Source: an uncultured Bacteroidia bacterium (GTDB lineage: Bacteria; Bacteroidota; Bacteroidia; Bacteroidales; UBA932). Taken from it: a DNA stretch of 64,000 nucleotides. The notes under the pieces are model-generated. The model made no database searches. It worked only from the letters and a program-made list of their open reading frames with translations, and was not told the origin of the DNA. Shown here piece after piece: positions 1-64,000 of the stretch (positions within the stretch are counted from its first letter, which is position 1; every line of letters begins with the position of its first letter). Position numbers and translations under genes: made by a program. The DNA is taken from the NCBI GenBank assembly GCA_902782225.1, contig CACZMF010000001.1, positions 1 through 64,000 of the forward strand, read 5' to 3'.

Positions 1-1
1 C

Positions 2-226
2 GGGAAGTCCAATAAGGACACCGGCTCTCCTGAGAGTCAGGTTGCTTTATTTTCCTACCGTATCGCTCACCTTACCGAGCACGTGAAGAAGAACAAGAAA
101 GACGTGGTCACCCGTCGTAGTCTTCTCCGCCTCGTCGGTAAGCGCCGTCAGGTTTTGGATTACCTCCAGAAAGTTGACATCGAGAGATACAGGGACATTA
201 TCAAGAAGCTTGGTCTTCGTCGATAA
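2..226 (+). CDS. rpsO: 30S ribosomal protein S15, 3' part (start lies before the window)
   Basis: The reading frame is open from base 2 and gives 74 residues that align with the C-terminal four-fifths of S15 (usual length about 89). Visible S15 signatures are the segment [13 protein letters not shown] and the tail [17 protein letters not shown]15 is a primary 16S rRNA-binding protein that organises the platform of the 30S subunit. It is followed by a strong terminator and then pnp, the conserved rpsO-pnp order. The start codon and promoter are outside the window. Confidence 0.97.
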
Positions 227-243
227 GCATAGGAAAATTTATT

Positions 244-277
244 GGGTGGCTCCCAACGGGGGAGCCATCCTTTTTTT
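244..277 (+). terminator. Intrinsic terminator between rpsO and pnp
   Basis: An 11-bp stem (GGGTGGCTCCC with GGGAGCCATCC, one G-U pair) is followed directly by seven T residues. In other bacteria the rpsO-pnp spacer is also an RNase processing region; here only the terminator hairpin is visible. Confidence 0.85.
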
Positions 278-306
278 AAGAAGAAAGACGTAACGAAAAC
301 AGTAAA

Positions 307-1917
307 ATGAACATCATCAACAAGAAGATCCAACTCGCGGACGGCCGCGTGATTGAAATCGAGACCGGCAAACTGGCCAAGCAGGCCGACGGCTCCGCAG
401 TCGTGAAAATGGGTGGCACCATGCTCCTCGCCACCGTGTGCGCTGCAAAAGAAGTGAAAGAGGGCACCGACTTTATGCCCCTCACAGTAGATTACAGGGA
501 AAAATACTACGCTGCCGGACGTTTTCCCGGTGGTTTCCTCAAGCGCGAAAGCAAGCCCTCCGATTATGAGGTGCTTATCGCCCGCCTTATCGACAGGCCC
601 ATCCGCCCCTTGTGGCCGGATGATTTCCACCTCGAAGTGTTCGTGCAGGTGAGCCTTATCAGCGCTGATAAAGACACCCAGCCCGACGCCCTTGCCGGAC
701 TGGCCGCATCCGCGGCCCTCGCAACTTCCGACCTGCCTTTCGGCGGTCCTATCGGCGAGGTGCGCGTGTGCCGCATCGACGGACAGTTCGTCATCAACCC
801 CAGCTTCTCCGACATGGAGCGCGCCGACCTCGAACTCATGGTCGCCGCAACCGAGGAGAACATCATGATGGTCGAAGGCGAAATGAATGAAGTCTCCGAG
901 CACGACATGCTCGAGGCCATCAAGTTCGCCCACGAAGAGATCAAGAAGCACTGCCGCGTCCAGAAGGAGCTCATGGCTGAGCTCGGCACCGACGGACAGA
1001 AGCGCGACTATCCCCACGACGAGAACGACGAGGACCTGCGCAAGGCAGTCCGCGATTTCTGCTACGACAAGTGCTATGCCCTCGCAAAGAGCGCCAAGCC
1101 CAAGCACGAGAGGGAAGACGGCTTCGCAGCTATCCAGGACGAATTCATCGCAACCATTCCCGAGCCCCATACTGAGGAAGAGAAGGAGGCCTATGCAGCC
1201 AAGGTCGCAATGGTGGCCCGCTACTACCACGATGTGGAGAAGGAAGCCATGCGCAACATGATCCTTGACGAAGGCATCCGTCTGGACGGCCGCGTCTGCA
1301 ACGAGGTGCGCCCCATCTGGTGCGAGGTCGACTATCTGCCCTGCGCCCATGGTTCCGCAATCTTCACCCGCGGCGAGACCCAGTCGCTCGCAAGCGTGAC
1401 CCTCGGCACCAAGCTCGACATGAAGGAGATGGACGAGGTGCTCATCCAGGGCGACCAGCAGTTCGTGCTGCACTATAATTTCCCTCCGTTCGCTACCGGC
1501 GAAGCCAAGCCCCAGAGGGGAGTGGGCCGTCGCGAGATCGGCCATGGCAACCTTGCCATGAGGGCCCTCAAGCCCGTCATCCCCATGGCTCCCGAGAATC
1601 CCTACGCAGTGCGTGTGGTGTCCGATATCCTCGAGTCCAACGGCTCATCTTCGATGGCCTCCGTCTGCGGCGGCTGCCTCGCCCTCATGGATGCAGGTGT
1701 GAAGATCAAGAAGCCCGTGGCCGGCGTGGCAATGGGCCTTATCACCGACGCAGAGCGCCCCAATGACCGCTACGCCATCCTGACCGACATCCTCGGCGAC
1801 GAGGACCACCTCGGCGACATGGACTTCAAGGTCACCGGCACCGCCGACGGCATCACCGCCACCCAGATGCCCTTGAGCAGGCCCGCCAGGGACGTATGCA
1901 CATCATGGGCGAGATGA
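307..1917 (+). CDS. pnp: Polynucleotide phosphorylase, 5' fragment of a frameshifted pnp
   Basis: PNPase is the phosphorolytic 3'-5' exoribonuclease of the degradosome. This 536-residue frame holds the first RNase PH core (about 10-140), the helical linker domain, and most of the second RNase PH core. The catalytic metal and phosphate residues are intact: D500, D506 and K508 correspond to D486, D492 and K494 of the E. coli enzyme. After ITATQM (codon 521) the frame leaves the family sequence, reads about 15 unrelated residues and stops at 1917. The sequence continues in the +1 frame from 1869 ([15 protein letters not shown]). Compared with family members, about 15 conserved codons (DIKVDG-type segment) are missing at the junction, so this is a deletion of roughly 45 bp that is not a multiple of three, rather than a one-base error. 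The start ATG at 307 is the first in frame and matches the family N terminus. Confidence 0.9.
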
Positions 1918-2690
1918 TGAAGACCATCTCCGAGCCCCGTGAGGACTACAAGCCCTTCGTGCCCCGCATCGAGCAGATCCGCATTCCCGCCGAGTTCATC
2001 GGCGCCGTCATCGGCAAGGGAGGCGAGACCATCCAGAAGATCCAGAAGGAGACCGGCACCACCATCGCCATCGAGGAAGTTCCCATCCCCGGCACAAGCC
2101 TCACCGAAGGCGTGGTCGATGTCGCTTCCAACGACAAGGAAGCCATGCAGAAGGCCCTCGACTGGATCAAGGGTATCTGCGCAGTGCCCGAGGCCGGCCA
2201 GGTCTACCACGGAAAGGTGGTGAGCATCCTGGACTTCGGTGCCTTCATCGAGATCCTGCCCGGCAAGGAAGGCCTGTTGCACGTCAGCGAGATAGCATGG
2301 ACCAAGACCGAAAAGGTCGAGGACGTGCTCGCAGTGGGCGACGAGGTGGACGTGAAACTCCTCGAGTACGATGCCAAGAGCGGCAAGATGCGCCTTTCTA
2401 TGCGCGCCCTCACCGAGAAGCCCGAAGGCTATGTGGAGCCCAAGGGTAACGGTGGCCGCGGAAACGGCGGCGAGCGCGGTCCGCGCCGCGAAGGCGGAGA
2501 GCGCCGTGAGCGTCGCGACGGCGACCGCGGTCCCCGCAGGGACGGCGACCGTTCGCGCCGCGAGGGAGGCGAGCACCGCGATGGCGAACATCGCCGCCGC
2601 GACGACCGTCCCCGCCACAACGGACCCCGCCCCAGCGCACCCGCTCCCACGGCAGACGACTATCGCGAACCGGTAGAGGAGATCTACTAG
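1896..2690 (+). CDS. pnp: Polynucleotide phosphorylase, 3' fragment (KH and S1 RNA-binding domains)
   Basis: This 264-residue frame continues pnp after the frameshift. It holds the KH domain (GKGG loop at about 40-43), the S1 domain (about 108-178), and an Arg/Gly/Asp-rich tail of about 80 residues with RGG-like and RRDGDR repeats that is probably disordered and RNA-binding. ATG 1896 is an internal methionine of the ancestral protein, not a native start. It could serve for reinitiation because it overlaps the premature stop at 1915-1917, but this is inference. If the deletion is real, the catalytic and RNA-binding halves would be separate polypeptides or the gene would be dead. If it is an assembly error, the intact protein would be about 800 residues, longer than the usual 710 because of the tail. 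Confidence 0.88.
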
Positions 2691-2710
2691 CGCCTGAGAT
2701 TCATAAAGAT

Positions 2711-2737
2711 GAGGCCGGACTCCAGGAGCCCGGCCTC
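2711..2737. terminator. Bidirectional terminator between pnp and the convergent PHP gene
   Basis: GAGGCCGG pairs with CCGGCCTC, extended by a short CTC/GAG tier after one mismatch. T residues follow on the plus side. It sits in the 56-bp gap between two converging genes. Confidence 0.7.
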
Positions 2738-2746
2738 TTTGCGTGT

Positions 2747-3880
2747 TCACCACAAATTGGTCTGCAGGTGCTTGCGCCCCGTGTAGCAGTTGATGAATTC
2801 TATCTTCTGGTCTTTCCCGACCGTCATTATGATGGCGCTGCGGGGGTACAGAACCACAGGATTCATGTGCTCTCCATACATGGTCTCGAACCGGATATCC
2901 GATATATTCGTGACCTCTATCCTGCCCTTCCTGACATCGATTACCTTGACCTTTAGTGAATGATGTACCAGCTGTTCCAGCCAGGTGGCGTCGCCCGCCA
3001 GTGTCTGGTCCCAGAAGGCAACCATGCGTCCGGCAAACATCGCCTCCCGCACCGACTCCATGGTATATTCCTTTGCGAACACCAGGGTCATGGGGCGGAT
3101 CACATGGCCGTAGTTATATGAAATGGGGCTGTGCTGGTCGGTGTTGGCCGTCATGGGGATGTGGTACTCGTCGAACCAGTCGAGTACCTTGGGATACCAT
3201 TCCTGGTGGTTGCAAATCTCCACGGCATGTATCTGACCCTTTGAGAGCATCTCCTTGTGGATGTCATACATGTCGCATTTGCGGTCGGGCCAGCCGGGAT
3301 GGTTCCACTGAATGAAGCAGTCCTGCTCGAGAGCCGCAGCGATATCGTCCTGGAGGGTCTCGTCGTTGTTGATCTTCCGCCCTTTCCCGTCCGTGAGGAG
3401 CTTGCCGTCCTTATCTGCCAGGTAGCGTTCTTCGCTGAACACGTTCGCATCCTTGACGAACAGGAAATTCATATGGCCGAAAGGCTTGGCGCGGGTGATT
3501 TCCACACCGGGGATGACAATCATCCCGAATTTGGCGCCTTCGGCGGTGGCCTTGCGGATAGGAACGTTGCGGTCCGGCATATCGATGCCGGTCTTGTGCA
3601 CTCCCACGTGCTCGGTCATCGCCATCACGTCCAGTCCGTCGTACCATGATTCCTGCACGCGCCCTTCCGGAGACACCTGGGCGTCGGCATACACGGTATG
3701 GGTGTGGAAGTCGCATTTGAGGGTCTTGTAGCCGTCGATATCCGGGATGGAAATCACTTTGCGGACGCCGCTCATCATGCGGTAGCAGGCCACGCGGTCG
3801 TCGGAGTTCTCGGGCTGGGTCTGGGCTGAAAGAAAGCCCCAGCCGAGCAGGGCAGTCATCAGGAGTAGTGCTTTTCTCAT
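2747..3880 (-). CDS. Secreted PHP-domain phosphoesterase
   Basis: A 377-residue exported protein with a clear signal peptide (about 1-19, cleavage near LSAQ). It carries PHP metal-binding motifs: DFHTHT (D57, H59, H61), TEH (90-91), GVEIT (125-129), an NHPGW motif and a late DQHSP motif. PHP domains hydrolyse phosphoester bonds with a trinuclear metal centre. The sequence resembles the Bacteroidetes proteins annotated as Sb-PDE family phosphodiesterases; the substrate is not known. It is monocistronic, with a TAnnTTTG promoter just upstream (3902-3909). Export and the nearby calcineurin-type enzymes suggest phosphate or nucleotide scavenging in the periplasm, which is inference. Confidence 0.85.
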   Translation of the reverse strand: MRKALLLMTALLGWGFLSAQTQPENSDDRVACYRMMSGVRKVISIPDIDGYKTLKCDFHTHTVYADAQVSPEGRVQESWYDGLDVMAMTEHVGVHKTGIDMPDRNVPIRKATAEGAKFGMIVIPGVEITRAKPFGHMNFLFVKDANVFSEERYLADKDGKLLTDGKGRKINNDETLQDDIAAALEQDCFIQWNHPGWPDRKCDMYDIHKEMLSKGQIHAVEICNHQEWYPKVLDWFDEYHIPMTANTDQHSPISYNYGHVIRPMTLVFAKEYTMESVREAMFAGRMVAFWDQTLAGDATWLEQLVHHSLKVKVIDVRKGRIEVTNISDIRFETMYGEHMNPVVLYPRSAIIMTVGKDQKIEFINCYTGRKHLQTNLW

Positions 3881-3901
3881 TATTGTGGAGTTTGGTTCCT
3901 A

Positions 3902-3909
3902 CAAAGGTA
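3902..3909 (-). promoter_or_regulatory. -7 promoter element for the PHP gene
   Basis: On the minus strand this reads TACCTTTG, a full match to the Bacteroidetes TAnnTTTG element, 22 bases before the start codon at 3880. No convincing -33 element is seen. Confidence 0.5.
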
Positions 3910-3954
3910 TAATAATTATATAACTTTCGAACTACGCTGTTGATGACAATAAAA

Positions 3955-3984
3955 GAAGACCTGACCGGAACCGGCCAGGTCTTC
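3955..3984 (-). terminator. Terminator of the GLUG lipoprotein operon
   Basis: GAAGACCTG-x-CCGG pairs with CCGG-x-CAGGTCTTC across a two-base AA loop. T-rich sequence follows on the minus strand, 27 bases after the stop of the 4011-6278 gene. Confidence 0.75.
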
Positions 3985-4010
3985 TTTATTGTCATTCTAT
4001 AGATATGAAA

Positions 4011-6278
4011 CTATTCGCCAAAAGCAGCGTATATAGTTTTGTTATCAAGAGGATAGTTACCACCAATATAATTCATGTAATTGCTAGCGGTAATCTCAGT
4101 GCCATTGACATTTCCCTTTATCTTGATAGGGTCGGCTTCAGTTCCAAGAACTACAGCATTGCCGCCAGAACTTATTTTGCCAACAACAAGGCCTATGTTC
4201 GTGGTTTCAGAAGTAGTGACAAAACTACAGTTGGCTTTACATCCGGTCCCGGACTCTATCTTTTGGTTCCCCTGGCCGCCTATAAGACCGCCAGCGCCGT
4301 CAATCTTGCATTTTACTTCCATCTTGCCCTTTGCAGTATTGCCGGTAAATACATGGTTTTGAGTGTGGAAACCGCAAATGAATGCAGCGACCGAAGCATT
4401 GTTGGCAGAAGTAATGACAATTTCGCTGTCATTATCGCAACCTGTAATATGGCCACTACCACCAGCAATGCCACCAACTCTTACCTTGGAAACGCCATCA
4501 ATAGTGATTTTGCCGGTATTGGAGCACTTGTTGGCAGTACTGATGGAGCCTGCTCCTTCAACACCTGGCCATCCTACTATTCCGCCAACGGTTGAATTGG
4601 CATTAGCAGCATCACTTATGAACTCAATTTCACCGCTGTTGGAGCAACTGTCAATAGTTGTTCCAGTCTGAGTTTCACCTGCATAGTAGTCTCCGCCGGC
4701 AATACCACCCACACAAACGATGTAGGATGTCCCCGAACCGGTGCGAGGCTCTCTGCTGCTTGTTTTGGTATCAATGACTATCTTCCCGGTATTGGCACTG
4801 GTGAATATGCTTCCATTGCTCGCGGCCACAAGACCAGCAACAAGAATACGCTCTACGGCTCCATCTGTCTTGTCAATGGTGGTGTTCCTATAAGTTATTG
4901 AGCCTGAGTTGGAGCTGCCCGTCATTGAGAAACCGTCAATGGCAAAACCTACAAGACCAGCAACGCAAGGAGCATAATCGGGAACTGCCACGATGGTTCC
5001 GGCTTTCCTCATAGAAGCATAGGGACTCTCAACACTGATACTTCCACTGTTGGAGCACTTTTCGAAAGATGCATTTGCCTTGGCCGCTATTCCTCCAACT
5101 GCAAGATTTACTATGCCACCTGAAGCTGTAACAGTGACTGATCCCTCATTTCTGCACTCGGAAATAGAACCGGATGCATTGCCGACAAGACCTGCGATAA
5201 GTGTCTCTGTAATGATTGCGTCCACCGAGTAAGAGATGGATACTTTGTTTACGACTTTTGAAAGTGAGCCTGTACTTTTGGCGGCCAAGGCGCCAAACAA
5301 CTGAGTCGAAGGTGTAGCTGTTCCCTCGAGAGTCAGGTTCTTTACGGATCCTGAAAAATCGGCGAACAAAGGCGTGGTCAGATTGAGGCCCTTGATGCTG
5401 TGGCCCTTGCCGTCGAGGGTGCCCTTGAAGGTCTCGACTTCGGGAAGAGCGATGCCGGCCAGGTCGATGTCGGCCTCGAGGGTGTACTCGCTGGTGGAAG
5501 TGGAGACGGCGCACTCGGTCTTGAGGAACTCGACGAATTCCCCGGCCGTGGTCATGTTAGGTTTGAACTTGCTGGGCTCAAGCGTGGTGATGCTGCCGGT
5601 GGCGTAGTCGGTCTCCTTGGAGCCCTGGACGGCCTTGACGCGGATGTCGTAGGCGGTCTGGCCCACAAGCCCTTCGACCTCGTAGCTCGTCACGGTGAGC
5701 TCGTCCACCACGGACCACTCGCCGGAAGAGGCGGGCTTGTACTCGAAGGTGTAGGTCTGGGCGAAAGGAACGGAATCCCAGGTGGCCTTGAAGCTGGTCT
5801 CGGTGGCCGTGGCCTTGAGGTTGGCAGGAGCGCTGAAGCTGACTTCGACGACGCCGGTGCCCACCAGGACGGCCTGGGGATTGGACTCGGATCCGAGATA
5901 GGTCCAGTTGGAATAGAAGAATCCGGGATAGTTGGCACGGATACGGGCATAGTAGTACTCGCCGGCCTTGATATCCTTGCTCACCGCTGCGGAGGTCTCA
6001 GGCGTGTAGACGATAGTGATCGAGGTGCCGTTCTGTACCTCACTGGTGGTGATGTCCTTGGTGAGCTCGATGGTGTAGGAAGTAGCTCCGGCGGAGACGG
6101 CCTTGTCGGCGGTCCAGGTGAAGCCGGCGACCTTTGCCCCTGATGATGCCTCATCATAGTTGAAAGAGGTCACGCCGGGCTTGGAGGCGTCAAGACCACC
6201 CCTGGTCATGATCGTTTCCCTGGTGCAGGCAGCCAGTGCCAGAAGGCAGGCTGCGAAGATGATTATTGATTTTTTCAT
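4011..6278 (-). CDS. Large surface lipoprotein with FN3 and GLUG-type beta-helix repeats
   Basis: A 755-residue lipoprotein with lipobox LAAC (cysteine at 18). Two fibronectin type III-like domains follow (about 30-140 and 148-232; the first has the YYARIRANYP pattern). The rest is a long array of GLUG-like repeats of the form (V/A)GGI(V/A)G followed by C-S-N-(S/T)-G. Such arrays fold as right-handed beta-helices in adhesins and surface proteins. It is the second gene of a two-gene operon with the paralogue at 6294-8666 (15-bp gap). The DNA below about 5370, encoding most of the GLUG array, looks clearly less GC-rich than the FN3-coding part, which suggests a recombined array. Its function is probably binding of host or dietary glycan or cell-cell contact; the ligand is unknown. 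Confidence 0.8.
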   Translation of the reverse strand: MKKSIIIFAACLLALAACTRETIMTRGGLDASKPGVTSFNYDEASSGAKVAGFTWTADKAVSAGATSYTIELTKDITTSEVQNGTSITIVYTPETSAAVSKDIKAGEYYYARIRANYPGFFYSNWTYLGSESNPQAVLVGTGVVEVSFSAPANLKATATETSFKATWDSVPFAQTYTFEYKPASSGEWSVVDELTVTSYEVEGLVGQTAYDIRVKAVQGSKETDYATGSITTLEPSKFKPNMTTAGEFVEFLKTECAVSTSTSEYTLEADIDLAGIALPEVETFKGTLDGKGHSIKGLNLTTPLFADFSGSVKNLTLEGTATPSTQLFGALAAKSTGSLSKVVNKVSISYSVDAIITETLIAGLVGNASGSISECRNEGSVTVTASGGIVNLAVGGIAAKANASFEKCSNSGSISVESPYASMRKAGTIVAVPDYAPCVAGLVGFAIDGFSMTGSSNSGSITYRNTTIDKTDGAVERILVAGLVAASNGSIFTSANTGKIVIDTKTSSREPRTGSGTSYIVCVGGIAGGDYYAGETQTGTTIDSCSNSGEIEFISDAANANSTVGGIVGWPGVEGAGSISTANKCSNTGKITIDGVSKVRVGGIAGGSGHITGCDNDSEIVITSANNASVAAFICGFHTQNHVFTGNTAKGKMEVKCKIDGAGGLIGGQGNQKIESGTGCKANCSFVTTSETTNIGLVVGKISSGGNAVVLGTEADPIKIKGNVNGTEITASNYMNYIGGNYPLDNKTIYAAFGE

Positions 6279-6293
6279 ACTATACTACCACTA

Positions 6294-8666
6294 TTAATAA
6301 TGCTGGCCACCCTGGATTTCACCTGTGACGGTGCTACCGGGAGAAGTGTATGTAAACTTGCCTGTGTTGGAGCAGTCCGTGAATGTCACGTTGTCGGAAC
6401 CGGCTTTGGAGCAACCGATAATGCCTCCCAGGGCGCTTGTCCTGGAGGTGGTGACTGTGGCAGTAGACTCGAAATTGATGTCGCCGCTGTTGACGCACTT
6501 GGTGTATGTGACGTTTCCGGCTGTGCTGGCATCAGCTACGATTCCGCCGATGTAGGTCACCCAGTCGGACTTGGTGACGGCAGCGTGCTTCACCTGGAGG
6601 AGACCGCTGTTGGAACAGTTGCTGACCTCATATTTGCTGCCGCCTGCGATACCGCCGAGACGGTTGATTGCGGTCGGACAGACGACGGTGAAGTTGCCCT
6701 TGTTCTGGCAGTTGTCGATCTTACCGGTCACGTAGCCGAACACTCCGCCGACGTGGTGGTTGGGAGTTTCGGTCTTGGTGCCGAGGTTGAGCTCGAGGTC
6801 TACCTCGTTGGTGCAGCCTTCGAACACTACGGACCCGTCGGCCTCATAAGGACCGGCAGCGGCGACCACGCCGCCGAAGCAGCTGGTGGCGATGTTGCCG
6901 GCGCCACGGTTGCCTGCGGTGCCGCCGGCGAAGAGTGCCGTTGCGCTCAGGTGGCCGAAGTTGTGGCAGTCGGAAGCGCCCTGGGTCACGGTGCCGCCCA
7001 CGCCTGCGACACGTGCGCAGGTCCAGGTGTTGGCGTCGGAGTCACAGGCGATGGAAATATCACCCTTGTTGGTGCAGGACTTGATGGAGCCTTCGGTGTA
7101 GCCCACGACGCCGCCGATGTTGGGGTAGGCGCCGGAACCGCCGGCGATGTAGTGCATGGAGACGTTGCCTTCATTGTTGCAGCCTTCGATGACGCCGTAG
7201 TTGCCGGGAGTGGACTTTGCGGAAGGGGAGCCGCCCACGACGCCGCCGGTGTAGAAGTACACTGCAGTGCCGTATTCGACGCTGACTTCACCTGTGTTGG
7301 TGCAGCCGACGACCATGGACTTGCCGGCCTCGCCGCTATACATGCCGACCACGCCGCCGAAGGTGTGGTAGGTGCCGCTTGCGGGAGCATCTACGCTGAG
7401 GGCCATCTTGGCGCTGTTGGAGCAACCCTTCACGACAGCGGTGGTGGAACCGACTATGCCGCCCCAGTTGCAGCTGGCCTTGGGCAGGGCTGCATACTTG
7501 ATGTTGATGGGAGCTGCGTTGGAGCAGTTCTCGACGGGTGCTTCGGAGGTGCCGACGATGGCGCCGTAGTTGGTGGATTCAGAGGGCTCGGGGAAGCTCA
7601 CGGAGCAGGTCTTGTCCAGTGCTATGCCGGAAATGGCTGCGGAGGCCGTGGCGGAGGCGATGAGGCTGTTGCCAAGCTCGACGCCGGAGAAGGTGATGTC
7701 CTTGATTTCGCCGCTGAGGGTGGTGAAGAGGTTGCCCTCGACCTTGGCGTTCTTGATGGTGTGCTTCTTTCCGTCGAGCTTTCCTGCGAAGGATTCGATC
7801 GGAGGAAGAGCCTCGCCGCCGAGGTCGATGTCTTTCTCAAGGGTGTAGGCGTCTGCTGCGCTGGCGGTTGCTGCTATGCTGGTCACGAACTGGACGAACT
7901 GGTCCTTGCTCTCGATCTGCGGAGTGAACGCAGGCTTCTCGGGAGTCGTGATGCTGGCGGTGGCGTAGTCGGTGTAGTCGTCGATGCCGTCCAGGTTGCG
8001 ATACGCGCGTACGCGCACGTCATAAGAGGTGGAGGCTTCGAGATCGATGATGTCGGCTGCAACTTCGTTGCCGTTGTCGACGGCGTTCCAGTCGCTCGCT
8101 GAGCTCTTCTTCCAGCTGACCTCATAACCTTCTGCAGGACCGACTATGTTCCAGCTCACGCTGATGCGGCTGTAGGAAGGGGCGTTGAGGGTGAGGCCGC
8201 CGGGCGCTGCGAAGCCCATGGAGACCTTGCCGTGTCCGACGCTGATGCAGAGCAGGTCTTCGCCTTCCTTGAGGACGGTCCAGTCAGAGAAGATGGAACG
8301 GGGATAATTGGCCCTGATACGTGCAAAGTAGCGGGTGTACTCCTTCAGGCCGGAGAAGATGACGCCGTCATTGGGCTTGGCGTCGATCATAATGGTCTGG
8401 CCGACAGAAGGTTCGTACATGTCAACGTCCGAGAAGTCTTCTTTCTGGGCGAGCTGTACGGAGAAAGATGTCGCTCCTGCCTGCTGGGCCTTGGCCGGAT
8501 TCCAGACCAGGGACAGGGTGGTCGCGGAGGACATGGTTTCGTCATAAGCGAAGTCCGTAGCGCCGGCCTTGGTCGGGTCGATGCCAGTGATAACCTCCTT
8601 CTTGCATCCGGAGAATAACACTGCGCACACGGCTGCGGCGGCGATCAGGATTTTGAATGATTTCAT
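6294..8666 (-). CDS. Large surface lipoprotein with FN3 and GLUG-type repeats, paralogue of the next gene downstream
   Basis: A 790-residue lipoprotein (lipobox FSGC, cysteine at 20) with the same layout as the gene at 4011-6278: an FN3-like domain (about 25-130), an FN3 domain (about 150-240) and a C-terminal GLUG array from about 255. Repeats read GGVVG or GGIIG followed by C-x-N-x-G. It is the first gene of the operon, divergent from susC across a 357-bp spacer. Composition is uniformly GC-rich, unlike its paralogue. The pair probably arose by tandem duplication. Role in adhesion or ligand capture is inferred from the fold only. Confidence 0.8.
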   Translation of the reverse strand: MKSFKILIAAAAVCAVLFSGCKKEVITGIDPTKAGATDFAYDETMSSATTLSLVWNPAKAQQAGATSFSVQLAQKEDFSDVDMYEPSVGQTIMIDAKPNDGVIFSGLKEYTRYFARIRANYPRSIFSDWTVLKEGEDLLCISVGHGKVSMGFAAPGGLTLNAPSYSRISVSWNIVGPAEGYEVSWKKSSASDWNAVDNGNEVAADIIDLEASTSYDVRVRAYRNLDGIDDYTDYATASITTPEKPAFTPQIESKDQFVQFVTSIAATASAADAYTLEKDIDLGGEALPPIESFAGKLDGKKHTIKNAKVEGNLFTTLSGEIKDITFSGVELGNSLIASATASAAISGIALDKTCSVSFPEPSESTNYGAIVGTSEAPVENCSNAAPINIKYAALPKASCNWGGIVGSTTAVVKGCSNSAKMALSVDAPASGTYHTFGGVVGMYSGEAGKSMVVGCTNTGEVSVEYGTAVYFYTGGVVGGSPSAKSTPGNYGVIEGCNNEGNVSMHYIAGGSGAYPNIGGVVGYTEGSIKSCTNKGDISIACDSDANTWTCARVAGVGGTVTQGASDCHNFGHLSATALFAGGTAGNRGAGNIATSCFGGVVAAAGPYEADGSVVFEGCTNEVDLELNLGTKTETPNHHVGGVFGYVTGKIDNCQNKGNFTVVCPTAINRLGGIAGGSKYEVSNCSNSGLLQVKHAAVTKSDWVTYIGGIVADASTAGNVTYTKCVNSGDINFESTATVTTSRTSALGGIIGCSKAGSDNVTFTDCSNTGKFTYTSPGSTVTGEIQGGQHY

Positions 8667-8782
8667 ACTGAATTGTTTGTGTTATTGATAAAACAATGAT
8701 AAGTTAACGCCTCTTATCGGGGCGCCCTTGACAAACAATCGTATATTTCAGATGCCTTTCGGCTTGCGTCTGACTTGCAGTA

Positions 8783-8790
8783 CAAAGATA
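8783..8790 (-). promoter_or_regulatory. -7 promoter element for the GLUG lipoprotein operon
   Basis: On the minus strand it reads TATCTTTG, a full TAnnTTTG match. It would give a leader of about 110 nt before the start at 8666. No clear -33 element is present. Confidence 0.45.
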
Positions 8791-8844
8791 GCAACATTTT
8801 CGAATCTTTATCATATTTTTTATAAAAAATATTGTTCGCGCGTG

Positions 8845-8874
8845 TTGTCAAGTTCAAAAAATGGTATATATTTG
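8845..8874 (+). promoter_or_regulatory. Full -33/-7 promoter for susC
   Basis: TTG at 8845-8847 is followed by exactly 19 bases and TATATTTG at 8867-8874, matching the Bacteroidetes consensus TTTG-N19-TAnnTTTG. Predicted transcription start is near 8878, leaving a leader of about 145 nt. Confidence 0.7.
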
Positions 8875-9023
8875 TACTGCATTTTATAAACACAGACACT
8901 AATAATTAAAAATTTTTAATAAAGACACAACAAATTTTTTTATCACTCCCTTGAGAACTATCTGATTTTCAGCACGTGCGTCCTGGCTTGCAAGATTCTA
9001 ATTTAAATAACTAAGGACCATTT

Positions 9024-12000
9024 ATGATGAAAATCACAATTCACAGAAGGTTTGCGTTGGCTCTGATTGCCCTCTTCGCAGGACTGAGCGCCTTCGCACA
9101 GACTTCTACGATTACCGGCGTGGTACGCGATTCCCAGAACCAGCCCATCGTGGGTGCTGCGGTCATGGTGAAAGGCACCACCACCGGCGCAATGACAAAT
9201 GCGGACGGTTCCTATTCCATCAAGGCGAAGAGCGATGCCGTCCTTGTCTGCCAATTATTCGGATACAAGACCCAGGAGCAGGAAGTCGGCGGCCGTGCCA
9301 AGATCGACTTCGTGCTTGCGGACGACACCGAAATGCTTGAAGCTACGGTGGTCGTGGGTTACGGTACCTTGAAGAAGACCCAGCTGGTCGGCTCCGTGGA
9401 GAACCTTTCCGGCGATGTCATCGAGGACCGCCCCAACGTCAACATCGCCCGAAACCTCCAGGGCCAGGTGGCCGGTCTGAACATTATCCAGGTGGACGGT
9501 AAAGCATCCCACACCGGTAAGGTTTACATCCGCGGCAACAACACCACCCAGTACACCCGTACGAACTTCAACAATTCCGCATCCGGTGCAGAACGTTCGA
9601 TCGGTACCGGCGGTTCCGCCCTCGTGCTCATCGACGGCGTGGAAGGCGACCTTAACTCCATCGACTCCTCCGATATCGAGACCGTGGCCGTGCTGAAGGA
9701 CGCTTCCTCAGCTGCCATCTACGGTTCCAAGGGCGCTTTCGGTGTGATCATGGTCACGACCAAGAATGCCAAGAGCAATGAGAAGTTCACCATTTCCTAC
9801 AACGGAACCTACTCCTACAACGACCGTATCGTGAAGTGGGAAGACCACATCGTCACCGACGGCCTCGAGTACACGGAAGCATTCTTCGAACTCTTCGCAG
9901 GTGATACCAGGACCCCTACGTCCACAGGCAAGCTTGCATCGACCATCAATACCTTCACCATCGGCTCCGACTATCTGGACCGTCTCCGTGAGCGCCGCAT
10001 CGCAGGCAACACCAATGTCTATGATATGTACAACGGCGCCTATGCTTACTACGGCAACACCGACTGGTTCTCCGAATTCTACAAGAAGGGCTATTCCTCC
10101 ACCACCCACGACATCAGCCTGAGGGGTGCCACCAAGAAGCTCTCCTACTCGCTGACCGGCCGTTTCTACACCCAGGAAGGCGTCTACAAGATCGGTGAAG
10201 ACTCCTACAACCGCTTCAACATCCGCGCAAAGGCGAAACTCCAGATCAACGACTGGCTGTCCGTCGACAACAACACTTCGATGTTCCGCAGCATCCAGCG
10301 CCAGCCTATGTTCACGACCTCTTCCGTCCTGGGCTACCAGATCCAGTGCCACGCTGCACCTGTGCTCGTGCCCTACAACGAAGACGGCACCTGGACCCTC
10401 GCGGCCAACAAGTCCGGTTTCACCTCCTTCATCGAGGGCAATACCGGCCAGTATGACTCCAAGATCCAGATGGTCACCACCACCGGTGTGAACATCGACT
10501 TCATCAAGGACGTCCTGACCTTCCGCGCCGACTTCTCCTACAAGGCCGACCGCCAGGTCAAGGAGCGCTACCGTGCCCCTATGTCCTTCTCCCTCGCCCC
10601 CGGCGCATTCACCCCCTACGTGACCCAGGAGCAGTCCTACAAGTCCCGCTGGACCTATGACTACGACCGCATCTTCGCCAACGCCTACTTTACCTGGACT
10701 CCCAAGCTGGGCGAGAACCACGACCTCAACGTCGTGGCCGGCTGGAACCTCGAAGACTACGAGTACGAGCGCTACTACATCCAGCGCAAGGGCATGCTCT
10801 TCCCCGACAAGTACATGTCCTATGAGCTCTTCGACGGTACCGACATCAAGCTCGAGCAGTACGACCGCAGCTACGGCACCATCGGCTTCTTCGGCCGTGT
10901 CAACTACACCCTCCTGAAGCGCTACATCCTCGAGGCTTCCCTCCGCGTGGACGGCAGCTCCAAGTTCCCGTCCAGCCAGCGCTGGGGCGTGTTCCCTTCC
11001 GCATCCATAGGCTGGCGCATCTCCGAAGAGCCCTGGATGAAGTGGAGCCGCGGATGGCTCGACAACCTCAAGCTCCGCGCCAACTACGGATCCCTCGGCA
11101 ACGGTAACATCGGTGCATACTACTTCCTCGAGACCATGGGTGTGGACAAGACCGGCATCCCTATCAACGGCCTGAAGGCCAACTACACGTCGGTGCCAAG
11201 CCCTATCCCTGCAAGCCTTACCTGGGAAATGGTCACCACCTACGACGTGGGTCTCGACTTCGACCTTCTCAAGAACAGGCTCTCCTTCTCCGGTGATATC
11301 TACAGGCGCTACAACACCAACCTGATCACCACCGGTCCCCAGCTCCCCGACATCTACGGTGCATCCGCCCCCAAGGGCAACTACGGCGAGCTGACCACCA
11401 ACGGCTGGGAGCTCACCCTCTCCTGGAGGGATGCCTTCAAGCTCGGCGGCAAGGACTTCACCTACAGCATCAAGGGCAGTCTCTGGGACAGCCGCACTTT
11501 CGTGTCCAAGTATGAAGCCACTTCCGGTAACATCCTCACCATGTACAAAGGCAAGGAAATCGGTGAAATCTGGGGCTTCCGCACCGACGGCTACTTCCTC
11601 AACTACACCGAAGCCAACAACTGGGCTACCGACAAGTACCATAAGAACGGCTCCAACTTCCGCGAGTATGCAGGTGACCTCCGTTTCATCGATATCGACG
11701 GCAACGGCAACATCGACTACGGCGGACAGAGCTTCAACATGGACAAGGACGGCAAGGTCACTCTCGACACCGGCGACCTCGAGGTCATCGGCAACGTGAC
11801 TCCCCGCTACCAGTTCGGCCTGAATTTTGACTTCAAGTGGAACAACATCGGCCTCAGCCTCTTCTTCCAGGGCGTTGGCCACCGCGACTGGTATCCTTCC
11901 TGCGAAACCGGTTTGTTCTACGGCGGTTACAACCGTCCCTACATGGGCGTGATGAAGACCCAGATCGGCGACAACTACGTGAAGATCAACTACACCAACG

Positions 12001-12416
12001 AAGACGGCTCCGTGAACCCCTACTGGGAGGTCACCAATGCTGACAAGCATCCTTACTGGACCCGTCGTGTCGGCTACTGCGCCAACCGTAACGTCGGTCC
12101 TCTGACCGTCGAGAACGACTACTACATGCAGAACGCCGCGTACGTCCGTCTCAAGAACCTCACCCTCGACTACACCCTCCCGAAGACCATCCTCTCCAAG
12201 GTCGGTATCGAGAAGGTCAAGTTCTATGTGACCCTTGAGAACCTGCTCACCTGGTCGCCTATGTTCAAGTACACCCAGGCGTTCGACCCTGAAGGCATCG
12301 ACCTCGGAGATACCGACTTCGACTCTTCAAGCAACTTCGGACTTTCCGGTATCGGCCAGGGCTACAGCTATCCTATGCTCAAGTCCTATACCTTCGGTGT
12401 CAACCTCACATTCTAA
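9024..12416 (+). CDS. SusC/RagA-type TonB-linked outer-membrane transporter
   Basis: A 1130-residue protein with a signal peptide (about 1-26, ending SAFAQ). A carboxypeptidase-regulatory-like domain follows (STITGVV...GAAVMVKGTTTGAMTNADGSYSI, about 29-105), then a TonB plug (EATVVVGYGTLKK onwards) and a 22-strand beta-barrel ending in aromatic NLTF. Length and order are typical of SusC. It imports oligomers captured by its SusD partner, powered by TonB. ATG 9024 or 9027 (MM) can serve as start. The SusD gene follows after 9 bp. No glycoside hydrolase or hybrid two-component gene is adjacent; the neighbours are phosphoesterases, so the substrate is open. Confidence 0.95.
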   Translation: MMKITIHRRFALALIALFAGLSAFAQTSTITGVVRDSQNQPIVGAAVMVKGTTTGAMTNADGSYSIKAKSDAVLVCQLFGYKTQEQEVGGRAKIDFVLADDTEMLEATVVVGYGTLKKTQLVGSVENLSGDVIEDRPNVNIARNLQGQVAGLNIIQVDGKASHTGKVYIRGNNTTQYTRTNFNNSASGAERSIGTGGSALVLIDGVEGDLNSIDSSDIETVAVLKDASSAAIYGSKGAFGVIMVTTKNAKSNEKFTISYNGTYSYNDRIVKWEDHIVTDGLEYTEAFFELFAGDTRTPTSTGKLASTINTFTIGSDYLDRLRERRIAGNTNVYDMYNGAYAYYGNTDWFSEFYKKGYSSTTHDISLRGATKKLSYSLTGRFYTQEGVYKIGEDSYNRFNIRAKAKLQINDWLSVDNNTSMFRSIQRQPMFTTSSVLGYQIQCHAAPVLVPYNEDGTWTLAANKSGFTSFIEGNTGQYDSKIQMVTTTGVNIDFIKDVLTFRADFSYKADRQVKERYRAPMSFSLAPGAFTPYVTQEQSYKSRWTYDYDRIFANAYFTWTPKLGENHDLNVVAGWNLEDYEYERYYIQRKGMLFPDKYMSYELFDGTDIKLEQYDRSYGTIGFFGRVNYTLLKRYILEASLRVDGSSKFPSSQRWGVFPSASIGWRISEEPWMKWSRGWLDNLKLRANYGSLGNGNIGAYYFLETMGVDKTGIPINGLKANYTSVPSPIPASLTWEMVTTYDVGLDFDLLKNRLSFSGDIYRRYNTNLITTGPQLPDIYGASAPKGNYGELTTNGWELTLSWRDAFKLGGKDFTYSIKGSLWDSRTFVSKYEATSGNILTMYKGKEIGEIWGFRTDGYFLNYTEANNWATDKYHKNGSNFREYAGDLRFIDIDGNGNIDYGGQSFNMDKDGKVTLDTGDLEVIGNVTPRYQFGLNFDFKWNNIGLSLFFQGVGHRDWYPSCETGLFYGGYNRPYMGVMKTQIGDNYVKINYTNEDGSVNPYWEVTNADKHPYWTRRVGYCANRNVGPLTVENDYYMQNAAYVRLKNLTLDYTLPKTILSKVGIEKVKFYVTLENLLTWSPMFKYTQAFDPEGIDLGDTDFDSSSNFGLSGIGQGYSYPMLKSYTFGVNLTF

Positions 12417-12425
12417 AGAAAGGAT

Positions 12426-14258
12426 ATGAATATGAAAAAGATTATCAATATAGCGATTTGCGCTCTCTCCGTGTTCGCCCTGAGCTCCTGTGAGAAATTC
12501 TTCACAAGGTCGCCCTGGAACGAATTCGACGCTGAAACCTATTTCCGCAGCGAGAGTGAGCTCAAGATGTACACTGACGGTCTGCTCAACGCCTACATCC
12601 CGGATTACACCGAGACCACCGGCGGCGACAACTATAACGACCTTATCGCCACCAAGACCTCCACGGACTTCTTCCGTGCGGACGTGACCTGGGACGACGC
12701 CAAGCAGAGCGGATGGAGCTGGGGCTGGCTGCGCCGCATCAACTTCATGATCCAGGGTATGGAAAAGAACGCCAAGGGAGTCGTGGATGAGAAGACCTAC
12801 AACCATTATCTGGGACTTGCCCGCTTCTGGAGGGCATACAACTACCAGAGCAAGGTCGTTTCCTTCTCCAACGTGCCCTGGGTTGACACCTATGTGCAGC
12901 CCACCGACGAGGACATCCTCTACGGACCCCGCGACGACCGCGAGTATGTGGTCCACAATATCGTAGAAGACCTTAAATTCGCCTGCGAGAATGTCGACAA
13001 CCGTGTCCACAGCAACGCTGCGAATTCCCGCAACCAGGTGGACAAGTACGTGGTCAACGCGCTTGCCGCCCGTATGCTTCTCTATGAAGGCACCTTCCGT
13101 AAGAACCACGCCGTCAATCCGGCTACCAACGAGCCTTGGAGCAACAAGTACGAGACTGCCGACGACCTTATCAGGCTGTCCGCACAGTACTCCAAGTACG
13201 TCATCGATTCCGGTGAGTTCAAGCTCTACAACGGCGACTGGTCGGATCTCTTCCTGAGCAAGGAACTGAAGACCGACGAGGTGCTCTGGGGCCAGGTGTT
13301 CATCCTCGAGTCCAACGGACGCCACGCCTACACCCGCTACTTCAATTCTTCCACCCTCGGACAGCAGTATTCCGGCACCAAGCAGCTCCTGCACCACTTC
13401 CTGAATGCCGACGGCACCCCCATCGCCACCGACTACAAGACCATCAACCAGGAGTTCGAGGGCAGGGATCCCCGTCTTGCCAAGACCATCCTCAGCCCCG
13501 GTCATACCGTCACCGACCTCGACGGAATCAGCCAGGTGCCCCAGCCGATCAACTGCACTTTCTGCTGGACTGCCTACATGATCATCAAGTGGTGCATCCC
13601 CGACAAGAGCCACTGGCAGAACTCCGTGGACGAGAACTGCATCCCTCTCCTCCGTTATGCTGAGGTCCTCCTCAACTATGCTGAGGCGATGAATGAGCTC
13701 GGCCAGTTCACCGAAGGCATCTGGAACCAGACCGTCGGCGCAATACGCCAGAGGGCAGGTGTGAAGAGCATCTATCCTACCGCTCCCGATCCCTGGCTGA
13801 AGGAGTACTACACCAAGGATCTCACCAATCAGCACATCACCGACGGCAATGAGGCTGTGGCTCTCGAAATCCGCCGTGAGCGCGTGACCGAGCTGACCTA
13901 CGAAGCCGGCCTTCGCCAGAGCGACCTCTATCGCTGGGGCATCGCCGACATCATTCCCCGCCGTGGCGGCAACGGTACCGGCTGGACCGGTATCTGGATG
14001 ACCGAGAACGACGTGAAGAACGGCTTCGAGTTCAACGGAGTCAAGTACCTCATCAACGAGAGCGTCAAGAAGGCCTCCGAAACCGGCTATCCTGTCACTG
14101 GCACCAACAACAGCTGCTGGTCCCTCGAGAAGGCAGGCGACGGATACTTCCTCCAGTACAACTACAAGCTGAAGTGGGAAGACAGGATGTACTGCCGTCC
14201 TATCCCCAACACCGCCAAGGTCCTCAACCCCCAGCTGGGCGAGAACTACGGCTGGTAA
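12426..14258 (+). CDS. SusD/RagB family substrate-binding lipoprotein
   Basis: A 610-residue lipoprotein (lipobox LSSC) with the SusD N-terminal TPR-like region and the C-terminal RagB/SusD domain, including the typical LRYAEVLLNYAEAMNE motif and the REERVTEL-like EIRRERVTELTYE segment. It caps the SusC barrel on the cell surface and binds the substrate. ATG 12432 (MKKIIN) is an equally good start. It is co-transcribed with susC and closed by the terminator at 14284. Confidence 0.95.
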   Translation: MNMKKIINIAICALSVFALSSCEKFFTRSPWNEFDAETYFRSESELKMYTDGLLNAYIPDYTETTGGDNYNDLIATKTSTDFFRADVTWDDAKQSGWSWGWLRRINFMIQGMEKNAKGVVDEKTYNHYLGLARFWRAYNYQSKVVSFSNVPWVDTYVQPTDEDILYGPRDDREYVVHNIVEDLKFACENVDNRVHSNAANSRNQVDKYVVNALAARMLLYEGTFRKNHAVNPATNEPWSNKYETADDLIRLSAQYSKYVIDSGEFKLYNGDWSDLFLSKELKTDEVLWGQVFILESNGRHAYTRYFNSSTLGQQYSGTKQLLHHFLNADGTPIATDYKTINQEFEGRDPRLAKTILSPGHTVTDLDGISQVPQPINCTFCWTAYMIIKWCIPDKSHWQNSVDENCIPLLRYAEVLLNYAEAMNELGQFTEGIWNQTVGAIRQRAGVKSIYPTAPDPWLKEYYTKDLTNQHITDGNEAVALEIRRERVTELTYEAGLRQSDLYRWGIADIIPRRGGNGTGWTGIWMTENDVKNGFEFNGVKYLINESVKKASETGYPVTGTNNSCWSLEKAGDGYFLQYNYKLKWEDRMYCRPIPNTAKVLNPQLGENYGW

Positions 14259-14283
14259 CAGTCTGAAGGATTTCCTTTGAACG

Positions 14284-14310
14284 GGAGGTCGGCACCGCGT
14301 GCCGGCCTCC
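14284..14310 (+). terminator. Terminator of the susC-susD operon
   Basis: A 12-bp stem GGAGGTCGGCAC/GTGCCGGCCTCC (one G-U pair) with a CGC loop, followed by TTTCATTTT, 25 bases after the susD stop. Confidence 0.8.
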
Positions 14311-14355
14311 TTTCATTTTATGCCTGCAGGAGGACGCTATTAATAAAAAAATATG

Positions 14356-14363
14356 TATCTTTG
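14356..14363 (+). promoter_or_regulatory. -7 promoter element for the phosphoesterase pair
   Basis: TATCTTTG matches TAnnTTTG, 27 bases before the start at 14391. With the terminator upstream, it suggests the two phosphoesterase genes form their own transcription unit. Confidence 0.5.
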
Positions 14364-14390
14364 CTTGATTAAGAAGTATTCTTTACTGCT

Positions 14391-16151
14391 ATGAAAGTTT
14401 ATAGATTATTTGCTTTGGCTGCGCTTTTCGCATCCCTCTCGCTGGTCCCTTCCTGTAACCCGGTCAATCCCGACAACCCCGGCGGTGGCGGCGGCGGACA
14501 GCAGGAACTTCCCGTTGACCAGATCAACGGCACGACAATAGCCGACGGAATGAACGCCTGCGGCCTTGTCTCCGACGCCGCGACGGGCAAGGGAATCGCC
14601 GGCGTGCCCGTGACGGACGGTTATACCTATGTGGTGACAGACGCAAACGGTGTGTACCAGATGGCTGCAAACCGCTACACCCGCAATATCTACATCAGCG
14701 TGCCTTCGGAATACAAGATTCCCCTGGATGCGGCAACGCACCTGCCCCTGTTCTACTCCATGAAGGAATTCGACAAGAACAAGGTCAACCGCAACGACTT
14801 CAAGCTCGAGCCCCAGGCCGTCGAGGACAAGCTCACGATGATCATGATCGGCGATCCCCAGTGCCAGACTGCGGCCCAGATCACACGCTACAAGACGGAG
14901 ACGGTCCCGGCCATGATCGCCACTATCAACGCCGGCCAGGCAGAAGGCCGCTATCCCAACGTCTATGGCATGACGCTCGGCGACATCACCTTCGACAGTA
15001 CCAATCTCTGGGCTGACATGAAGGCCTCGATGTCCAACCTGAAGCTCCAGAACGGCGGCTGGTATCCTATCTTCCAGTGTATAGGCAACCACGACCACAA
15101 CTCCCTCGAGAGCTCCAGCGACTATGCTGCCACAGGCAAGTACGTGGAGACTTTCGGCCCCACCGACTATTCCTTCAACCGCGGACAGGTCCACGTCATC
15201 GCGATGGACGACATCGTCTGCACCAAGGTGACCAACAATTCGTCCCCCAACCGTTACACCTGGAGCTACGAGGCCGGATTCAGCGACGTGCAGTACAAGT
15301 GGCTGCAGGACGACATTAATCACGTTGCAGGCAAGGAAAACAAGATAGTATTCCTCTGTATGCACATCCCCATGAGGGCCGGTTCTGCGTCCGGCGGCTC
15401 TTCGGTCAACAAGTCCCGCCACTATGCCGACGTGCTGAATCTGCTCAAGGGCTTCAAGGAGGCCCACATCATGATAGGGCACACCCACTATTCCCAGAAC
15501 TATGTCCACACGGCCTACGTCTGCAAGGGCGGCAAGCCCATCTATGAGCACATCCACGGCGCCGCCTGCGGCGGATGGTGGAGCTGCGATTCCAACGTGA
15601 CCGGAGAGCCCAACGGCTTCGCAGTCTATGAAATCGAAGGCAATACGGTCAAGAACTGGGTTGATATCGGCACGAAGCAAGACGCCAGCTACCAGATCCG
15701 TGTATATGACGGCAACCAGCTCTACAACGGCTCCAAGGGCTACGAGTACGCTTGGTACCGCTCATCCAACAAAGGCGGTTCTTCGAGCATAGTCGCTGTG
15801 GGAAACGCCAATCTCAAGGATGCCTTCGTGGCCGAGGTCTTCAACGACGACGACCTCTACTGGAAGCTGGAAATGTGGCAGGACGGAGCAAAGATAGGCG
15901 ACTTCAAGAAGCTGGCCAACGGCTCCTGCTGCAATATCGCGCTTGCTGCTTATTTCTTCAACGAACTCGGCAAGAACACCGATTCCTGGACCAACAAGAC
16001 GGCCAGCCACTACTGGTATTTCGTCCCGGCATCCAAGAATCCCGCATCCGAGAAGAATTGGGAAGTGCGCGCCACCCAGACCATTCCCACGAGCGGCCAG
16101 GTGAACACCTATTCCTGCACGGTAATGACAACCGACTATAGCCAATTCTGA
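14391..16151 (+). CDS. Calcineurin-like phosphoesterase lipoprotein (MetallophosN/C type)
   Basis: A 586-residue lipoprotein (lipobox VPSC). An N-terminal beta-sandwich resembling MetallophosN (about 40-140, with GKGIAGVPVTDGY) precedes the metallophosphoesterase core. Metal motifs are MIGDPQC, TLGDITFDSTN, GNHDHN, a histidine in CMHIPM, and GHTHYSQN. A C-terminal MetallophosC-like domain follows. The first motif has GDPQ where many family members have GDxH. Such enzymes cleave phosphomono- or diesters; the substrate is unknown. The stop overlaps the next start (TGATG), indicating translational coupling with its paralogue. Position beside susCD suggests action on a phosphorylated surface or dietary polymer (inference). 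Confidence 0.88.
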   Translation: MKVYRLFALAALFASLSLVPSCNPVNPDNPGGGGGGQQELPVDQINGTTIADGMNACGLVSDAATGKGIAGVPVTDGYTYVVTDANGVYQMAANRYTRNIYISVPSEYKIPLDAATHLPLFYSMKEFDKNKVNRNDFKLEPQAVEDKLTMIMIGDPQCQTAAQITRYKTETVPAMIATINAGQAEGRYPNVYGMTLGDITFDSTNLWADMKASMSNLKLQNGGWYPIFQCIGNHDHNSLESSSDYAATGKYVETFGPTDYSFNRGQVHVIAMDDIVCTKVTNNSSPNRYTWSYEAGFSDVQYKWLQDDINHVAGKENKIVFLCMHIPMRAGSASGGSSVNKSRHYADVLNLLKGFKEAHIMIGHTHYSQNYVHTAYVCKGGKPIYEHIHGAACGGWWSCDSNVTGEPNGFAVYEIEGNTVKNWVDIGTKQDASYQIRVYDGNQLYNGSKGYEYAWYRSSNKGGSSSIVAVGNANLKDAFVAEVFNDDDLYWKLEMWQDGAKIGDFKKLANGSCCNIALAAYFFNELGKNTDSWTNKTASHYWYFVPASKNPASEKNWEVRATQTIPTSGQVNTYSCTVMTTDYSQF

Positions 16152-18295
16152 TGAAACTCACAAAACTTCTTATCGCAGCCGCAATCATCCTTGCGGCTGT
16201 TCTTTCCTGCGAAAAGGCAAAGCCTGAAAACTATGAGCCCGCCACTCTCGCCGGCACCTGGGTCATCTCGGCCCAGAGCAACGGCGACGCGTGGTCGGAG
16301 ATGAAGATTTCCCAACTCTTCATTTTCGACGGTTCCGGCGGCTATGTCATCAAAAAACTGGGCTCTGATAAGCCTGTGACTTTCTATAACGGCCAGGTCT
16401 ATGCCGAGGAATCCCAGTTTTCCCAGTTCGGAGCCAGACACTCTGTGACTGTCTCCGGCCAGAAATACCGTTTCGAGTCGATTGAGGGTGATTTCACTCT
16501 TGTGTCGTCCACATCGGACCTTATGACCTTCGACTATGCCGGTACCACTTCCGTAAAGGGCTACCGTATGGCAAGGGTGCAGAAATTCGCGGCCTCCACC
16601 GACCCGTCGGTGCCTGAGAAACCGGATGAACCCGAGCAGCCGGACGTGCCTCAGAAGCCTATGATCAACGGCACCGAGATATTGGAAGGCAACGACCTTG
16701 TGGGCCTTGTGTCCGACAAGTCCACGGGCAAGGGCATCCCGGGCGTAGTGGTCAGCGACGGCTATGACTGCGTGGTCACCGATGCAAACGGAGTGTACCA
16801 GTTCAAGTCCAACAGCCTCTCGCGTGTGATTTACTATTCCACACCTGCGGAGTACCAGGTTGCGACCGCCAATCCCAGCGTGCCGAATTTCTATAAGCCG
16901 ATCTCTCCGGGCTCCGGGGTTGTCCGTACGGATTTCGACCTCGCGCCCCTACCCGGCGGGAAGGAGACCAGCTGGACATTCATCGGCATCGGCGACCCCC
17001 AGTGCGCAACGTCCAGCAACGCTTCCCGCTATGTCAGCGAGACCATTCCGGACATCAAGAAAACGCTCTCGGGGCGCAGCAGCGTCTATGCCATGACCCT
17101 CGGCGACATCGTGTTCGACAGCACCAACATGTGGCCCACGATGAAGGCTTCGATGTCTTCCGTCAGCACGGGTCCCTGGTACATCCCGTTCTTCCAGTGC
17201 CTGGGCAACCACGACCACGATTCGCTCAAGGCGGACACCGCGGACGACGCTATGGACGACTACAACGCCACTTCCACTTTCGTGGGTTACTTCGGCCCCA
17301 CCGACTATTCCTTCAACAGGGGAGACGTGCACGTCATTGCCATGGATGACATCATCGTGACCAAGCAGGCCAGCTCTTCCAAGAGCAACGGCAAGACATG
17401 GAACTACTCCGGCGGCTTCACCGACAAACAGCTGAAGTGGCTCAAGAAAGACCTCGAGCTCGTGCCTGACAAGGAAAACAAGATGGTCTTTATCTGCTGC
17501 CACATCCCGTTCCGAGGCTCTTCGTCCCACCACTACATGGACGTGGCCAAGCTGTTGCTGAACTTCAAGGAAGCCCACATAATGATAGGCCACACCCACT
17601 ATACCCAGAACTATGTCTACGACAGTGCAAGTTATAAGGCAAAGGGCGGCCTGTATCTGTATGAGCATATCCACGGCTCCGCCTGCGGCGCCTGGTGGAC
17701 CAGTTCCAGCAGCTCCACGGTGACCGGCGAGCCCAACGGCTACACCATCTACGACATCGAGGGGGCGCATATCAAGGACTGGAGGTTCAAGGGCACCAAC
17801 AAGGATGAGGATTTCCAGCTCCGCGTGTTCGATGGCAACGATATCTACTACCAGTCAAAGAGTTATCCCCTGAACTGGTACACCGCCTCGCAGAAGGCCG
17901 GCTCCGGCAGCATTACCGTGAAGGGAAGCGCCAACCTCCGCTACTGCTTCGTGGCCCAAGTGTTCAACGACGACGACACCTACTGGAGCGTGGAGCTCCG
18001 CAGGAAGAGTACCGGCGAGAAGATAGGCAGTTTCAAGCGCCTTGCCAACAAGACCTGCACCAACATTGCTGCCACCGCATATTATTTCAACGCGAAGGGC
18101 AAGAACTCCGACAGCTACTCATCGGTGACTGCAAGCCACTACTGGTATTACCTGCCCTCTTCGAAGGCTCCTGCAAATGAAAGTGACTGGGAGGTCGTGG
18201 CCACACAGAAGATTCCGGGCGGCGAGGTCACGCACAGCTACAAGTGTTCGCACCTGACCGTCGAGTCGGACTTCAACAAGGAGTTCTACTTCTGA
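16151..18295 (+). CDS. Calcineurin-like phosphoesterase lipoprotein with extra lipocalin-like N-terminal domain
   Basis: A 714-residue lipoprotein (lipobox VLSC) and paralogue of the preceding gene. Residues about 25-150 form an added lipocalin-like beta-barrel domain (LAGTWVIS start) absent from the neighbour, joined by a Pro/Glu-rich linker (PEKPDEPEQPDVPQKP). The rest matches: MetallophosN-like domain, core motifs GIGDPQC, TLGDIVFDSTN, GNHDHD, CHIPF, GHTHYTQN, and MetallophosC-like end. The start overlaps the upstream stop. The last 10 bases overlap the 3' end of the convergent gene at 18286. Confidence 0.88.
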   Translation: MKLTKLLIAAAIILAAVLSCEKAKPENYEPATLAGTWVISAQSNGDAWSEMKISQLFIFDGSGGYVIKKLGSDKPVTFYNGQVYAEESQFSQFGARHSVTVSGQKYRFESIEGDFTLVSSTSDLMTFDYAGTTSVKGYRMARVQKFAASTDPSVPEKPDEPEQPDVPQKPMINGTEILEGNDLVGLVSDKSTGKGIPGVVVSDGYDCVVTDANGVYQFKSNSLSRVIYYSTPAEYQVATANPSVPNFYKPISPGSGVVRTDFDLAPLPGGKETSWTFIGIGDPQCATSSNASRYVSETIPDIKKTLSGRSSVYAMTLGDIVFDSTNMWPTMKASMSSVSTGPWYIPFFQCLGNHDHDSLKADTADDAMDDYNATSTFVGYFGPTDYSFNRGDVHVIAMDDIIVTKQASSSKSNGKTWNYSGGFTDKQLKWLKKDLELVPDKENKMVFICCHIPFRGSSSHHYMDVAKLLLNFKEAHIMIGHTHYTQNYVYDSASYKAKGGLYLYEHIHGSACGAWWTSSSSSTVTGEPNGYTIYDIEGAHIKDWRFKGTNKDEDFQLRVFDGNDIYYQSKSYPLNWYTASQKAGSGSITVKGSANLRYCFVAQVFNDDDTYWSVELRRKSTGEKIGSFKRLANKTCTNIAATAYYFNAKGKNSDSYSSVTASHYWYYLPSSKAPANESDWEVVATQKIPGGEVTHSYKCSHLTVESDFNKEFYF

Positions 18296-19080
18296 TACCT
18301 GATAATCCTGTGCAGCACTGAATAGGCGGTGCTGTCGGGGTGTACGCTTTCGGCGCGGGAAATCCAATTCCCGCGCTCGTCGTATTCGTAGTTGTAGTAG
18401 CGGCAGGGATACTGCTCGAGGTTGCTTGCCCATTCCATTTCGCCGATGGAATTCAGCAGGGTGCCGCGGCTCATTGTGGGAAGGCCCTTTTCGTTGTAGC
18501 TTATTTCGATTTCTAAATTGTCGCTCTTGATGCTTCGGGGCTTTTCTTCAGTGAGGAAAGTCACGTCGGCAGTGCCGAGCTGCTCGCCGTCGGGATTCGT
18601 GGAGACCTCCTTGTAGGTGTTGCCCTTGAAGGTCTTGGCGGTGGCGTAGGTGAATTCGCCCTCGTTGTAGTATTCGGTGCGGACTATGTGGCGGCCGTCG
18701 TTGGTGTGGACCCAACGGTGGACTTCCTGGTTGTTCATGCCGTACATGCGGCACTCCCGGATGAACTTGCCGTCGTATTCGTATTCGTAGCGCGCTTCGT
18801 CTTCAGAGTCCGAGTTGACTCCGGAAATCTGCACCAGGCGCCCCCGGGAGTCGTAGGAGTAGGTTTCCGTGTATCTGGGACTTAGGTCGAAATTCATGGT
18901 CTCGACCTGCAGGACCTGCCCGTCGGAGTTGAAGCGGACGGTGTAGGGGAATTCCAGGGTGTCGGACTGCAGGGTTATTTCTTCGGCCTTGCAGTTGAGG
19001 CCGTATTTGTCGAGGTCGGTCTTGACCTGTGAGCATGCGCACAGCAGGAGCGCTGCTGCGAAAAAGGTATTGATTTTCAT
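18286..19080 (-). CDS. Lipoprotein of unknown function with YD-like repeats
   Basis: A 264-residue lipoprotein (lipobox LLCACS, cysteine at 15). The chain has several tyrosine/aspartate motifs resembling YD/RHS repeats (YSYDSRGRLVQI, YEYEYDGKFI, YNYEYDERGNW), which suggests a beta-rich fold. No enzyme motif is seen. Its ATG overlaps the truB stop (ATGA), so it is the last gene of the DUF4199-GT2-rpiB-truB operon. Its 3' end overlaps the convergent phosphoesterase gene by 10 bp. It was probably added to the housekeeping operon later (inference). Confidence 0.75.
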   Translation of the reverse strand: MKINTFFAAALLLCACSQVKTDLDKYGLNCKAEEITLQSDTLEFPYTVRFNSDGQVLQVETMNFDLSPRYTETYSYDSRGRLVQISGVNSDSEDEARYEYEYDGKFIRECRMYGMNNQEVHRWVHTNDGRHIVRTEYYNEGEFTYATAKTFKGNTYKEVSTNPDGEQLGTADVTFLTEEKPRSIKSDNLEIEISYNEKGLPTMSRGTLLNSIGEMEWASNLEQYPCRYYNYEYDERGNWISRAESVHPDSTAYSVLHRIIRYQK

Positions 19081-19892
19081 TGTCCTAGTTGTTTAAGTGC
19101 TTGATCGAGTGTGATGGCTTCCGATATGTCGAAACCTCCGTTGCGGGTGCGCCTCAGCGACCCGAGGAAGGCGCCGCTGCCAAGGGCTTCGCCAAGGTCG
19201 CGGGCGAGGGCGCGGATGTAGGTGCCCTTGGAGCAGTCCACGCGTATGACGGCCTCCTTCAGGTCATAGCTCCGCACGTCGGCGAGGTTGATGCGGCCGC
19301 GCCCTTCCGTGGCGGCGATGGGCTCGGGGGCCTTGAAGTGCTCGCTGAAACTGACCAGCTGAAGGTCGTAGATGTTGATTCTGGATGACTGGAGAGCGTC
19401 TCCCGGGTCGAATGTCTCGCCGCGCTCCCGGGCCTCGCGAAGGAGCCGGCGGGCTGTCTCGTAGGCGCGCACGCCGTCCACGGATTTGGCGCTGAACAGG
19501 GGAGCGACCTGCTCCTGCTCTCCGGTGAAGGAGGGGAGTATGGCTTTTATCCGCTCTTCAGTGACGCCGTCCGCCGGGCACACGCGGTCTATTTCCTTTT
19601 CGAGGTCGTAGGAAGGGGTGGTGGCGCCGAAGCAGACTCCTGCGAGGTATTGCTTCGGCGAGGCCTGCAGCTGCTCGGCGCGGCGGGTGGCCGGCCCGAT
19701 GCACACCAGCAGAATGCCGGTCGCCAGCGGGTCAAGCGTGCCGGCGTGGCCGACTTTGAGGTTCTTCTTGCCGAAGTGCCTGCAGGCGGCCCATTTGATC
19801 TTGCGGATCACGTCGGCCGAAGTCCAGCGGTACGGTTTGTCCACCGGCAGCACTATGCCGTCGGGATAGTCGGCTATGTCGTTGGAGAACAC
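19077..19892 (-). CDS. truB: tRNA pseudouridine-55 synthase
   Basis: TruB forms pseudouridine at position 55 in the T-loop of tRNAs. The conserved GHAGTLDPLATG motif places the catalytic aspartate at residue 54. A longer frame runs to 19958, but the N terminus there (Arg/Pro-rich) is out-of-frame rpiB sequence. The likely start is GTG at 19892, which overlaps the rpiB stop (TAGTG) and gives 271 residues with a family-like N terminus (YPDGIVLPVDKPYRWTS). Confidence 0.93.
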   Translation of the reverse strand: MFSNDIADYPDGIVLPVDKPYRWTSADVIRKIKWAACRHFGKKNLKVGHAGTLDPLATGILLVCIGPATRRAEQLQASPKQYLAGVCFGATTPSYDLEKEIDRVCPADGVTEERIKAILPSFTGEQEQVAPLFSAKSVDGVRAYETARRLLREARERGETFDPGDALQSSRINIYDLQLVSFSEHFKAPEPIAATEGRGRINLADVRSYDLKEAVIRVDCSKGTYIRALARDLGEALGSGAFLGSLRRTRNGGFDISEAITLDQALKQLGQ

Positions 19893-20323
19893 TATTTTAC
19901 CGGAATCTTTTCGATGCGGCGGGCGTGACGGCCGCCTTCGAAGGGCGTGGCCAGCCACTCGCGCACCATGGACACGACCATCCGGTAGGAAGCGAAGCGG
20001 GCGGGCATCACGAGCACGTTGGCGTTGTTGTGGCCTTTCACCAGTTTTGCTATAGCCGTGTTCCAGGCGAGTCCGGCACGTATGCCCTGGTGCTTGTTGA
20101 GGGTGATGGCCATGCCGTTGCCGGTGCCGCAGATCGCTATGCCTTTCTCGACCTCGCCCTTCTCGACGGCGAGAGCCAGGGGATGGGCGAAATCGGCATA
20201 GTCACAGGAGTCGGGGGTGTCGGTGCCGAAATTCACGACTTCGTGGCCCTTTCCTTCGAGGTACTTGATGAGCTTGAACTTATATTCCACGCCTGCGTGG
20301 TCGTTACAGATTCCGATTTTCAT
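19892..20323 (-). CDS. rpiB: Ribose-5-phosphate isomerase B
   Basis: A 143-residue LacAB/RpiB family sugar isomerase. Motifs visible are the N-terminal CNDHAG, ICGTGNGM (usually CGSGxG), and the HNNANVL segment. RpiB interconverts ribose-5-phosphate and ribulose-5-phosphate. Its start overlaps the end of the glycosyltransferase gene (ATGA), and its stop overlaps truB. Confidence 0.93.
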   Translation of the reverse strand: MKIGICNDHAGVEYKFKLIKYLEGKGHEVVNFGTDTPDSCDYADFAHPLALAVEKGEVEKGIAICGTGNGMAITLNKHQGIRAGLAWNTAIAKLVKGHNNANVLVMPARFASYRMVVSMVREWLATPFEGGRHARRIEKIPVK

Positions 20324-21270
20324 ATTTCTTCTTTGATGTTGTAGCTGTTGCGTTCAGGGGCCGAGCGGGCTATCATTTCGCCTATCAGGCCGGCGAGGAA
20401 GAGCATGACGCCGAGCACTACCGAGAGCAGGGCGAGGTAGAACAGCGGCTGGTCGGTCACGGCCCTGAACTTCAGTCCCTGGGCCTGGTGCACCAGCTTT
20501 GCCACTATGATCCACACGGTCATCACGAAGCCCACCAGGAACATCAGCAGGCCGCTGTAACCGAAAAAGTGCATGGGCTTCTTGCCGAAAGTGGAGAGGA
20601 ACCACAGGCTCTGGAGGTCCAGGAAGCCGTTGATGAAGCGCTCCATGCCGAACTTGCTCTTTCCGTACTTGCGCTTCTCATGGTGTACTTCCTTTTCGCC
20701 TATGCGGGTGAAGCCGGCGTTCTTTGCGAGGTAGGGGATATAGCGGTGCATCTCGCCATAGACTTCGATGCTCTTGACCACATCCTTCCGGTACACCTTC
20801 AGGCCGCAGTTCATATCGTGGAGCTTGATGCCGGTTATACGCCGGGCGGTGCTGTTGTAGAGCTTGGAGGGCAGGTTCTTGGTCAGGGCGTTGTCTTTTC
20901 GGTGGCGCTTCCAGCCGCTGACAAGGTCGTAACCGTCTTCGATTATCATGCGGCGCATCTCCGGAAGTTCCTCCGGGGCGTCCTGCAGGTCGGCGTCCAT
21001 AGTGGCCACGACTTCGCCACGGGCCTTCTCGAAACCGCAGAAAAGGGCGGCGGACTTGCCGTAATTGCGGCGGAAGCGTATGCCCTTGATCCTGGGGTCG
21101 GCGGCAGCGAGTTCGCGTATGCATTCCCAGGAACCGTCCGTGCTGCCGTCGTCGACCATCAATATCTCGAAACTCAGGGAATTATCCTCCATCACGCGCG
21201 CAATGCGCCTGGTCAGTTCCGGGAGAGATTCCCGCTCGTTGAGAAGGGGGACAACTATCGACAGATCCAT
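20320..21270 (-). CDS. Family 2 glycosyltransferase with two C-terminal membrane segments (DPM1/ArnC-like)
   Basis: A 316-residue GT-A fold enzyme: SIVVPLLNE start, VDDGSTDGS nucleotide-binding motif, and MDADLQDAPE (DxD) at about 93. Two hydrophobic segments (about 235-258 and 270-295) anchor it in the inner membrane. This layout fits polyprenyl-phosphate mannosyl-, glucosyl- or aminoarabinosyltransferases. The donor and acceptor cannot be read from the sequence. It lies 3 bp after the DUF4199 gene and overlaps rpiB by ATGA. Confidence 0.88.
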   Translation of the reverse strand: MDLSIVVPLLNERESLPELTRRIARVMEDNSLSFEILMVDDGSTDGSWECIRELAAADPRIKGIRFRRNYGKSAALFCGFEKARGEVVATMDADLQDAPEELPEMRRMIIEDGYDLVSGWKRHRKDNALTKNLPSKLYNSTARRITGIKLHDMNCGLKVYRKDVVKSIEVYGEMHRYIPYLAKNAGFTRIGEKEVHHEKRKYGKSKFGMERFINGFLDLQSLWFLSTFGKKPMHFFGYSGLLMFLVGFVMTVWIIVAKLVHQAQGLKFRAVTDQPLFYLALLSVVLGVMLFLAGLIGEMIARSAPERNSYNIKEEI

Positions 21271-21273
21271 ATG

Positions 21274-21828
21274 CTAAATGTCTTTGGGCACGTCCCGGAA
21301 CGGGTTGCGGGGCGGAATGTTGGCGGAAAATATGGCAGAGAGCACGGTGCCGAAAAGCCAGCACCACACCAGGTTCACGAAGAATGTGATGGTGGGGAGC
21401 TTCGGCACCATCTCGTCGATGGCATCCATCTGGTCGGAAGTGAAGGTGCCGGAATAGGCCTCGCGGACCATATCGATCGAAGACGTGAACATGTCCGGAT
21501 TGATGAAGCTCACCCAGGCCAGGTAGAAGGCCGAATAGATGAGCGCTGAAAGAAGGGCCGTGGCGGTGCCGAAGCGGAAGGTGTCGCCGTTTGCGGCCTC
21601 CGGGTTGGAAGCTGCGAATTTCAGCATGAAAAACTTCATCAGGCGTATGCAGAGCACGAATTTGAACACCCAGAGCAGCAGGCTCAACACGTTGACGATC
21701 ACTCCGATGGCTGGGCCTCCCTTAAGAAGGCCGAGGAGTATGGTGCAGAGCATGTAGCCGATAGAGACGCCACCCAGCACAAGACCGCTGCGGGCTGCGT
21801 CGTTCCAGATAATCTTTTGCTGTATCAT
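21274..21828 (-). CDS. DUF4199 family membrane protein
   Basis: A 184-residue protein from ATG 21828 (MIQQKIIWNDAARSGLVLGG), which fits the family N terminus; the longer frame to 21870 runs across the promoter and is unlikely. Four transmembrane segments are visible (about 13-32, 36-58, 73-96, 145-167). DUF4199 proteins are Bacteroidetes inner-membrane proteins of unknown function often found beside GT2 genes, as here. The promoter motif ends 5 bases before the ATG, so the mRNA would have almost no leader. Confidence 0.85.
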   Translation of the reverse strand: MIQQKIIWNDAARSGLVLGGVSIGYMLCTILLGLLKGGPAIGVIVNVLSLLLWVFKFVLCIRLMKFFMLKFAASNPEAANGDTFRFGTATALLSALIYSAFYLAWVSFINPDMFTSSIDMVREAYSGTFTSDQMDAIDEMVPKLPTITFFVNLVWCWLFGTVLSAIFSANIPPRNPFRDVPKDI

Positions 21829-21832
21829 ACTA

Positions 21833-21840
21833 CAAATATA
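21833..21840 (-). promoter_or_regulatory. -7 promoter element for the DUF4199-GT2-rpiB-truB operon
   Basis: On the minus strand it reads TATATTTG, a full consensus match. It ends 5 bases before the start codon, predicting a near-leaderless transcript. Confidence 0.55.
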
Positions 21841-21852
21841 GATATATTTTTG

Positions 21853-21860
21853 TAACTTTG
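21853..21860 (+). promoter_or_regulatory. -7 promoter element for the thrS-infC operon
   Basis: TAACTTTG matches TAnnTTTG and lies 24 bases before the thrS ATG. It is back to back with the minus-strand element at 21833-21840. Confidence 0.55.
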
Positions 21861-21884
21861 CAGACTGCAAACCAAAACTAATTT

Positions 21885-23672
21885 ATGTTGACAATAGCAT
21901 TTACCGATGGAACCATCCGTCCCTGGGACGATGACGAGGCGAAACACATTTTCTGGCATTCTTCAGCCCACCTGATGGCCGAGGCTCTCGAGAGCCTCTA
22001 TCCTGGCGTCAAGTTCGGCGTGGGCCCTGCCGTCGAGACAGGCTTCTACTACGACGTGGACCTGGGCGACAGGCAGATCAGCGAGGCCGACCTTGCAAAG
22101 GTCGAGGCCAAGATGATTGAGCTCGCCCGCACCAAGGAGACCTTCGAGCGCACCGAAGTCTCGAAGGCAGACGCACTTAAGTACTTCACCGAGAAGGGCG
22201 ACCCCTACAAGGTCGAACTCATCCAGGACCTCGAGGACGGCACCATCACTTTCTATAAGAACGGATGCTTCACCGACCTCTGCCGCGGACCTCACGTCAA
22301 GCACGTCGACGACATCAAGGCAGTGAAACTCACCGCCATAGCCGGTGCCTACTGGAAAGGCGACCAGAACCGCCAGCAGCTCACCCGCATCTACGGCGTG
22401 ACCTTCCCCAAGAAGTCCATGCTCGACGAGTACCTGCAGATGGTCGAGGAAGCCAAGAAGCGCGACCACCGCAAGCTCGGCAAGGAGATGGAACTCTTCA
22501 CCTTCTCCGGACGCGTGGGTCTCGGGCTTCCCCTGTGGCTGCCCCGCGGCGCCGTGATGCGCAACATCCTCGAGAACTTCCTCCGCCGCAAGCAGGCCGA
22601 ACTGGGCTACCTGCCCGTCGTGACCCCGCATATCGGCAGCAAGGAACTCTACGTGACTTCCGGCCACTATGCCAAATACGGAAAGGACTCGTTCCAGCCC
22701 ATCCACACCCCCCAGGAGGGTGAGGAATACATGCTGAAGCCCATGAACTGCCCGCACCACTGCGAGATTTTCCGCAGCGCCCCCCGCTCCTACCGCGACC
22801 TGCCCCTCCGCTTTGCGGAATTCGGCACCGTGTATCGCTATGAGCAGAGCGGCGAGCTTCACGGACTGACCCGCGTGCGCGGCTTCACCCAGGACGACGC
22901 CCACCTTTTCTGCCGCCCGGACCAGCTCCAGGAAGAGTTCGAAAAGGTCATCGACCTGATCCTCTACGTCTTCAAGACCCTGAAGATGACCGACTACATG
23001 GCCCAGATATCCCTGCGCGACCCCAAGAACACCGAAAAGTACATCGGCTCCGACGAGAACTGGGAGAAAGCCGAGAAGGCCATCATCGACGCAGCTGAGA
23101 AGAAGGGCCTCAAGACCGTGGTCGAACTCGGCGAGGCCGCATTCTACGGTCCGAAGCTCGATTTCATGGTCAAGGACGCCATCGGCCGCAAGTGGCAGCT
23201 CGGCACCATCCAGGTGGACTACAACCTCCCCGAGCGCTTCGACCTCGAATTCACCGACGCCGACGGCAGCAAGCAGCGCCCCGTGATGATACACCGCGCC
23301 CCGTTCGGATCCCTCGAGCGTTTCACCGCCGTGGTGCTCGAGCACACCGCCGGACATCTGCCGGTATGGCTCTCTCCGGATCAGGTGAAAGTGCTGCCAA
23401 TCAGCGAAAAATACGCAGATTATGCAGAAAAAGTTTGCAGTTTGCTGAAAAATTCCGATATTCGCGCTTCCATAGACTCTCGCAACGAGACGCTGGGCAA
23501 GAGAATCCGTGAGATTTCCCTTCTCCGCGTGCCTTTGATAGCGATTGTCGGTGAAAAAGAAGCCTCGGAAGGCACCGTCTCCGTGAGGAGGGAAGGTGTC
23601 GACCAGGGCACTATGACTGTCGAACAGTTTGTACAATATATTAATGCAGCGGTAGCTGAAGAATTAGCTTGA
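21885..23672 (+). CDS. thrS: Threonine-tRNA ligase with a strongly shortened TGS domain
   Basis: ThrRS charges tRNA-Thr. The editing domain (HSSAH, then CRGPH) and the class II catalytic core are intact (MNCPHH zinc cysteine, [23 protein letters not shown] motif 2, APFGSLER motif 3), as is the anticodon-binding domain. Bacteroidales ThrRS is usually about 645 residues; this one has 595. The loss is at the N terminus: the first TGS strand ([14 protein letters not shown]) joins directly to [15 protein letters not shown], skipping about 50 residues of TGS. The frame is intact, and an in-frame stop at 21879 excludes an upstream extension. The stop overlaps infC (TGATG). Confidence 0.95.
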
Positions 23673-24262
23673 TGGCAGGACCCTACAGACCCAAGCCGAC
23701 CTTCAAACCGGGAGGTCGCCGTCCGGATCCTCGTCTTCAGAAGAAAGACGAGAACGAACTCAACATAAACGGGCAGATCACTGCTCCGCAGGTCAGACTC
23801 GTGGGAGACAATATCCCCGAGCCCGGCATCTGGCCTATTTCCAAGGCCCTTGAGCTTGCGGACAGTCTCGAACTGGATCTTGTGGAAATCAGCGCCAAGG
23901 CCGACCCGCCCGTGTGCAAGATACTCGACTACCAGAAGTATCTGTACCAGCAGCGCAAGAAGGCCAAGGAGATGAAGTCCAATGCGGCAAAGGTGGTCAT
24001 CAAGGAGATCCGTTTCGGCCCCAACACCGACGAGCACGACTTCCAGTTCAAGCTCAAACACGCCGCAGAGTTCCTCCAGGAGGGCTCAAAGGTCAAGGCG
24101 TCCATATTCTTCCGCGGCCGTTCCATCATGTTCGCCGAGCAGGGCGAGAAGCAGCTCCTCCGCTTCGCAGTGGAGCTCGAACCCTACGGGCGGGCCGAAA
24201 ACATGCCGACTCTTGAGGGCAAGCGAATGACAATGATGCTTGCACCCATCAAGAAAAAATAA
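23672..24262 (+). CDS. infC: Translation initiation factor IF-3
   Basis: IF-3 binds the 30S subunit and proofreads start-codon selection. The 196-residue product from ATG 23672 has the N-terminal domain (NINGQITAPQVRLV), the linker region and the C-terminal domain (IKEIRFGPNTDEHDF). The start is ATG, unlike the rare AUU start of E. coli infC, so the classic AUU autoregulation is not indicated. It overlaps thrS and leads the ribosomal genes rpmI and rplT. Confidence 0.97.
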   Translation: MAGPYRPKPTFKPGGRRPDPRLQKKDENELNINGQITAPQVRLVGDNIPEPGIWPISKALELADSLELDLVEISAKADPPVCKILDYQKYLYQQRKKAKEMKSNAAKVVIKEIRFGPNTDEHDFQFKLKHAAEFLQEGSKVKASIFFRGRSIMFAEQGEKQLLRFAVELEPYGRAENMPTLEGKRMTMMLAPIKKK

Positions 24263-24289
24263 ATTATTAACAATTAATCATCAACAACA

Positions 24290-24484
24290 ATGGCAAAGCT
24301 TAAGACCAATTCCGGTGCCAAAAAGCGTTTCACGCTTACCGGATCGGGAAAAATCAAGAGGAAGCACGCTTACCACAGCCACATCCTCACCAAGAAGACC
24401 AAGAAACGCAAGAGAAATCTTGACCACTTCGCCCTCCTCGAGAAGGCTGACCTGGTGCGTGTAAAAGAAATGTTGGTTCTCTAA
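24290..24484 (+). CDS. rpmI: 50S ribosomal protein L35
   Basis: A 64-residue basic protein with the L35 pattern [10 protein letters not shown] and a central [14 protein letters not shown]. It lies between infC and rplT in the conserved order. Confidence 0.97.
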
Positions 24485-24496
24485 AAGTATTGAATT

Positions 24497-24841
24497 ATGC
24501 CTAGATCAGTCAACTCAGTCGCCTCAAGGGCGCGCCGCAAGAAGATTCTCAAGAGAACCCGCGGTAATTTCCTGTCAAGGAAGAATGTCTGGACAGTAGC
24601 GAAGAACACCTACGAGAAAGGTCTCACCTATGCGTATCGTGACCGCAGGACCAAGAAGCGCAATTTCCGCGCCCTCTGGATCCAGCGTATCAATGCCGCC
24701 GCCCGCCAGTACGGAATTTCCTATTCCCAGTTCATGGGCAAGCTCAATGCGCAGAACATCGGCCTGAACCGCAAAGTCCTCGCCGACCTCGCAATGAACA
24801 ACCCCCAGGCATTCGAAGCTATCATCAATTCTGTAAAATAA
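24497..24841 (+). CDS. rplT: 50S ribosomal protein L20
   Basis: A 114-residue protein with the L20 N terminus [18 protein letters not shown] and the [13 protein letters not shown] motif. It binds 23S rRNA early in 50S assembly. L20 autoregulates this operon in other bacteria; no binding site could be recognised here. Confidence 0.97.
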
Positions 24842-24849
24842 GGTAAGAA

Positions 24850-26007
24850 GTGAGCAGGAGGAAGAGGTTCCGTACCAAGAGCAAGTTCTTGAACTGGATA
24901 CTTGACTGGGTGGATGCCATACTGTTCGCAGTCGTGGTCGTCACGCTCATCAACGTGTTCTGGTTCCAGTCCTTCAAGATCCCTTCCTCATCGATGGAGA
25001 GCAGCCTCTACACCGGAGACCATCTCTTCGTCAGCAAATTGACATATGGAGCGAGGCTCCCGATGACCCCCCTGACCATCCCGTTCACGCACAACGTCAT
25101 CGGCGGAAAGGAATCCTATTCCACTTCCGTCAGCTGGAAATACAAGCGTCTTCCGGGTTTCAGGGATGTCCGCAAGGGAGACTACGTCGTGTTCGGCTTC
25201 CCCAACGGCGACACCGTCCTGACCAAAGCCCCGGTAGAAGACTACCACACGCTTGTCAGGTTCCTCGGACGCGAAGCGGCCATCAAGGCCTATGGTCCCG
25301 TGATCGTACGGCCCATGGACAAGAAAGACCACTACGTCAAGAGGTGCGTTGCCACGGCTGGCGACACTCTTGAAGTGCGCGACGGCCTCGTGTGGGTGAA
25401 CGGTGAGCAGCAGACGGTCTGGCCCGGCATCCAGCTCAGCTACAAGGTCACGACGACCGGCAGGGAATTCAATCCCAAGGTCATCGACCAGCTCGGGCTG
25501 AACGTCAGGGAACTTTTCTTCTCACCGGCGCTTCCGGGATATCCCGAAATGCCTCTCACGGCAGAAATGCTCGAGAAGGTGAAGTCGATGAAGAACGTGG
25601 TTTCCGTGGAGCCCGTGCTGCAGGCCGAGTCTTCGGACTACAGGGAGATTTTCCCCTTCTCGCCCGCCTACAGCTGGTCCCGCGACAGCTTCGGCCCCCT
25701 CTGGATCCCTGCCAAAGGCACCACCGTGGAGCTGACCGCCGCCAACCTGCCCCTCTACGAACGGATTATCCGCGACTATGAGCACTCCGATGTCGAAGCA
25801 GCCCTTTCCGCCGGCTCATATACCTTCAAACAGGATTATTACTTTATGATGGGAGACAACAGGCACAATTCGCTCGATTCGAGATATTGGGGCTTTGTTC
25901 CTGAAGATCACATAGTCGGAAGACCGAGCGTGATCTGGCTCTCCACCGACGCGGGACGGAAATTCCCGTCAAATATAAGATGGAAGCGATTCCTCAAATT
26001 TCTGTAG
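24850..26007 (+). CDS. lepB: Signal peptidase I
   Basis: A 385-residue type I signal peptidase starting at GTG 24850, 8 bp after rplT. One membrane segment (about 20-38) precedes box B with the catalytic serine S48 (PSSSMESS). The catalytic lysine is K164 in HYVKRCVATAGD. The late GDNRHNSLDSRYWGFVP motif is present. The roughly 175-residue stretch between the lysine and that motif is long, as is common in Bacteroidetes enzymes. It cleaves signal peptides of exported proteins. Confidence 0.95.
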   Translation: MSRRKRFRTKSKFLNWILDWVDAILFAVVVVTLINVFWFQSFKIPSSSMESSLYTGDHLFVSKLTYGARLPMTPLTIPFTHNVIGGKESYSTSVSWKYKRLPGFRDVRKGDYVVFGFPNGDTVLTKAPVEDYHTLVRFLGREAAIKAYGPVIVRPMDKKDHYVKRCVATAGDTLEVRDGLVWVNGEQQTVWPGIQLSYKVTTTGREFNPKVIDQLGLNVRELFFSPALPGYPEMPLTAEMLEKVKSMKNVVSVEPVLQAESSDYREIFPFSPAYSWSRDSFGPLWIPAKGTTVELTAANLPLYERIIRDYEHSDVEAALSAGSYTFKQDYYFMMGDNRHNSLDSRYWGFVPEDHIVGRPSVIWLSTDAGRKFPSNIRWKRFLKFL

Positions 26008-26014
26008 TTTCCGA

Positions 26015-26046
26015 TTTGGAAATCCAAGAAAATAGAGCGATATTTG
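26015..26046 (+). promoter_or_regulatory. Probable promoter for rpmB-rpmG-DUF4295
   Basis: TTTG at 26015-26018, a 20-base spacer, and GATATTTG at 26039-26046 (one mismatch to TAnnTTTG). It lies 37 bases before the rpmB start. Confidence 0.5.
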
Positions 26047-26083
26047 CGGTCCTTTTAAAGAAAACAATAAAAATCAGATAGTT

Positions 26084-26326
26084 ATGGCAAAAGTTTGTCA
26101 AGTGACAGGAAGGAAAAGGATGAAAGGCAACAACGTTGCCCATTCCAAGCTCCGCACCAAGCGCGACTTCTCCCTCAACCTCAAGAACAAGAGGTTCTGG
26201 AGCGAGGAGGAGCAGAGATACATTACCCTCAAAGTATCCTGCAAGGGTATGAGGATCATTGAAAAGAACGGTCTCGAAGCAACGCTTCGCGACGCTCAGA
26301 AGAAAGGATTGATTAACCTTGTTTAA
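26084..26326 (+). CDS. rpmB: 50S ribosomal protein L28
   Basis: An 80-residue protein with the L28 signature [17 protein letters not shown] and the C-terminal [15 protein letters not shown] segment. First gene of a three-gene ribosomal operon. Confidence 0.97.
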
Positions 26327-26337
26327 TTTTTAGAACT

Positions 26338-26526
26338 ATGGCAAAGAAAGCAAAAGGAAACAGGGTGCAGGTCATCCTTGAGTGTACCGAGCAGAAGGCG
26401 AGCGGCGTACCGGGCATCTCCCGCTACATCACCACCAAGAACAAGAAGAACACTCCCGAGCGTCTCGAGCGCAAGAAGTACAACCCGTACCTGAAGAAGG
26501 TTACTGTTCATCGTGAAATCAAATAA
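26338..26526 (+). CDS. rpmG: 50S ribosomal protein L33
   Basis: A 62-residue L33 ([23 protein letters not shown]...[14 protein letters not shown]). It lacks the paired CxxC zinc motifs, so it is the zinc-free type. Confidence 0.96.
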
Positions 26527-26543
26527 TTAGAGGAGAATAAATT

Positions 26544-26705
26544 ATGGCAAAGAAAGCCGTTGCAACATTCGCAGCCAAGGCCGGTGCTAAGAGCATGGTC
26601 AAGTGCATCCGTATGGAGAAATCTCCCAAGACCGGCGCCTACGTTTTCACCGAGCAGCTCGTAGAGGCCGAGAAAGCCAAGGACTTCTTCACCAACAAGA
26701 AGTAA
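26544..26705 (+). CDS. DUF4295 small basic protein, probable Bacteroidetes ribosomal protein
   Basis: A 53-residue protein (MAKKAVATFAAKAG...MEKSPKTGAYVFTEQLV) of the DUF4295 family, which always follows rpmB and rpmG in Bacteroidetes. Context and basic composition point to a ribosome component; a Bacteroidetes-specific large-subunit protein has been named bL38, and this family is a candidate for it, but that link is from memory and not certain. A purine-rich AGGAGA lies 8 bases before the ATG, a rare SD-like site in this phylum. Confidence 0.88.
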   Translation: MAKKAVATFAAKAGAKSMVKCIRMEKSPKTGAYVFTEQLVEAEKAKDFFTNKK

Positions 26706-26729
26706 GTTTCTGGGTAACAGATAAAAAAA

Positions 26730-26759
26730 GACCGGAGTCCTAAGCTCCGGTCTTTTTTT
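26730..26759. terminator. Bidirectional terminator after DUF4295
   Basis: GACCGGAG/CTCCGGTC stem with a 7-base loop, a run of seven T on the plus side and seven A on the other, so it can serve both converging genes. Confidence 0.88.
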
Positions 26760-27894
26760 ATCGCAATGTGTATCGATGCGTCAGCTCCTCTGAGCTCCCG
26801 GCGTAGAAATCCACATAGACATTCGGACCGTCCACGATGAGTTTGTAGGATCCGGCCGACAGGGCCATCGAGTACTGTTGAATCCCTTCCCTGTATTCGG
26901 CGAACAGGGCCTGGTTGGCCTCTGTCTTCAGTTCGGGCTTCGCGTTGAACAGCAGGGTGCCGTACTGTTCTGCGCCGCCAGCGATTTCGTTGAATGATCC
27001 AAGCCTGTCGTTGGACCACACGCTGCTCATCGTCATCTGCGTGATGCGGCCGCCGTCGCCCCGCCAGTCGAGGAACTCGGTGGCGTGGGTGTGGCCGCAC
27101 AGGACAATGACTTCATTTTCTGCAAGCAGCTTGCGCATCTGCCTGCGCTCGGCGGCGTGGGTGTCATTGCGGTTGCCAAGCAGGAACCACCAGAAGTATT
27201 TTGCGTCGTCGTAGGGAAAGACGGGAGAGTGAGACACCAGGAAGATGTGCCTGGACCCCTTCGCCTCTGCAATCAGCCTTTCGATCCGGGCAATGTCTGG
27301 CTTAGTGAATTTTATCACCACGAAGGCATCGGGCCCCACCCGGAAGAGGAAGTCGCTGCCGGTGATTTCCTGCCCCAGTTCCCTGGAGAGGCGGGCGGGC
27401 ATATATGACGTGTAGGCCCTGGTGGCCACTGCATCGTCGTTGCCCCGGAGGTCGTGGTTGCCGGCCACGGTCACGAACGGCAGGCCGGGCGCAAGATCGG
27501 CCTTGAAGAGATTCATGGCGTCTTCCAGGAAGCGGACGTGGGTGGCGGAGTCTGGAGTGTCGCCCTGGATGAGGTCACCCATCTGGAGCACGAATTCCGT
27601 ATCCGGTCCCACCAGGCGTGAAGCCCTCTCGATCAGCCTCTTGCTGTTCCCCTGCCACATCTTTCCGTTGCGCACGAACTCCTTGCGGTGCAGCGCTTCG
27701 CGTTTGGGATCGGGGTCGGTGTAGCCCGTGTGGTATACCGAAGGGTCGGGGGCATCGTAGTGGGTGTCGCCGAGAATCACCACCGAATAGTTGCCGCCGC
27801 AGGCCGTTGGTGCTTGTGCTGCGGCGAGGAAACTCATCGCCGCAAAGCCTAAACTGATAGCAATTAATGCTATATGGAATGATTTTTTGCTCAT
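26758..27894 (-). CDS. Secreted calcineurin-like metallophosphoesterase
   Basis: Starting at ATG 27894 (MSKKSFHIALIA) the product has 378 residues and a signal peptide ending near AAAQA. All five metal-site motifs are present: LGDTHYD, MGDLIQG, AGNHD, VSHSP and CGHTH. Substrate unknown. It is a single-gene unit with its own promoter (27920-27927) and ends in the bidirectional terminator. It is not closely similar to the two phosphoesterases at 14391-18295, lacking their flanking beta domains. Confidence 0.87.
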   Translation of the reverse strand: MSKKSFHIALIAISLGFAAMSFLAAAQAPTACGGNYSVVILGDTHYDAPDPSVYHTGYTDPDPKREALHRKEFVRNGKMWQGNSKRLIERASRLVGPDTEFVLQMGDLIQGDTPDSATHVRFLEDAMNLFKADLAPGLPFVTVAGNHDLRGNDDAVATRAYTSYMPARLSRELGQEITGSDFLFRVGPDAFVVIKFTKPDIARIERLIAEAKGSRHIFLVSHSPVFPYDDAKYFWWFLLGNRNDTHAAERRQMRKLLAENEVIVLCGHTHATEFLDWRGDGGRITQMTMSSVWSNDRLGSFNEIAGGAEQYGTLLFNAKPELKTEANQALFAEYREGIQQYSMALSAGSYKLIVDGPNVYVDFYAGSSEELTHRYTLR

Positions 27895-27919
27895 AATTAA
27901 ACGTAAAATTAGCAAAAAA

Positions 27920-27927
27920 CAAATCTA
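27920..27927 (-). promoter_or_regulatory. -7 promoter element for the secreted phosphoesterase
   Basis: Minus strand reads TAGATTTG, a full TAnnTTTG match, 26 bases before the ATG. Confidence 0.5.
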
Positions 27928-27932
27928 TATGC

Positions 27933-27940
27933 TATATTTG
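27933..27940 (+). promoter_or_regulatory. -7 promoter element for the small lipoprotein gene
   Basis: TATATTTG, full consensus, 22 bases before the ATG at 27963, back to back with the divergent element at 27920-27927. Confidence 0.55.
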
Positions 27941-27962
27941 TACTAATAAATAATCATTAGTA

Positions 27963-28364
27963 ATGAAAAAGTCTTTATTTATCCTCCTTCTGGCGGTCCT
28001 TGCTTTTGGCGCCACCAGTTGCTCCTCTTCCATTAAGTCCATGAAGGAGCCCCTCTCTTACATCGAGCTCAACTCCCACGACTACACCCTCTCCGACATC
28101 AAGACCGGTGAGGCAACCGTCGTCCGCGTACTTGGTATCGACTGGGAACGTCTGTTCAACGTCAAGGCCGGTTTCGTCACCGCCCCCATCATCGGTATCC
28201 CCGTGAGCAACAGCCAGATGTATGCTGTCTATGACCTTCTTGAGAAGAATCCCGGATATGATTTCGTGATGTATCCCCAGGTCCTCGACCACACCACCGG
28301 ATTCCCTGGAATCTACACCAAGACCGAAATCAAGGTTACTGCCCGCCTGGGCAAGCTCAAATAA
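27963..28364 (+). CDS. Small lipoprotein of unknown function
   Basis: A 133-residue lipoprotein with lipobox ATSC (cysteine at 20). The mature part is short and globular, with a conserved-looking PLSYIELNSHDYTLSD stretch. I do not recognise a characterised domain. It is monocistronic between its own promoter and a strong bidirectional terminator. It probably sits in the outer or inner membrane facing the periplasm. Confidence 0.8.
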   Translation: MKKSLFILLLAVLAFGATSCSSSIKSMKEPLSYIELNSHDYTLSDIKTGEATVVRVLGIDWERLFNVKAGFVTAPIIGIPVSNSQMYAVYDLLEKNPGYDFVMYPQVLDHTTGFPGIYTKTEIKVTARLGKLK

Positions 28365-28387
28365 GAGCATCCAAGTTTCAGATAAAA

Positions 28388-28417
28388 ATACCCCGGCCTT
28401 TCGAAAGGCCGGGGTAT
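28388..28417. terminator. Perfect 30-base palindromic bidirectional terminator
   Basis: Both arms (ATACCCCGGCCTTT and its complement) pair perfectly around CG-type centre; T-rich sequence follows on the plus side and A-rich sequence precedes it. It separates the small lipoprotein from the converging deoC. Confidence 0.85.
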
Positions 28418-28439
28418 CTTTTTCTATGCTGCTTCTCTG

Positions 28440-29330
28440 CTAGAAGTAGCTCACGGTCTTCTGTTCGATGGCGCTCATAAGGCTGTTGCCCAGACGGCTC
28501 ACGCCGAAACGGAAGCGCTCCCTGCAGAGCCAGTCGCGGCCGAGGATATTAGACACGATGCAGTAGTAGCAGAGGGCGTCTTTGGCGGTGGAGATGCCGC
28601 CGGCAGCCTTGAAGCCGACCTTGCGGCCGCTGACCTCGTAGTAGCGGCGGATGGCTTCGCACATCACCCATGCGGCCACGGGAGTGGCGTTGACGTCCAC
28701 TTTGCCGGTGGAAGTCTTGATGAAGTCGGCTCCTGCCTCCATGGCGAGGAATGATGCCTCGGCAATGTTCCTGGGAGTCACCAGCAGGCCGGTTTCAAGA
28801 ATCACCTTGAGCACGACGCGGCGTTCCAGGGCAGCCGCAGCCTTGTCGATGGCGTTCTTCATGGCCACGATTTCTTCGAAGGCACGGGCCTTGTCGCCGG
28901 CGAGGAACGCGTTGAGTGCCAGCACTATGTCGATTTCGTCGGCTCCGCCCTGCACGGCCAGTTCACATTCGCGCACCTTCACTTCGAGGAAGCTCTGGGC
29001 AGACGGGAAGCAGCTGGCGACGGTGGTCACGTGGACTTCCGGATCTGCCTTGGCGTCGCGCACTGTGGTGGCGAAGTTGGGGTAGACGCAGATGGATGCC
29101 GGGGCAGGGTAGTCGGGGAATGACTCCGGCAGTTTGTTGACCTTTTCCACGAGCTTGATGACCGAATCGTCGGTGTCTTTGGGGCTCAGGGTGGTCAGGT
29201 CCATTATAGAGAAGCACTGCTTCAGCACTTCCGGCGAGCAAAGGTTGTCGAGATTGTCGGCCACAGCTTTGATGCCGGCGGCAATCTTTTCTTCGTCGGG
29301 GGTGTACCCGTATTTATCCAAATAATCCAT
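28440..29330 (-). CDS. deoC: Deoxyribose-phosphate aldolase
   Basis: A 296-residue class I aldolase that splits 2-deoxyribose-5-phosphate into glyceraldehyde-3-phosphate and acetaldehyde. The Schiff-base lysine is K175 in LKVILETG, with the relay lysine in IKTSTGK (205-210) and the phosphate loop GFKAAGGI. It is the last gene of the ftsY-pheT-DUF4296-deoC operon, 13 bp after DUF4296. Confidence 0.95.
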   Translation of the reverse strand: MDYLDKYGYTPDEEKIAAGIKAVADNLDNLCSPEVLKQCFSIMDLTTLSPKDTDDSVIKLVEKVNKLPESFPDYPAPASICVYPNFATTVRDAKADPEVHVTTVASCFPSAQSFLEVKVRECELAVQGGADEIDIVLALNAFLAGDKARAFEEIVAMKNAIDKAAAALERRVVLKVILETGLLVTPRNIAEASFLAMEAGADFIKTSTGKVDVNATPVAAWVMCEAIRRYYEVSGRKVGFKAAGGISTAKDALCYYCIVSNILGRDWLCRERFRFGVSRLGNSLMSAIEQKTVSYF

Positions 29331-29343
29331 ATTGTGGTTTTTT

Positions 29344-29958
29344 TTAATGGTTGTTCTTTATCAGTTTCTTCCGTTTCGGGATTCCTCGTGAGATAATCTT
29401 CAGGCTGTCCCTGCGGAGGGAATCTACCCGGATGGAATCGCGGCGCAGCGAATCCAGGCGCAGGGAATCCCGGATCAGGGAATCCCGACGCACGGAATCG
29501 GCGAAGGCCTGCTTGAGTGAATCCTTGTAGGCGGAGCGCCAGATGATGGTATCTGCCTTGAAGTTCTTTACCGAGTAGCCCTTGATCGATGCGTTGAAAT
29601 CCCTGATTCTCTCCTGCTCCTCTATCCTTCGGCGGTAGATGTCGCGCTTGTCCCGGAGTTTGTTGGCGGCGTCGCGGAACACCTTGGAGAACTTTTCCGG
29701 GTCCTCGAGGTAGTGGCGCACGCTTGCGTCGTAGTCTTCGAAACTGTAGCCGTAGCGCTTGAAGATGGGGTCGTAGAACAGCGTCGTGTCCGCCCTTGAG
29801 CGCTCGGTCTTATGGTCGTTGAGCCACTGGTCGGCAAGGAACATTTCAGCGTAGATGTCCGTCAGTACCCTTCTGGGTATGATGCGCGGCCGCCCTGCGC
29901 ACGAAGCGAAGAGGCCCGCAAGCACCAGAAGGAGCAATATGTGACGGAAGCTGCGCAT
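29344..29958 (-). CDS. DUF4296 lipoprotein with a Ser/Arg/Asp-repeat tail
   Basis: A 204-residue lipoprotein (lipobox FASC, cysteine at 20). The DUF4296 domain covers about 25-120 (IPRRVLTDIYAEMFLADQW). The C-terminal part carries six or more copies of a five-residue unit of the form (R/L)(R/V)DS(L/I) between about 153 and 190, probably a charged coiled or disordered tail. Function unknown. It overlaps the pheT stop by one base (TAATG). Confidence 0.85.
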   Translation of the reverse strand: MRSFRHILLLLVLAGLFASCAGRPRIIPRRVLTDIYAEMFLADQWLNDHKTERSRADTTLFYDPIFKRYGYSFEDYDASVRHYLEDPEKFSKVFRDAANKLRDKRDIYRRRIEEQERIRDFNASIKGYSVKNFKADTIIWRSAYKDSLKQAFADSVRRDSLIRDSLRLDSLRRDSIRVDSLRRDSLKIISRGIPKRKKLIKNNH

Positions 29959-32432
29959 TATCTGAGTTCGGCCCCGAAATCGCTGCGGAACATCTGCAGG
30001 AGCCTGTCCATCAGGCGTTCGGTATCCTGGTCGGTGAGTGTCTTCTCATCGTCGCGTATCACGAAGCTGAGGGCGTACTGCTTCTTGCCGGCGGGTATCT
30101 TGTCGCCGCGGTAGACGTCGAACAGGCCCACCTGGCGGAGCAGTTTGCGGGCCTGCTTGAATGCGGCGGCGCGCAGGTCTGCATAGCTGACGTTTTCGTC
30201 CAGCAGCAGGGCAAGGTCGCGGCGCACTTCGGGGAACTTGGGCATTTCCTTGAAGGCAACCTTGTCGCGCTTGACTATCTCGAGCAGGGCCGGCCAGCTG
30301 ATTTCGGCGGCGACCACCTGCTGCTTGATGCCGAAGGTGCGGCAGAGGGCCGGATTGACGATGCCCATGGTCAGCAGGGTCTGGTTCTTGCCCGGAAGCT
30401 TGCAGCATACGCCGTCGGAGAAGATGTCCGAGGGAGCGGCCTCTGCCTGGAGCTGGTAGAGGTCGGCGCCGTAGCGCTTGAGCAGCAGCTCCACGTAACC
30501 CTTGAGCTGGAAGTAGTCGCTCTTTGCAGGAGCGGCCTTCCAGGATTTCTCCGGAGTGCCGGACAGGGCGAGGCAGAAGCAGCCGTGTTCCTCATAGGAA
30601 GAGAGCTGCGTCGGGTCGGCATCCGGGGTCCTGCGGTACACGTTGCCGTATTCGAAGGTCTTCAGGGAATAGACCTGGCGGTTCACGTTGTAGGCCACCA
30701 CCTCGAGCGCGCCGGGAATGAGGCTCTGGCGCATCACGTTGAGGTCCTGGCTGAGGGGATTGACTATCTCCACGCACGCCGCGGCAGGGAAGGAGCTCAG
30801 GCGGGAGTAGTAGTCCTTCTTTGTCAGGGAATTGTTCATTATTTCGGTGAACCCGTTGGCTGCCAGGAAGTTGGATATGCTGTTGCGCACGGCTTCCGGG
30901 TCGGGGACAGGGGAGGGGGCCACCGACATCTTCATGTGGTGCGGCAGGTCGATGTTGTTGTAGCCGTAGATGCGGAGGATTTCTTCCACCACGTCGCACT
31001 CGCGGCTGACGTCCACCATGTAGGAGGGTGCGAGCACCACGGCGCGGTTGCCGCTGCGCTCCACGAATTCGTAGCGCAGGGCTTCGAGGATGCAGAGCAT
31101 GGAGCCGTCGTCGATGTCCTTGCCCACGAAGCGGCGGATACGGTCGAAATCGAGTTTGATGCGCTTGCGGGCGGGCATTTCCGGGCAGCACTGCTGTATG
31201 CTTCCGACCACGGTGCCGCCTGCGCATTCGCGTATGAGCTGCACGGCACGCTTCAGGGAATACAGGGGCATTCCGGGGTCGCATCCGCGCTCATAGCGGA
31301 AGGAGGCGTCGGTCTGGAGACCCTGGCTCTTGGACGTCCTGCGTATGGACGAAGGGTCGAAGTAGGCGCTTTCGATGAACACGTCTACAGTTTCCGCGGT
31401 CACGCCGCTGTCTTCGCCGCCGAACACGCCTGCGATGCACATGGGGCCCACTGTGTCGGCTATGACCATGTCGCTAGAGTGCAGCTTGCGTTCCACTCCG
31501 TCGAGGGTGCGGATAATCTCGCCTTCGGAGGCGCGCCGCACTATGACACGGCCTCCGCGGATCTTGCCGGCGTCGAAGGTGTGGAGGGGCTGTCCGAGCT
31601 CGAAGAGTATGTAGTTGGAAATGTCCACGATGTTGTTGATGGGATGGCTGCCTATGCTCAGGAGGCGCTTCTGGAGCCATTCGGGCGAAGGGCCGACCTT
31701 GATGCCGCGCATGGTCACTCCGGTGTAGCGGGGGGCGCCGTCAGGGGCGGATACTTCGACGGGAATGCCGGGGGATGCCGGGTCGTCGACGAGGCCGCCC
31801 AGGTCGGGGTCGTTGCCGGGCAGGCACTCGGGGAGCGGGGCTGCAAGCTCGCAGGGTATGCCGTTGAACCTGCACCAGGCGTAGAGGTCGCGCGCCACAC
31901 CCCAGTGGGAGGCAGCGTCCACGCGGTTGGCCGTGATTTCATATTCGATCACGGCTTCGGTCTTGAGGTGCAGGAACTCTTTGGCGGGAGTCCCGACCAC
32001 GGCATCTTCCGGGAGCACCATGATGCCCTCGTGGGAGGAGCCGATGCCGAGTTCGTCTTCGGCGCAGATCATGCCGAAGGATTCGACTCCGCGTATCTTG
32101 GATTTCTTGATCTTGAAGTCTCCGGGGAGCACGGTGCCTATGCGGGCAAACAGGACCTTCTGGCCGGCCGCCACGTTGGGAGCGCCGCAGACCACCGTCA
32201 GGGGCTCGGGAGTGCCGTCGTCCACTTTTGTGATGTGGAGGTGGTCGCTGTCGGGATGGGGCTCGCATTCAAGCACTTTCGCCACCACCACGCCGGCGAG
32301 TCCGCCGGGTATCTCTTCGCTTTCCTCGACTCCGTCCACTTCTATGCCGATGGAGGTCATCGCCTCCGCCACCTGGGCGGGAGAGAGCTCACACTTCAGG
32401 TAATCCTTCAACCAACTGTAACTGAGTTTCAT
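29958..32432 (-). CDS. pheT: Phenylalanine-tRNA ligase beta subunit
   Basis: An 824-residue beta subunit. Domains in order: B1, EMAP-type tRNA-binding domain (about 40-150), B3/B4 editing domain (about 210-390), B5 domain, B6/B7 catalytic-like core, and the C-terminal ferredoxin-fold anticodon domain (about 730-824, FPEVRRDLALLLDENVSYADL). The alpha subunit gene pheS is not adjacent. Its ATG overlaps the ftsY stop (ATGA). Confidence 0.96.
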   Translation of the reverse strand: MKLSYSWLKDYLKCELSPAQVAEAMTSIGIEVDGVEESEEIPGGLAGVVVAKVLECEPHPDSDHLHITKVDDGTPEPLTVVCGAPNVAAGQKVLFARIGTVLPGDFKIKKSKIRGVESFGMICAEDELGIGSSHEGIMVLPEDAVVGTPAKEFLHLKTEAVIEYEITANRVDAASHWGVARDLYAWCRFNGIPCELAAPLPECLPGNDPDLGGLVDDPASPGIPVEVSAPDGAPRYTGVTMRGIKVGPSPEWLQKRLLSIGSHPINNIVDISNYILFELGQPLHTFDAGKIRGGRVIVRRASEGEIIRTLDGVERKLHSSDMVIADTVGPMCIAGVFGGEDSGVTAETVDVFIESAYFDPSSIRRTSKSQGLQTDASFRYERGCDPGMPLYSLKRAVQLIRECAGGTVVGSIQQCCPEMPARKRIKLDFDRIRRFVGKDIDDGSMLCILEALRYEFVERSGNRAVVLAPSYMVDVSRECDVVEEILRIYGYNNIDLPHHMKMSVAPSPVPDPEAVRNSISNFLAANGFTEIMNNSLTKKDYYSRLSSFPAAACVEIVNPLSQDLNVMRQSLIPGALEVVAYNVNRQVYSLKTFEYGNVYRRTPDADPTQLSSYEEHGCFCLALSGTPEKSWKAAPAKSDYFQLKGYVELLLKRYGADLYQLQAEAAPSDIFSDGVCCKLPGKNQTLLTMGIVNPALCRTFGIKQQVVAAEISWPALLEIVKRDKVAFKEMPKFPEVRRDLALLLDENVSYADLRAAAFKQARKLLRQVGLFDVYRGDKIPAGKKQYALSFVIRDDEKTLTDQDTERLMDRLLQMFRSDFGAELR

Positions 32433-33307
32433 ATATCTTCCGGTTTAAAAAGGGCCTCGACAAATGACTGCTTGTCGAAAGGCCGTATGTCTTCTATCTT
32501 TTCTCCCACGCCAATGAAGCGCACGGGTATGCCGAAACGGTCGGATACGCCCACCACCACGCCGCCTTTGGCTGTGCCGTCGAGCTTTGTGACCACCAGG
32601 CCGGTGATGTCGGTGGCGCGTGCGAACTCCTTGGCCTGCGCGAAGGCGTTCTGTCCGGTGCTGGCGTCCAGCACGAGCAGCACCTCCGACGGGGCCTCGG
32701 GCAGCACCTTGCGCACGGAATTGCGTATCTTGGTGAGCTCGTTCATCAGGTCGACGCGGTTGTGGAGGCGGCCGGCGGTGTCGATGAGCACTATGTCCGA
32801 GCCGCGGGCTACGGCGGCCTTGACGGTGTCGTAGGCCACGGCTGCCGGATCGGAACCCATCTGCTGCTTGACTATCTCCACCCCGGCGCGTTCCGCCCAG
32901 ATCTCGATCTGGTCCACGGCGGCGGCCCTGAAGGTGTCGGCGGCTCCGAGCAGCACCTTTTTGCCCTGGCCCTTCCAGTACCTGGCCAGCTTCCCGATGG
33001 TCGTGGTCTTGCCCACGCCGTTGACTCCGACCACCAGTATCACATAAGGTTTCGTGCTGGTCTCCAGGGGTTTGGTGTCGGGGATCAGGGCGGCTATCTC
33101 TTCGCGGAGCATTCCGCGCAGCTCGTCCTGGCTCATATATTTGTCGCGGTCCACGCGCTCTTCGAGATTGTCGATGATCTTGAGCGTGGTGTCCACGCCC
33201 ATGTCGGACTCGATGAGAGCTTCCTCGATGGCGTCGAGGGTGTCGTCATCGACTCTCGACTTACCGGCAATGGCCCTGCCTATCTTCTGAAAAAAACTGA
33301 ATGCCAT
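32429..33307 (-). CDS. ftsY: Signal recognition particle receptor FtsY
   Basis: The SRP receptor GTPase that delivers ribosomes to the SecYEG translocon. From ATG 33307 it has 292 residues: a short N domain and a G domain with P-loop GVNGVGKTT (94-102), DTAGR and [10 protein letters not shown]. The acidic A domain seen in E. coli is absent, as in many Bacteroidetes. An upstream ATG at 33316 lies inside the promoter element and is unlikely. First gene of the operon. Confidence 0.96.
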
Positions 33308-33313
33308 AATTCG

Positions 33314-33321
33314 CAAATATA
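33314..33321 (-). promoter_or_regulatory. -7 promoter element for ftsY-pheT-DUF4296-deoC
   Basis: Minus strand TATATTTG, full consensus, ending 7 bases before the ftsY ATG, so the leader would be only a few bases. Confidence 0.55.
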
Positions 33322-33379
33322 CGAAATTATATTCAAAAGTCTCAGAATTATATTATCTTCGCGCCGTTAAACCGCAACA

Positions 33380-34531
33380 ATGGCACAAAACAGAAAATTC
33401 CATATCAGAAGGTCCACCATAGAAGCCGTAGTGTTCCTTGTCTTCCTGGTCGCCATTTTCGTTCCGCTCGGCGTCAAGATGGGCGGGAGCAACCTGATAA
33501 ATACGATTATGAACACGGCCCACAGCCTGCTGCTCAACACCGTGTTCTATCTTATGGGCATCACCGTGCTGACCGGAGCGCTCTCTAAGCTGTTTTCCGA
33601 ATTCGGGGTGGTGAGCACGCTGGAGCGTTTCCTGCGTCCCCTGATGAAGCCGCTCTACAACCTGCCCGGCGTGGCCGCCCTCGGCGCGCTTATGACCTTT
33701 CTGTCTGATAATCCGGCAATTATCGCTTTCGCAAAGGATAAGGAGTTCTCGTCATACTTCAAGAAGTACCAGCTGCTTTCGCTGACCAATTTCGGCACCG
33801 CCTTCGGCATGGGCTTCGTGGTGCTCGTGACGATGGCGAGCCTCGGCTATCTCGGCGGGGCGCTCGTGGGCTTTGCGGGAGCCGTCTGCGGTTCGATCAT
33901 CTCCACCCGCATCATGCAGCGCAGCTGCCTGAAGGCCTTCCCGGAGCTTGAGGCGCCGGTTGCCGAAAAGGGCACGCGCACCGTGATTGAGGAAAAGAGC
34001 GATGAGCAGAAGAAGGACAGCGTGTTCATGCGTTTCCTGAATGCCGTGCTCGACGGCGGCAAGAACGGAGTCGAACTGGGCCTTGCCATCATTCCCGGCG
34101 TGCTGATCATCACCACCATGGTGATTCTTATCACCTTCGGGGCTGGCGCCGAGGGCTACACAGGCGCCGCCAACCAGGGCGTGCCTATCCTCCCGTGGCT
34201 TGCGGAGAAGATCCACTGGGTGTTCGAGTGGCTGTTCGGCTTCACCGATATGCGGCTTATCGCGTTCCCTATGACCGCGCTCGGAGCCGTGGGTGCGTCG
34301 CTGGGCCTGCTGCCGACCTTCAATGAGGCCGGCATCCTGGACGGCAACGCCATAGCCGTGTTCACCGCAATAGGCATGTGCTGGAGCGGATTCCTCTCCA
34401 CCCACACTGCCATGCTGGACACCCTGGGCTACCGCAAGGCCATCTCCAAGGCCCTCGGCGCCCACACCATCGCCGGCCTCTGCGCCGGCATCATCGCCCA
34501 CTTCCTGTATCTGGGAATCTCGCTGCTGTAA
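33380..34531 (+). CDS. Nucleoside-recognition (Gate) domain membrane protein
   Basis: A 383-residue polytopic membrane protein with about eight to nine hydrophobic segments and two Gate-like halves related to spore maturation proteins A/B and nucleoside-recognition proteins. A charged cytoplasmic loop (about 190-215) separates the halves. Such proteins are thought to be transporters; the substrate is unknown. A weak TATCTTCG promoter element lies at 33354-33361. Neighbours give no functional clue. Confidence 0.78.
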   Translation: MAQNRKFHIRRSTIEAVVFLVFLVAIFVPLGVKMGGSNLINTIMNTAHSLLLNTVFYLMGITVLTGALSKLFSEFGVVSTLERFLRPLMKPLYNLPGVAALGALMTFLSDNPAIIAFAKDKEFSSYFKKYQLLSLTNFGTAFGMGFVVLVTMASLGYLGGALVGFAGAVCGSIISTRIMQRSCLKAFPELEAPVAEKGTRTVIEEKSDEQKKDSVFMRFLNAVLDGGKNGVELGLAIIPGVLIITTMVILITFGAGAEGYTGAANQGVPILPWLAEKIHWVFEWLFGFTDMRLIAFPMTALGAVGASLGLLPTFNEAGILDGNAIAVFTAIGMCWSGFLSTHTAMLDTLGYRKAISKALGAHTIAGLCAGIIAHFLYLGISLL

Positions 34532-34550
34532 GGGGCGGAACCTGCCGTTT

Positions 34551-34952
34551 TTAGAGGTTAACCATCAATAATTCACGGGCAACTCGGTGAAGGCCTGATT
34601 CAATTCGCTTTGCTTGTGTGGTGGAAATATACGTATCGCCTCGCTTGTAGTGCCGCATAAGGCTGGGGGACAGGCCGATACTCTCTGCGAATCTGCTTAC
34701 GTTCAGGAATCTGAAGGCATCAAATAGTGCAGAAATGTCATAAGTATACTCAAACTCCGGATCCTTCAATTCTTCTGGAATCTCTTGCCCAATTTGAGTA
34801 TAAGTTTCCAGCACCTCATTAAAAGAATTCATTAAGTCTGCCTTGGCTTCTTCTACTGTTTTTCCTTCCCCGAGAATGGTAGACTTTGTGCTTGCTGTAA
34901 AAGCTCCAAACCCATTCTTGTCTTTCTCTATAACTACAGTTATCTTATTCAT
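34551..34952 (-). CDS. hicB: HicB-type antitoxin with C-terminal helix-turn-helix
   Basis: A 133-residue antitoxin: N-terminal HicB partial RNase H-like fold (ITVVIEKDKNGFGAFTAS...GEGKTVEEAKADL) and a C-terminal DNA-binding domain (SRFAESIGLSPSLMRHYKRGDTYIS). It neutralises HicA and represses the operon. It follows hicA with an 8-bp overlap. Both genes are AT-rich against the flanking DNA, a sign of transfer. Confidence 0.92.
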   Translation of the reverse strand: MNKITVVIEKDKNGFGAFTASTKSTILGEGKTVEEAKADLMNSFNEVLETYTQIGQEIPEELKDPEFEYTYDISALFDAFRFLNVSRFAESIGLSPSLMRHYKRGDTYISTTQAKRIESGLHRVARELLMVNL

Positions 34953-35124
34953 TATTAATCTGTTTTAATAGCTTTATCATAATTCCTGGCCTTACTTCCC
35001 TTGACCTGTGCCTTTCTATCTCCAAGGCAATGCCATTCTTAATGTAAATATCGTGTTTGCTACCGTGCCTGACGAACTTCCAGCCATTTTTTATAGCCAT
35101 TTTTTCTAATTCTTTCCAAGTCAT
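34945..35124 (-). CDS. hicA: HicA-type mRNA interferase toxin
   Basis: A 59-residue toxin (MTWKELEKMAIKNGWKFVRHGSKHDIY) with the double-stranded RNA-binding-like fold. The catalytic histidine is in the HGSKHDIY segment (H20/H24; families usually have GGSHxxY). The basic IERHRSREV stretch is typical. It precedes hicB and overlaps it by 8 bp. The start ATG at 35124 lies about 10 bases after the predicted transcription start. Confidence 0.92.
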   Translation of the reverse strand: MTWKELEKMAIKNGWKFVRHGSKHDIYIKNGIALEIERHRSREVRPGIMIKLLKQINNE

Positions 35125-35139
35125 TTAAGTTTGGTTTTA

Positions 35140-35169
35140 CAAATATATCACAAATTCGTGATATATCAA
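35140..35169 (-). promoter_or_regulatory. hicAB promoter with embedded palindromic operator
   Basis: Minus strand TTG (35169-35167), exactly 19 bases, then TATATTTG (35147-35140): a full Bacteroidetes promoter. A 24-base palindrome at 35143-35166, ATATATCAC-N6-GTGATATAT with one mismatched pair, fills the spacer and runs into the -7 element. This is where the HicB repressor would block polymerase. A second -7 match (CAAAGATA on plus) is at 35167-35174. Confidence 0.75.
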
Positions 35170-35183
35170 AGATAATGTGAAAC

Positions 35184-35217
35184 AAAAAAAGAGTGGCTGC
35201 TGATTTAGCAACCACTC
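35184..35217 (-). terminator. Terminator of tRNA-Leu
   Basis: Stem GAGTGG(C/T)TGCT with a 5-base loop, followed on the minus strand by seven T, 4 bases after the tRNA end. Confidence 0.85.
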
Positions 35218-35220
35218 TCG

Positions 35221-35303
35221 TGCGCGGGATGAGACTCGAACTCACACAGGTTTTACCCCACTAGCTCCTGAAACTAGCGCGTCTACCATTTCGCCACCCG
35301 CGC
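35221..35303 (-). tRNA. tRNA-Leu (anticodon CAG)
   Basis: A class II tRNA. The acceptor stem GCGCGGG pairs with CCCGCGC, the discriminator is A (35221), the D-loop has GGTAGACGC, the anticodon loop is TTCAGGA giving CAG, the variable arm is long, and the T-arm reads GTTCGAGTC. CCA is not encoded. It has its own promoter and terminator and borders the hicAB module, a common landing site for mobile DNA. Confidence 0.95.
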
Positions 35304-35317
35304 TTCGGATTGGACTG

Positions 35318-35325
35318 CAAATATA
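35318..35325 (-). promoter_or_regulatory. -7 promoter element for tRNA-Leu
   Basis: Minus strand TATATTTG, full consensus, 14 bases before the tRNA 5' end. Confidence 0.55.
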
Positions 35326-35333
35326 CAACTTTT

Positions 35334-35882
35334 TTAGAAAATGTATGATATTGTCAGAAGAATATCGTTCGGCAGCACAAAAAATCTTTCTCCTCCGTCG
35401 ATGACCCTTCCGCATCTCAGGCATTCATAGGCGGTGTATTTGTCGTAACCGCCCCACAGCCCAATACCGATATCGAGGTTCAGGTGAGTGTTCAGCATAA
35501 AGGTGTAGCCTGCCGAGAGGCTTCCGCCGTAGCGGTCGCCCTCCGAGGCTGCGGGCGACTCGATGCCGCCCCTGTTGTACTCCTGCCACTTCAGCTTTCC
35601 GCCCATCCACCATCCGGAGTAGATGTGCCAGGGCCAGAAACGGGCGCCGGCTTCCAGGCTGCGCTGTTTGTCCGCCATTTCCTTTCCGCCCTCTCCCCAG
35701 CTGAAGGGGTTGTACTTGACCCCGGCGTTGAGGGTCCATTGCCTGGCAATTCCGCAGGACGCTTCCATATTCAACGTCCCAAAATCCAGATAGTCCAGCA
35801 CGTTTGTGGTCACGGAAAAGTTTTGTGCCCAGACTGTCGCGCACAGGAATAGTCCTGCGGTAGCCAACAAGAAGTTCTTCAT
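35334..35882 (-). CDS. DUF3575 outer-membrane protein
   Basis: A 182-residue protein with a signal peptide (ending VWAQ) and alternating hydrophobic strands ending in the aromatic TISYIF, as in small beta-barrels. DUF3575 proteins occur with fimbrial and surface genes in Bacteroidetes. Motifs seen: TTNVLDYLDFGTLNMEA and KYNPFSWG. It lies 10 bp after the lipoprotein gene and is probably co-transcribed. Confidence 0.83.
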   Translation of the reverse strand: MKNFLLATAGLFLCATVWAQNFSVTTNVLDYLDFGTLNMEASCGIARQWTLNAGVKYNPFSWGEGGKEMADKQRSLEAGARFWPWHIYSGWWMGGKLKWQEYNRGGIESPAASEGDRYGGSLSAGYTFMLNTHLNLDIGIGLWGGYDKYTAYECLRCGRVIDGGERFFVLPNDILLTISYIF

Positions 35883-35892
35883 ATTCTAAGTT

Positions 35893-37467
35893 TTATTCTC
35901 CGTATCTTGCAAATGCCTCGTTGATAACGCTCTTGAATGCGGGATAGTAGCTCAGCATCTTGTTCTGCAGCCCCTCGAGGTCCACCACGTCGGAGGTGAA
36001 CACCGGAGCGATCTTCTCCAGCCCCAGGCCTCTCTCGTCGAGGTAGAGCAGTATCTGCGGGCTGAACCATGACGAAGTTCCGAACACCCCGCTGAAATCC
36101 GGGTAGCGCCTGCGGAAAAGGATGGTCTGGCAGTAAGCCGAATACATTCCGGCCACTTCGCAGTATCCGCTGTTCTCGTCGTCCCGGGAGCCGTAGAGGT
36201 TGACCAGCCCCGAACTGAACATGGACATCAGACTGTATTCCACCAGCACGCCCCACCATTTCTTGCCGACCTGCGAAAACAGCCCGGCCTTGGCGAACAC
36301 GAGCAGCGCACGCTCATAGACTTCGGAGTATCCGTTGGTGTCGTGCAGTCCCAGGTAGACGTCGGGCTGCAGCAGTTTCACGAGTGGAATGTATTCCCCC
36401 AGCACCATCGAGAGGGGTTCATAGGTCTCGACTATGCAGCCCTGGTGCATCATCACGTTCATGCTCACGTCCAGAAGGGGCAAGTCCCAGATGCGCAGGT
36501 CCTTGGGAGGCAGCGGCAGGCTGCGTCCGGATTCGTTGCAGGCGGCGCAGTAGTCGAAGCCTGCGTTGTTGACCACGCAGCGGGTGAACAGCTTGCGGTC
36601 TGAATAATTGTCGATAAGTGCGTCGCATCCTTCTGCCGGGTGGCTTCCGAGAGTGGACACTGAAGCGGGTATCAGCACCAGGTTGATGCCCTGCTTGAAA
36701 CCGTTGATGTTCTGGAACACCAGCCTGTAACGCAGCTTGGAAGAGAATTTGACTCCCATTTTATAGTAGCCCTCGTCGTCGGTGAATGTCACGGCGAACT
36801 TGACGAAGGAGTTGCAGCAGATCTTCACGCCCTTCACGCCTATGGGCTCATCGTCCAGGGCCGGGTCGCTGATCGTTATCCGGCCTTTCGGGTAGCTGCT
36901 TTCGGACGCTTTTGTGCCTTCGGGAAAGAGTTCGGCGTTGCCGGTGAGCCTGAAGGATTCGCGCTCCACTGCGTCCCAGTCGATGCCGTCGGATTTCGTG
37001 GCGGGGTTGTTTTCCGGCAGGAAACATTCATCTATACGCTCGTAGCGCACGCCCGCGGGGAATTCGAAGTCCACGGGCACCACTGCGTACTGCCAGGTGA
37101 TGCTGCCGTCCGGAAGCATCGGATCGTGGTACCAGTCGCCGTCGCGCACTATCCTGTAGTCCAGAGGGTGGTCGGTCAGTTCGAGCCCGAGTTCCAGAAG
37201 CTGCTGCAGCTGCCCGTCGTCTTTCGGCAGGAAGCGCACGTAGAAGTCTGTGGGCTCGATGGTGGTGCGCGCATTCGGAGCTATGCTTTGCAGCGCTTTG
37301 GTCATGTTCCTTACGGAATAAGGGTCGTCCAGTTGCTCGCCGAGCACTATCTCGTCGTGGGAGAAGGACTCGTCTCCCTGGTAGGGTTTGTTCCACGAGC
37401 TGTATTCCTTCTGCGTGCAGGCGAGAAGCAGTGAAGCCGCGGAGAGGATAATCGCAATCTTTTTCAT
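35893..37467 (-). CDS. Bacteroidetes surface lipoprotein of unknown function
   Basis: From ATG 37467 (MKKIAIILSAASLLLAC) the product has 524 residues with lipobox LLAC at 14-17. The N-terminal third resembles unnamed Bacteroides lipoproteins (EPTDFYVRFLPKDD, GDWYHDP, WQYAVVPVDFEFP). A central beta-sandwich segment (GVKGVKICCNSFVKFAVTFTDDEGYYKM) looks like a carboxypeptidase-regulatory-like domain. The rest is unassigned. It is first in an operon with the DUF3575 gene; a near-consensus promoter element CACCTTTG lies at 37491-37498 on the minus strand. Confidence 0.75.
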   Translation of the reverse strand: MKKIAIILSAASLLLACTQKEYSSWNKPYQGDESFSHDEIVLGEQLDDPYSVRNMTKALQSIAPNARTTIEPTDFYVRFLPKDDGQLQQLLELGLELTDHPLDYRIVRDGDWYHDPMLPDGSITWQYAVVPVDFEFPAGVRYERIDECFLPENNPATKSDGIDWDAVERESFRLTGNAELFPEGTKASESSYPKGRITISDPALDDEPIGVKGVKICCNSFVKFAVTFTDDEGYYKMGVKFSSKLRYRLVFQNINGFKQGINLVLIPASVSTLGSHPAEGCDALIDNYSDRKLFTRCVVNNAGFDYCAACNESGRSLPLPPKDLRIWDLPLLDVSMNVMMHQGCIVETYEPLSMVLGEYIPLVKLLQPDVYLGLHDTNGYSEVYERALLVFAKAGLFSQVGKKWWGVLVEYSLMSMFSSGLVNLYGSRDDENSGYCEVAGMYSAYCQTILFRRRYPDFSGVFGTSSWFSPQILLYLDERGLGLEKIAPVFTSDVVDLEGLQNKMLSYYPAFKSVINEAFARYGE

Positions 37468-37672
37468 AGTCGGTCGTTTTTGTCTCGATGCAAAGGTGAT
37501 ACAAATTATCCATTTTAATTCCGTGTGCAACACTTATTTTCAAAATCGCGCTCCGGCGGCCCTGCAGGGGCGTTTGATATTTGCAGTTTCGCAAAAAACC
37601 GCGTCTTTTTTCGCCGCCCGCACGCAATTGTTGCGCAAAATTGCTATATTTATATCCCAAATACACGAAACT

Positions 37673-38107
37673 ATGTACCAATATAAAGAAGTAGCGCCGG
37701 GCCGCTTCGTCCTCAGTCTTGACAACCATGTGGAGATAATGGAAGCAGTATCAGCGTTTTGCGTGGAGAAAGGCATACTGGCCGGAGTCATCTCAGGCAT
37801 AGGCGCCGTCTGCGAAGCGACTTTCCGCTTCCTCGATCCCGCCACCAGGCAGTATGTGGACAAGACCTTTTCGGAGCAGATGGAGATCACGGGCCTTGAG
37901 GGCAACATCTCCCGCCGCCCCGATGACCCCGGCTCTCCGTATCTTCATATCCATGTCACTGCGGGGCGCAGGGACTACAGCTGCATCGGCGGGCACCTTC
38001 TGTGCGCCCGCATCAACGGCGCCTGCGAGCTCTTCGTGGAGGCATTCGACGCTGAAGTGGGCCGTCGCTTCGACCCCGAAACCGGTTTGAACCTTTATAA
38101 ATTATAA
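37673..38107 (+). CDS. PPC/DUF296-domain protein
   Basis: A 144-residue single-domain protein; the long frame upstream of ATG 37673 is intergenic. The PPC domain is recognisable by GVISGIGAVCEATF, the YLHIHVT strand and IGGHLLCARI, whose histidines bind metal in structural homologues. Similar bacterial proteins are called DNA-binding on the basis of plant AT-hook fusions, but here there is no AT-hook, so function is unknown. It lies 5 bp before the dicarboxylate transporter, suggesting co-transcription. Confidence 0.85.
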   Translation: MYQYKEVAPGRFVLSLDNHVEIMEAVSAFCVEKGILAGVISGIGAVCEATFRFLDPATRQYVDKTFSEQMEITGLEGNISRRPDDPGSPYLHIHVTAGRRDYSCIGGHLLCARINGACELFVEAFDAEVGRRFDPETGLNLYKL

Positions 38108-38112
38108 ACTAT

Positions 38113-39489
38113 ATGTCATTTGTGATGATAATCGAGCTGCTCATCGTGCTGGCGGCTCTTTATGTGGGCTCGCGCTACGGCAGTCTCGCCCTTGGCGCCA
38201 TTTCCGGAATTGGTCTGGCAATTTTGGTGTTCGGCTTCGGCCTGACGCCCGGCACCCCTCCCACGGACGTCATATACATCATTATCGCGGCCGTCACCTG
38301 TGCCGGCACCCTGCAGGCTTCCGGCGGCATGGACTGGATGATACAGATTGCGGAAAAGATGCTGCGCAAGCATCCGGACCACATCACATTCCTGGGCCCT
38401 CTCGTGACCTTCTTCCTGACCGTGCTGGTGGGCACAGGCCACGTGGTGTACACTATCATGCCGATTATCTGCGACATAGCGCTTAAGAAGAACATACGTC
38501 CGGAGCGCCCCTGCGGCGTGGCGTCCGTGGCCTCGCAGGTGGGAATCACCTGTTCGCCGATTGCCGCGGCGGTGGTGGCTTTCGTGACCATTTCCAACGC
38601 CAACGGCTACATGGTGTCCATCCCGCAGGTGCTCATGGTCACGATTCCGGCGTGCCTGCTCGGCCTTATGTGCGCCGCGCTTGCCTCCTACAAGAGGGGC
38701 AAGGACCTGGACAAGGATCCCGAATTCCTGAAGAGGAAGTCCGATCCCGAAATGTACAAATATATGTACGGCAGCTCCGCCACCACCCTGGACAAGGTCA
38801 TCACCAGGCCTGCCAAGGCTTCGGTCTTCATCTTCCTGGGGGCGCTCCTGATCATCGTGGGCTTCGCTTTCTTCCAGATGATCCACACCGCTGACGGACA
38901 GACGCTTGCAAAGGCTGTGAACCTGCCGAAAATGAATATCTGCATCCAGATCATCATGCTGATGGCCGCCGCCTGCAACATCATGTTCTGCAAGGCCTCC
39001 CCGAAGAAGGCCGTTGCCGGCGCCGTGTGGCAGTCGGGCATGGTGGCCGTGGTGGCGATCTACGGTATCGCCTGGCTCGCCGACACCTACTTCGGCAACT
39101 ATATGGACGAGATGAAGCAGATGCTGGCCGGACTGGTCACCAGTTACCCCTGGAGCATCGCGTTCGTGTTCTTCCTGGTGTCGGTGCTGATCAATTCCCA
39201 GGGCGCCGTGGTCGTGGCTATGCTGCCTCTGGCCTATGAACTTGGCATTGCCGGCCCCGTGCTGCTCGGCGTGCTCCCCAGCGTCTATGGCTACTTCTTC
39301 ATCCCGAACTACCCGTCCGACATCGCCACGGTCAACTTCGACCGTTCCGGCACCACGGTGATCGGCAAGTACCTGCTGAACCACAGCTTCATGATGCCTG
39401 GCCTTATCAGCGTCATCGTGGCCACCGTGGTCGGCTATCTCGTCACCAACGTCTTCTTCGCCGGCTACTTCGCCAGCTTCATCCAGTAG
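38113..39489 (+). CDS. Anaerobic C4-dicarboxylate transporter (Dcu family)
   Basis: A 458-residue polytopic inner-membrane protein with about 10-12 membrane segments. Dcu features are the GTGHVVYTIMPIICDIALKKNIRPERP stretch (in two parts) and the late GYFFIPNYPSDIATVNFDRSGTT motif. It exchanges fumarate, malate or aspartate for succinate in anaerobic fumarate respiration. DcuA and DcuB cannot be told apart here. The repeat island begins right after its stop. Confidence 0.92.
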   Translation: MSFVMIIELLIVLAALYVGSRYGSLALGAISGIGLAILVFGFGLTPGTPPTDVIYIIIAAVTCAGTLQASGGMDWMIQIAEKMLRKHPDHITFLGPLVTFFLTVLVGTGHVVYTIMPIICDIALKKNIRPERPCGVASVASQVGITCSPIAAAVVAFVTISNANGYMVSIPQVLMVTIPACLLGLMCAALASYKRGKDLDKDPEFLKRKSDPEMYKYMYGSSATTLDKVITRPAKASVFIFLGALLIIVGFAFFQMIHTADGQTLAKAVNLPKMNICIQIIMLMAAACNIMFCKASPKKAVAGAVWQSGMVAVVAIYGIAWLADTYFGNYMDEMKQMLAGLVTSYPWSIAFVFFLVSVLINSQGAVVVAMLPLAYELGIAGPVLLGVLPSVYGYFFIPNYPSDIATVNFDRSGTTVIGKYLLNHSFMMPGLISVIVATVVGYLVTNVFFAGYFASFIQ

Positions 39490-39508
39490 CGCCCCCGCCC
39501 TAGCCCGT

Positions 39509-39589
39509 CGGGCTGCAGGAACAGCCTCCCGCTACAAAATTTCTGCGCCTCCGCTTGAAATTTCAAGGTCGGCTGGCTCCTGCAGCCCG
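39509..39589. repeat. Palindromic repeat family 1, copy 1
   Basis: An 81-bp two-tier hairpin. Outer arms CGGGCTGCAGGA and TCCTGCAGCCCG pair perfectly, then CAGCC with GGCTG; the inner tier is AAATTTC-TGCG with CGCT-x-GAAATTT around a 4-base loop. It matches the element at 60266-60356 in the core but not in the outer arms. Confidence 0.8.
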
Positions 39590-39617
39590 CCGTTCTTCTC
39601 CCGCCGTTCTTCTCCCG
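39590..39617 (+). repeat. 14-bp tandem duplication next to family 1 copy 1
   Basis: The unit CCGTTCTTCTCCCG occurs twice in a row, immediately after the palindrome. Confidence 0.75.
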
Positions 39618-39679
39618 CTGGCATTCCGCCGTTTGCTTCTCCGCTGCCGTTCCGGGGACCGCCCCTCCGCCGCCTGTCC

Positions 39680-39880
39680 CTCCGCGACAGGACCCACAAC
39701 GGTGCCAGAGTCCCATCATGGCAGGGAACTAGGCTCATTTCTCCTTCTTCCCCTCCGCGACGGGACCCACAGCGGTGCCAGAGTCCCGTCATGGCAGGGA
39801 ACTAGGCTCATTTCTCCGTCTTCCTCTCCGCGACGGGAGCCACAGCGGTGCCAGAGTCCCGTCACCGCAGGGAAGGCAGT
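39680..39880 (+). repeat. 73-bp tandem array, nearly three units
   Basis: The landmark CGGTGCCAGAGTCCC recurs at 39700, 39773 and 39846, spacing 73 bp. Units contain a GGGAC...GTCCC inverted repeat and the spacer GGGAACTAGGCTCATTTCTC. Units differ by a few substitutions. Confidence 0.85.
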
Positions 39881-39907
39881 AGTATGGCGCGGGCCCCCCA
39901 ATTGGCC

Positions 39908-39983
39908 GGCGCAGGTCCTGGGGCATCCCGGCGCAAGTCCTGGGGCATCCCGGCGCAAGTCCTGGGGCATTCTGGCGCAGGTC
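39908..39983 (+). repeat. 22-bp tandem array, about 3.5 units
   Basis: The unit GGCGCAAGTCCTGGGGCATC (plus CC) starts at 39908, 39930, 39952 and 39974. The final partial unit also forms a perfect 10-bp stem (GGCGCAGGTC with GACCTGCGCC) ending at 40008. Confidence 0.85.
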
Positions 39984-40178
39984 AGTTTTTTCCTGTAGGA
40001 CCTGCGCCGCTGGAAAGCGTGGGTGTTGGATAGGCGGCGCAGGAGTCCCTTGAGAAAACGGACCTGCTCCGCCTGGCTGGAGGACCTGCGCCGCCTGGCT
40101 GGGGGATCTGCGCCGCACGAATATTGGCAAGAGGATGCCGGTCCTGCATGGGGAACAGAGGGATGCCGGTCCTGCCTG

Positions 40179-40376
40179 TGGGGGTGCAGGGGGATGGTGT
40201 GACCTGCACGGTGTGCCGTGCGGGACTGTTTCTATGCCGTTCCGGGACCGGAGGCCGAAGGCCGACAGAGGGGATAGCTGCGCCGCAGCGGAAGGGGAAC
40301 CTTCCCCTTCTCCCCTGGGGGTGCAGGGGGATGGTGTGTCCTGCACGGTGTGCCGTGCGGGACTGTTTCTATGCCG
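40179..40376 (+). repeat. 61-bp direct repeat pair
   Basis: Copies at 40179-40239 and 40316-40376 differ at one base (A/T in GTGTGxCCTGC). Each contains a GTGCAGG...CCTGCAC inverted repeat and ends in GGGACTGTTTCTATGCCG. Between them lies a perfect 20-bp palindrome at 40291-40310. Confidence 0.85.
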
Positions 40377-40398
40377 GAACGGCATAGAAACAGTCCCG
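40358..40398. repeat. Perfect 19-bp stem-loop
   Basis: The end of the second 61-bp copy (from CGGGACTG to ATGCCG) is followed by GAA and its exact reverse complement, giving a 19-bp stem with a 3-base loop. No T run follows on either strand, so it is not a standard terminator. Confidence 0.85.
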
Positions 40399-40548
40399 GG
40401 ACCGGCTTCCGACATCGCTGCAAAACCCTAGAAAAACGCAGTTCAGTCTTCTTCCGGTCCCGGACTATTCAGAACGCCGCTCAAGGCAGCCGGGGGGAAA
40501 GTAGTCGGCAACGGGACCCGGACCTTGTCCTAAGCCCGTGCCCCGTCA

Positions 40549-42069
40549 TTATAATAATAACCGCTCTTCGGCCCTGCGGAAACGCCTGAGCGCCTCCTCC
40601 CGGCCTACGAAACGCATTATATCAGCTATGCCAAGCCCGCTGGACGAGCCTGTGAGCGCAAGGCGGATGCAGTTCATCACCTTGCCCATCGGCCACTCCC
40701 TGTCACGGATGTAGCCTTCCATTTCTTCCGCGGAAGCGGTGGCATTCAGCGCTTCCCGCGCCATGTCCACGTTCTCGCTCTTCCAGAACTTCGCGGCATC
40801 CTTCTCGGCATACTCCTCAGGAGCCTTGAAAAGGTACCATGAAATGTCCCAGAAATCGGCCACGAAAGTGGCGCGCTCCTTGATCAGAGCCACGACTTCG
40901 CGCACCATATCCTTGTCGGCCTCCACTCCATGCTCCTTCAGAATGGGCATGAAAAGGCCGGTCAGTTCTTCGTCGGAACGCATGCGCAAGTACTCCTTGT
41001 TGAACCACTTGGCCTTGTCGGGATTGAATTTCGCCCCCGATTTGCCGACCTTCTCCAGCGAGAAGGCTTCGATGAGTTCGGACATGGAGAATATCTCCTG
41101 CTCGGTGCCGGGATTCCATCCCAGCATGGCCAGCAGGTTCACGAAGGCGTCGGGGAAATAACCGTCTTCACGGTAGCCCCTGGACACCTCTCCCGTTGGC
41201 GCCACCCACTTCAGGGGGAACACCGGGAAGCCCATCTTGTCGCCGTCGCGCTTGCTCAGCTTGCCGTTTCCGACGGGCTTGAGCAGAAGCGGAAGGTGGG
41301 CGAACTGAGGGCGCTCCCAGCCGAACGCCGCATAGAGCAGGTAGTGCAGGGGGAGCGACGGCAACCATTCCTCGCCGCGGATCACGTGGCTGATCTCCAT
41401 CAGGTGGTCGTCCACGATGTTTGCAAGGTGGTAGGTCGGCAGCTCGTCGGCGCGTTTCCAGAGCACCTTGTCGTCAAGGGTGGAAGTGTTCACTTCGATG
41501 TGGCCGCGGATAAGGTCGTCCATCGCCACCACCTCGTCTTCCGGCATACGGAATCGGACGGTCCAGTCGCTGCGTTCGGAAAGCAGCTTCTCCACCTCGG
41601 CCGGCTCAAGGGTCAGCGAGTTGCGAAGGTCCTTGCGTGTGGCGGCATTGTAGATGAAGGTCTGCCCGGAAGCCTCGGCCTGCGCGCGGCACTTCTCCAG
41701 CTCTTCGGCGGTGTCGAAGGCGTAGTAGGCGAATCCGCCTGCCACGAGCTGCTCGGCATATTTGCGGTAGATGCCTTTGCGTTGCGACTGCCTGTAGGGG
41801 GCGTGCGGGTTGCGCTCGTCCGGCGTCTCGGCCAGCTTGCCGTTTTCGTCCAGGCCCTCGTCGGGCACTATTCCGCACCAGCGGAGGGATTCTATGATAT
41901 ACTCTTCCGCTCCGGGCACGAAACGGTGGGAGTCGGTGTCTTCTATACGGAGGATGAAATCCCCGCCTGCCTTCTTGGCAATAAGGTAGTTATACAGTGC
42001 CGTGCGCACACCTCCCATATGGAGGGGACCCGTCGGGGACGGGGCGAATCTTACTCTTGTCCTTTTCAT
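40549..42069 (-). CDS. gltX: Glutamate-tRNA ligase
   Basis: A 506-residue class I aminoacyl-tRNA synthetase. The HIGH-type motif is in PSPTGPLHMGG (about 10-20) and the KMSKS-type motif is KLSKRDG (about 268). The C-terminal helical anticodon domain is complete. Its ATG overlaps the ftsZ stop (ATGA), making it the last gene of the dcw cluster, an unusual position. Confidence 0.96.
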   Translation of the reverse strand: MKRTRVRFAPSPTGPLHMGGVRTALYNYLIAKKAGGDFILRIEDTDSHRFVPGAEEYIIESLRWCGIVPDEGLDENGKLAETPDERNPHAPYRQSQRKGIYRKYAEQLVAGGFAYYAFDTAEELEKCRAQAEASGQTFIYNAATRKDLRNSLTLEPAEVEKLLSERSDWTVRFRMPEDEVVAMDDLIRGHIEVNTSTLDDKVLWKRADELPTYHLANIVDDHLMEISHVIRGEEWLPSLPLHYLLYAAFGWERPQFAHLPLLLKPVGNGKLSKRDGDKMGFPVFPLKWVAPTGEVSRGYREDGYFPDAFVNLLAMLGWNPGTEQEIFSMSELIEAFSLEKVGKSGAKFNPDKAKWFNKEYLRMRSDEELTGLFMPILKEHGVEADKDMVREVVALIKERATFVADFWDISWYLFKAPEEYAEKDAAKFWKSENVDMAREALNATASAEEMEGYIRDREWPMGKVMNCIRLALTGSSSGLGIADIMRFVGREEALRRFRRAEERLLL

Positions 42070-43313
42070 GATCTGCGTATTGCCGGTATGTTTTCAAGGT
42101 CGGAAATCTGCTCGCCGGTGTGCACCAGCAGGGCGGGCTTTTTCTCGGGGTCGTAGCGGAAGGCGCGCTGGTTGTCGGTGGAACTGTAGCCTATCCTGGA
42201 GCCCACGGTGTCTTCTATCAGGCTGATGCCCTTGGTGCTTGCGGCCTCGTTCTTGTCGTAGGTGAAATTGCGGGTGATCATTATGTAGTTGCCCATGTCG
42301 CGGCGCGAACCCACGATGTCGATGAATTTCAGGCCTGTCACGATGGAGGTGATATGTATCTTGTCGCCCACGGCGGGGTCTTCGTCCCAGATGAGGCCGC
42401 GCTTGAAGTTGTTGGCGCCTCCGGTGTATTCGTCGATGCGGCGGTTGATTTCGGACATGTCGTCCATTGTGAGCCCCTGGTCGTTCTTGCCGCCGGTGAT
42501 GTTGACCAGCACGTTCTTGGCCGTGGTCAGATCGAAATCGTTGAGCAGGGGAGACTCGAAGGCCTGGCTGACGGCGTCCTGGATGCGGTTGGGGCCCTCG
42601 CCCTCGCCGTAGCCCATGAGCGCCATACCGCTGTCCTTCATCATGGTCATCACATCTTCGAAGTCCACGTTGATGTAGCCCGGCTTCTGGATGATCTCGA
42701 TGATGCCCCTGACGGCGGTGGTCAGCACCTCGTCCGCCTTGGGGAAAGCGTCGTGGGTCAGCTGGCCGCCGAAGTGGTCGTAGAGCTTCTCGTTGTTGAT
42801 GATCAGCAGGGAATCCACGTTCTTTTCGAGCTCCTGGATGCCGTCGATGGCCCTGGACATGGCCCTGTCGCCTTCGTTCTTGAAGGGGAGGGTGACCACG
42901 GCCACCGTGAGGATGCCCTTCTCCTTTGCCATCTTGGCAATGATTGGAGCAGCGCCGGTGCCGGTGCCGCCGCCCATGCCGGCGGTGATGAAGAGCATGC
43001 GGGTGCCGGTGTCGATGATCTTCTTCTCGATCTCGGCCTGGCTGTCGAGTGCTGCGTTGCGTCCCTTGATGGGGTTGGTGCCAGCTCCCAGGCCCGCTCC
43101 CATCTGGATCTTCACGGGCACGGGACTGCATTCGAGCGCCTGCGAATCGGTGTTGCAGACCACGAAGCTGCACCCTTCGATGCCGGTGCGGTACATGTAG
43201 GAGACTGCGTTGCAGCCGCCGCCGCCGACGCCTATCACCTTGATTATCTGGTCGGAGCGTTTCCAGTCCTTGGGAGTGGTCTCCTCCAGGTCTATATTGA
43301 AATCCTCGAACAT
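42066..43313 (-). CDS. ftsZ: Cell division protein FtsZ
   Basis: The tubulin-like GTPase that forms the division ring. The tubulin signature GGGTGTG is at 114-120, with GGGGCNA near 30-36 and the T7 loop NVDFEDV. The protein has 415 residues. A conserved C-terminal tail (DLENIPAIRR) for FtsA binding is present and the linker is short. It follows ftsA by 3 bp. Confidence 0.97.
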   Translation of the reverse strand: MFEDFNIDLEETTPKDWKRSDQIIKVIGVGGGGCNAVSYMYRTGIEGCSFVVCNTDSQALECSPVPVKIQMGAGLGAGTNPIKGRNAALDSQAEIEKKIIDTGTRMLFITAGMGGGTGTGAAPIIAKMAKEKGILTVAVVTLPFKNEGDRAMSRAIDGIQELEKNVDSLLIINNEKLYDHFGGQLTHDAFPKADEVLTTAVRGIIEIIQKPGYINVDFEDVMTMMKDSGMALMGYGEGEGPNRIQDAVSQAFESPLLNDFDLTTAKNVLVNITGGKNDQGLTMDDMSEINRRIDEYTGGANNFKRGLIWDEDPAVGDKIHITSIVTGLKFIDIVGSRRDMGNYIMITRNFTYDKNEAASTKGISLIEDTVGSRIGYSSTDNQRAFRYDPEKKPALLVHTGEQISDLENIPAIRRS

Positions 43314-43316
43314 ATC

Positions 43317-44831
43317 TTATTCCTTTCCTTCGTTGTTGTTGCCCATTTCATCGTAGAGTCCGCCCAGCACGCCGTCGAAGCCGTTCTCGAAGATGGTGCC
43401 CACCTTCTTCCAGAGCACCTGAAGTCCGCTGGGACCCTCCTTCGCCGGCTTCTGGACCTTGGGCGCCTTCTGGCCGCGGCTCCTGCCGGGAGTCTTGACT
43501 ATCTTGGTCTTGACCACCTTTTCGAACTCGTCGTCGGTGAAGAGCTTGCCCTGTGGCTGCTGCTCAGTGCCGGGCTGCCCGACGGCCTCCTCCTTCTCCT
43601 CTGGCTTGTCTTCCTTGGTCTCGGCCACAGGGGCGACTGCAGATTCCTCGATGCAGTTGAGGTAGGGGTCGCTTGCCGCCTCCAGTATCATTCCCACCGA
43701 GGCGGAGGCTTCGGCTTCACCTATGCCGGGGCAGCCGTCGGAGCTGAATTTCCGGCTCAGGGGGAAGCCTATGCGCACGTTGTAGCCGGATTCCTCCTTG
43801 ATCAGGTTGCCGAGGTTGGCAAGGTTGGCGCTGCCGCCCGTGAGGACGATACCGCAGCGCAGCCTGTCCGCGAATCCGCTTTCCTGGATAAGGTAGAGTA
43901 TCGCAACGACTATTTCCCTGCACCTGCTGGTGATGATTTCCGAAAGGTACTTCACGCCCAGGTTCTCGTAGGAACCGTTTTCCTCGTCGTTGATCTGGAT
44001 GATCTTGTCGCCCATCGTCTGGAGCTTTTCGGGCAGGCAGGCGCCGAATGCGAGCTTGATGTTCTCGGCGAGCACGTCGTCGAATGCGCATTCCAGGCGT
44101 ATGTCGGTGGTCACGTTCTTGCCGCCGAAGGGAATGGCGGCGAAGTAGCGCATTATGCCGCCCTGGTAGATGGAGAGGGAGGTCACTCCGGCTCCCATCT
44201 CGATGAGGGCGACTCCGTTGGTCATCTCATCGTTTTTCAGCACGGCCTCGCCGACAGCGGAAGGAGTGAAAATGGCCTGGGCAAGCGCCACGCCGGCATC
44301 GTTGAGCATGATGTCGATGTTGCGCACGGCCTTCTTCGCTCCCACGAAGATCTTGAAATTGCCGGCCAGCGTGTCGCTGCACGTACCCACCACATCCTCG
44401 TCGGAGCCGATCACGTCGTCAGTCGAAAAAGACTGGGGCACTGCGCCGTAGATGAGCTCGTTGTTGCTGTCGTTCAGCGGATAGGTGTCGAGCGCTATGT
44501 TCTTGAGGGTGGAGATCTCTTCATCCTCGATGAGCTTGGAAGGATCGCTGCGCTTGATGCTGGCGCTGGCGGTCTCCTGGCGCACGTTGTAGCGGGGAAG
44601 TCCCACCACGACCTGCAGGATCTTTATCTGCAGCTCGTCCTCGGCTTCGGCAATGGCGGCGCGCAGGGGCGCAGCAGCCCTCTTCGGGTTGTACACGCAG
44701 TTGTAGCGCACGCCATCCGAAGGACGTTCCTTGTAGTAGATGATCTGGACGTTCTCGCCTATGACCTTCGCCACACACAGAGCGAGCTTCGAAGTGCCCA
44801 GGTCGACTGTCGCTATATATCTTTCCTGCAT
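43317..44831 (-). CDS. ftsA: Cell division protein FtsA
   Basis: From ATG 44831 (MQERYIATVDLGTSK) the product has 504 residues; the frame upstream of that is ftsQ in another phase. It is the actin-like membrane tether of FtsZ, with the phosphate-1 motif VDLGTSK and VVLTGGSA-type phosphate-2 segment (GIVLTGGSANL). The C terminus is extended, with a Pro/Lys-rich region and an amphipathic segment (LWKKVGTIFENGF) that would bind membrane. It overlaps ftsQ by 19 bp. Confidence 0.95.
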   Translation of the reverse strand: MQERYIATVDLGTSKLALCVAKVIGENVQIIYYKERPSDGVRYNCVYNPKRAAAPLRAAIAEAEDELQIKILQVVVGLPRYNVRQETASASIKRSDPSKLIEDEEISTLKNIALDTYPLNDSNNELIYGAVPQSFSTDDVIGSDEDVVGTCSDTLAGNFKIFVGAKKAVRNIDIMLNDAGVALAQAIFTPSAVGEAVLKNDEMTNGVALIEMGAGVTSLSIYQGGIMRYFAAIPFGGKNVTTDIRLECAFDDVLAENIKLAFGACLPEKLQTMGDKIIQINDEENGSYENLGVKYLSEIITSRCREIVVAILYLIQESGFADRLRCGIVLTGGSANLANLGNLIKEESGYNVRIGFPLSRKFSSDGCPGIGEAEASASVGMILEAASDPYLNCIEESAVAPVAETKEDKPEEKEEAVGQPGTEQQPQGKLFTDDEFEKVVKTKIVKTPGRSRGQKAPKVQKPAKEGPSGLQVLWKKVGTIFENGFDGVLGGLYDEMGNNNEGKE

Positions 44832-45568
44832 ATGATTTGTTTGTTGTATTTCAAATTCACGCTTTTGTAGTATCCTTCGCCCTTCGAAGGAAGGATGTGG
44901 GAGTAGTATTTTGCCATCTTCCCGAATTTCTCGGGAATCGCATCCGGAAAACCTATGATGAACCTTTCCTTCCCGTCCACGGTCTTGAGCACCAGGTCTC
45001 CGCCGTCCTCCACGCTGATCTTCTCTATCCTGTCCTTCCAGGTTCTGGAGGAAGAGATGAATTCCAGCAGCCTGAGCACCCCGGAGGACCATTCCTCATA
45101 TCCGCCGTCCTCGATTCCGGGCACGGCCCCTTCGATGACGGGCACCTCGGCGGTGTAGCTCTTGTGCAAGGGGAACACATAGCCCGTCCTGTCCATGTAG
45201 AATCCTTTCTCGCCCCTCTGGAAGCGCACCGCGGGCACCCTCTGGGACACGCTGACGTGCAGCACGCCGTCGGAGGTCGTCCACGCTTCGCTGTCCATCA
45301 CCACGCTCTTCTCCTCCAGCATCTTCTCGATGCGCCCGAGGTCGAGGCTGTCGAGGCGCACGCCGATGTAGGGCCCGTACTTCTTGTCCAGGAAGCCCTT
45401 TATGTCCTCCGGCGTCACGAATTCGTAGCTCTCCCGTATCTGCACGTCGAGGGCGTTGCACAACTTGGCGGAGCGGCTGACGCGCGCGGCACCGGAGAGC
45501 AGCGCGAATGCGGCCGAGAGCAGCGCCAGGATGGCTACGAAGACGATATGCTTGCGGGTGATTTTCAT
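44813..45568 (-). CDS. ftsQ: Cell division protein FtsQ
   Basis: A 251-residue bitopic protein with one N-terminal membrane segment (about 8-28), a POTRA-like domain and a beta domain (VSQRVPAVRF, GFYMDRTGYVFPL). Identification rests on the fold pattern and its place between murC and ftsA. Its ATG overlaps the murC stop (TAATG). Confidence 0.9.
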   Translation of the reverse strand: MKITRKHIVFVAILALLSAAFALLSGAARVSRSAKLCNALDVQIRESYEFVTPEDIKGFLDKKYGPYIGVRLDSLDLGRIEKMLEEKSVVMDSEAWTTSDGVLHVSVSQRVPAVRFQRGEKGFYMDRTGYVFPLHKSYTAEVPVIEGAVPGIEDGGYEEWSSGVLRLLEFISSSRTWKDRIEKISVEDGGDLVLKTVDGKERFIIGFPDAIPEKFGKMAKYYSHILPSKGEGYYKSVNLKYNKQIICRKDI

Positions 45569-46929
45569 TATCTTGCCTCCAGCATGCGGGTTATGGGTTC
45601 AACGAAACGGTCTATGTTGCCGGCCCCGAAAGTGGCGAGCACGTCGAGCGGCTTGTCTGCGAGCATGTCCATGAGTTCCTCCTTGCGGATGAGGACCTTG
45701 GAGGCTGCGGTCACGTCTTCGAATATCATTTCGGAAGTGACTCCGGGGATGGGCTCCTCGCGGGCGGGGTAGATGTCCAGGAGTATGAGTTCGTCCAGCG
45801 CGCTCAGCGCCTTTGCGAATTCGGGGGCGAAGTCGCGCGTGCGGGTGTAGAGGTGGGGCTGGAATATGCCCGTTATCTTGCGTCCGGGGAATATGCCGCG
45901 CAGGGAAGATATGGCGCTGGCAAGTTCTGCCGGGTGGTGGGCATAGTCGTCGATGTAGGCGAGGCCGGGCTTGTTGACGTGCTCGTCCAGACGGCGCTGC
46001 ACGCCCTTGAAGCTACCGATCGCCTTGCGCATCTTCTGCCCGTCCACGCCGTAGCACAGGCACACTGCCGCCGCTGCGACGCTGTTCTCCACGTTGACCC
46101 AGCCGAGTGCGCCCACGCGTATGTCGTTCAGCACGCCGCCCGGGTACACCAGGTCGAAGGTGTAGTGGCCGTCGGCGCCGAGCCTGAGGTTGCTGCTGTG
46201 GAAGTCGGCACGCGGGTCGTCGAAGTGGTAGGTGTAGATGCGCGCACCGATCTGTCCCGGCTTTATGGGAAGCCCGTACTTGAGTATCAGTGTCTCATGG
46301 ATCTGCGAGGCGAACTGGCGGAAGGCCTCGTGGACGTGGGCGAGGTCGCCGTAGATGTCGAGGTGGTCGGCGTCCATTGCAGTGATCACCGCGATGTCCG
46401 GGTGCAGCTGCAGGAACGAACGGTCGAATTCGTCGGCCTCGGCCACCACCACGGGGGTGCGGCTCATCAGGAGGTTGGAGCCGTAGTTCTTCGAAATGCC
46501 GCCAAGGAATGCCGAGCAGCCTTCGCCGCCTTCGGTGAGGATGTGGGCGATCAGCGTCGAGGTGGTAGTCTTGCCGTGGGTGCCGGCAACCGCGAGGCAG
46601 GCGAGTCCGGAAGTGATTTCGCCCAGGGCCCGGGAGCGCTTCACCACCTTGTAGCCCTTCTGCTGCACGAACTGCAGCTCTCCGAATTCTGCGGGCACGG
46701 CGGGGGTGTAGATGACCAGGGTGGATGCGATGTCGGCAGGCACCTTGGTGCAGTCGTCTTCGTAGTGGACGTCTATGCCTTCAGCCTGCAGGGCCGCGGT
46801 CAGGTCGGAAGGCGTGCGGTCATATCCGGACACCTCGAAGCCGCGGAACTTGTACCACCTTGCGATGGCGCTCATCCCTATTCCGCCTATTCCTATGAAA
46901 TAGACATATTTAAGCTTTTCGTCCCTCAT
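45568..46929 (-). CDS. murC: UDP-N-acetylmuramate-L-alanine ligase
   Basis: A 453-residue Mur ligase adding L-Ala to UDP-MurNAc. The N-terminal Rossmann motif is GIGGIGMSAIA and the ATP loop is GTHGKTT (116-122). A Glu/His metal site lies in AEADEFDRSFL. The stop overlaps ftsQ and the start overlaps the murG stop (ATGA). Confidence 0.96.
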   Translation of the reverse strand: MRDEKLKYVYFIGIGGIGMSAIARWYKFRGFEVSGYDRTPSDLTAALQAEGIDVHYEDDCTKVPADIASTLVIYTPAVPAEFGELQFVQQKGYKVVKRSRALGEITSGLACLAVAGTHGKTTTSTLIAHILTEGGEGCSAFLGGISKNYGSNLLMSRTPVVVAEADEFDRSFLQLHPDIAVITAMDADHLDIYGDLAHVHEAFRQFASQIHETLILKYGLPIKPGQIGARIYTYHFDDPRADFHSSNLRLGADGHYTFDLVYPGGVLNDIRVGALGWVNVENSVAAAAVCLCYGVDGQKMRKAIGSFKGVQRRLDEHVNKPGLAYIDDYAHHPAELASAISSLRGIFPGRKITGIFQPHLYTRTRDFAPEFAKALSALDELILLDIYPAREEPIPGVTSEMIFEDVTAASKVLIRKEELMDMLADKPLDVLATFGAGNIDRFVEPITRMLEAR

Positions 46930-48056
46930 TTTGACAGAATCTTGTATATTTCATCTACTATAGTCTGCGCAGCGTCGGGCAGGGCCATTGCGGCTGCGTT
47001 CTTTTCCAGTTCTGCGATGCGTGCCGGGTAGTGGACAAGGTCCAGGGCTGTGGACAGGAGTTTTTCCTGCGCCTCGGCGTCCGGCACGATGAGTGCGGCG
47101 TTCCTGCGCACCAGCGCCATCGCGTTGTGGGTCTGGTGGTCTTCTGCCACATTGGGAGAAGGCACGAACACGGCGGCCTTGGAGGTGGCGCAGATCTCCG
47201 ACACCGAAGAGGCGCCGCTGCGGCTCACGATCACGTCCGCCATGGCGTAGGCGAGGTCCATTCGCGAAATGAAATCGCTGTGGATCACTCCGGGCACCTT
47301 GCGGCCTTCCATGAAGGCGTCAATCCCGGCCTTGTAGTATTTCCCGCACTGCCAGAGCACCTCCACGTCCTCTCCGCCGGGGCATCCAGCCTCGATCCAG
47401 GCCTTCATGGCCTTGTTGAGCGTGCCGCTGCCGAGGCTTCCGCCCACGATGAGGATATGGCGCTTGGCGGGGTCGAATCCGTAGAATTCGAGCCCCTCGC
47501 GCTTCTCGGCTGCGGAGTAGGGATGCATCTCGGGGCGAATTGGGTTGCCGCTCAGGATGATCTTGTCGGCGGGGAAGAAACGCTCCATACCCTCGTAGGC
47601 CACGCATATGCTCTGCACCTTCCTGCCCAGCATCTTGTTGGTCAGTCCGGCAAAACCGTTCTGCTCCTGGATGAGGGAGGGGATGTGCATGCGGGTCGCG
47701 GCCATCAGCAGGGGAGCGCTGGCGTATCCGCCCACTCCGACTGCGATTTCGGGCTTGAATTCCTTGATGATGCGGCGCGCGCGGGCTATGCTCCCCACGA
47801 ACTTGAACGGCACCTGGACGTCGTTTGCAAGATTGCGGAGCGTCAGCTGGCGCTGGAGTCCCACGATGGGAAGGCCTATGATACGGAAGCCCTCGCGCGG
47901 CACTTTCTCCATCTCCATCTTGCCCTGGGCGCCCACAAAGAGGATCTCGCTCTCAGGATTCACTTCCTTGAGCTTCCGGGCTATCGACACGGCCGGGAAA
48001 ATGTGCCCGCCGGTGCCGCCGCCGCTGATGATTACCCTTAATTTCCTATACTCCAT
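46926..48056 (-). CDS. murG: Lipid II synthase MurG
   Basis: A 376-residue GT28 glycosyltransferase that transfers GlcNAc to lipid I. The GGGTGGH loop is at 12-18; the donor site reads SRSGASSVSEI. Starts inside the ftsW 3' end (11-bp overlap). Confidence 0.96.
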   Translation of the reverse strand: MEYRKLRVIISGGGTGGHIFPAVSIARKLKEVNPESEILFVGAQGKMEMEKVPREGFRIIGLPIVGLQRQLTLRNLANDVQVPFKFVGSIARARRIIKEFKPEIAVGVGGYASAPLLMAATRMHIPSLIQEQNGFAGLTNKMLGRKVQSICVAYEGMERFFPADKIILSGNPIRPEMHPYSAAEKREGLEFYGFDPAKRHILIVGGSLGSGTLNKAMKAWIEAGCPGGEDVEVLWQCGKYYKAGIDAFMEGRKVPGVIHSDFISRMDLAYAMADVIVSRSGASSVSEICATSKAAVFVPSPNVAEDHQTHNAMALVRRNAALIVPDAEAQEKLLSTALDLVHYPARIAELEKNAAAMALPDAAQTIVDEIYKILSK

Positions 48057-49428
48057 AGTCGTTCATTTCATCTGTAAGTTCTATTTCCTCCACCTCTTCA
48101 GGCGCCTGCCCGCTTTCGAATGCATCGAGGTCGTCAAGTCCCGCGCGGACATTCTCCTTGAGCTCTATCAGGGGCTGCGCGTCGCGCTGCTCCCGCTCTA
48201 TCCTTCTCTGAGCTATCCGGCTGAAGGACAGGATGATGCCGAATGCCAGGCTGAAGCACAGGAAGGCGCTGTTGCCGTGGCTTATGAGCGGCAGGGTCTG
48301 GCCGGTCATGGGGCCGATGTCGGCGTTGACGAACATGTGCAGGAAAGCCTGTCCGGTGATCAGCAGGCACAGGCCGGCCACGCTGATCTTCGCATAGAGG
48401 TCCTTTCCGCAGTTGCGCACTATGATGGACGCCCTCGCCAGCAGCGACACATAAAGGAAAATCACGATCAGCCCTCCCCACAGTCCGTATTCCTCTATGA
48501 TGAAGCTGTACATGTAGTCTTCCGAAATGTCCGGCACCACATAGCGCTGCGTGCTCTGGCCGGGACCCTTTCCCAGCACTCCGCCCTCCTTGATGGCGAT
48601 TTTCGCGCTGTAGGGCTGGCGTATCTTGTCCAGGGCCTTGTAGTATTCGTCGGAACCGGGACGGGCTTCGATGACCTTCTGCTCCCAGTTTTCGTCGTCG
48701 CTGATGCGGCTGATTGCCGTGCCGATGCGGTACATCACTTTGTGGTCGCTTATCTCGTAGATGCCCCAGCATGCCGCCAGGATCACCACGGCGGCTGCGC
48801 CCAGGATGGCCATGTCGCGCAGGTTGCCGCCGCCCAGCAGTATCACGATGAACATGATGCCGCCGATAAACAGCGCGGCCGAGTTGCTGCCCGGAATGAT
48901 CATGATGATGGTCAGGAGGAACGGCGCGTAGATGTAGGCGATCTTCTTCCAGATATCCTTCGCGGGCCATTTCAGCTCCTTCTTCTTGATTGCGTCCAGG
49001 GCCCAGGCGAGGTACATCACCATAGCCACCTTGACCACTTCGAACACGTGGACCTGGAAGCCGGCGACCTGCAGGATACGGCGGGCGCCGTTGATCTCGA
49101 TGGAACGGAGGAATGGCAGGTTGACCTTGCTCAGGAGCAGCGCCAGAAGCGCGAACGAGAACAAGAATCCCCACTTCGAGAGCCGGCGGAAGAACTTGAT
49201 GCTCTTTATGTTGTAGCACACGATGATGAGGGCGAGGCCGCCCAGCACCACCAGCAGCTGGCTGCGGACAATGTCGATACGGGTCTGGGTCCCTTCCAGA
49301 AGGCGGGACGTCGACGAGAAGATGCACACGATGGAGAACAGGATCAGCATCAGGACGATGATCCAGACCACCTTGTCACCTTCGATACGGTCGAAGAAGT
49401 TCCAGACTGTACGTTTCTTGTCCGACAT
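48046..49428 (-). CDS. ftsW: Lipid II polymerase FtsW
   Basis: A 460-residue SEDS-family membrane protein with ten membrane segments. SEDS motifs include GARRILQVAGF-type after TM3, GPGQSTQRYVVPD and ADIGPMTGQTLPLISHGNSAF. It polymerises glycan strands with FtsI. A 45-residue acidic C-terminal tail is present. It follows murD by 4 bp. Confidence 0.95.
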   Translation of the reverse strand: MSDKKRTVWNFFDRIEGDKVVWIIVLMLILFSIVCIFSSTSRLLEGTQTRIDIVRSQLLVVLGGLALIIVCYNIKSIKFFRRLSKWGFLFSFALLALLLSKVNLPFLRSIEINGARRILQVAGFQVHVFEVVKVAMVMYLAWALDAIKKKELKWPAKDIWKKIAYIYAPFLLTIIMIIPGSNSAALFIGGIMFIVILLGGGNLRDMAILGAAAVVILAACWGIYEISDHKVMYRIGTAISRISDDENWEQKVIEARPGSDEYYKALDKIRQPYSAKIAIKEGGVLGKGPGQSTQRYVVPDISEDYMYSFIIEEYGLWGGLIVIFLYVSLLARASIIVRNCGKDLYAKISVAGLCLLITGQAFLHMFVNADIGPMTGQTLPLISHGNSAFLCFSLAFGIILSFSRIAQRRIEREQRDAQPLIELKENVRAGLDDLDAFESGQAPEEVEEIELTDEMNDYGV

Positions 49429-49432
49429 ATTC

Positions 49433-50776
49433 TTACAGTTTCCTTACTGCGTCCTTGAATTTCTTTCCACGGTCCTCATAGTTCTCGAAGAGGTCGAAGC
49501 TTGCGCAGCAGGGGCTGAGCAGCACCACGTCTCCGGGACTTGCAAGGCGGCTGGACACCTGCACGGCCTCTTCGGCGCTGAGCGTATCCACCATGTTCTC
49601 CTTGCCCACGATACCTTCGAATGCCGCGTGGATCTTGCTGTTGTCCACGCCCAGGCACACGATGGCCTTCACTTTTTCGCGCACCAGGTCGAAGAGCACG
49701 CTGTAGTCGTTGCCCTTGTCGGTGCCGCCCACGATCCACACCACCGGACGGGTCTGGCATTCGAGTGCATACCAGGCGGAGTCGATGTTGGTGGCTTTGG
49801 AATCGTTGATGTACATGACGTCGCGGATGCTGAGCACGGGCTCCAGGCGGTGTTCGATGGGGGAGAAGCTCTTCAGCGAGTTGCGTATCACCTCATCCTC
49901 GATGCCGGAGGCCTTTGCGGCCAGCGCCGCGGCCATTGAATTGTAGATATTGTGCCTGCCTCCGAGAGCCAGCTCGCGGAGGTAGATTTCACTTTCGCTC
50001 TGCTCGTAGCGGACCACGATGCGGTTGCCGTCCACCCAGGCGCCCTGCTTGAAGTCTTTCTTCTCCTGGGAGAAGGGGAGCATCTTGGCGTGCAGCACTA
50101 TCTTGCTGAGGTGCTCGATGGTGATGGCGTCGTCGGAGTCGAAGATGAAGCAGTCCTCGGGACGGAGGTTGCGCACGATCTTGAATTTCGCCCGCACGTA
50201 GTTCTCCATTTTGTGGTCGTAGCGGTCGAGATGGTCGGGGGTGATGTTGGTGATGATGGCGATGTCCGGCCTGAAATCGTAGGTGTCGTCCAGCTGGAAG
50301 CTGCTGATTTCCAGCACGTAGTAGTCGTGCTTCTCGGTGGCCACCTGGAGGGCGTAACTCTTGCCGATGTTGCCGCCCAGGCCCACGTTGAGTCCGGCTT
50401 CCTTGAGCAGGTAGTGGATCAGGGAAGTGGTGGTGGTCTTTCCGTTGGAGCCGGTTATGCAGATCTTCCTGGCGCTGTCGTAGCGCGAGGCGAACTCGAT
50501 CTCGGACACGATGTGGGTGCCCTGGGCCGCGAGAGCCTTCACCATGGGGGCGGTGGAGGGTATGCCGGGGCTCTTGACCACCTCGTCGGCGTTGAGGATC
50601 AGACCGGCCGTGTGGCCTCCCTGCTCGAAGGGTATGTCCCAGTCGCGCAGCATCTTTGCATATTCGTCCTTTATGCTTCCGTTGTCGGACAGGAACACGT
50701 CGAAACCTTTGACTTTTGCGAGCACTGCGGCACCGACGCCGCTTTCAGCTCCACCTAAAACAACTACTCTTGCCAT
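49433..50776 (-). CDS. murD: UDP-N-acetylmuramoylalanine-D-glutamate ligase
   Basis: A 447-residue Mur ligase adding D-Glu. ATP loop GSNGKTT (109-115), the central ITNITPDHLDRY motif and NDSKATN are present. It lies 3 bp after mraY. Confidence 0.96.
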   Translation of the reverse strand: MARVVVLGGAESGVGAAVLAKVKGFDVFLSDNGSIKDEYAKMLRDWDIPFEQGGHTAGLILNADEVVKSPGIPSTAPMVKALAAQGTHIVSEIEFASRYDSARKICITGSNGKTTTTSLIHYLLKEAGLNVGLGGNIGKSYALQVATEKHDYYVLEISSFQLDDTYDFRPDIAIITNITPDHLDRYDHKMENYVRAKFKIVRNLRPEDCFIFDSDDAITIEHLSKIVLHAKMLPFSQEKKDFKQGAWVDGNRIVVRYEQSESEIYLRELALGGRHNIYNSMAAALAAKASGIEDEVIRNSLKSFSPIEHRLEPVLSIRDVMYINDSKATNIDSAWYALECQTRPVVWIVGGTDKGNDYSVLFDLVREKVKAIVCLGVDNSKIHAAFEGIVGKENMVDTLSAEEAVQVSSRLASPGDVVLLSPCCASFDLFENYEDRGKKFKDAVRKL

Positions 50777-50779
50777 CTC

Positions 50780-51937
50780 TTATCTTATCTTTAGTACCGC
50801 CAATGTCGATACGGCCAGTATTACTCCTATGATCCAGAAGCGTGTCACGATGCGCGGCTCCGGGATTCCTTTTTTCTGATAGTGGTGGTGAAGGGGAGCC
50901 ATCAGGAACACCCTGCGTCCCTCTCCGTATTTCTTCTTCGTGTGTTTGAAATATGTGCGCTGTATGATCACCGACAGGCTTTCCATCAGGAAGATGCCGC
51001 ACAGGAGAGGGAGTATGAGCTCCTTGCGGATGAGCACTGCGCTCACTCCGATGATGCCGCCGATGGTGAGGCTTCCCGAGTCGCCCATGAACACCTGGGC
51101 GGGGAATGTGTTGTACCAGAGGAAGCCTATGAGGGCGCCCACGAAGGCCGCCATGAATATGGCCACCTCGCCGGAGCCCGGTATGTACATGATATTGAGG
51201 TACCTGGCGTCGAGCACGTCGCCGCTTAGCCAGGCCATCACGCCGATGGTCACACCCACGATAGCCGATGTGCCGCTGGCAAGGCCGTCCATTCCGTCGG
51301 TGAGGTTGGTGCCGTTGGAGCAGGCGAGCGTGACCACTATTATCATCAGCATGTAGATGCCCCAGGAGCAATAGACGCCAAGCTGCCCGTGGAAGGGGGA
51401 GAGCCAGGAATAATCGAACTCGTGGGCCTTCACGAAGGGGATGGTGGTGATCAGGCGGTCGGTGGGGATGTCGGGGCTGATGCACACGGTCAGGGCCACC
51501 ACGAGGCCGAGGCCGAACTGGAGCACTAGCTTACCCTTTTCGCTCAGGCCCTCCTTCCTGTGCTTGAACACCTTGATGTAGTCGTCCAGGAAGCCGATCC
51601 CGCCGCACCAGAGAGTGGTGATCACCAGGAGGATGGTGTAGATGCTGTCCAGCCGGCAGACGAGCAGCACGGAGCCGAGCAGCGACACGATGATTATCAG
51701 GCCGCCCATGGTGGGGGTGCCCTTCTTCTGCATCTGCCCCTCGAGGCCGAGGTCGCGGATATCTTCTCCGATCTGGTGCTTGCGCAGCCAGCGGATTATG
51801 CGCCCGCCCGCGATGAATGCAATCAGCATGCTTATCACGACGGCCAGCATTGCCCTGAACGACAGGTAATGCATCAATCCCATTCCCGGGAAGGTCACTC
51901 CGAGGCTTTTTAGCCAGTCTACAAGGTGGTACAGCAT
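50780..51937 (-). CDS. mraY: Phospho-N-acetylmuramoyl-pentapeptide transferase
   Basis: A 385-residue membrane enzyme making lipid I, with about ten membrane segments. The Mg-binding motifs FLDDYIKVFKHRKEGLS and NGTNLTDGMDGLA are intact, as is the MAPLHHHYQKKG loop. Its start overlaps the murE end by 19 bp. Confidence 0.97.
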   Translation of the reverse strand: MLYHLVDWLKSLGVTFPGMGLMHYLSFRAMLAVVISMLIAFIAGGRIIRWLRKHQIGEDIRDLGLEGQMQKKGTPTMGGLIIIVSLLGSVLLVCRLDSIYTILLVITTLWCGGIGFLDDYIKVFKHRKEGLSEKGKLVLQFGLGLVVALTVCISPDIPTDRLITTIPFVKAHEFDYSWLSPFHGQLGVYCSWGIYMLMIIVVTLACSNGTNLTDGMDGLASGTSAIVGVTIGVMAWLSGDVLDARYLNIMYIPGSGEVAIFMAAFVGALIGFLWYNTFPAQVFMGDSGSLTIGGIIGVSAVLIRKELILPLLCGIFLMESLSVIIQRTYFKHTKKKYGEGRRVFLMAPLHHHYQKKGIPEPRIVTRFWIIGVILAVSTLAVLKIR

Positions 51938-53391
51938 TGTGCGAAAATCTCCTTTACTATTTCTTTTTCGTCAAAATGTCTTTTTTCGGTGCCTATTATC
52001 TGATAGGTCTCGTGGCCTTTGCCTGCCAGCAGCACGGTGCTGCCGTCGGGCGAAAGCATCAGGGCGGCGCGTATGGCCTCCTTGCGGTCTTCGATGAACA
52101 CGGCCTTGGCAAGTCCGGCGGGGGAGAAGCCCCCCCGGATGTCCTCGAGGATGTCCGAGGTCTTCTCGGTGCGGGAGTTGTCGGAGGTCACGAAGATGCG
52201 GTCGGCCCACTTCTCCGCCACGGCCGCCATTTCGGGGCGCTTGGTGCGGTCGCGGTCGCCGCCGCAGCCGAAGAGGCACACCAGGGTCTTCTCGGGGGCG
52301 ACGTCGCGCAGGGTCTTGAGCACGTTCTCCATTGCGTCCGGGGTGTGGGCATAGTCGATCACGGCGCAGAGGCCCCTCGGGCCGGCGATGGTCTCGAGCC
52401 TCCCCGGGGCGGACTCCAGGGTGCTGAGTGCCACGAGCACCTCATCCTTCCCGGCGCCGAGCGCTATGGCGGCGCAGTAGATTGCCAGCAGGTTGTAGGC
52501 GTTGTGGGTGCCGATGAGGCGGGTCCATACTTCGGAGCCGTCGATGCGGAGCAGCATTCCTTCGAAGCTCTGCTCGAGTATGCGGCAGCAGTGGTCGGCG
52601 ATTCCGCGGCAGGAATAGGTGACCCGGGTGGCCGCCGTGTTCTGCAGCATCACGTCTCCGTGCTTGTCGTCTATGTTGGTGATAGCCACGGCGTCCGGTC
52701 CCAGGCGGTCGAAGAAGAGCTTCTTGCAGCGCAGGTACTCGGCGAAGGTGCCGTGGTAGTCGAGGTGGTCGTGGGTGAGGTTGGAGAAGATTCCGACCTT
52801 GAATTCCAGTCCGGTCACGCGCTCCTGTTCCACTCCGATGGAGCTCACCTCCATGAAGCAGTACTCGCATCCGGCATCCACCATCCTCGCGAGCAGGGAG
52901 TTGATGGTCAGGGGGTCGGAAGTGGTGTTGGCCGTCTCCAGGCGTTCGGTGCCCACGTAATTTGCTATGGTGGAGAGCAGTCCGCATTCGTATCCGAGGC
53001 TGCGGAAGAGGCGGTAGAGCAGGGTCACGGTGGTGGTCTTGCCGTTGGTGCCGGTGATGCCGACTAGCCTGAGCTTGCGGCTCGGGTGGCCGTAGAAGGC
53101 ATCCGCGGCCATCGCCACGGCGATGCGGGAGTCGGCCACGGTGATCCTTGTGGGCGCAGATTCTTCGCTTCCGCTCAGAATGTCAGCGGGTTCGCTCATG
53201 ATGGCGGAGGCGCCGTTCCCGATGGCTTTCGCGATGTAGGCACGGCCGTCGTTACCGCAACCGTTCACAGCGATGAACAGGCTGCCGGGACGCACCTTCC
53301 TGGAATCGTTGGTCACGTCCAGGATCTCGATATCGGTGCTGCCGCTCACGGACACTGCGCCGCAATTCTTTATTATTTCGCTCAGTTTCAT
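51919..53391 (-). CDS. murE: UDP-N-acetylmuramoyl-tripeptide synthetase (probably meso-diaminopimelate-adding)
   Basis: From ATG 53391 (MKLSEIIKN) the product has 490 residues. The ATP loop GTNGKTT is at 114-120 and THDHLDYHG carries the metal-site histidine. The substrate motif, usually DNPR in meso-DAP ligases, reads DNSR (404-407): the arginine that contacts DAP is kept and the proline is replaced by serine. The ATG overlaps the ftsI stop (ATGA); the frame reaching 53421 would extend into ftsI and is not preferred. Confidence 0.95.
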   Translation of the reverse strand: MKLSEIIKNCGAVSVSGSTDIEILDVTNDSRKVRPGSLFIAVNGCGNDGRAYIAKAIGNGASAIMSEPADILSGSEESAPTRITVADSRIAVAMAADAFYGHPSRKLRLVGITGTNGKTTTVTLLYRLFRSLGYECGLLSTIANYVGTERLETANTTSDPLTINSLLARMVDAGCEYCFMEVSSIGVEQERVTGLEFKVGIFSNLTHDHLDYHGTFAEYLRCKKLFFDRLGPDAVAITNIDDKHGDVMLQNTAATRVTYSCRGIADHCCRILEQSFEGMLLRIDGSEVWTRLIGTHNAYNLLAIYCAAIALGAGKDEVLVALSTLESAPGRLETIAGPRGLCAVIDYAHTPDAMENVLKTLRDVAPEKTLVCLFGCGGDRDRTKRPEMAAVAEKWADRIFVTSDNSRTEKTSDILEDIRGGFSPAGLAKAVFIEDRKEAIRAALMLSPDGSTVLLAGKGHETYQIIGTEKRHFDEKEIVKEIFAQCCTTL

Positions 53392-55268
53392 TTCGCTGCG
53401 ATTAAAGTCGGTTGGAAACAAGGATCTATGCTGTATATGCCTCCTACGAGGTTCTTGATGGCCCTGGCGGGGATGCCGCCGCCCTGGAACTGCTTGTTGG
53501 TGGGCTTGCTGAACACGGTGCAGATCACGCTGTATTTCGGATCGTCGGCTGGGAAGAAGCCCACGAAGGTGCCCTGGTATTTGCGCTTGCCGCTGGCGTC
53601 GGTGTAGCCGCCTCCCTGGTAGGTGCCGAAGGAAGTGCCGGTCTTGCCCGCCACGGTGCAGCGTGCATCCTTGAGGCGCTTTGCGGTGCCTTCTTCGGTC
53701 ACGGCCTTGAGTGCGCGCGTGATGGTGTCGGCGACGGCACGGCTGCAGATCGTGGACAGCAGGGCGGGTCCGCGGCGCTCCTTGACCACTCCGTTGAGCT
53801 CTATGTCTTCGACCAGGTAGGGCTTCATCATCTTGCCCTTGTTGGCGATGGCATTGTAGAAGCAGAGTATATGGAGGGGCGTCTCGCGGGTGCCGTAGCC
53901 GTAGCCCATCACGGCCAGGTCGCTCATGCTCCAGTAGCGGTTCTTGTCCTTGGGGGATGGAATCGTCGGGGTCGCGAGGCCGTCAAGGTCGAAGTCGAAG
54001 GCTTCGCCGAGCTTGTAGCTGTGGATGTTCTCGATGAAGCGCATGGGCTTCTTGCCGTAGTTCTTCACGGCCAGGGTGCCGAACACGTAGTTGGAAGAAA
54101 TCTTGAATCCGTCGATGATGGAGATTTCCCTGGTGTTGTGTTTGCGCTCAAAGTCGGGTATGTGGTCGTCGGGGCGCATGCCCTTCACGTTGAAGTTGCC
54201 GTGGTTGGTGGGAATGGTCTCGTCCAGGCTCTTGATGTGGCCGTCGGAGAGCACCTGCATCAGGGTGACGGTCTTGAACACGGAGCCGGGCTCCATGGCA
54301 CGGCCTATCGCCATGTTGCTGACCTCTTCGAAGTCGGCCGAGCCGGCGTCGCGGTAGAGGTTGACCATGGCCCTGATGGCGCCGGTGGAGGCTTCCATCA
54401 GCACGAGGCAGGCGCCTTCCAGGTCTTCCTCCTCCTTGATTTCATCATAGAGGGAGTGCCATGCAATGTCTTGATAATCAATGTTGAGGGTGGTGCGGAT
54501 GTCCTTTCCGTCTTCGGGACGGGTCTTGGTGCTGTCGTTGTCGAGCACGCGCCCGTAGTCGGTCACCTTGAGCCATTCCTTGCCCTCGCGCCCGTGGAGC
54601 ACGTAGTCGAATTTTCCCTCCAGCCCGACGTGGGTGTTGCCCACGTCGGAGCGATTGTTCCTGACAAAACCGATGGTGCGGCGGGCCAGCTTGCCGTAGG
54701 GATAGATGCGAACGTTTTGTGGTTCGGCAATGAGTCCGCCGCGGTACCGTCCTTCACGGAAGAGCGGGAATTTGACGATACGGTTGTATAGATTTCGGTC
54801 CACCGGCTTGCCGAGGCGGAGGTACTTTTTCCCGCTCTTGCGGCCTTTGGAAATCAACTGCCAGTATTGGTCTGCTGTCTTTTCGGGGAAGACTTTGGCG
54901 AGCTCGACGCTGAGTTCTTTCGCATTTTCTAGCCACTTTTCTTCCTTGGCGGCGCCTGACTCCTTGTCTTTTGCGTACTCTTCGCGCATCACGGTGCAGT
55001 CCATCGCGATCTGATAGGTGGGGCAGGACATGGCGAGGAGGCGTCCGTTGCAGTCTATGATGTTGCCGCGCACGGGCTCGATGGCACGGGGGCGGCTTCC
55101 GGGGGTCAGCGCGCTCTCGATCTTGGGGTCGGGCTTGAAGAACAGCTGTATGCCCACGATCTTGGCGAACAGCAGCACGGAGGCGAGCAGCAGCAGCACG
55201 TAGACCACATAGAGTATGACTCCGATGCGGTCCCGCTTCTTCTTGACGTTGACTGTGTTCTCTTCCAT
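53388..55268 (-). CDS. ftsI: Peptidoglycan transpeptidase FtsI (PBP3 type)
   Basis: A 626-residue class B penicillin-binding protein. One membrane segment (about 17-40), a dimerisation/pedestal domain and the transpeptidase domain with S329-x-x-K332, S391-x-N393 and K542-T-G are visible. The chain ends about 85 residues after KTG, so the C-terminal PASTA domain found in many Bacteroidales homologues is absent. It cross-links septal peptidoglycan with FtsW. Confidence 0.95.
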   Translation of the reverse strand: MEENTVNVKKKRDRIGVILYVVYVLLLLASVLLFAKIVGIQLFFKPDPKIESALTPGSRPRAIEPVRGNIIDCNGRLLAMSCPTYQIAMDCTVMREEYAKDKESGAAKEEKWLENAKELSVELAKVFPEKTADQYWQLISKGRKSGKKYLRLGKPVDRNLYNRIVKFPLFREGRYRGGLIAEPQNVRIYPYGKLARRTIGFVRNNRSDVGNTHVGLEGKFDYVLHGREGKEWLKVTDYGRVLDNDSTKTRPEDGKDIRTTLNIDYQDIAWHSLYDEIKEEEDLEGACLVLMEASTGAIRAMVNLYRDAGSADFEEVSNMAIGRAMEPGSVFKTVTLMQVLSDGHIKSLDETIPTNHGNFNVKGMRPDDHIPDFERKHNTREISIIDGFKISSNYVFGTLAVKNYGKKPMRFIENIHSYKLGEAFDFDLDGLATPTIPSPKDKNRYWSMSDLAVMGYGYGTRETPLHILCFYNAIANKGKMMKPYLVEDIELNGVVKERRGPALLSTICSRAVADTITRALKAVTEEGTAKRLKDARCTVAGKTGTSFGTYQGGGYTDASGKRKYQGTFVGFFPADDPKYSVICTVFSKPTNKQFQGGGIPARAIKNLVGGIYSIDPCFQPTLIAAK

Positions 55269-55270
55269 CG

Positions 55271-55618
55271 CTACTTTAGCCTGGTTGCGGGGTCGGATGG
55301 TTCGGTGACCTTAGATCCCATTTGTTGCAGCATTTCATTCACTGAAGCCCGGCGGGTCAGCTTGACCACGTCGAAGGTCTTCTGGGTGTGGACGATTTCG
55401 AGTTCGCGGAGTACGGCCTTGCCCTGCTCCACCTTCGTCATCGTGGATTCTATCATCAGCGATATCCATATGACCATCGCTATGAGGAAGAATGTGTACA
55501 CGATATGGATGAAGTAACGCCCTACGTTGAGGCGAAAGAGGAATTCGCCCTTCAGTATGGCGCGGAAGCTGTTTTTCAGCCCCTGTCCCAGGTCTTGTAT
55601 TCTCCAGGTCTTCTCCAT
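55271..55618 (-). CDS. ftsL: FtsL-like division protein
   Basis: A 115-residue bitopic protein with an N-terminal cytoplasmic part (about 1-35), one membrane segment (about 37-57) and a short coiled segment. Sequence alone is weakly diagnostic. Its position between rsmH and ftsI, 2 bp from each, identifies it as the FtsL-like subunit. Confidence 0.82.
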   Translation of the reverse strand: MEKTWRIQDLGQGLKNSFRAILKGEFLFRLNVGRYFIHIVYTFFLIAMVIWISLMIESTMTKVEQGKAVLRELEIVHTQKTFDVVKLTRRASVNEMLQQMGSKVTEPSDPATRLK

Positions 55619-55619
55619 A

Positions 55620-56522
55620 TCATATCTTCTCGGCTACGCGGAGCTTGGCGCTGCGCGCGCGCGTATTTCCTTCTATTTCAGTTTCTTCGGGCACTATGGG
55701 CTTGCGGTTGATGCTCCTCAGGGGAGCGCTCGAGCGGCCATAGACGTCCTTGTCCTCATTTCCGTCAGTCCTGCCGCTGCGGATGAAGTTCTTCACCATC
55801 CTGTCCTCGAGGGAGTGGTAGGTGATGACGGCGAGCCGCCCCTGCCTGCGCAGGGAACGGGATGCGCCCTGGAGGAATTTCTCCAGGGAGCGCATCTCGT
55901 CGTTGACTTCAATCCGCAGGGCTTGAAAGACTTTCGCAAGATATTTGTGCTCCGCGAAAGAAGGCAGGGCTCCCGCCAGCGCATTGCCGAGGTCACCGGT
56001 GGTCAGAATGGGGGCCTTTGCACGGGCGGCCACTATGAGCTGGGCGGCCTTGCGGGCGTTTTCGACTTCACCGTAGATTCTGAGGATCTTTTCCAATTCT
56101 TCTTGCGTATAAGAATTGGCAATGTCGGAGGCGGTCTTGGCGCCCTGCACATTCATTCGCATATCGAGGGGAGCGTCGAAACGGAAGGAGAATCCTCTCT
56201 CTGCGGTGTCGAACTGATGGGAGCTGACACCGAGGTCTGCAAGGATGCCGTCCAGTCCGTCGGGCGCCTCGATTAGAGCGTAATTATGTATAAAACGGAA
56301 ATTGTTGTGGATCAGTTTGAAGCGGGGGTCTTCCGGGGCGTTGGCAAGGGCGTCCGCGTCGCGGTCGAAAGCGATGAGGCGGCCCTTTCCGGAAAGCCGT
56401 GAGAGTATGCCGCGGGAGTGCCCGCCGCCGCCGAAGGTGGCATCGGCATAGACGCCGTCCGGGTTCCAGACCAGGGCGTCGATACTCTCTTTGTATAATA
56501 CGGGATTATGATATTCGCTCAT
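55620..56522 (-). CDS. rsmH: 16S rRNA (cytosine-1402-N4)-methyltransferase
   Basis: A 300-residue SAM-dependent methyltransferase. HNPVLYKESIDAL start, SAM loop GGGGHS (31-36), ADLGVSSHQFD and the VITYHSLEDRMVK motif are all present. Second gene of the cluster, 11 bp after mraZ. Confidence 0.96.
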   Translation of the reverse strand: MSEYHNPVLYKESIDALVWNPDGVYADATFGGGGHSRGILSRLSGKGRLIAFDRDADALANAPEDPRFKLIHNNFRFIHNYALIEAPDGLDGILADLGVSSHQFDTAERGFSFRFDAPLDMRMNVQGAKTASDIANSYTQEELEKILRIYGEVENARKAAQLIVAARAKAPILTTGDLGNALAGALPSFAEHKYLAKVFQALRIEVNDEMRSLEKFLQGASRSLRRQGRLAVITYHSLEDRMVKNFIRSGRTDGNEDKDVYGRSSAPLRSINRKPIVPEETEIEGNTRARSAKLRVAEKI

Positions 56523-56533
56523 TGCCTGCCGTC

Positions 56534-56983
56534 CTATTTCGTGGAGAGGCTTCGGGCAATGGAGACATATTTTTCGTTACTGATGCGGGACGTCTCATAC
56601 GTCTCTTTCGCCCAGACTTCCAATTTGCTTCCAATGCCCAGGAATACCACTTCCTTGGTTACACTGATTGCGTTAAGAAGATCACGGGGGATGGAGATAC
56701 GTCCCAGTTTGGCGTCCGGCTCCACGACTTCTATGCCGCGCATGTATTCCCTCCAGAACTGGACATGCTCGTCATTGAAGAAATCGAGTTTGGACCTGGT
56801 GTCTTCGGCTTCCGCTGTCCACGCCTCATACGTGGACATCTCGAGGTAGTTGTCGAAGATTCCCTTTTTGATCACGAACCTCATATCACCACCTATCGGC
56901 ATGGCACGCCGCACGGATGCGGGCAGGACCAGCCTGCCCTTATCGTCCACCTTGGCGGTGTATGTGCCGATAAATGTGACCAT
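56534..56983 (-). CDS. mraZ: Transcriptional regulator MraZ
   Basis: From ATG 56983 (MVTFIGTYTAKVDDKGRLVLP) the product has 149 residues with two SpoVT/AbrB-like repeats (DDKGRLVLPASVRR and DAKLGRISIPRDLL). MraZ forms a ring that binds direct TGG(G/A)A repeats and controls the dcw operon. Phased TGGAA boxes lie just upstream. Confidence 0.95.
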   Translation of the reverse strand: MVTFIGTYTAKVDDKGRLVLPASVRRAMPIGGDMRFVIKKGIFDNYLEMSTYEAWTAEAEDTRSKLDFFNDEHVQFWREYMRGIEVVEPDAKLGRISIPRDLLNAISVTKEVVFLGIGSKLEVWAKETYETSRISNEKYVSIARSLSTK

Positions 56984-57004
56984 AATAATTCTTATACGCA
57001 GGTG

Positions 57005-57012
57005 CAAATATA
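57005..57012 (-). promoter_or_regulatory. -7 promoter element for the dcw cluster
   Basis: Minus strand TATATTTG, full consensus, 22 bases before the mraZ ATG. No other promoter is obvious in the 16.5-kb cluster. Confidence 0.6.
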
Positions 57013-57020
57013 ATAAAATT

Positions 57021-57077
57021 TTTCCACTTTGTTCCACCTGCTTACAAAATTTTCCACATTTTGTTGATTTTTTCCAT
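57021..57077 (-). promoter_or_regulatory. MraZ boxes: four TGGAA direct repeats phased at 10 bp
   Basis: On the minus strand (G)TGGAA boxes occur with plus-strand TCCA beginning at 57023, 57033, 57053 and 57073, spacings of 10, 20 and 20 bp. This matches the helical spacing of MraZ operators. The boxes cover the region just upstream of the -7 element, consistent with repression. Confidence 0.75.
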
Positions 57078-57082
57078 TTTTT

Positions 57083-57143
57083 GGGGGGCTCTTTCGCTCC
57101 CGCTGGAATGGATTACTGTCCAGCGGCAGCACTTGGGGCCCGC
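57083..57143 (-). repeat. Palindromic repeat family 2, copy 1 (inverted)
   Basis: Read on the minus strand, it matches the elements at 60150-60263: CCCCAAGTGC, a hairpin CCGCTGGA/TCCAGCGG (57100-57126), then GGGAGCGAAA and a C-run. Confidence 0.75.
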
Positions 57144-57162
57144 ACAGCGCCCGGCCGGGCCC

Positions 57163-57339
57163 AGCGGTGCCTGGCTATTGGATGGGGACGTCGGAGTCGG
57201 TGAAGGAGACTTTGCGGTCCTCTCCGTGCAGCGGTGCCTGGCTATTGGATGGGGACGTGGGAGTAGGTGAAGGAGACTTTGCGGTCCTCTCCGTGCTGCG
57301 GTGCCTGGCTATTGGATGGGGACGTCGGAGTCGGTGAAG
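57163..57339 (-). repeat. 67-bp tandem repeat reproducing the 3' end of the adjacent gene
   Basis: Units start at 57163, 57230 and 57297 (AGCGGTGCCTGGCTATTGG landmark, first base A, A, T). The third unit runs into the coding end of the 57309-58130 gene. On the minus strand each unit encodes a version of the C-terminal tail ending VPIQ-stop: FTDSDVPIQ, FTYSHVPIQ, FTDSDVPIQ. The period is not a multiple of three. Confidence 0.85.
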
Positions 57340-58130
57340 GTTATTTTGCCGGACTTGATGGTGAATTTGGCGTAGTAGACGTCGGAGTTGATCTCTCCGC
57401 CGGCACAGCCGGACATTGCCAGCGTGTATTGCACGCCATCGGGGAGATCGGAGGTGATGGCGGGAAGGGTCAGGCCGGAGGGGCCTTTATACAGCAGATT
57501 CTCCAGGAAATCATACTCTTCGTAGAGATCCAGGACGCTGTAGTAGAAGAAGTAGGCGTCGCTGAACACGTCCCGGATCTTCTCGTCGGTCTCGAAATCC
57601 CAGAACCACGTGCGCTCCGGGTCGGAGGGAATGATCGTGAAGCCGTTCTCCTCCGGGTGGATCGTAAAGAACAGATCCTCCTTGGTCACGGGGAGCGTGG
57701 AGAAGGGGAGCCTGTAGAGCGGGCCTATCGCCTCCTTGGTCTGGGGGTTGATCTGGAATACCAGCAGCACGAAGTCGACTCCGGACGAGAGCTTGGTCTG
57801 CTTGATCGTGCGGGGGCCTTTATAACAGAACATATCGGTAAAAGAGCCTGCCTCTCCAGTCCCCTTCAGACTATTGTAGATATCCGTGATCCATCCCAGC
57901 TGCCACTCTACAAGTTCCGTATCCGACCAGGCGGCCTGCGGCTGGTCGGCCGACATGACGCCGTAGCAGTAGCAGGCGTCCGGGTTGCCGGGCGTGACGG
58001 TGAACTGCACCTTGGTGCCTTTCACCCAGTCGATTTTCAGGTCGAAGGTGCAGGACGTGGACACGATTTTCTCCTTCGAGCAACCGGAGAGCAGCGCAAG
58101 CGCCAGGCAGATGAATGCAATCCTTTTCAT
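57309..58130 (-). CDS. Lipoprotein of unknown function
   Basis: A 273-residue lipoprotein (lipobox LSGC, cysteine at 17). The start of the mature part (FDLKIDWVKGTKVQFTVTPGNPDACYCYGVMS) resembles a fibronectin-like beta domain found in Bacteroidales lipoproteins. The C-terminal half is beta-rich and ends KITFTDSDVPIQ. No catalytic motif. Its ATG overlaps the hydrolase stop (ATGA). Two extra copies of its tail follow the stop. Confidence 0.75.
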   Translation of the reverse strand: MKRIAFICLALALLSGCSKEKIVSTSCTFDLKIDWVKGTKVQFTVTPGNPDACYCYGVMSADQPQAAWSDTELVEWQLGWITDIYNSLKGTGEAGSFTDMFCYKGPRTIKQTKLSSGVDFVLLVFQINPQTKEAIGPLYRLPFSTLPVTKEDLFFTIHPEENGFTIIPSDPERTWFWDFETDEKIRDVFSDAYFFYYSVLDLYEEYDFLENLLYKGPSGLTLPAITSDLPDGVQYTLAMSGCAGGEINSDVYYAKFTIKSGKITFTDSDVPIQ

Positions 58131-59344
58131 AGATCCTTGAACACTTTGAAAATGAACGTGACGCAGCCCGCGCCGTGGTTGCCGTATTCGCCGAAGTCGT
58201 ACTGCACATCATAGCCCTTGAACCACTGTTCGGCCTTGAGGGCGTTGACGAACGGCACGGTCCTGTCCTGCGTGCTGTGGAACAGATACATAGGGGCGTG
58301 CGGGGCGAAATTGAGCACGGAATTGCCCAGGAGCGCACGGTAGAAGCGGGCCGTCTGGCGGCTCTTCTTGTTGCGGCCTTCGGCAGTAAGGATTTCGTGC
58401 AGCGCAGTGGCGTTGATCTTCTCGTTGATCTCCTTCACCGTGTATTTCTTGGAGTTGATCCACTCTTTGTAGCCTTCCAGCAGTCTCGGCAGGAAGAAGT
58501 CTTCCATTTTCAGCCCCAGGGCCTCGCCGTCGTTGATGCCCTGCAGTATCATGGGGATCGCGCAGGGGATGCCCGTCTCATCCCACTCCATCGAGGTGTC
58601 GTAGGTGGCCGCCAGGTCGTAGGGACCGCCGCCGGCGTAGACCTTCTTGATGGGGAAGATGTCCTCGCATTCGTCCTGGATCATGTTCATCACGGCCACG
58701 GTGGTGGCGCCGCCCTGCGAGTAGCCCGCCAGGATGACCTTTTCGCTCTCGGGCTCGCGCCCGATGTGCTTCAGGTAGGGCTTGACTGCCAGCGCCATGT
58801 CCAGCACGGAGCGGGCGGTGCTCTCAGTGTGCATATATGGGTGGATGTGGTCTGCCGAGATCCCGTAACCTATGTAGTCCGCAATTGCCACCGCATAGCC
58901 TTTGGCGGCCCAGATGCCCTCCAGCGGGAAGGTTTCCGACGGGGCTTCGAAGTTCGCGCCTATTGTGTAGTGGCTCACGATGATGAGGTTCTTTATGGGA
59001 CCCTTGCGCGGGTAGAGCAGCTTGCCGGAAAGGGTGATCGGCAGGCCGTCCACGTCGTGGCCGGTGTAGGTGCCGGCAACGTGGACCAGGGAGTTGCAGT
59101 TGATTTCGCCCAGGATGTTGCGGACGATGCTGTTGGCGTCGGTGTAGGCAAGCTTGGCGTCCACGGCGGGATCCGGATTTTCCATCACCTTGATGTCGGG
59201 ATTGAGGTCCCCGCCTTCCGTGAAAACGGACGACGTGTTCAACGTGATCGGGTGGAAGGTCTCGAAATCCACCTGCTCCACTTCCGGGTGGCGGCAGGAG
59301 AGGACGGAAAGCGCCGCAAGGGTGATAATCAGGTACTTCTTCAT
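58127..59344 (-). CDS. Alpha/beta-hydrolase lipoprotein (secretory lipase/esterase-like)
   Basis: A 405-residue lipoprotein (lipobox VLSC, cysteine at 17). The nucleophile elbow GYSQGG places the catalytic serine at 209. The acid is probably the Asp in HSTQDRTVP and the base the His in YGNHGAG, near the C terminus. The layout fits secretory lipase-type hydrolases (SVRNILGE..., GYGISADHIHPY). Substrate unknown; likely an ester at the cell surface. Second gene of the operon, 3 bp after the repeat-bearing outer-membrane protein. Confidence 0.87.
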   Translation of the reverse strand: MKKYLIITLAALSVLSCRHPEVEQVDFETFHPITLNTSSVFTEGGDLNPDIKVMENPDPAVDAKLAYTDANSIVRNILGEINCNSLVHVAGTYTGHDVDGLPITLSGKLLYPRKGPIKNLIIVSHYTIGANFEAPSETFPLEGIWAAKGYAVAIADYIGYGISADHIHPYMHTESTARSVLDMALAVKPYLKHIGREPESEKVILAGYSQGGATTVAVMNMIQDECEDIFPIKKVYAGGGPYDLAATYDTSMEWDETGIPCAIPMILQGINDGEALGLKMEDFFLPRLLEGYKEWINSKKYTVKEINEKINATALHEILTAEGRNKKSRQTARFYRALLGNSVLNFAPHAPMYLFHSTQDRTVPFVNALKAEQWFKGYDVQYDFGEYGNHGAGCVTFIFKVFKDL

Positions 59345-59347
59345 AGG

Positions 59348-60079
59348 CTACCAACGGTAATTCAAGCCCACGGACACCAGCCGGGAGCCGGCCATGAATA
59401 TATGGTTCACGTTTTTGAGTGCGGCCATGAAGCCAAGGTCCACCGACCCGCACCAGTGGCCTTTCCCTACCTGGATGCCTATGGTGTTGACATCGAACAC
59501 CGGGAGGACTTCACGGGCGTCGGAGTTGTTCCACGCGAAGAGCGCCCCGGCCCCCAGCCCGGAGTAGAGCCGCACCCACTCGCGGTCCAGCCAGGTGAAG
59601 CGGACCGTGGGCAGGACGGAAAGGTCATAATTACGGGTGCGCCGGCCGTCCTGGGTCCAGCTGACACTCAGGAAGTCCACTTCGGCGCCCACGCTGACCA
59701 CCTTGCCGAGACTCCGGCGGTAGTCGGCGAAGATGTGGCCGGTGTAGCAGTGGTCGGACGCCCCTGCCGCAGGGTAGAAGACCAACTGTTCGAACAGGGG
59801 GTCTCCCCAGCCGAGGCGCAGCAGGTTCTTGTCCTGCGCACGCCCGGGGGCTTGCCCGCTTGCGGTGACTTGCGCCAGAGAGCTGGGGGCTTGCCCGCTT
59901 GCGGTGACTTGCGCCAGAGAGCTGGGGGCTTGCCCGCTTGTGGTGACTTGCGCCTGAGAGCCGGGGGCTTGCCCGCTTGCGGTGACTTGCGCCAGAGAGC
60001 TGGGGGCTTGCCCGCTTGTGGTTGCAGCGGCAAGAAGGAGGCACACCAGGAGCAGCGTAATGTGTCGCACTGTTTTCAT
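59348..60079 (-). CDS. Outer-membrane protein with a 13-residue tandem repeat after the signal peptide
   Basis: A 243-residue protein. A signal peptide (about 1-20) is followed by four full units and a part of SGQAPSSLAQVT(A/T) at 22-80. The rest (about 85-243) has alternating strands and ends LNYRW, as in small beta-barrels. Repeat units are 39 bp and keep the frame. It is first in the operon with the hydrolase and lipoprotein, with a -7 element 5 bases before its ATG. Confidence 0.8.
   Translation of the reverse strand: MKTVRHITLLLVCLLLAAATTSGQAPSSLAQVTASGQAPGSQAQVTTSGQAPSSLAQVTASGQAPSSLAQVTASGQAPGRAQDKNLLRLGWGDPLFEQLVFYPAAGASDHCYTGHIFADYRRSLGKVVSVGAEVDFLSVSWTQDGRRTRNYDLSVLPTVRFTWLDREWVRLYSGLGAGALFAWNNSDAREVLPVFDVNTIGIQVGKGHWCGSVDLGFMAALKNVNHIFMAGSRLVSVGLNYRW
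59840..60016 (-). repeat. In-frame 39-bp minisatellite
   Basis: About 4.5 copies of a 39-bp unit; the landmark CTTGCCCGCT on the plus strand recurs every 39 bp from 59851. Units differ by single substitutions, so copy number may vary between strains. Confidence 0.85.
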
Positions 60080-60083
60080 AGCG

Positions 60084-60091
60084 CAAACCTA
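60084..60091 (-). promoter_or_regulatory. -7 promoter element for the outer-membrane protein operon
   Basis: Minus strand TAGGTTTG, full consensus, ending 5 bases before the ATG at 60079; a near-leaderless mRNA is predicted. Confidence 0.5.
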
Positions 60092-60093
60092 CG

Positions 60094-60131
60094 AAAAAAA
60101 AGCGCCAAGTGCAACAGGGACAGGCGCTTTT
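60094..60131 (-). terminator. Terminator of the M6 protease transcript
   Basis: A 9-bp stem (AAAAGCGCC with GGCGCTTTT) followed on the minus strand by a run of T. It leaves a repeat-filled 3' untranslated region of about 370 nt after the protease gene. Confidence 0.7.
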
Positions 60132-60149
60132 GCGACGGCGGGGAAGGGC

Positions 60150-60263
60150 CGCCCCCAAGTGCCGCCGCTGGACAGAAAATCCTTCCAGCGGGAGCGAAAA
60201 AGCCCCCAGGTGCCGCCGCTGGAGCGAAAATCTTTCCAGCGGGAGCGGAACGGCGGGAGCGAA
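60150..60263 (+). repeat. Palindromic repeat family 2, copies 2 and 3 in tandem
   Basis: Two units (about 60150-60209 and 60202-60263). Each has CCCC(A)AGGTGCCG-type lead, hairpin CCGCTGGA/TCCAGCGG (60165-60191 and 60216-60242) and the GGGAGCGAAA tail. They match the inverted copy at 57083-57143. Confidence 0.8.
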
Positions 60264-60265
60264 AG

Positions 60266-60356
60266 CTCGGCGGGCAGCAGGGATCAGCCTCCCGCTACAA
60301 AATTTCAGCGCATTCGCTCGAAATTTCAAGGTCGGCTGACCCTGCCGCCCGCCGAG
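60266..60356. repeat. Palindromic repeat family 1, copy 2
   Basis: A 91-bp two-tier hairpin. The outer arm from CTCGGCGGGC to CAGCC pairs with GGCTG...GCCCGCCGAG with one mismatch and one bulge. The core (CAGCCTCCCGCTACAAAATT, the AAATTTC/GAAATTT inner stem and TTTCAAGGTCGGCTG) is shared with 39509-39589. Confidence 0.82.
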
Positions 60357-60428
60357 CCCTCTCAACCGAGCCCTCTCAACCGAGCCCTCTCAACCGAGCC
60401 CTCTCAACCGAGCCCTCTCAACCGAGCC
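60353..60428 (+). repeat. 14-bp tandem array next to family 1 copy 2
   Basis: Five exact units of CGAGCCCTCTCAAC (60353-60422) and a partial sixth. The array starts on the last bases of the palindrome. The remaining gap to 60503 holds nothing recognisable. Confidence 0.88.
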
Positions 60429-60503
60429 TTTTCAGCCATGGCTCCGGGAACGTTTTGCCGACTCTCCTCCAGAACCCACTGAACGCTGAACTTCTTCCAG
60501 GGC

Positions 60504-62270
60504 CTACTGAACGTCCAGTGTGAGCTCGAGGATCTTGTTTTCGCCGCTGGCGAGCGTCAGGTGTGCTTCGACGACGTGTTTACCGGTGGTGAGCCTTACC
60601 GAGGGGCCGCTCACCGGTTCGTCGTCAAAGAACCACGCGACCGAGGAGACCGGCTGGGCCTCGCTTTCGATGAGCGTAAGCGCAAAGTCGCTGCCGGCGG
60701 AATACACTCCGCCTCCCGGATTTGCGATCACGTTGTAATTGAGCGAACTGGATGGAACGGTGGCATAGAGGGATACCTGTCCTTCGGAATAAGTAATGTT
60801 GGACAGCTGAATGTCAGAATTGACGCCGTTCCAGCTTTTGGCCGTATAGGTCTTCTTGCCGGCCGTTCCCGGGAATGCCCACTTGGCGCCTGTGTAATTC
60901 AGGCTTGTCTGGTTGCCGGCGGGAACCACGTAGAAGCACGGGTGCGAGCCGTTCTCGTTGATGGAGTTGTACTTGCCCCAGTTGCTCCAGAGCGATTCGG
61001 CCGACACGTTGATGTTGCCGGAGCTGCCACTTATGGCCACTTGGCGCGATGACTTGTCCACATGGTACACGATCAGTCCGGCCTCCGGGATATACCTGTC
61101 CCAACCGGTCTTGCTGCGGCATTCGTAAACAAAATACTCACCGTCCATATCGGTCAGCGTCTTGTAAGCGACATTGCCGCTGACGCTGGTAAGGGTATAT
61201 GTTCCGGACTGGCCGAACTCCTGTATGATTGACGGCTGCTGCCAGCCAAGCAAAATACGCTCCTCGATATTGAAGTAGGGGGGAGTGCGGCCTTCGTTGT
61301 TGTACGAACCGCTGCACATCGTAGAATACGCATACAGGCCTCCGGCCTCGCCGTTGGTCTTGTAATCGGTATCATAGAAATCCGGAAGTCCCATGGCGTG
61401 GCCGAATTCGTGGCAGGCTGTGCCGATGCCGCACATTTTCAGTCCGTCGCTATACTGCACAATCTCGTTGGAGCAGGCGTATTTGTTGATCTTCTTGCCG
61501 TCGAGGGTGAGGGATATGCCGGCGAAAGTGATTTCCCACTGGTGGGGCCAGATGCAGTCTTCGCTGCCACCGTCGGCTTCGCCCCTTCCTGCATAATACA
61601 TGAAGACGAGGTCTACTTCTCCGTCGTTGTCGTAGTCGTAGATTGAGAAGTCGATGGAAGAATCGAGTGACTGGCAGCCCTCCTTTACAGCATACTCGGG
61701 ACGCAAATCATCGCCATCGCTATCATTTCCGCCGTAATAGGCCTGATTGTTGTCGAGACGTACCGGACCGTACACGTCGAATATGGGTTCGAACGCCTTG
61801 CCGGAATTGTCGTAATAGTAGTCCCTGGCGGAACCGGTGCCTCCGTTTACACTGTAATTATGATTGTTGAGCATAGCGGTGAAATCGGCATTGGCGGTGC
61901 TGCTGGAAAAGTGCACGTCACTGAACTCCACGAGTATCACGAGGAAATGTTTCTGTCCGCTGGCGACGCCCGCTTTGGCGGGAGCATAACGGCGCCGTGC
62001 GTTAGCTTCAGCCCTTGCTGCCCGGGCCTTGATGCGTCTTGCATTCAACTGGGCCTCCGAGACGGGGCGGTAGAATCCGTCCGCATCGAGCGCCACCGTC
62101 TGTCCGGAAGCGTCGGTAGTCCAGTGGCAGAACTCATCGCCGTGGAGACGTATCCTGATCACGCTGCCGTCCGGCTGGGTATAGGAACGCCATCCGGGGT
62201 AGGCAGGTACTGCAAGCGTTGAAACGCAGCAGCATAAAGCTGCAATCGCGATTGCGAATATCTTCTTCAT
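60504..62270 (-). CDS. Secreted M6-family metalloprotease
   Basis: A 588-residue exported protease. The signal peptide ends near TLAVP; an inhibitor-like propeptide (about 22-105) precedes the catalytic domain. The zinc site is H287-E-F-G-H291 with downstream GLPDFYD, the M6 pattern. A calcium-type DYDNDGEVD loop lies at 212-220. C-terminal beta domains (about 490-588) may bind substrate. It lies 8 bp after the fimbrillin-like gene, so the two are probably co-expressed. Confidence 0.92.
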   Translation of the reverse strand: MKKIFAIAIAALCCCVSTLAVPAYPGWRSYTQPDGSVIRIRLHGDEFCHWTTDASGQTVALDADGFYRPVSEAQLNARRIKARAARAEANARRRYAPAKAGVASGQKHFLVILVEFSDVHFSSSTANADFTAMLNNHNYSVNGGTGSARDYYYDNSGKAFEPIFDVYGPVRLDNNQAYYGGNDSDGDDLRPEYAVKEGCQSLDSSIDFSIYDYDNDGEVDLVFMYYAGRGEADGGSEDCIWPHQWEITFAGISLTLDGKKINKYACSNEIVQYSDGLKMCGIGTACHEFGHAMGLPDFYDTDYKTNGEAGGLYAYSTMCSGSYNNEGRTPPYFNIEERILLGWQQPSIIQEFGQSGTYTLTSVSGNVAYKTLTDMDGEYFVYECRSKTGWDRYIPEAGLIVYHVDKSSRQVAISGSSGNINVSAESLWSNWGKYNSINENGSHPCFYVVPAGNQTSLNYTGAKWAFPGTAGKKTYTAKSWNGVNSDIQLSNITYSEGQVSLYATVPSSSLNYNVIANPGGGVYSAGSDFALTLIESEAQPVSSVAWFFDDEPVSGPSVRLTTGKHVVEAHLTLASGENKILELTLDVQ

Positions 62271-62278
62271 AGCCGGAC

Positions 62279-64000
62279 TTACTTTTTGATGATTGCGCCC
62301 TTGCCGTTCCCGTCACTGAGCCAGACCATCGGTCCCTGCTCCTTGATGACGGTCATGGTGTATCTTGCGCTGTTCAGGCGGTTTACTCTGCCGTAACGCC
62401 AGTTGACCGTAAGGGTAACCCGGTCTCCCTTGATGTTCGACTTCTTGTAGCCGCTTATCTCCAGTTCTTCAACCGTATCGGGATTGATGATGGTGTAGGT
62501 GAGCACTCCGTCCGTGTCGTAGGCGCGGGTCACCTGATTGACGCCGGGGTCCAGGGCCCACTCTAGGCCGGTTCCGAGCCAGCAGCCGTAGTCGGTCTTC
62601 GAAAGCATCGGGTCGTTGGCTGAAATTCCACCGCCTGAAGCGCTGCGCCGGTAGATGGAAACGTCTGTCTGGCCCGAAGAATAGCAACTGAATCGGGGAG
62701 AACTGGAATTGTATTTCAGAAGCGTCCTCGACCCTGCCTTGGCAGTAACAGTTGCGGTGCCATTACTGACCACGATGCTCCAGCTGGCATTGTCGTTTAC
62801 AGAGGTAAGCGTGCTGAGAAGATAATTCTTATCCGTAGTCGGACTGGAAAGGTAATAACTGCCATCGAGGAAAGCAAACGTTCCGTTTGATGTTCCAGCC
62901 TTAAGAGTCAGCACAGTCGCATCACCCGGGTCGGAAATAGCGTTGTTGGAAACAGTCACGTCAGCAGGAAGGCGGTAATTGCCGTTACTCTCTCCGAGAG
63001 CCACGTATTCGTCGGTGGGGGCTAAACTTACAATCAGCACCTCATCCCCGGCCTTCAGCGTGGAAGCGTCGGTAACAAGTTCGAATGCGCCCGAGCTGCC
63101 GCTTCCGGACCCGCTGCCGGCGGCAGTAAATTCAGCCCCGTCCATATCCACGGAGAACACGGCCACCTGCCCGGCGTCGAACTTCCTGCCGGCGGGGAAT
63201 TCCACCAGCTGCTCATGGCAGCCTGCGGAGGTGTACACGGTCACGGTCATAATCTGCTCCGACACGTCCACCGGAGAGCAGGCGAACCAGATGTCCGACG
63301 TGCGTGAAGTGTTGATGGTGAGGGTCGAAGAGGCGCCGTAGTCGGTGATGCCCGATCCGGAAGTCTCCCAGTACCAGTCGCCTACGATGGGGGTGGTGAC
63401 GGTTAGTTCCACGGCGGATACCGTTTCTCCGTCAGCCAGAGCCAGATTCAGAAGGGACATGCGTCCGTAGGCCGTAAGGTGGCTGAAATAAAGGTTGACG
63501 TCCCCCACCTGCACGGCAGAAGCGAACTCGTCGCTGGCGGCGGCAAGAATTATTCCCGCCTCGTCGGGAGACGCATCCGACGGCGTCTGCTCGCAAGGGA
63601 TGGACACTTTCCATGCCGAGCGGCTGGGGCTGAGCGCCAGGGCTGCCGAGGCAGGGGAGACCGAATAGAATGTATATGGACCGCTGACTTCGGATAAATC
63701 GAAAGTCGCCTCGAACGAAGCCGTCCCAAAATCGGAAGACGGCACGACTCCGGCCGCTACGGCGCTGCCGTAGTTGAGGGAGAGTTTGACTTCCGAGTCA
63801 TTGCTCGTCCAAAGCGTGGGGCGTACGCCGTTGCCGTAATCCTCTCCGAAGCGGGCCTTGGTGTCCGCCTGGGACGCGTGGAAGCGCACCACGCTGGGGC
63901 CGTCGGCCCGGCCGACGGCCTCCTCCGGTGCGAAATCACGCGTGCAGGCAAAAGCCGCAATGGCGGCGCCAAGAAGCGCCGCCAGTTGCATAAATTTGTC
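62279..64000 (-). CDS. Fimbrillin-like (Mfa-type) lipoprotein, possibly cut at its N terminus by the window end
   Basis: The frame stays open to the window end. ATG 63991 gives 570 residues with lipobox AFAC (cysteine at 16); the preceding residues DKF suggest the true start is a few codons outside. The N-terminal 270 residues resemble Mfa/fimbrillin proteins (VRFHASQADTKARF, GPYTFYSVSP, GRMSLLNLAL). A Bacteroidetes beta domain follows (about 300-430; LKAGDEVLIVS...YNSSSPRFSCYSSGQTDVSIYR), then a C-terminal beta domain. A surface structural or adhesive role is likely. It precedes the M6 protease gene by 8 bp. Confidence 0.8.
   Translation of the reverse strand, partial: DKFMQLAALLGAAIAAFACTRDFAPEEAVGRADGPSVVRFHASQADTKARFGEDYGNGVRPTLWTSNDSEVKLSLNYGSAVAAGVVPSSDFGTASFEATFDLSEVSGPYTFYSVSPASAALALSPSRSAWKVSIPCEQTPSDASPDEAGIILAAASDEFASAVQVGDVNLYFSHLTAYGRMSLLNLALADGETVSAVELTVTTPIVGDWYWETSGSGITDYGASSTLTINTSRTSDIWFACSPVDVSEQIMTVTVYTSAGCHEQLVEFPAGRKFDAGQVAVFSVDMDGAEFTAAGSGSGSGSSGAFELVTDASTLKAGDEVLIVSLAPTDEYVALGESNGNYRLPADVTVSNNAISDPGDATVLTLKAGTSNGTFAFLDGSYYLSSPTTDKNYLLSTLTSVNDNASWSIVVSNGTATVTAKAGSRTLLKYNSSSPRFSCYSSGQTDVSIYRRSASGGGISANDPMLSKTDYGCWLGTGLEWALDPGVNQVTRAYDTDGVLTYTIINPDTVEELEISGYKKSNIKGDRVTLTVNWRYGRVNRLNSARYTMTVIKEQGPMVWLSDGNGKGAIIKK

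Follow-up and report, generated by a model that had tools for sequence, protein, structure and literature searches.

A dispersed hairpin element with a conserved core and variable, complementary arms in one genus of rumen Bacteroidales

The window (the whole stretch of DNA that was analysed, 64,000 nucleotides in length) contains two copies of a hairpin element, both of them intergenic (Table 1). Copy 1 starts 20 nt past the stop of the upstream gene, a member of the DcuA/DcuB family (Pfam), and copy 2 is flanked by two minus-strand ORFs, at 60504-62270 (M6 peptidase family, Pfam) and at 59348-60079. A plasmid search with the transporter gene neighbouring the element returned 12 records with 60-80% identity, which held transporter genes where annotated.

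Both hairpins are real, far beyond chance. The RNA-fold z-scores were -6.1 (copy 1) and -10.5 (copy 2) for the plus strand and -6.5 and -9.5, respectively, for the minus strand, and for each copy and strand none of 200 shuffles folded as well as the real hairpin. Fold energies were lower on the minus strand (-50.3 and -71.1 kcal/mol for copies 1 and 2) than on the plus strand (-44.8 and -62.2 kcal/mol), for which reason the minus strand is taken as the element strand; a 2x2 mismatch which reads TC/TC on the plus strand is a tandem GA/GA on the element strand. The two copies share two exact core blocks, CCTCCCGCTACAAAATTT (at 39525 and 60288) and GAAATTTCAAGGTCGG (at 39557 and 60320), and the core pattern with up to three mismatches matched twice in the window, versus 0.02 matches expected. 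The folding statistics and the shared blocks thus confirm the two hairpins and the common core that a preliminary description had placed here. The longest perfect-arm hairpin found in the window is another one (40358-40398, 19 bp with a 3-nt loop), which is without the core.

Table 1. Position of the hairpin element and its parts in the window
Feature	Position	Strand	Basis
Copy 1 of the hairpin element	39509..39589	- (element strand)	stem prediction, fold, covariance model
Copy 1 conserved core, GACC...GGGA on the minus strand	39527..39570	-	core pattern
Copy 1 outer 5' arm, CGGGCTGCAGGA, 12 bp	39509..39520	+	
Copy 1 outer 3' arm, TCCTGCAGCCCG	39578..39589	+	
Copy 2 of the hairpin element	60265..60357	- (element strand)	stem prediction, fold, covariance model
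Copy 2 conserved core	60290..60333	-	core pattern

The anatomy of the element was determined from 51 copies, selected from 55 distinct core matches in the fetched DNA; three matches with flanks of less than 20 nt (contig ends) and one armless chance match in the window were dropped. Near-identical copies with the same 10-nt context were counted once (e.g., C6 and C13 of genome G011, and pairs in G232), and degenerate copies missed by the regular expressions were left out (e.g., G232 C57, G111 C9 and G113 C22). The hairpins are 54-122 nt in length, with arms of 10 to 43 nt (median 26). The minus-strand core consensus is GAYYTTG … TGTANNRNGA. Two core types occur: in most type-1 copies the core, read on the element strand, consists of GA[C/T][C/T]TTGAAA, an inner hairpin and TTTTGTANN[A/G]NGA; the type-2 core is a fixed 23-nt sequence, GACTTTGGCCCTTACGAACAGGA, without an inner hairpin (six copies, one with a base changed). 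Both core types are closed by C-GA / GA-G (tandem G·A mismatches), and type 2 behaves like type 1 in that the core is kept and the arms are variable yet paired. The core is near-identical across species while the arms diverge. Arms vary from copy to copy within G354 and within G111, many of them nearly perfect, and are alike among the copies of G232. Non-orthologous arms keep some residual relatedness (48 of 855 arm pairs with a score of at least 10, versus a shuffle mean of 5.15 and maximum of 11 in 20 shuffles), so that the arms appear to be carried along with the core and to diverge afterwards.

Covariation had been claimed in the preliminary description from the two window copies, which are 88% identical over 81 nt, but this is not borne out. 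In the alignment of these two copies none of the 29 pairs changed on both sides, copy 2 has one mismatched pair (A·C on the plus strand, which is G·U on the minus strand), one pair is gapped, the tip stem GCG/CGC is invariant, and the arms differ mainly by the longer outer arm of copy 2; covariation from these two copies alone was therefore rejected. Across the family, covariation is real. Among 12 copies from three species, aligned without structure guidance, double-sided changes were found in 16 of 27 pairs, and 93.8% of the cells were paired, as against 76.2% in shuffled and 41-59% in slid alignments. Regarding a larger set of 43 copies, in an alignment fitted to the structure, 254 double-change cells were counted, versus 73 in shuffles. 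The earlier idea that structure is kept rather than sequence accordingly fits the arms across the family; it is invisible in the two window copies, and the sequence of the core is conserved as well.

The window's own genome (G000; assembly of 2.58 Mb in 34 contigs, 92% complete) yielded only the two window copies by pattern, by BLAST and by covariance model. A restriction to two copies in the genome had been named in advance as evidence against a family; it is true of this genome, but relatives hold up to about a dozen. BLAST with copy 2 over 101 genomes of the genus yielded further copies in G011 and G004, and among named records a strict core pattern matched nine stretches, all in the MAGs RUG12551 and RGIG8249 (Bacteroidia/Bacteroidales), one of which comes from water-buffalo rumen. 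A covariance model applied to 400 genomes, with 10 candidates of each scored, gave matches in 10 genomes, a figure not relied on as such: the match in G029 is without the core and copies in G027, G113, G105 and G239 were missed. Fuller scoring with a threshold of E<=0.01 gave matches in 13 of 17 chosen genomes, all of the window's genus, with copy numbers (including the weakest and degenerate matches) of 2 in G000, 10 in G004, 6 in G011, 2 in G027, 12 in G111, 4 in G113, 11 in G232, 1 in G239, 2 in G274, 8 in G354, 1 in G374, 2 in G411 and 2 in G105; no matches at this threshold were found in G382, G029, G023 and G356. These numbers are minima, since some contigs end inside or at copies (C82 and C86 of G004, C92 of G011 and C83 of G232); the assemblies are fragmented and, for the most part, incomplete.

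The exact core pattern matched nine of 165 genomes of the genus, seven of which look real; the matches in G042 and G053 look like chance (a control pattern also gave two matches). Across the order, the covariance model, with 14 candidates scored per genome, matched only the window's own genome among 295, and a strict pattern matched one genome of 200. As found, the family is confined to one genus of rumen Bacteroidales, possibly Cryptobacteroides. Viral contigs gave no match to one exact, strict pattern of each core type, and plasmids gave none to a type-2 query, which was likewise strict; carriage by phage or plasmid is unsupported by these searches. No description of the family was encountered in titles and abstract openings of open-licence papers on palindromic, hairpin or RAYT elements of bacteria in Bacteroidetes or the rumen; it is a real dispersed hairpin family, apparently not described before in that literature.

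Comparison of orthologous sites (gene names being a reading of the sequence unless a Pfam match is cited) showed that the copies are insertions, present or absent at the same place in different genomes. A type-2 copy of G239 lies between a tRNA gene and a gene for a ribosomal protein (read as rpmF); all nine aligned relatives lack it. G111, G411 and G027 have the copy within queH, which the five other aligned relatives (G000, G382, G232, G105 and G374) lack; three of these empty sites hold unrelated short extra sequence. Likewise, a copy of G111 beside a trigger-factor-like gene is absent in the three genomes aligned (G411, G274 and G354), the copy in the gene of an HHH protein is absent in G232, G000, G113, G274 and G374 (G411 has a different insert there), G011 lacks the copy found in an ArnT-like gene, and G105 lacks the one between yifB and tsaE. 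These comparisons are few and involve genomes with 65-93% identity in matched DNA. No clear target duplication was seen, the empty sites being too diverged to define junctions, and neither a mobilising enzyme nor a target motif was found for the element.

Fifteen of the 51 copies lie in frame within real genes, and a Pfam family was found for 14 of the 15 ORFs. The hosts are two HI0933-like flavoproteins (with the element at different positions), an AIRS-family protein (thiL-like), a PMT_2-family protein (ArnT-like), two HHH proteins, an altronate/galactarate dehydratase, an MFS transporter, a protein without Pfam match, a TsaD-family protein (tsaB-like), three QueH proteins, a Mur ligase (murE-like) and a GSCFA protein. 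For 11 of these hosts, the Pfam matches run across the element or lie on both sides of it or, in the three QueH proteins, are split into two or three stretches. The three queH copies go back to a single event, as may the two HHH copies. Of the 15 in-frame copies, 11 are read on the element strand and four on the opposite strand, and several reading frames are used, so that the mobile unit is not a conserved peptide.

Three observations, which exceed ordinary covariation, bear on how the arms remain complementary. In the yifB-tsaE spacer, G027 carries the core and arms in inverted orientation with respect to G411 and G111. There, 34 of 38 positions pair between the left arm of G411 and the right arm of G027, and 36 of 39 in the reverse combination, which is better than the pairing of either genome's own arms (32/40 in G411, 31/40 in G027), as an inversion predicts. 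Within queH, the outer arms extend into the host coding sequence, differ among the species and pair within each (in G027 GGAGGTTGCGAG with CTCGCAACCTCC, in G411 GTTCCTCCGGC with GCCGGAGGAAC). Own arms scored clearly higher than swapped arms in G027 (31 vs 9-17) and in G111 (26 vs 9-21); the own arms of G411 scored 19, no better than its left arm combined with the right arm of G111 (21). Thirdly, the distal right arm of the G111 C5 copy consists of sequence that G411 also has in the absence of the element (upstream, the site has different neighbours in G411), and for the copy in the ArnT-like gene, host coding sequence of G011 can be aligned with the distal left arm. The G239 copy seems to have brought its arms along, instead of taking them from the host flank. 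The idea that arms are always copied from the host flank at insertion was therefore rejected as not general, given these arms that are part of the insert and the residual ancestry of arms noted above.

Template switching between the arms of inverted repeats has been reported to homogenise arms and to invert spacers (PMC8604942), and also to create and maintain RNA hairpins (PMC8794818). Template-switch copying between the arms is the likely main cause of complementarity in the present family. The arms would be kept complementary mainly by a DNA polymerase that, while replicating the folded strand, jumps from one arm to the other as its template, by which one arm, sometimes together with adjacent host DNA, would be copied onto the opposite arm; the core would be retained for folding and/or for recognition by the enzyme that disperses the element. 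A stronger proposal, tentative and on the whole doubtful, is that only the core (23-45 nt) is heritable and that the arms are rebuilt and perfected at each site by replication copying one flank onto the other, which would regenerate from local DNA the hairpin needed to move; mutation, not selection, would in that case be the source of the covariation.

With a probability of roughly 0.6, the family is best read as a dispersed palindromic insertion element, similar in kind to the Rickettsia palindromic elements (RPEs), with a conserved core and with fast-diverging complementary arms that would be maintained mainly by template switching. RPEs are small palindromic elements (about 150 bp) which occur in frame in many unrelated genes and elsewhere (PMC10969869). 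The element shares with them, as they are outlined in that report, the small palindromic form, at somewhat shorter length, and the in-frame insertion in unrelated protein genes; it differs by its occurrence in another phylum and by a conserved core within arms that vary by copy, the likeness being one of form and behaviour. Among the literature compared, RPEs appear to be closest in behaviour and the GTAG/CGTC REPs closest in form. Template-switch (quasipalindrome) mutation, as treated in the parts of the two reports considered here (PMC8604942, PMC8794818), resembles the present case in arm homogenisation, multi-base coordinated changes and inversion of the interior; the cases published there concern inverted repeats in yeast genes and RNA genes, whereas here a dispersed element with a fixed core is affected. 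Palindromes in mitochondrial coding genes of Nematomorpha also demonstrate that inverted repeats are tolerated in coding genes, but the part of that report considered here describes no shared core or insertion family (PMC6649704).

Covariation is commonly taken as proof of conserved RNA structure. Since the paired variable stems of the family bear signs of DNA copying (host-derived arms, inversion), it can be used to test how far covariation misleads. The family would also add an RPE-like element that enters genes in frame, including those of a Mur ligase and of a TsaB/TsaD-family protein, in a phylum far from Rickettsia, and it raises the concrete question of what moves the element.

Alternatively, the hairpin could be a structured RNA, or a terminator or processing hairpin, the stem of which is kept by compensatory selection at the RNA level; we consider this unlikely, although it accounts for the strong covariation in both the 12-copy and the 43-copy sets and for a strand asymmetry of the arm mismatches. 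On the element strand, G·U outnumbers A·C (50 vs 18) and G·A outnumbers T·C (73 vs 8) among 44 copies (without those of G232); a recurring motif makes up some of the G·A excess. The tandem G·A motif is also retained. The G·U bias persists among 28 exact-core copies, one per orthologous site (31 vs 8, p 0.0003), and is therefore not only an artefact of a model search that tolerates G·U; the six type-2 copies show no such bias (5 vs 5). Some constraint therefore seems to act on the folded element strand, whether RNA or single-stranded DNA, and the asymmetry, which is not predicted by template switching alone and points to selection on a folded single strand, speaks against a mechanism of DNA copying only. 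The two window copies and several further ones also lie within tens of nucleotides of gene ends, in line with the structured RNA at gene 3' ends that had been suggested. As a rule, however, that suggestion is unsupported: the orientation of the element to genes is not fixed, both directions occurring, 15 of the 51 copies lie in reading frames, the hairpin is inverted at one orthologous site and missing from others, and TTTT was found within 12 nt 3' of the hairpin in one of 51 copies (counted on the element strand only), which does not support an intrinsic terminator. With Rfam 15, the window gave one tRNA only, and four loci searched at E<=1 gave one tRNA and microRNA models below their gathering scores; at gathering thresholds, a known Rfam structured RNA is unsupported for the element in the window and these four loci.

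Distinctly less probable again is a REP family that the host's RAYT (TnpA-REP, Y1 HUH) transposases mobilise. The element is palindromic and dispersed, with some copies in genes; published REPs are likewise dispersed hairpins with G·T pairs in their stems and some intragenic units (PMC3733652), and genes of the Y1_Tnp family are present in three carriers (six in G000, two in G004 and four in G011, some below the curated cut-off). None of these 12 RAYT-like loci, however, holds the element within about 1.5 kb on each side, and eight of them are flanked on either side by a similar hairpin whose sequence is different, one of these hairpins at a distance of 1.26 kb. The GTAG/CGTC tag occurs within 8 nt outside the arms in six of 51 copies, versus 7.6 expected, and the arms are variable and, by their median, longer than the 5-13 bp stems given for REPs in the part of the report considered here (PMC3733652). 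A role of RAYT as the mobiliser is thus unsupported. What had been proposed as a REP-like mobile hairpin family holds as regards mobility, by the filled and empty orthologous sites, but not in the REP/RAYT sense; the transposase search recommended at that time did find RAYT-like genes, but not beside the element.

The RAYT-like genes of the genus (L101-L112) differ in their adjoining hairpins, and several systems, each of one gene and one hairpin, appear to exist side by side within a genome. REP-like hairpins ending in CCAGCGGGAGC are present in the window at 60165-60195 and 60216-60246, and also at 57096 (minus strand). They resemble the hairpins which flank a RAYT-like gene elsewhere in the genome (G000:C4, L112), and a separate REP family therefore seems to adjoin copy 2.

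Inert palindromic debris, i.e. old unrelated insertions with arms paired by inverted-repeat homogenisation and with an unconstrained core, is the least probable explanation and a very unlikely one, given that the core remains near-identical across species while the arms diverge and that two core types have the same closing motif, even though other species have short, core-less hairpins at the same variable places. Such core-less hairpins were observed in queH of G232 (L221) and in the rpmF-tRNA spacers of G374, G411, G105 and G354 (L203-L206), so that hairpins arise at these places without the element as well.

Short tandem repeats lie near both window copies, with units of 73 bp (39678-39896) and 22 bp (39906-39983) near copy 1 and of 39 bp (59900-60022) near copy 2, the last of which is situated within the N-terminal part of the ORF at 59348-60079. 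A 14-bp unit, CCGAGCCCTCTCAA, is present in at least five tandem copies at 60352-60435 and starts within the 3' arm of copy 2; a 14-bp duplication at 39586-39613 likewise starts within the 3' arm of copy 1. Copies in G232 (L113, L075 and other loci) are flanked by short repeats of the GATTCTTCGC type, which are also found near other loci.
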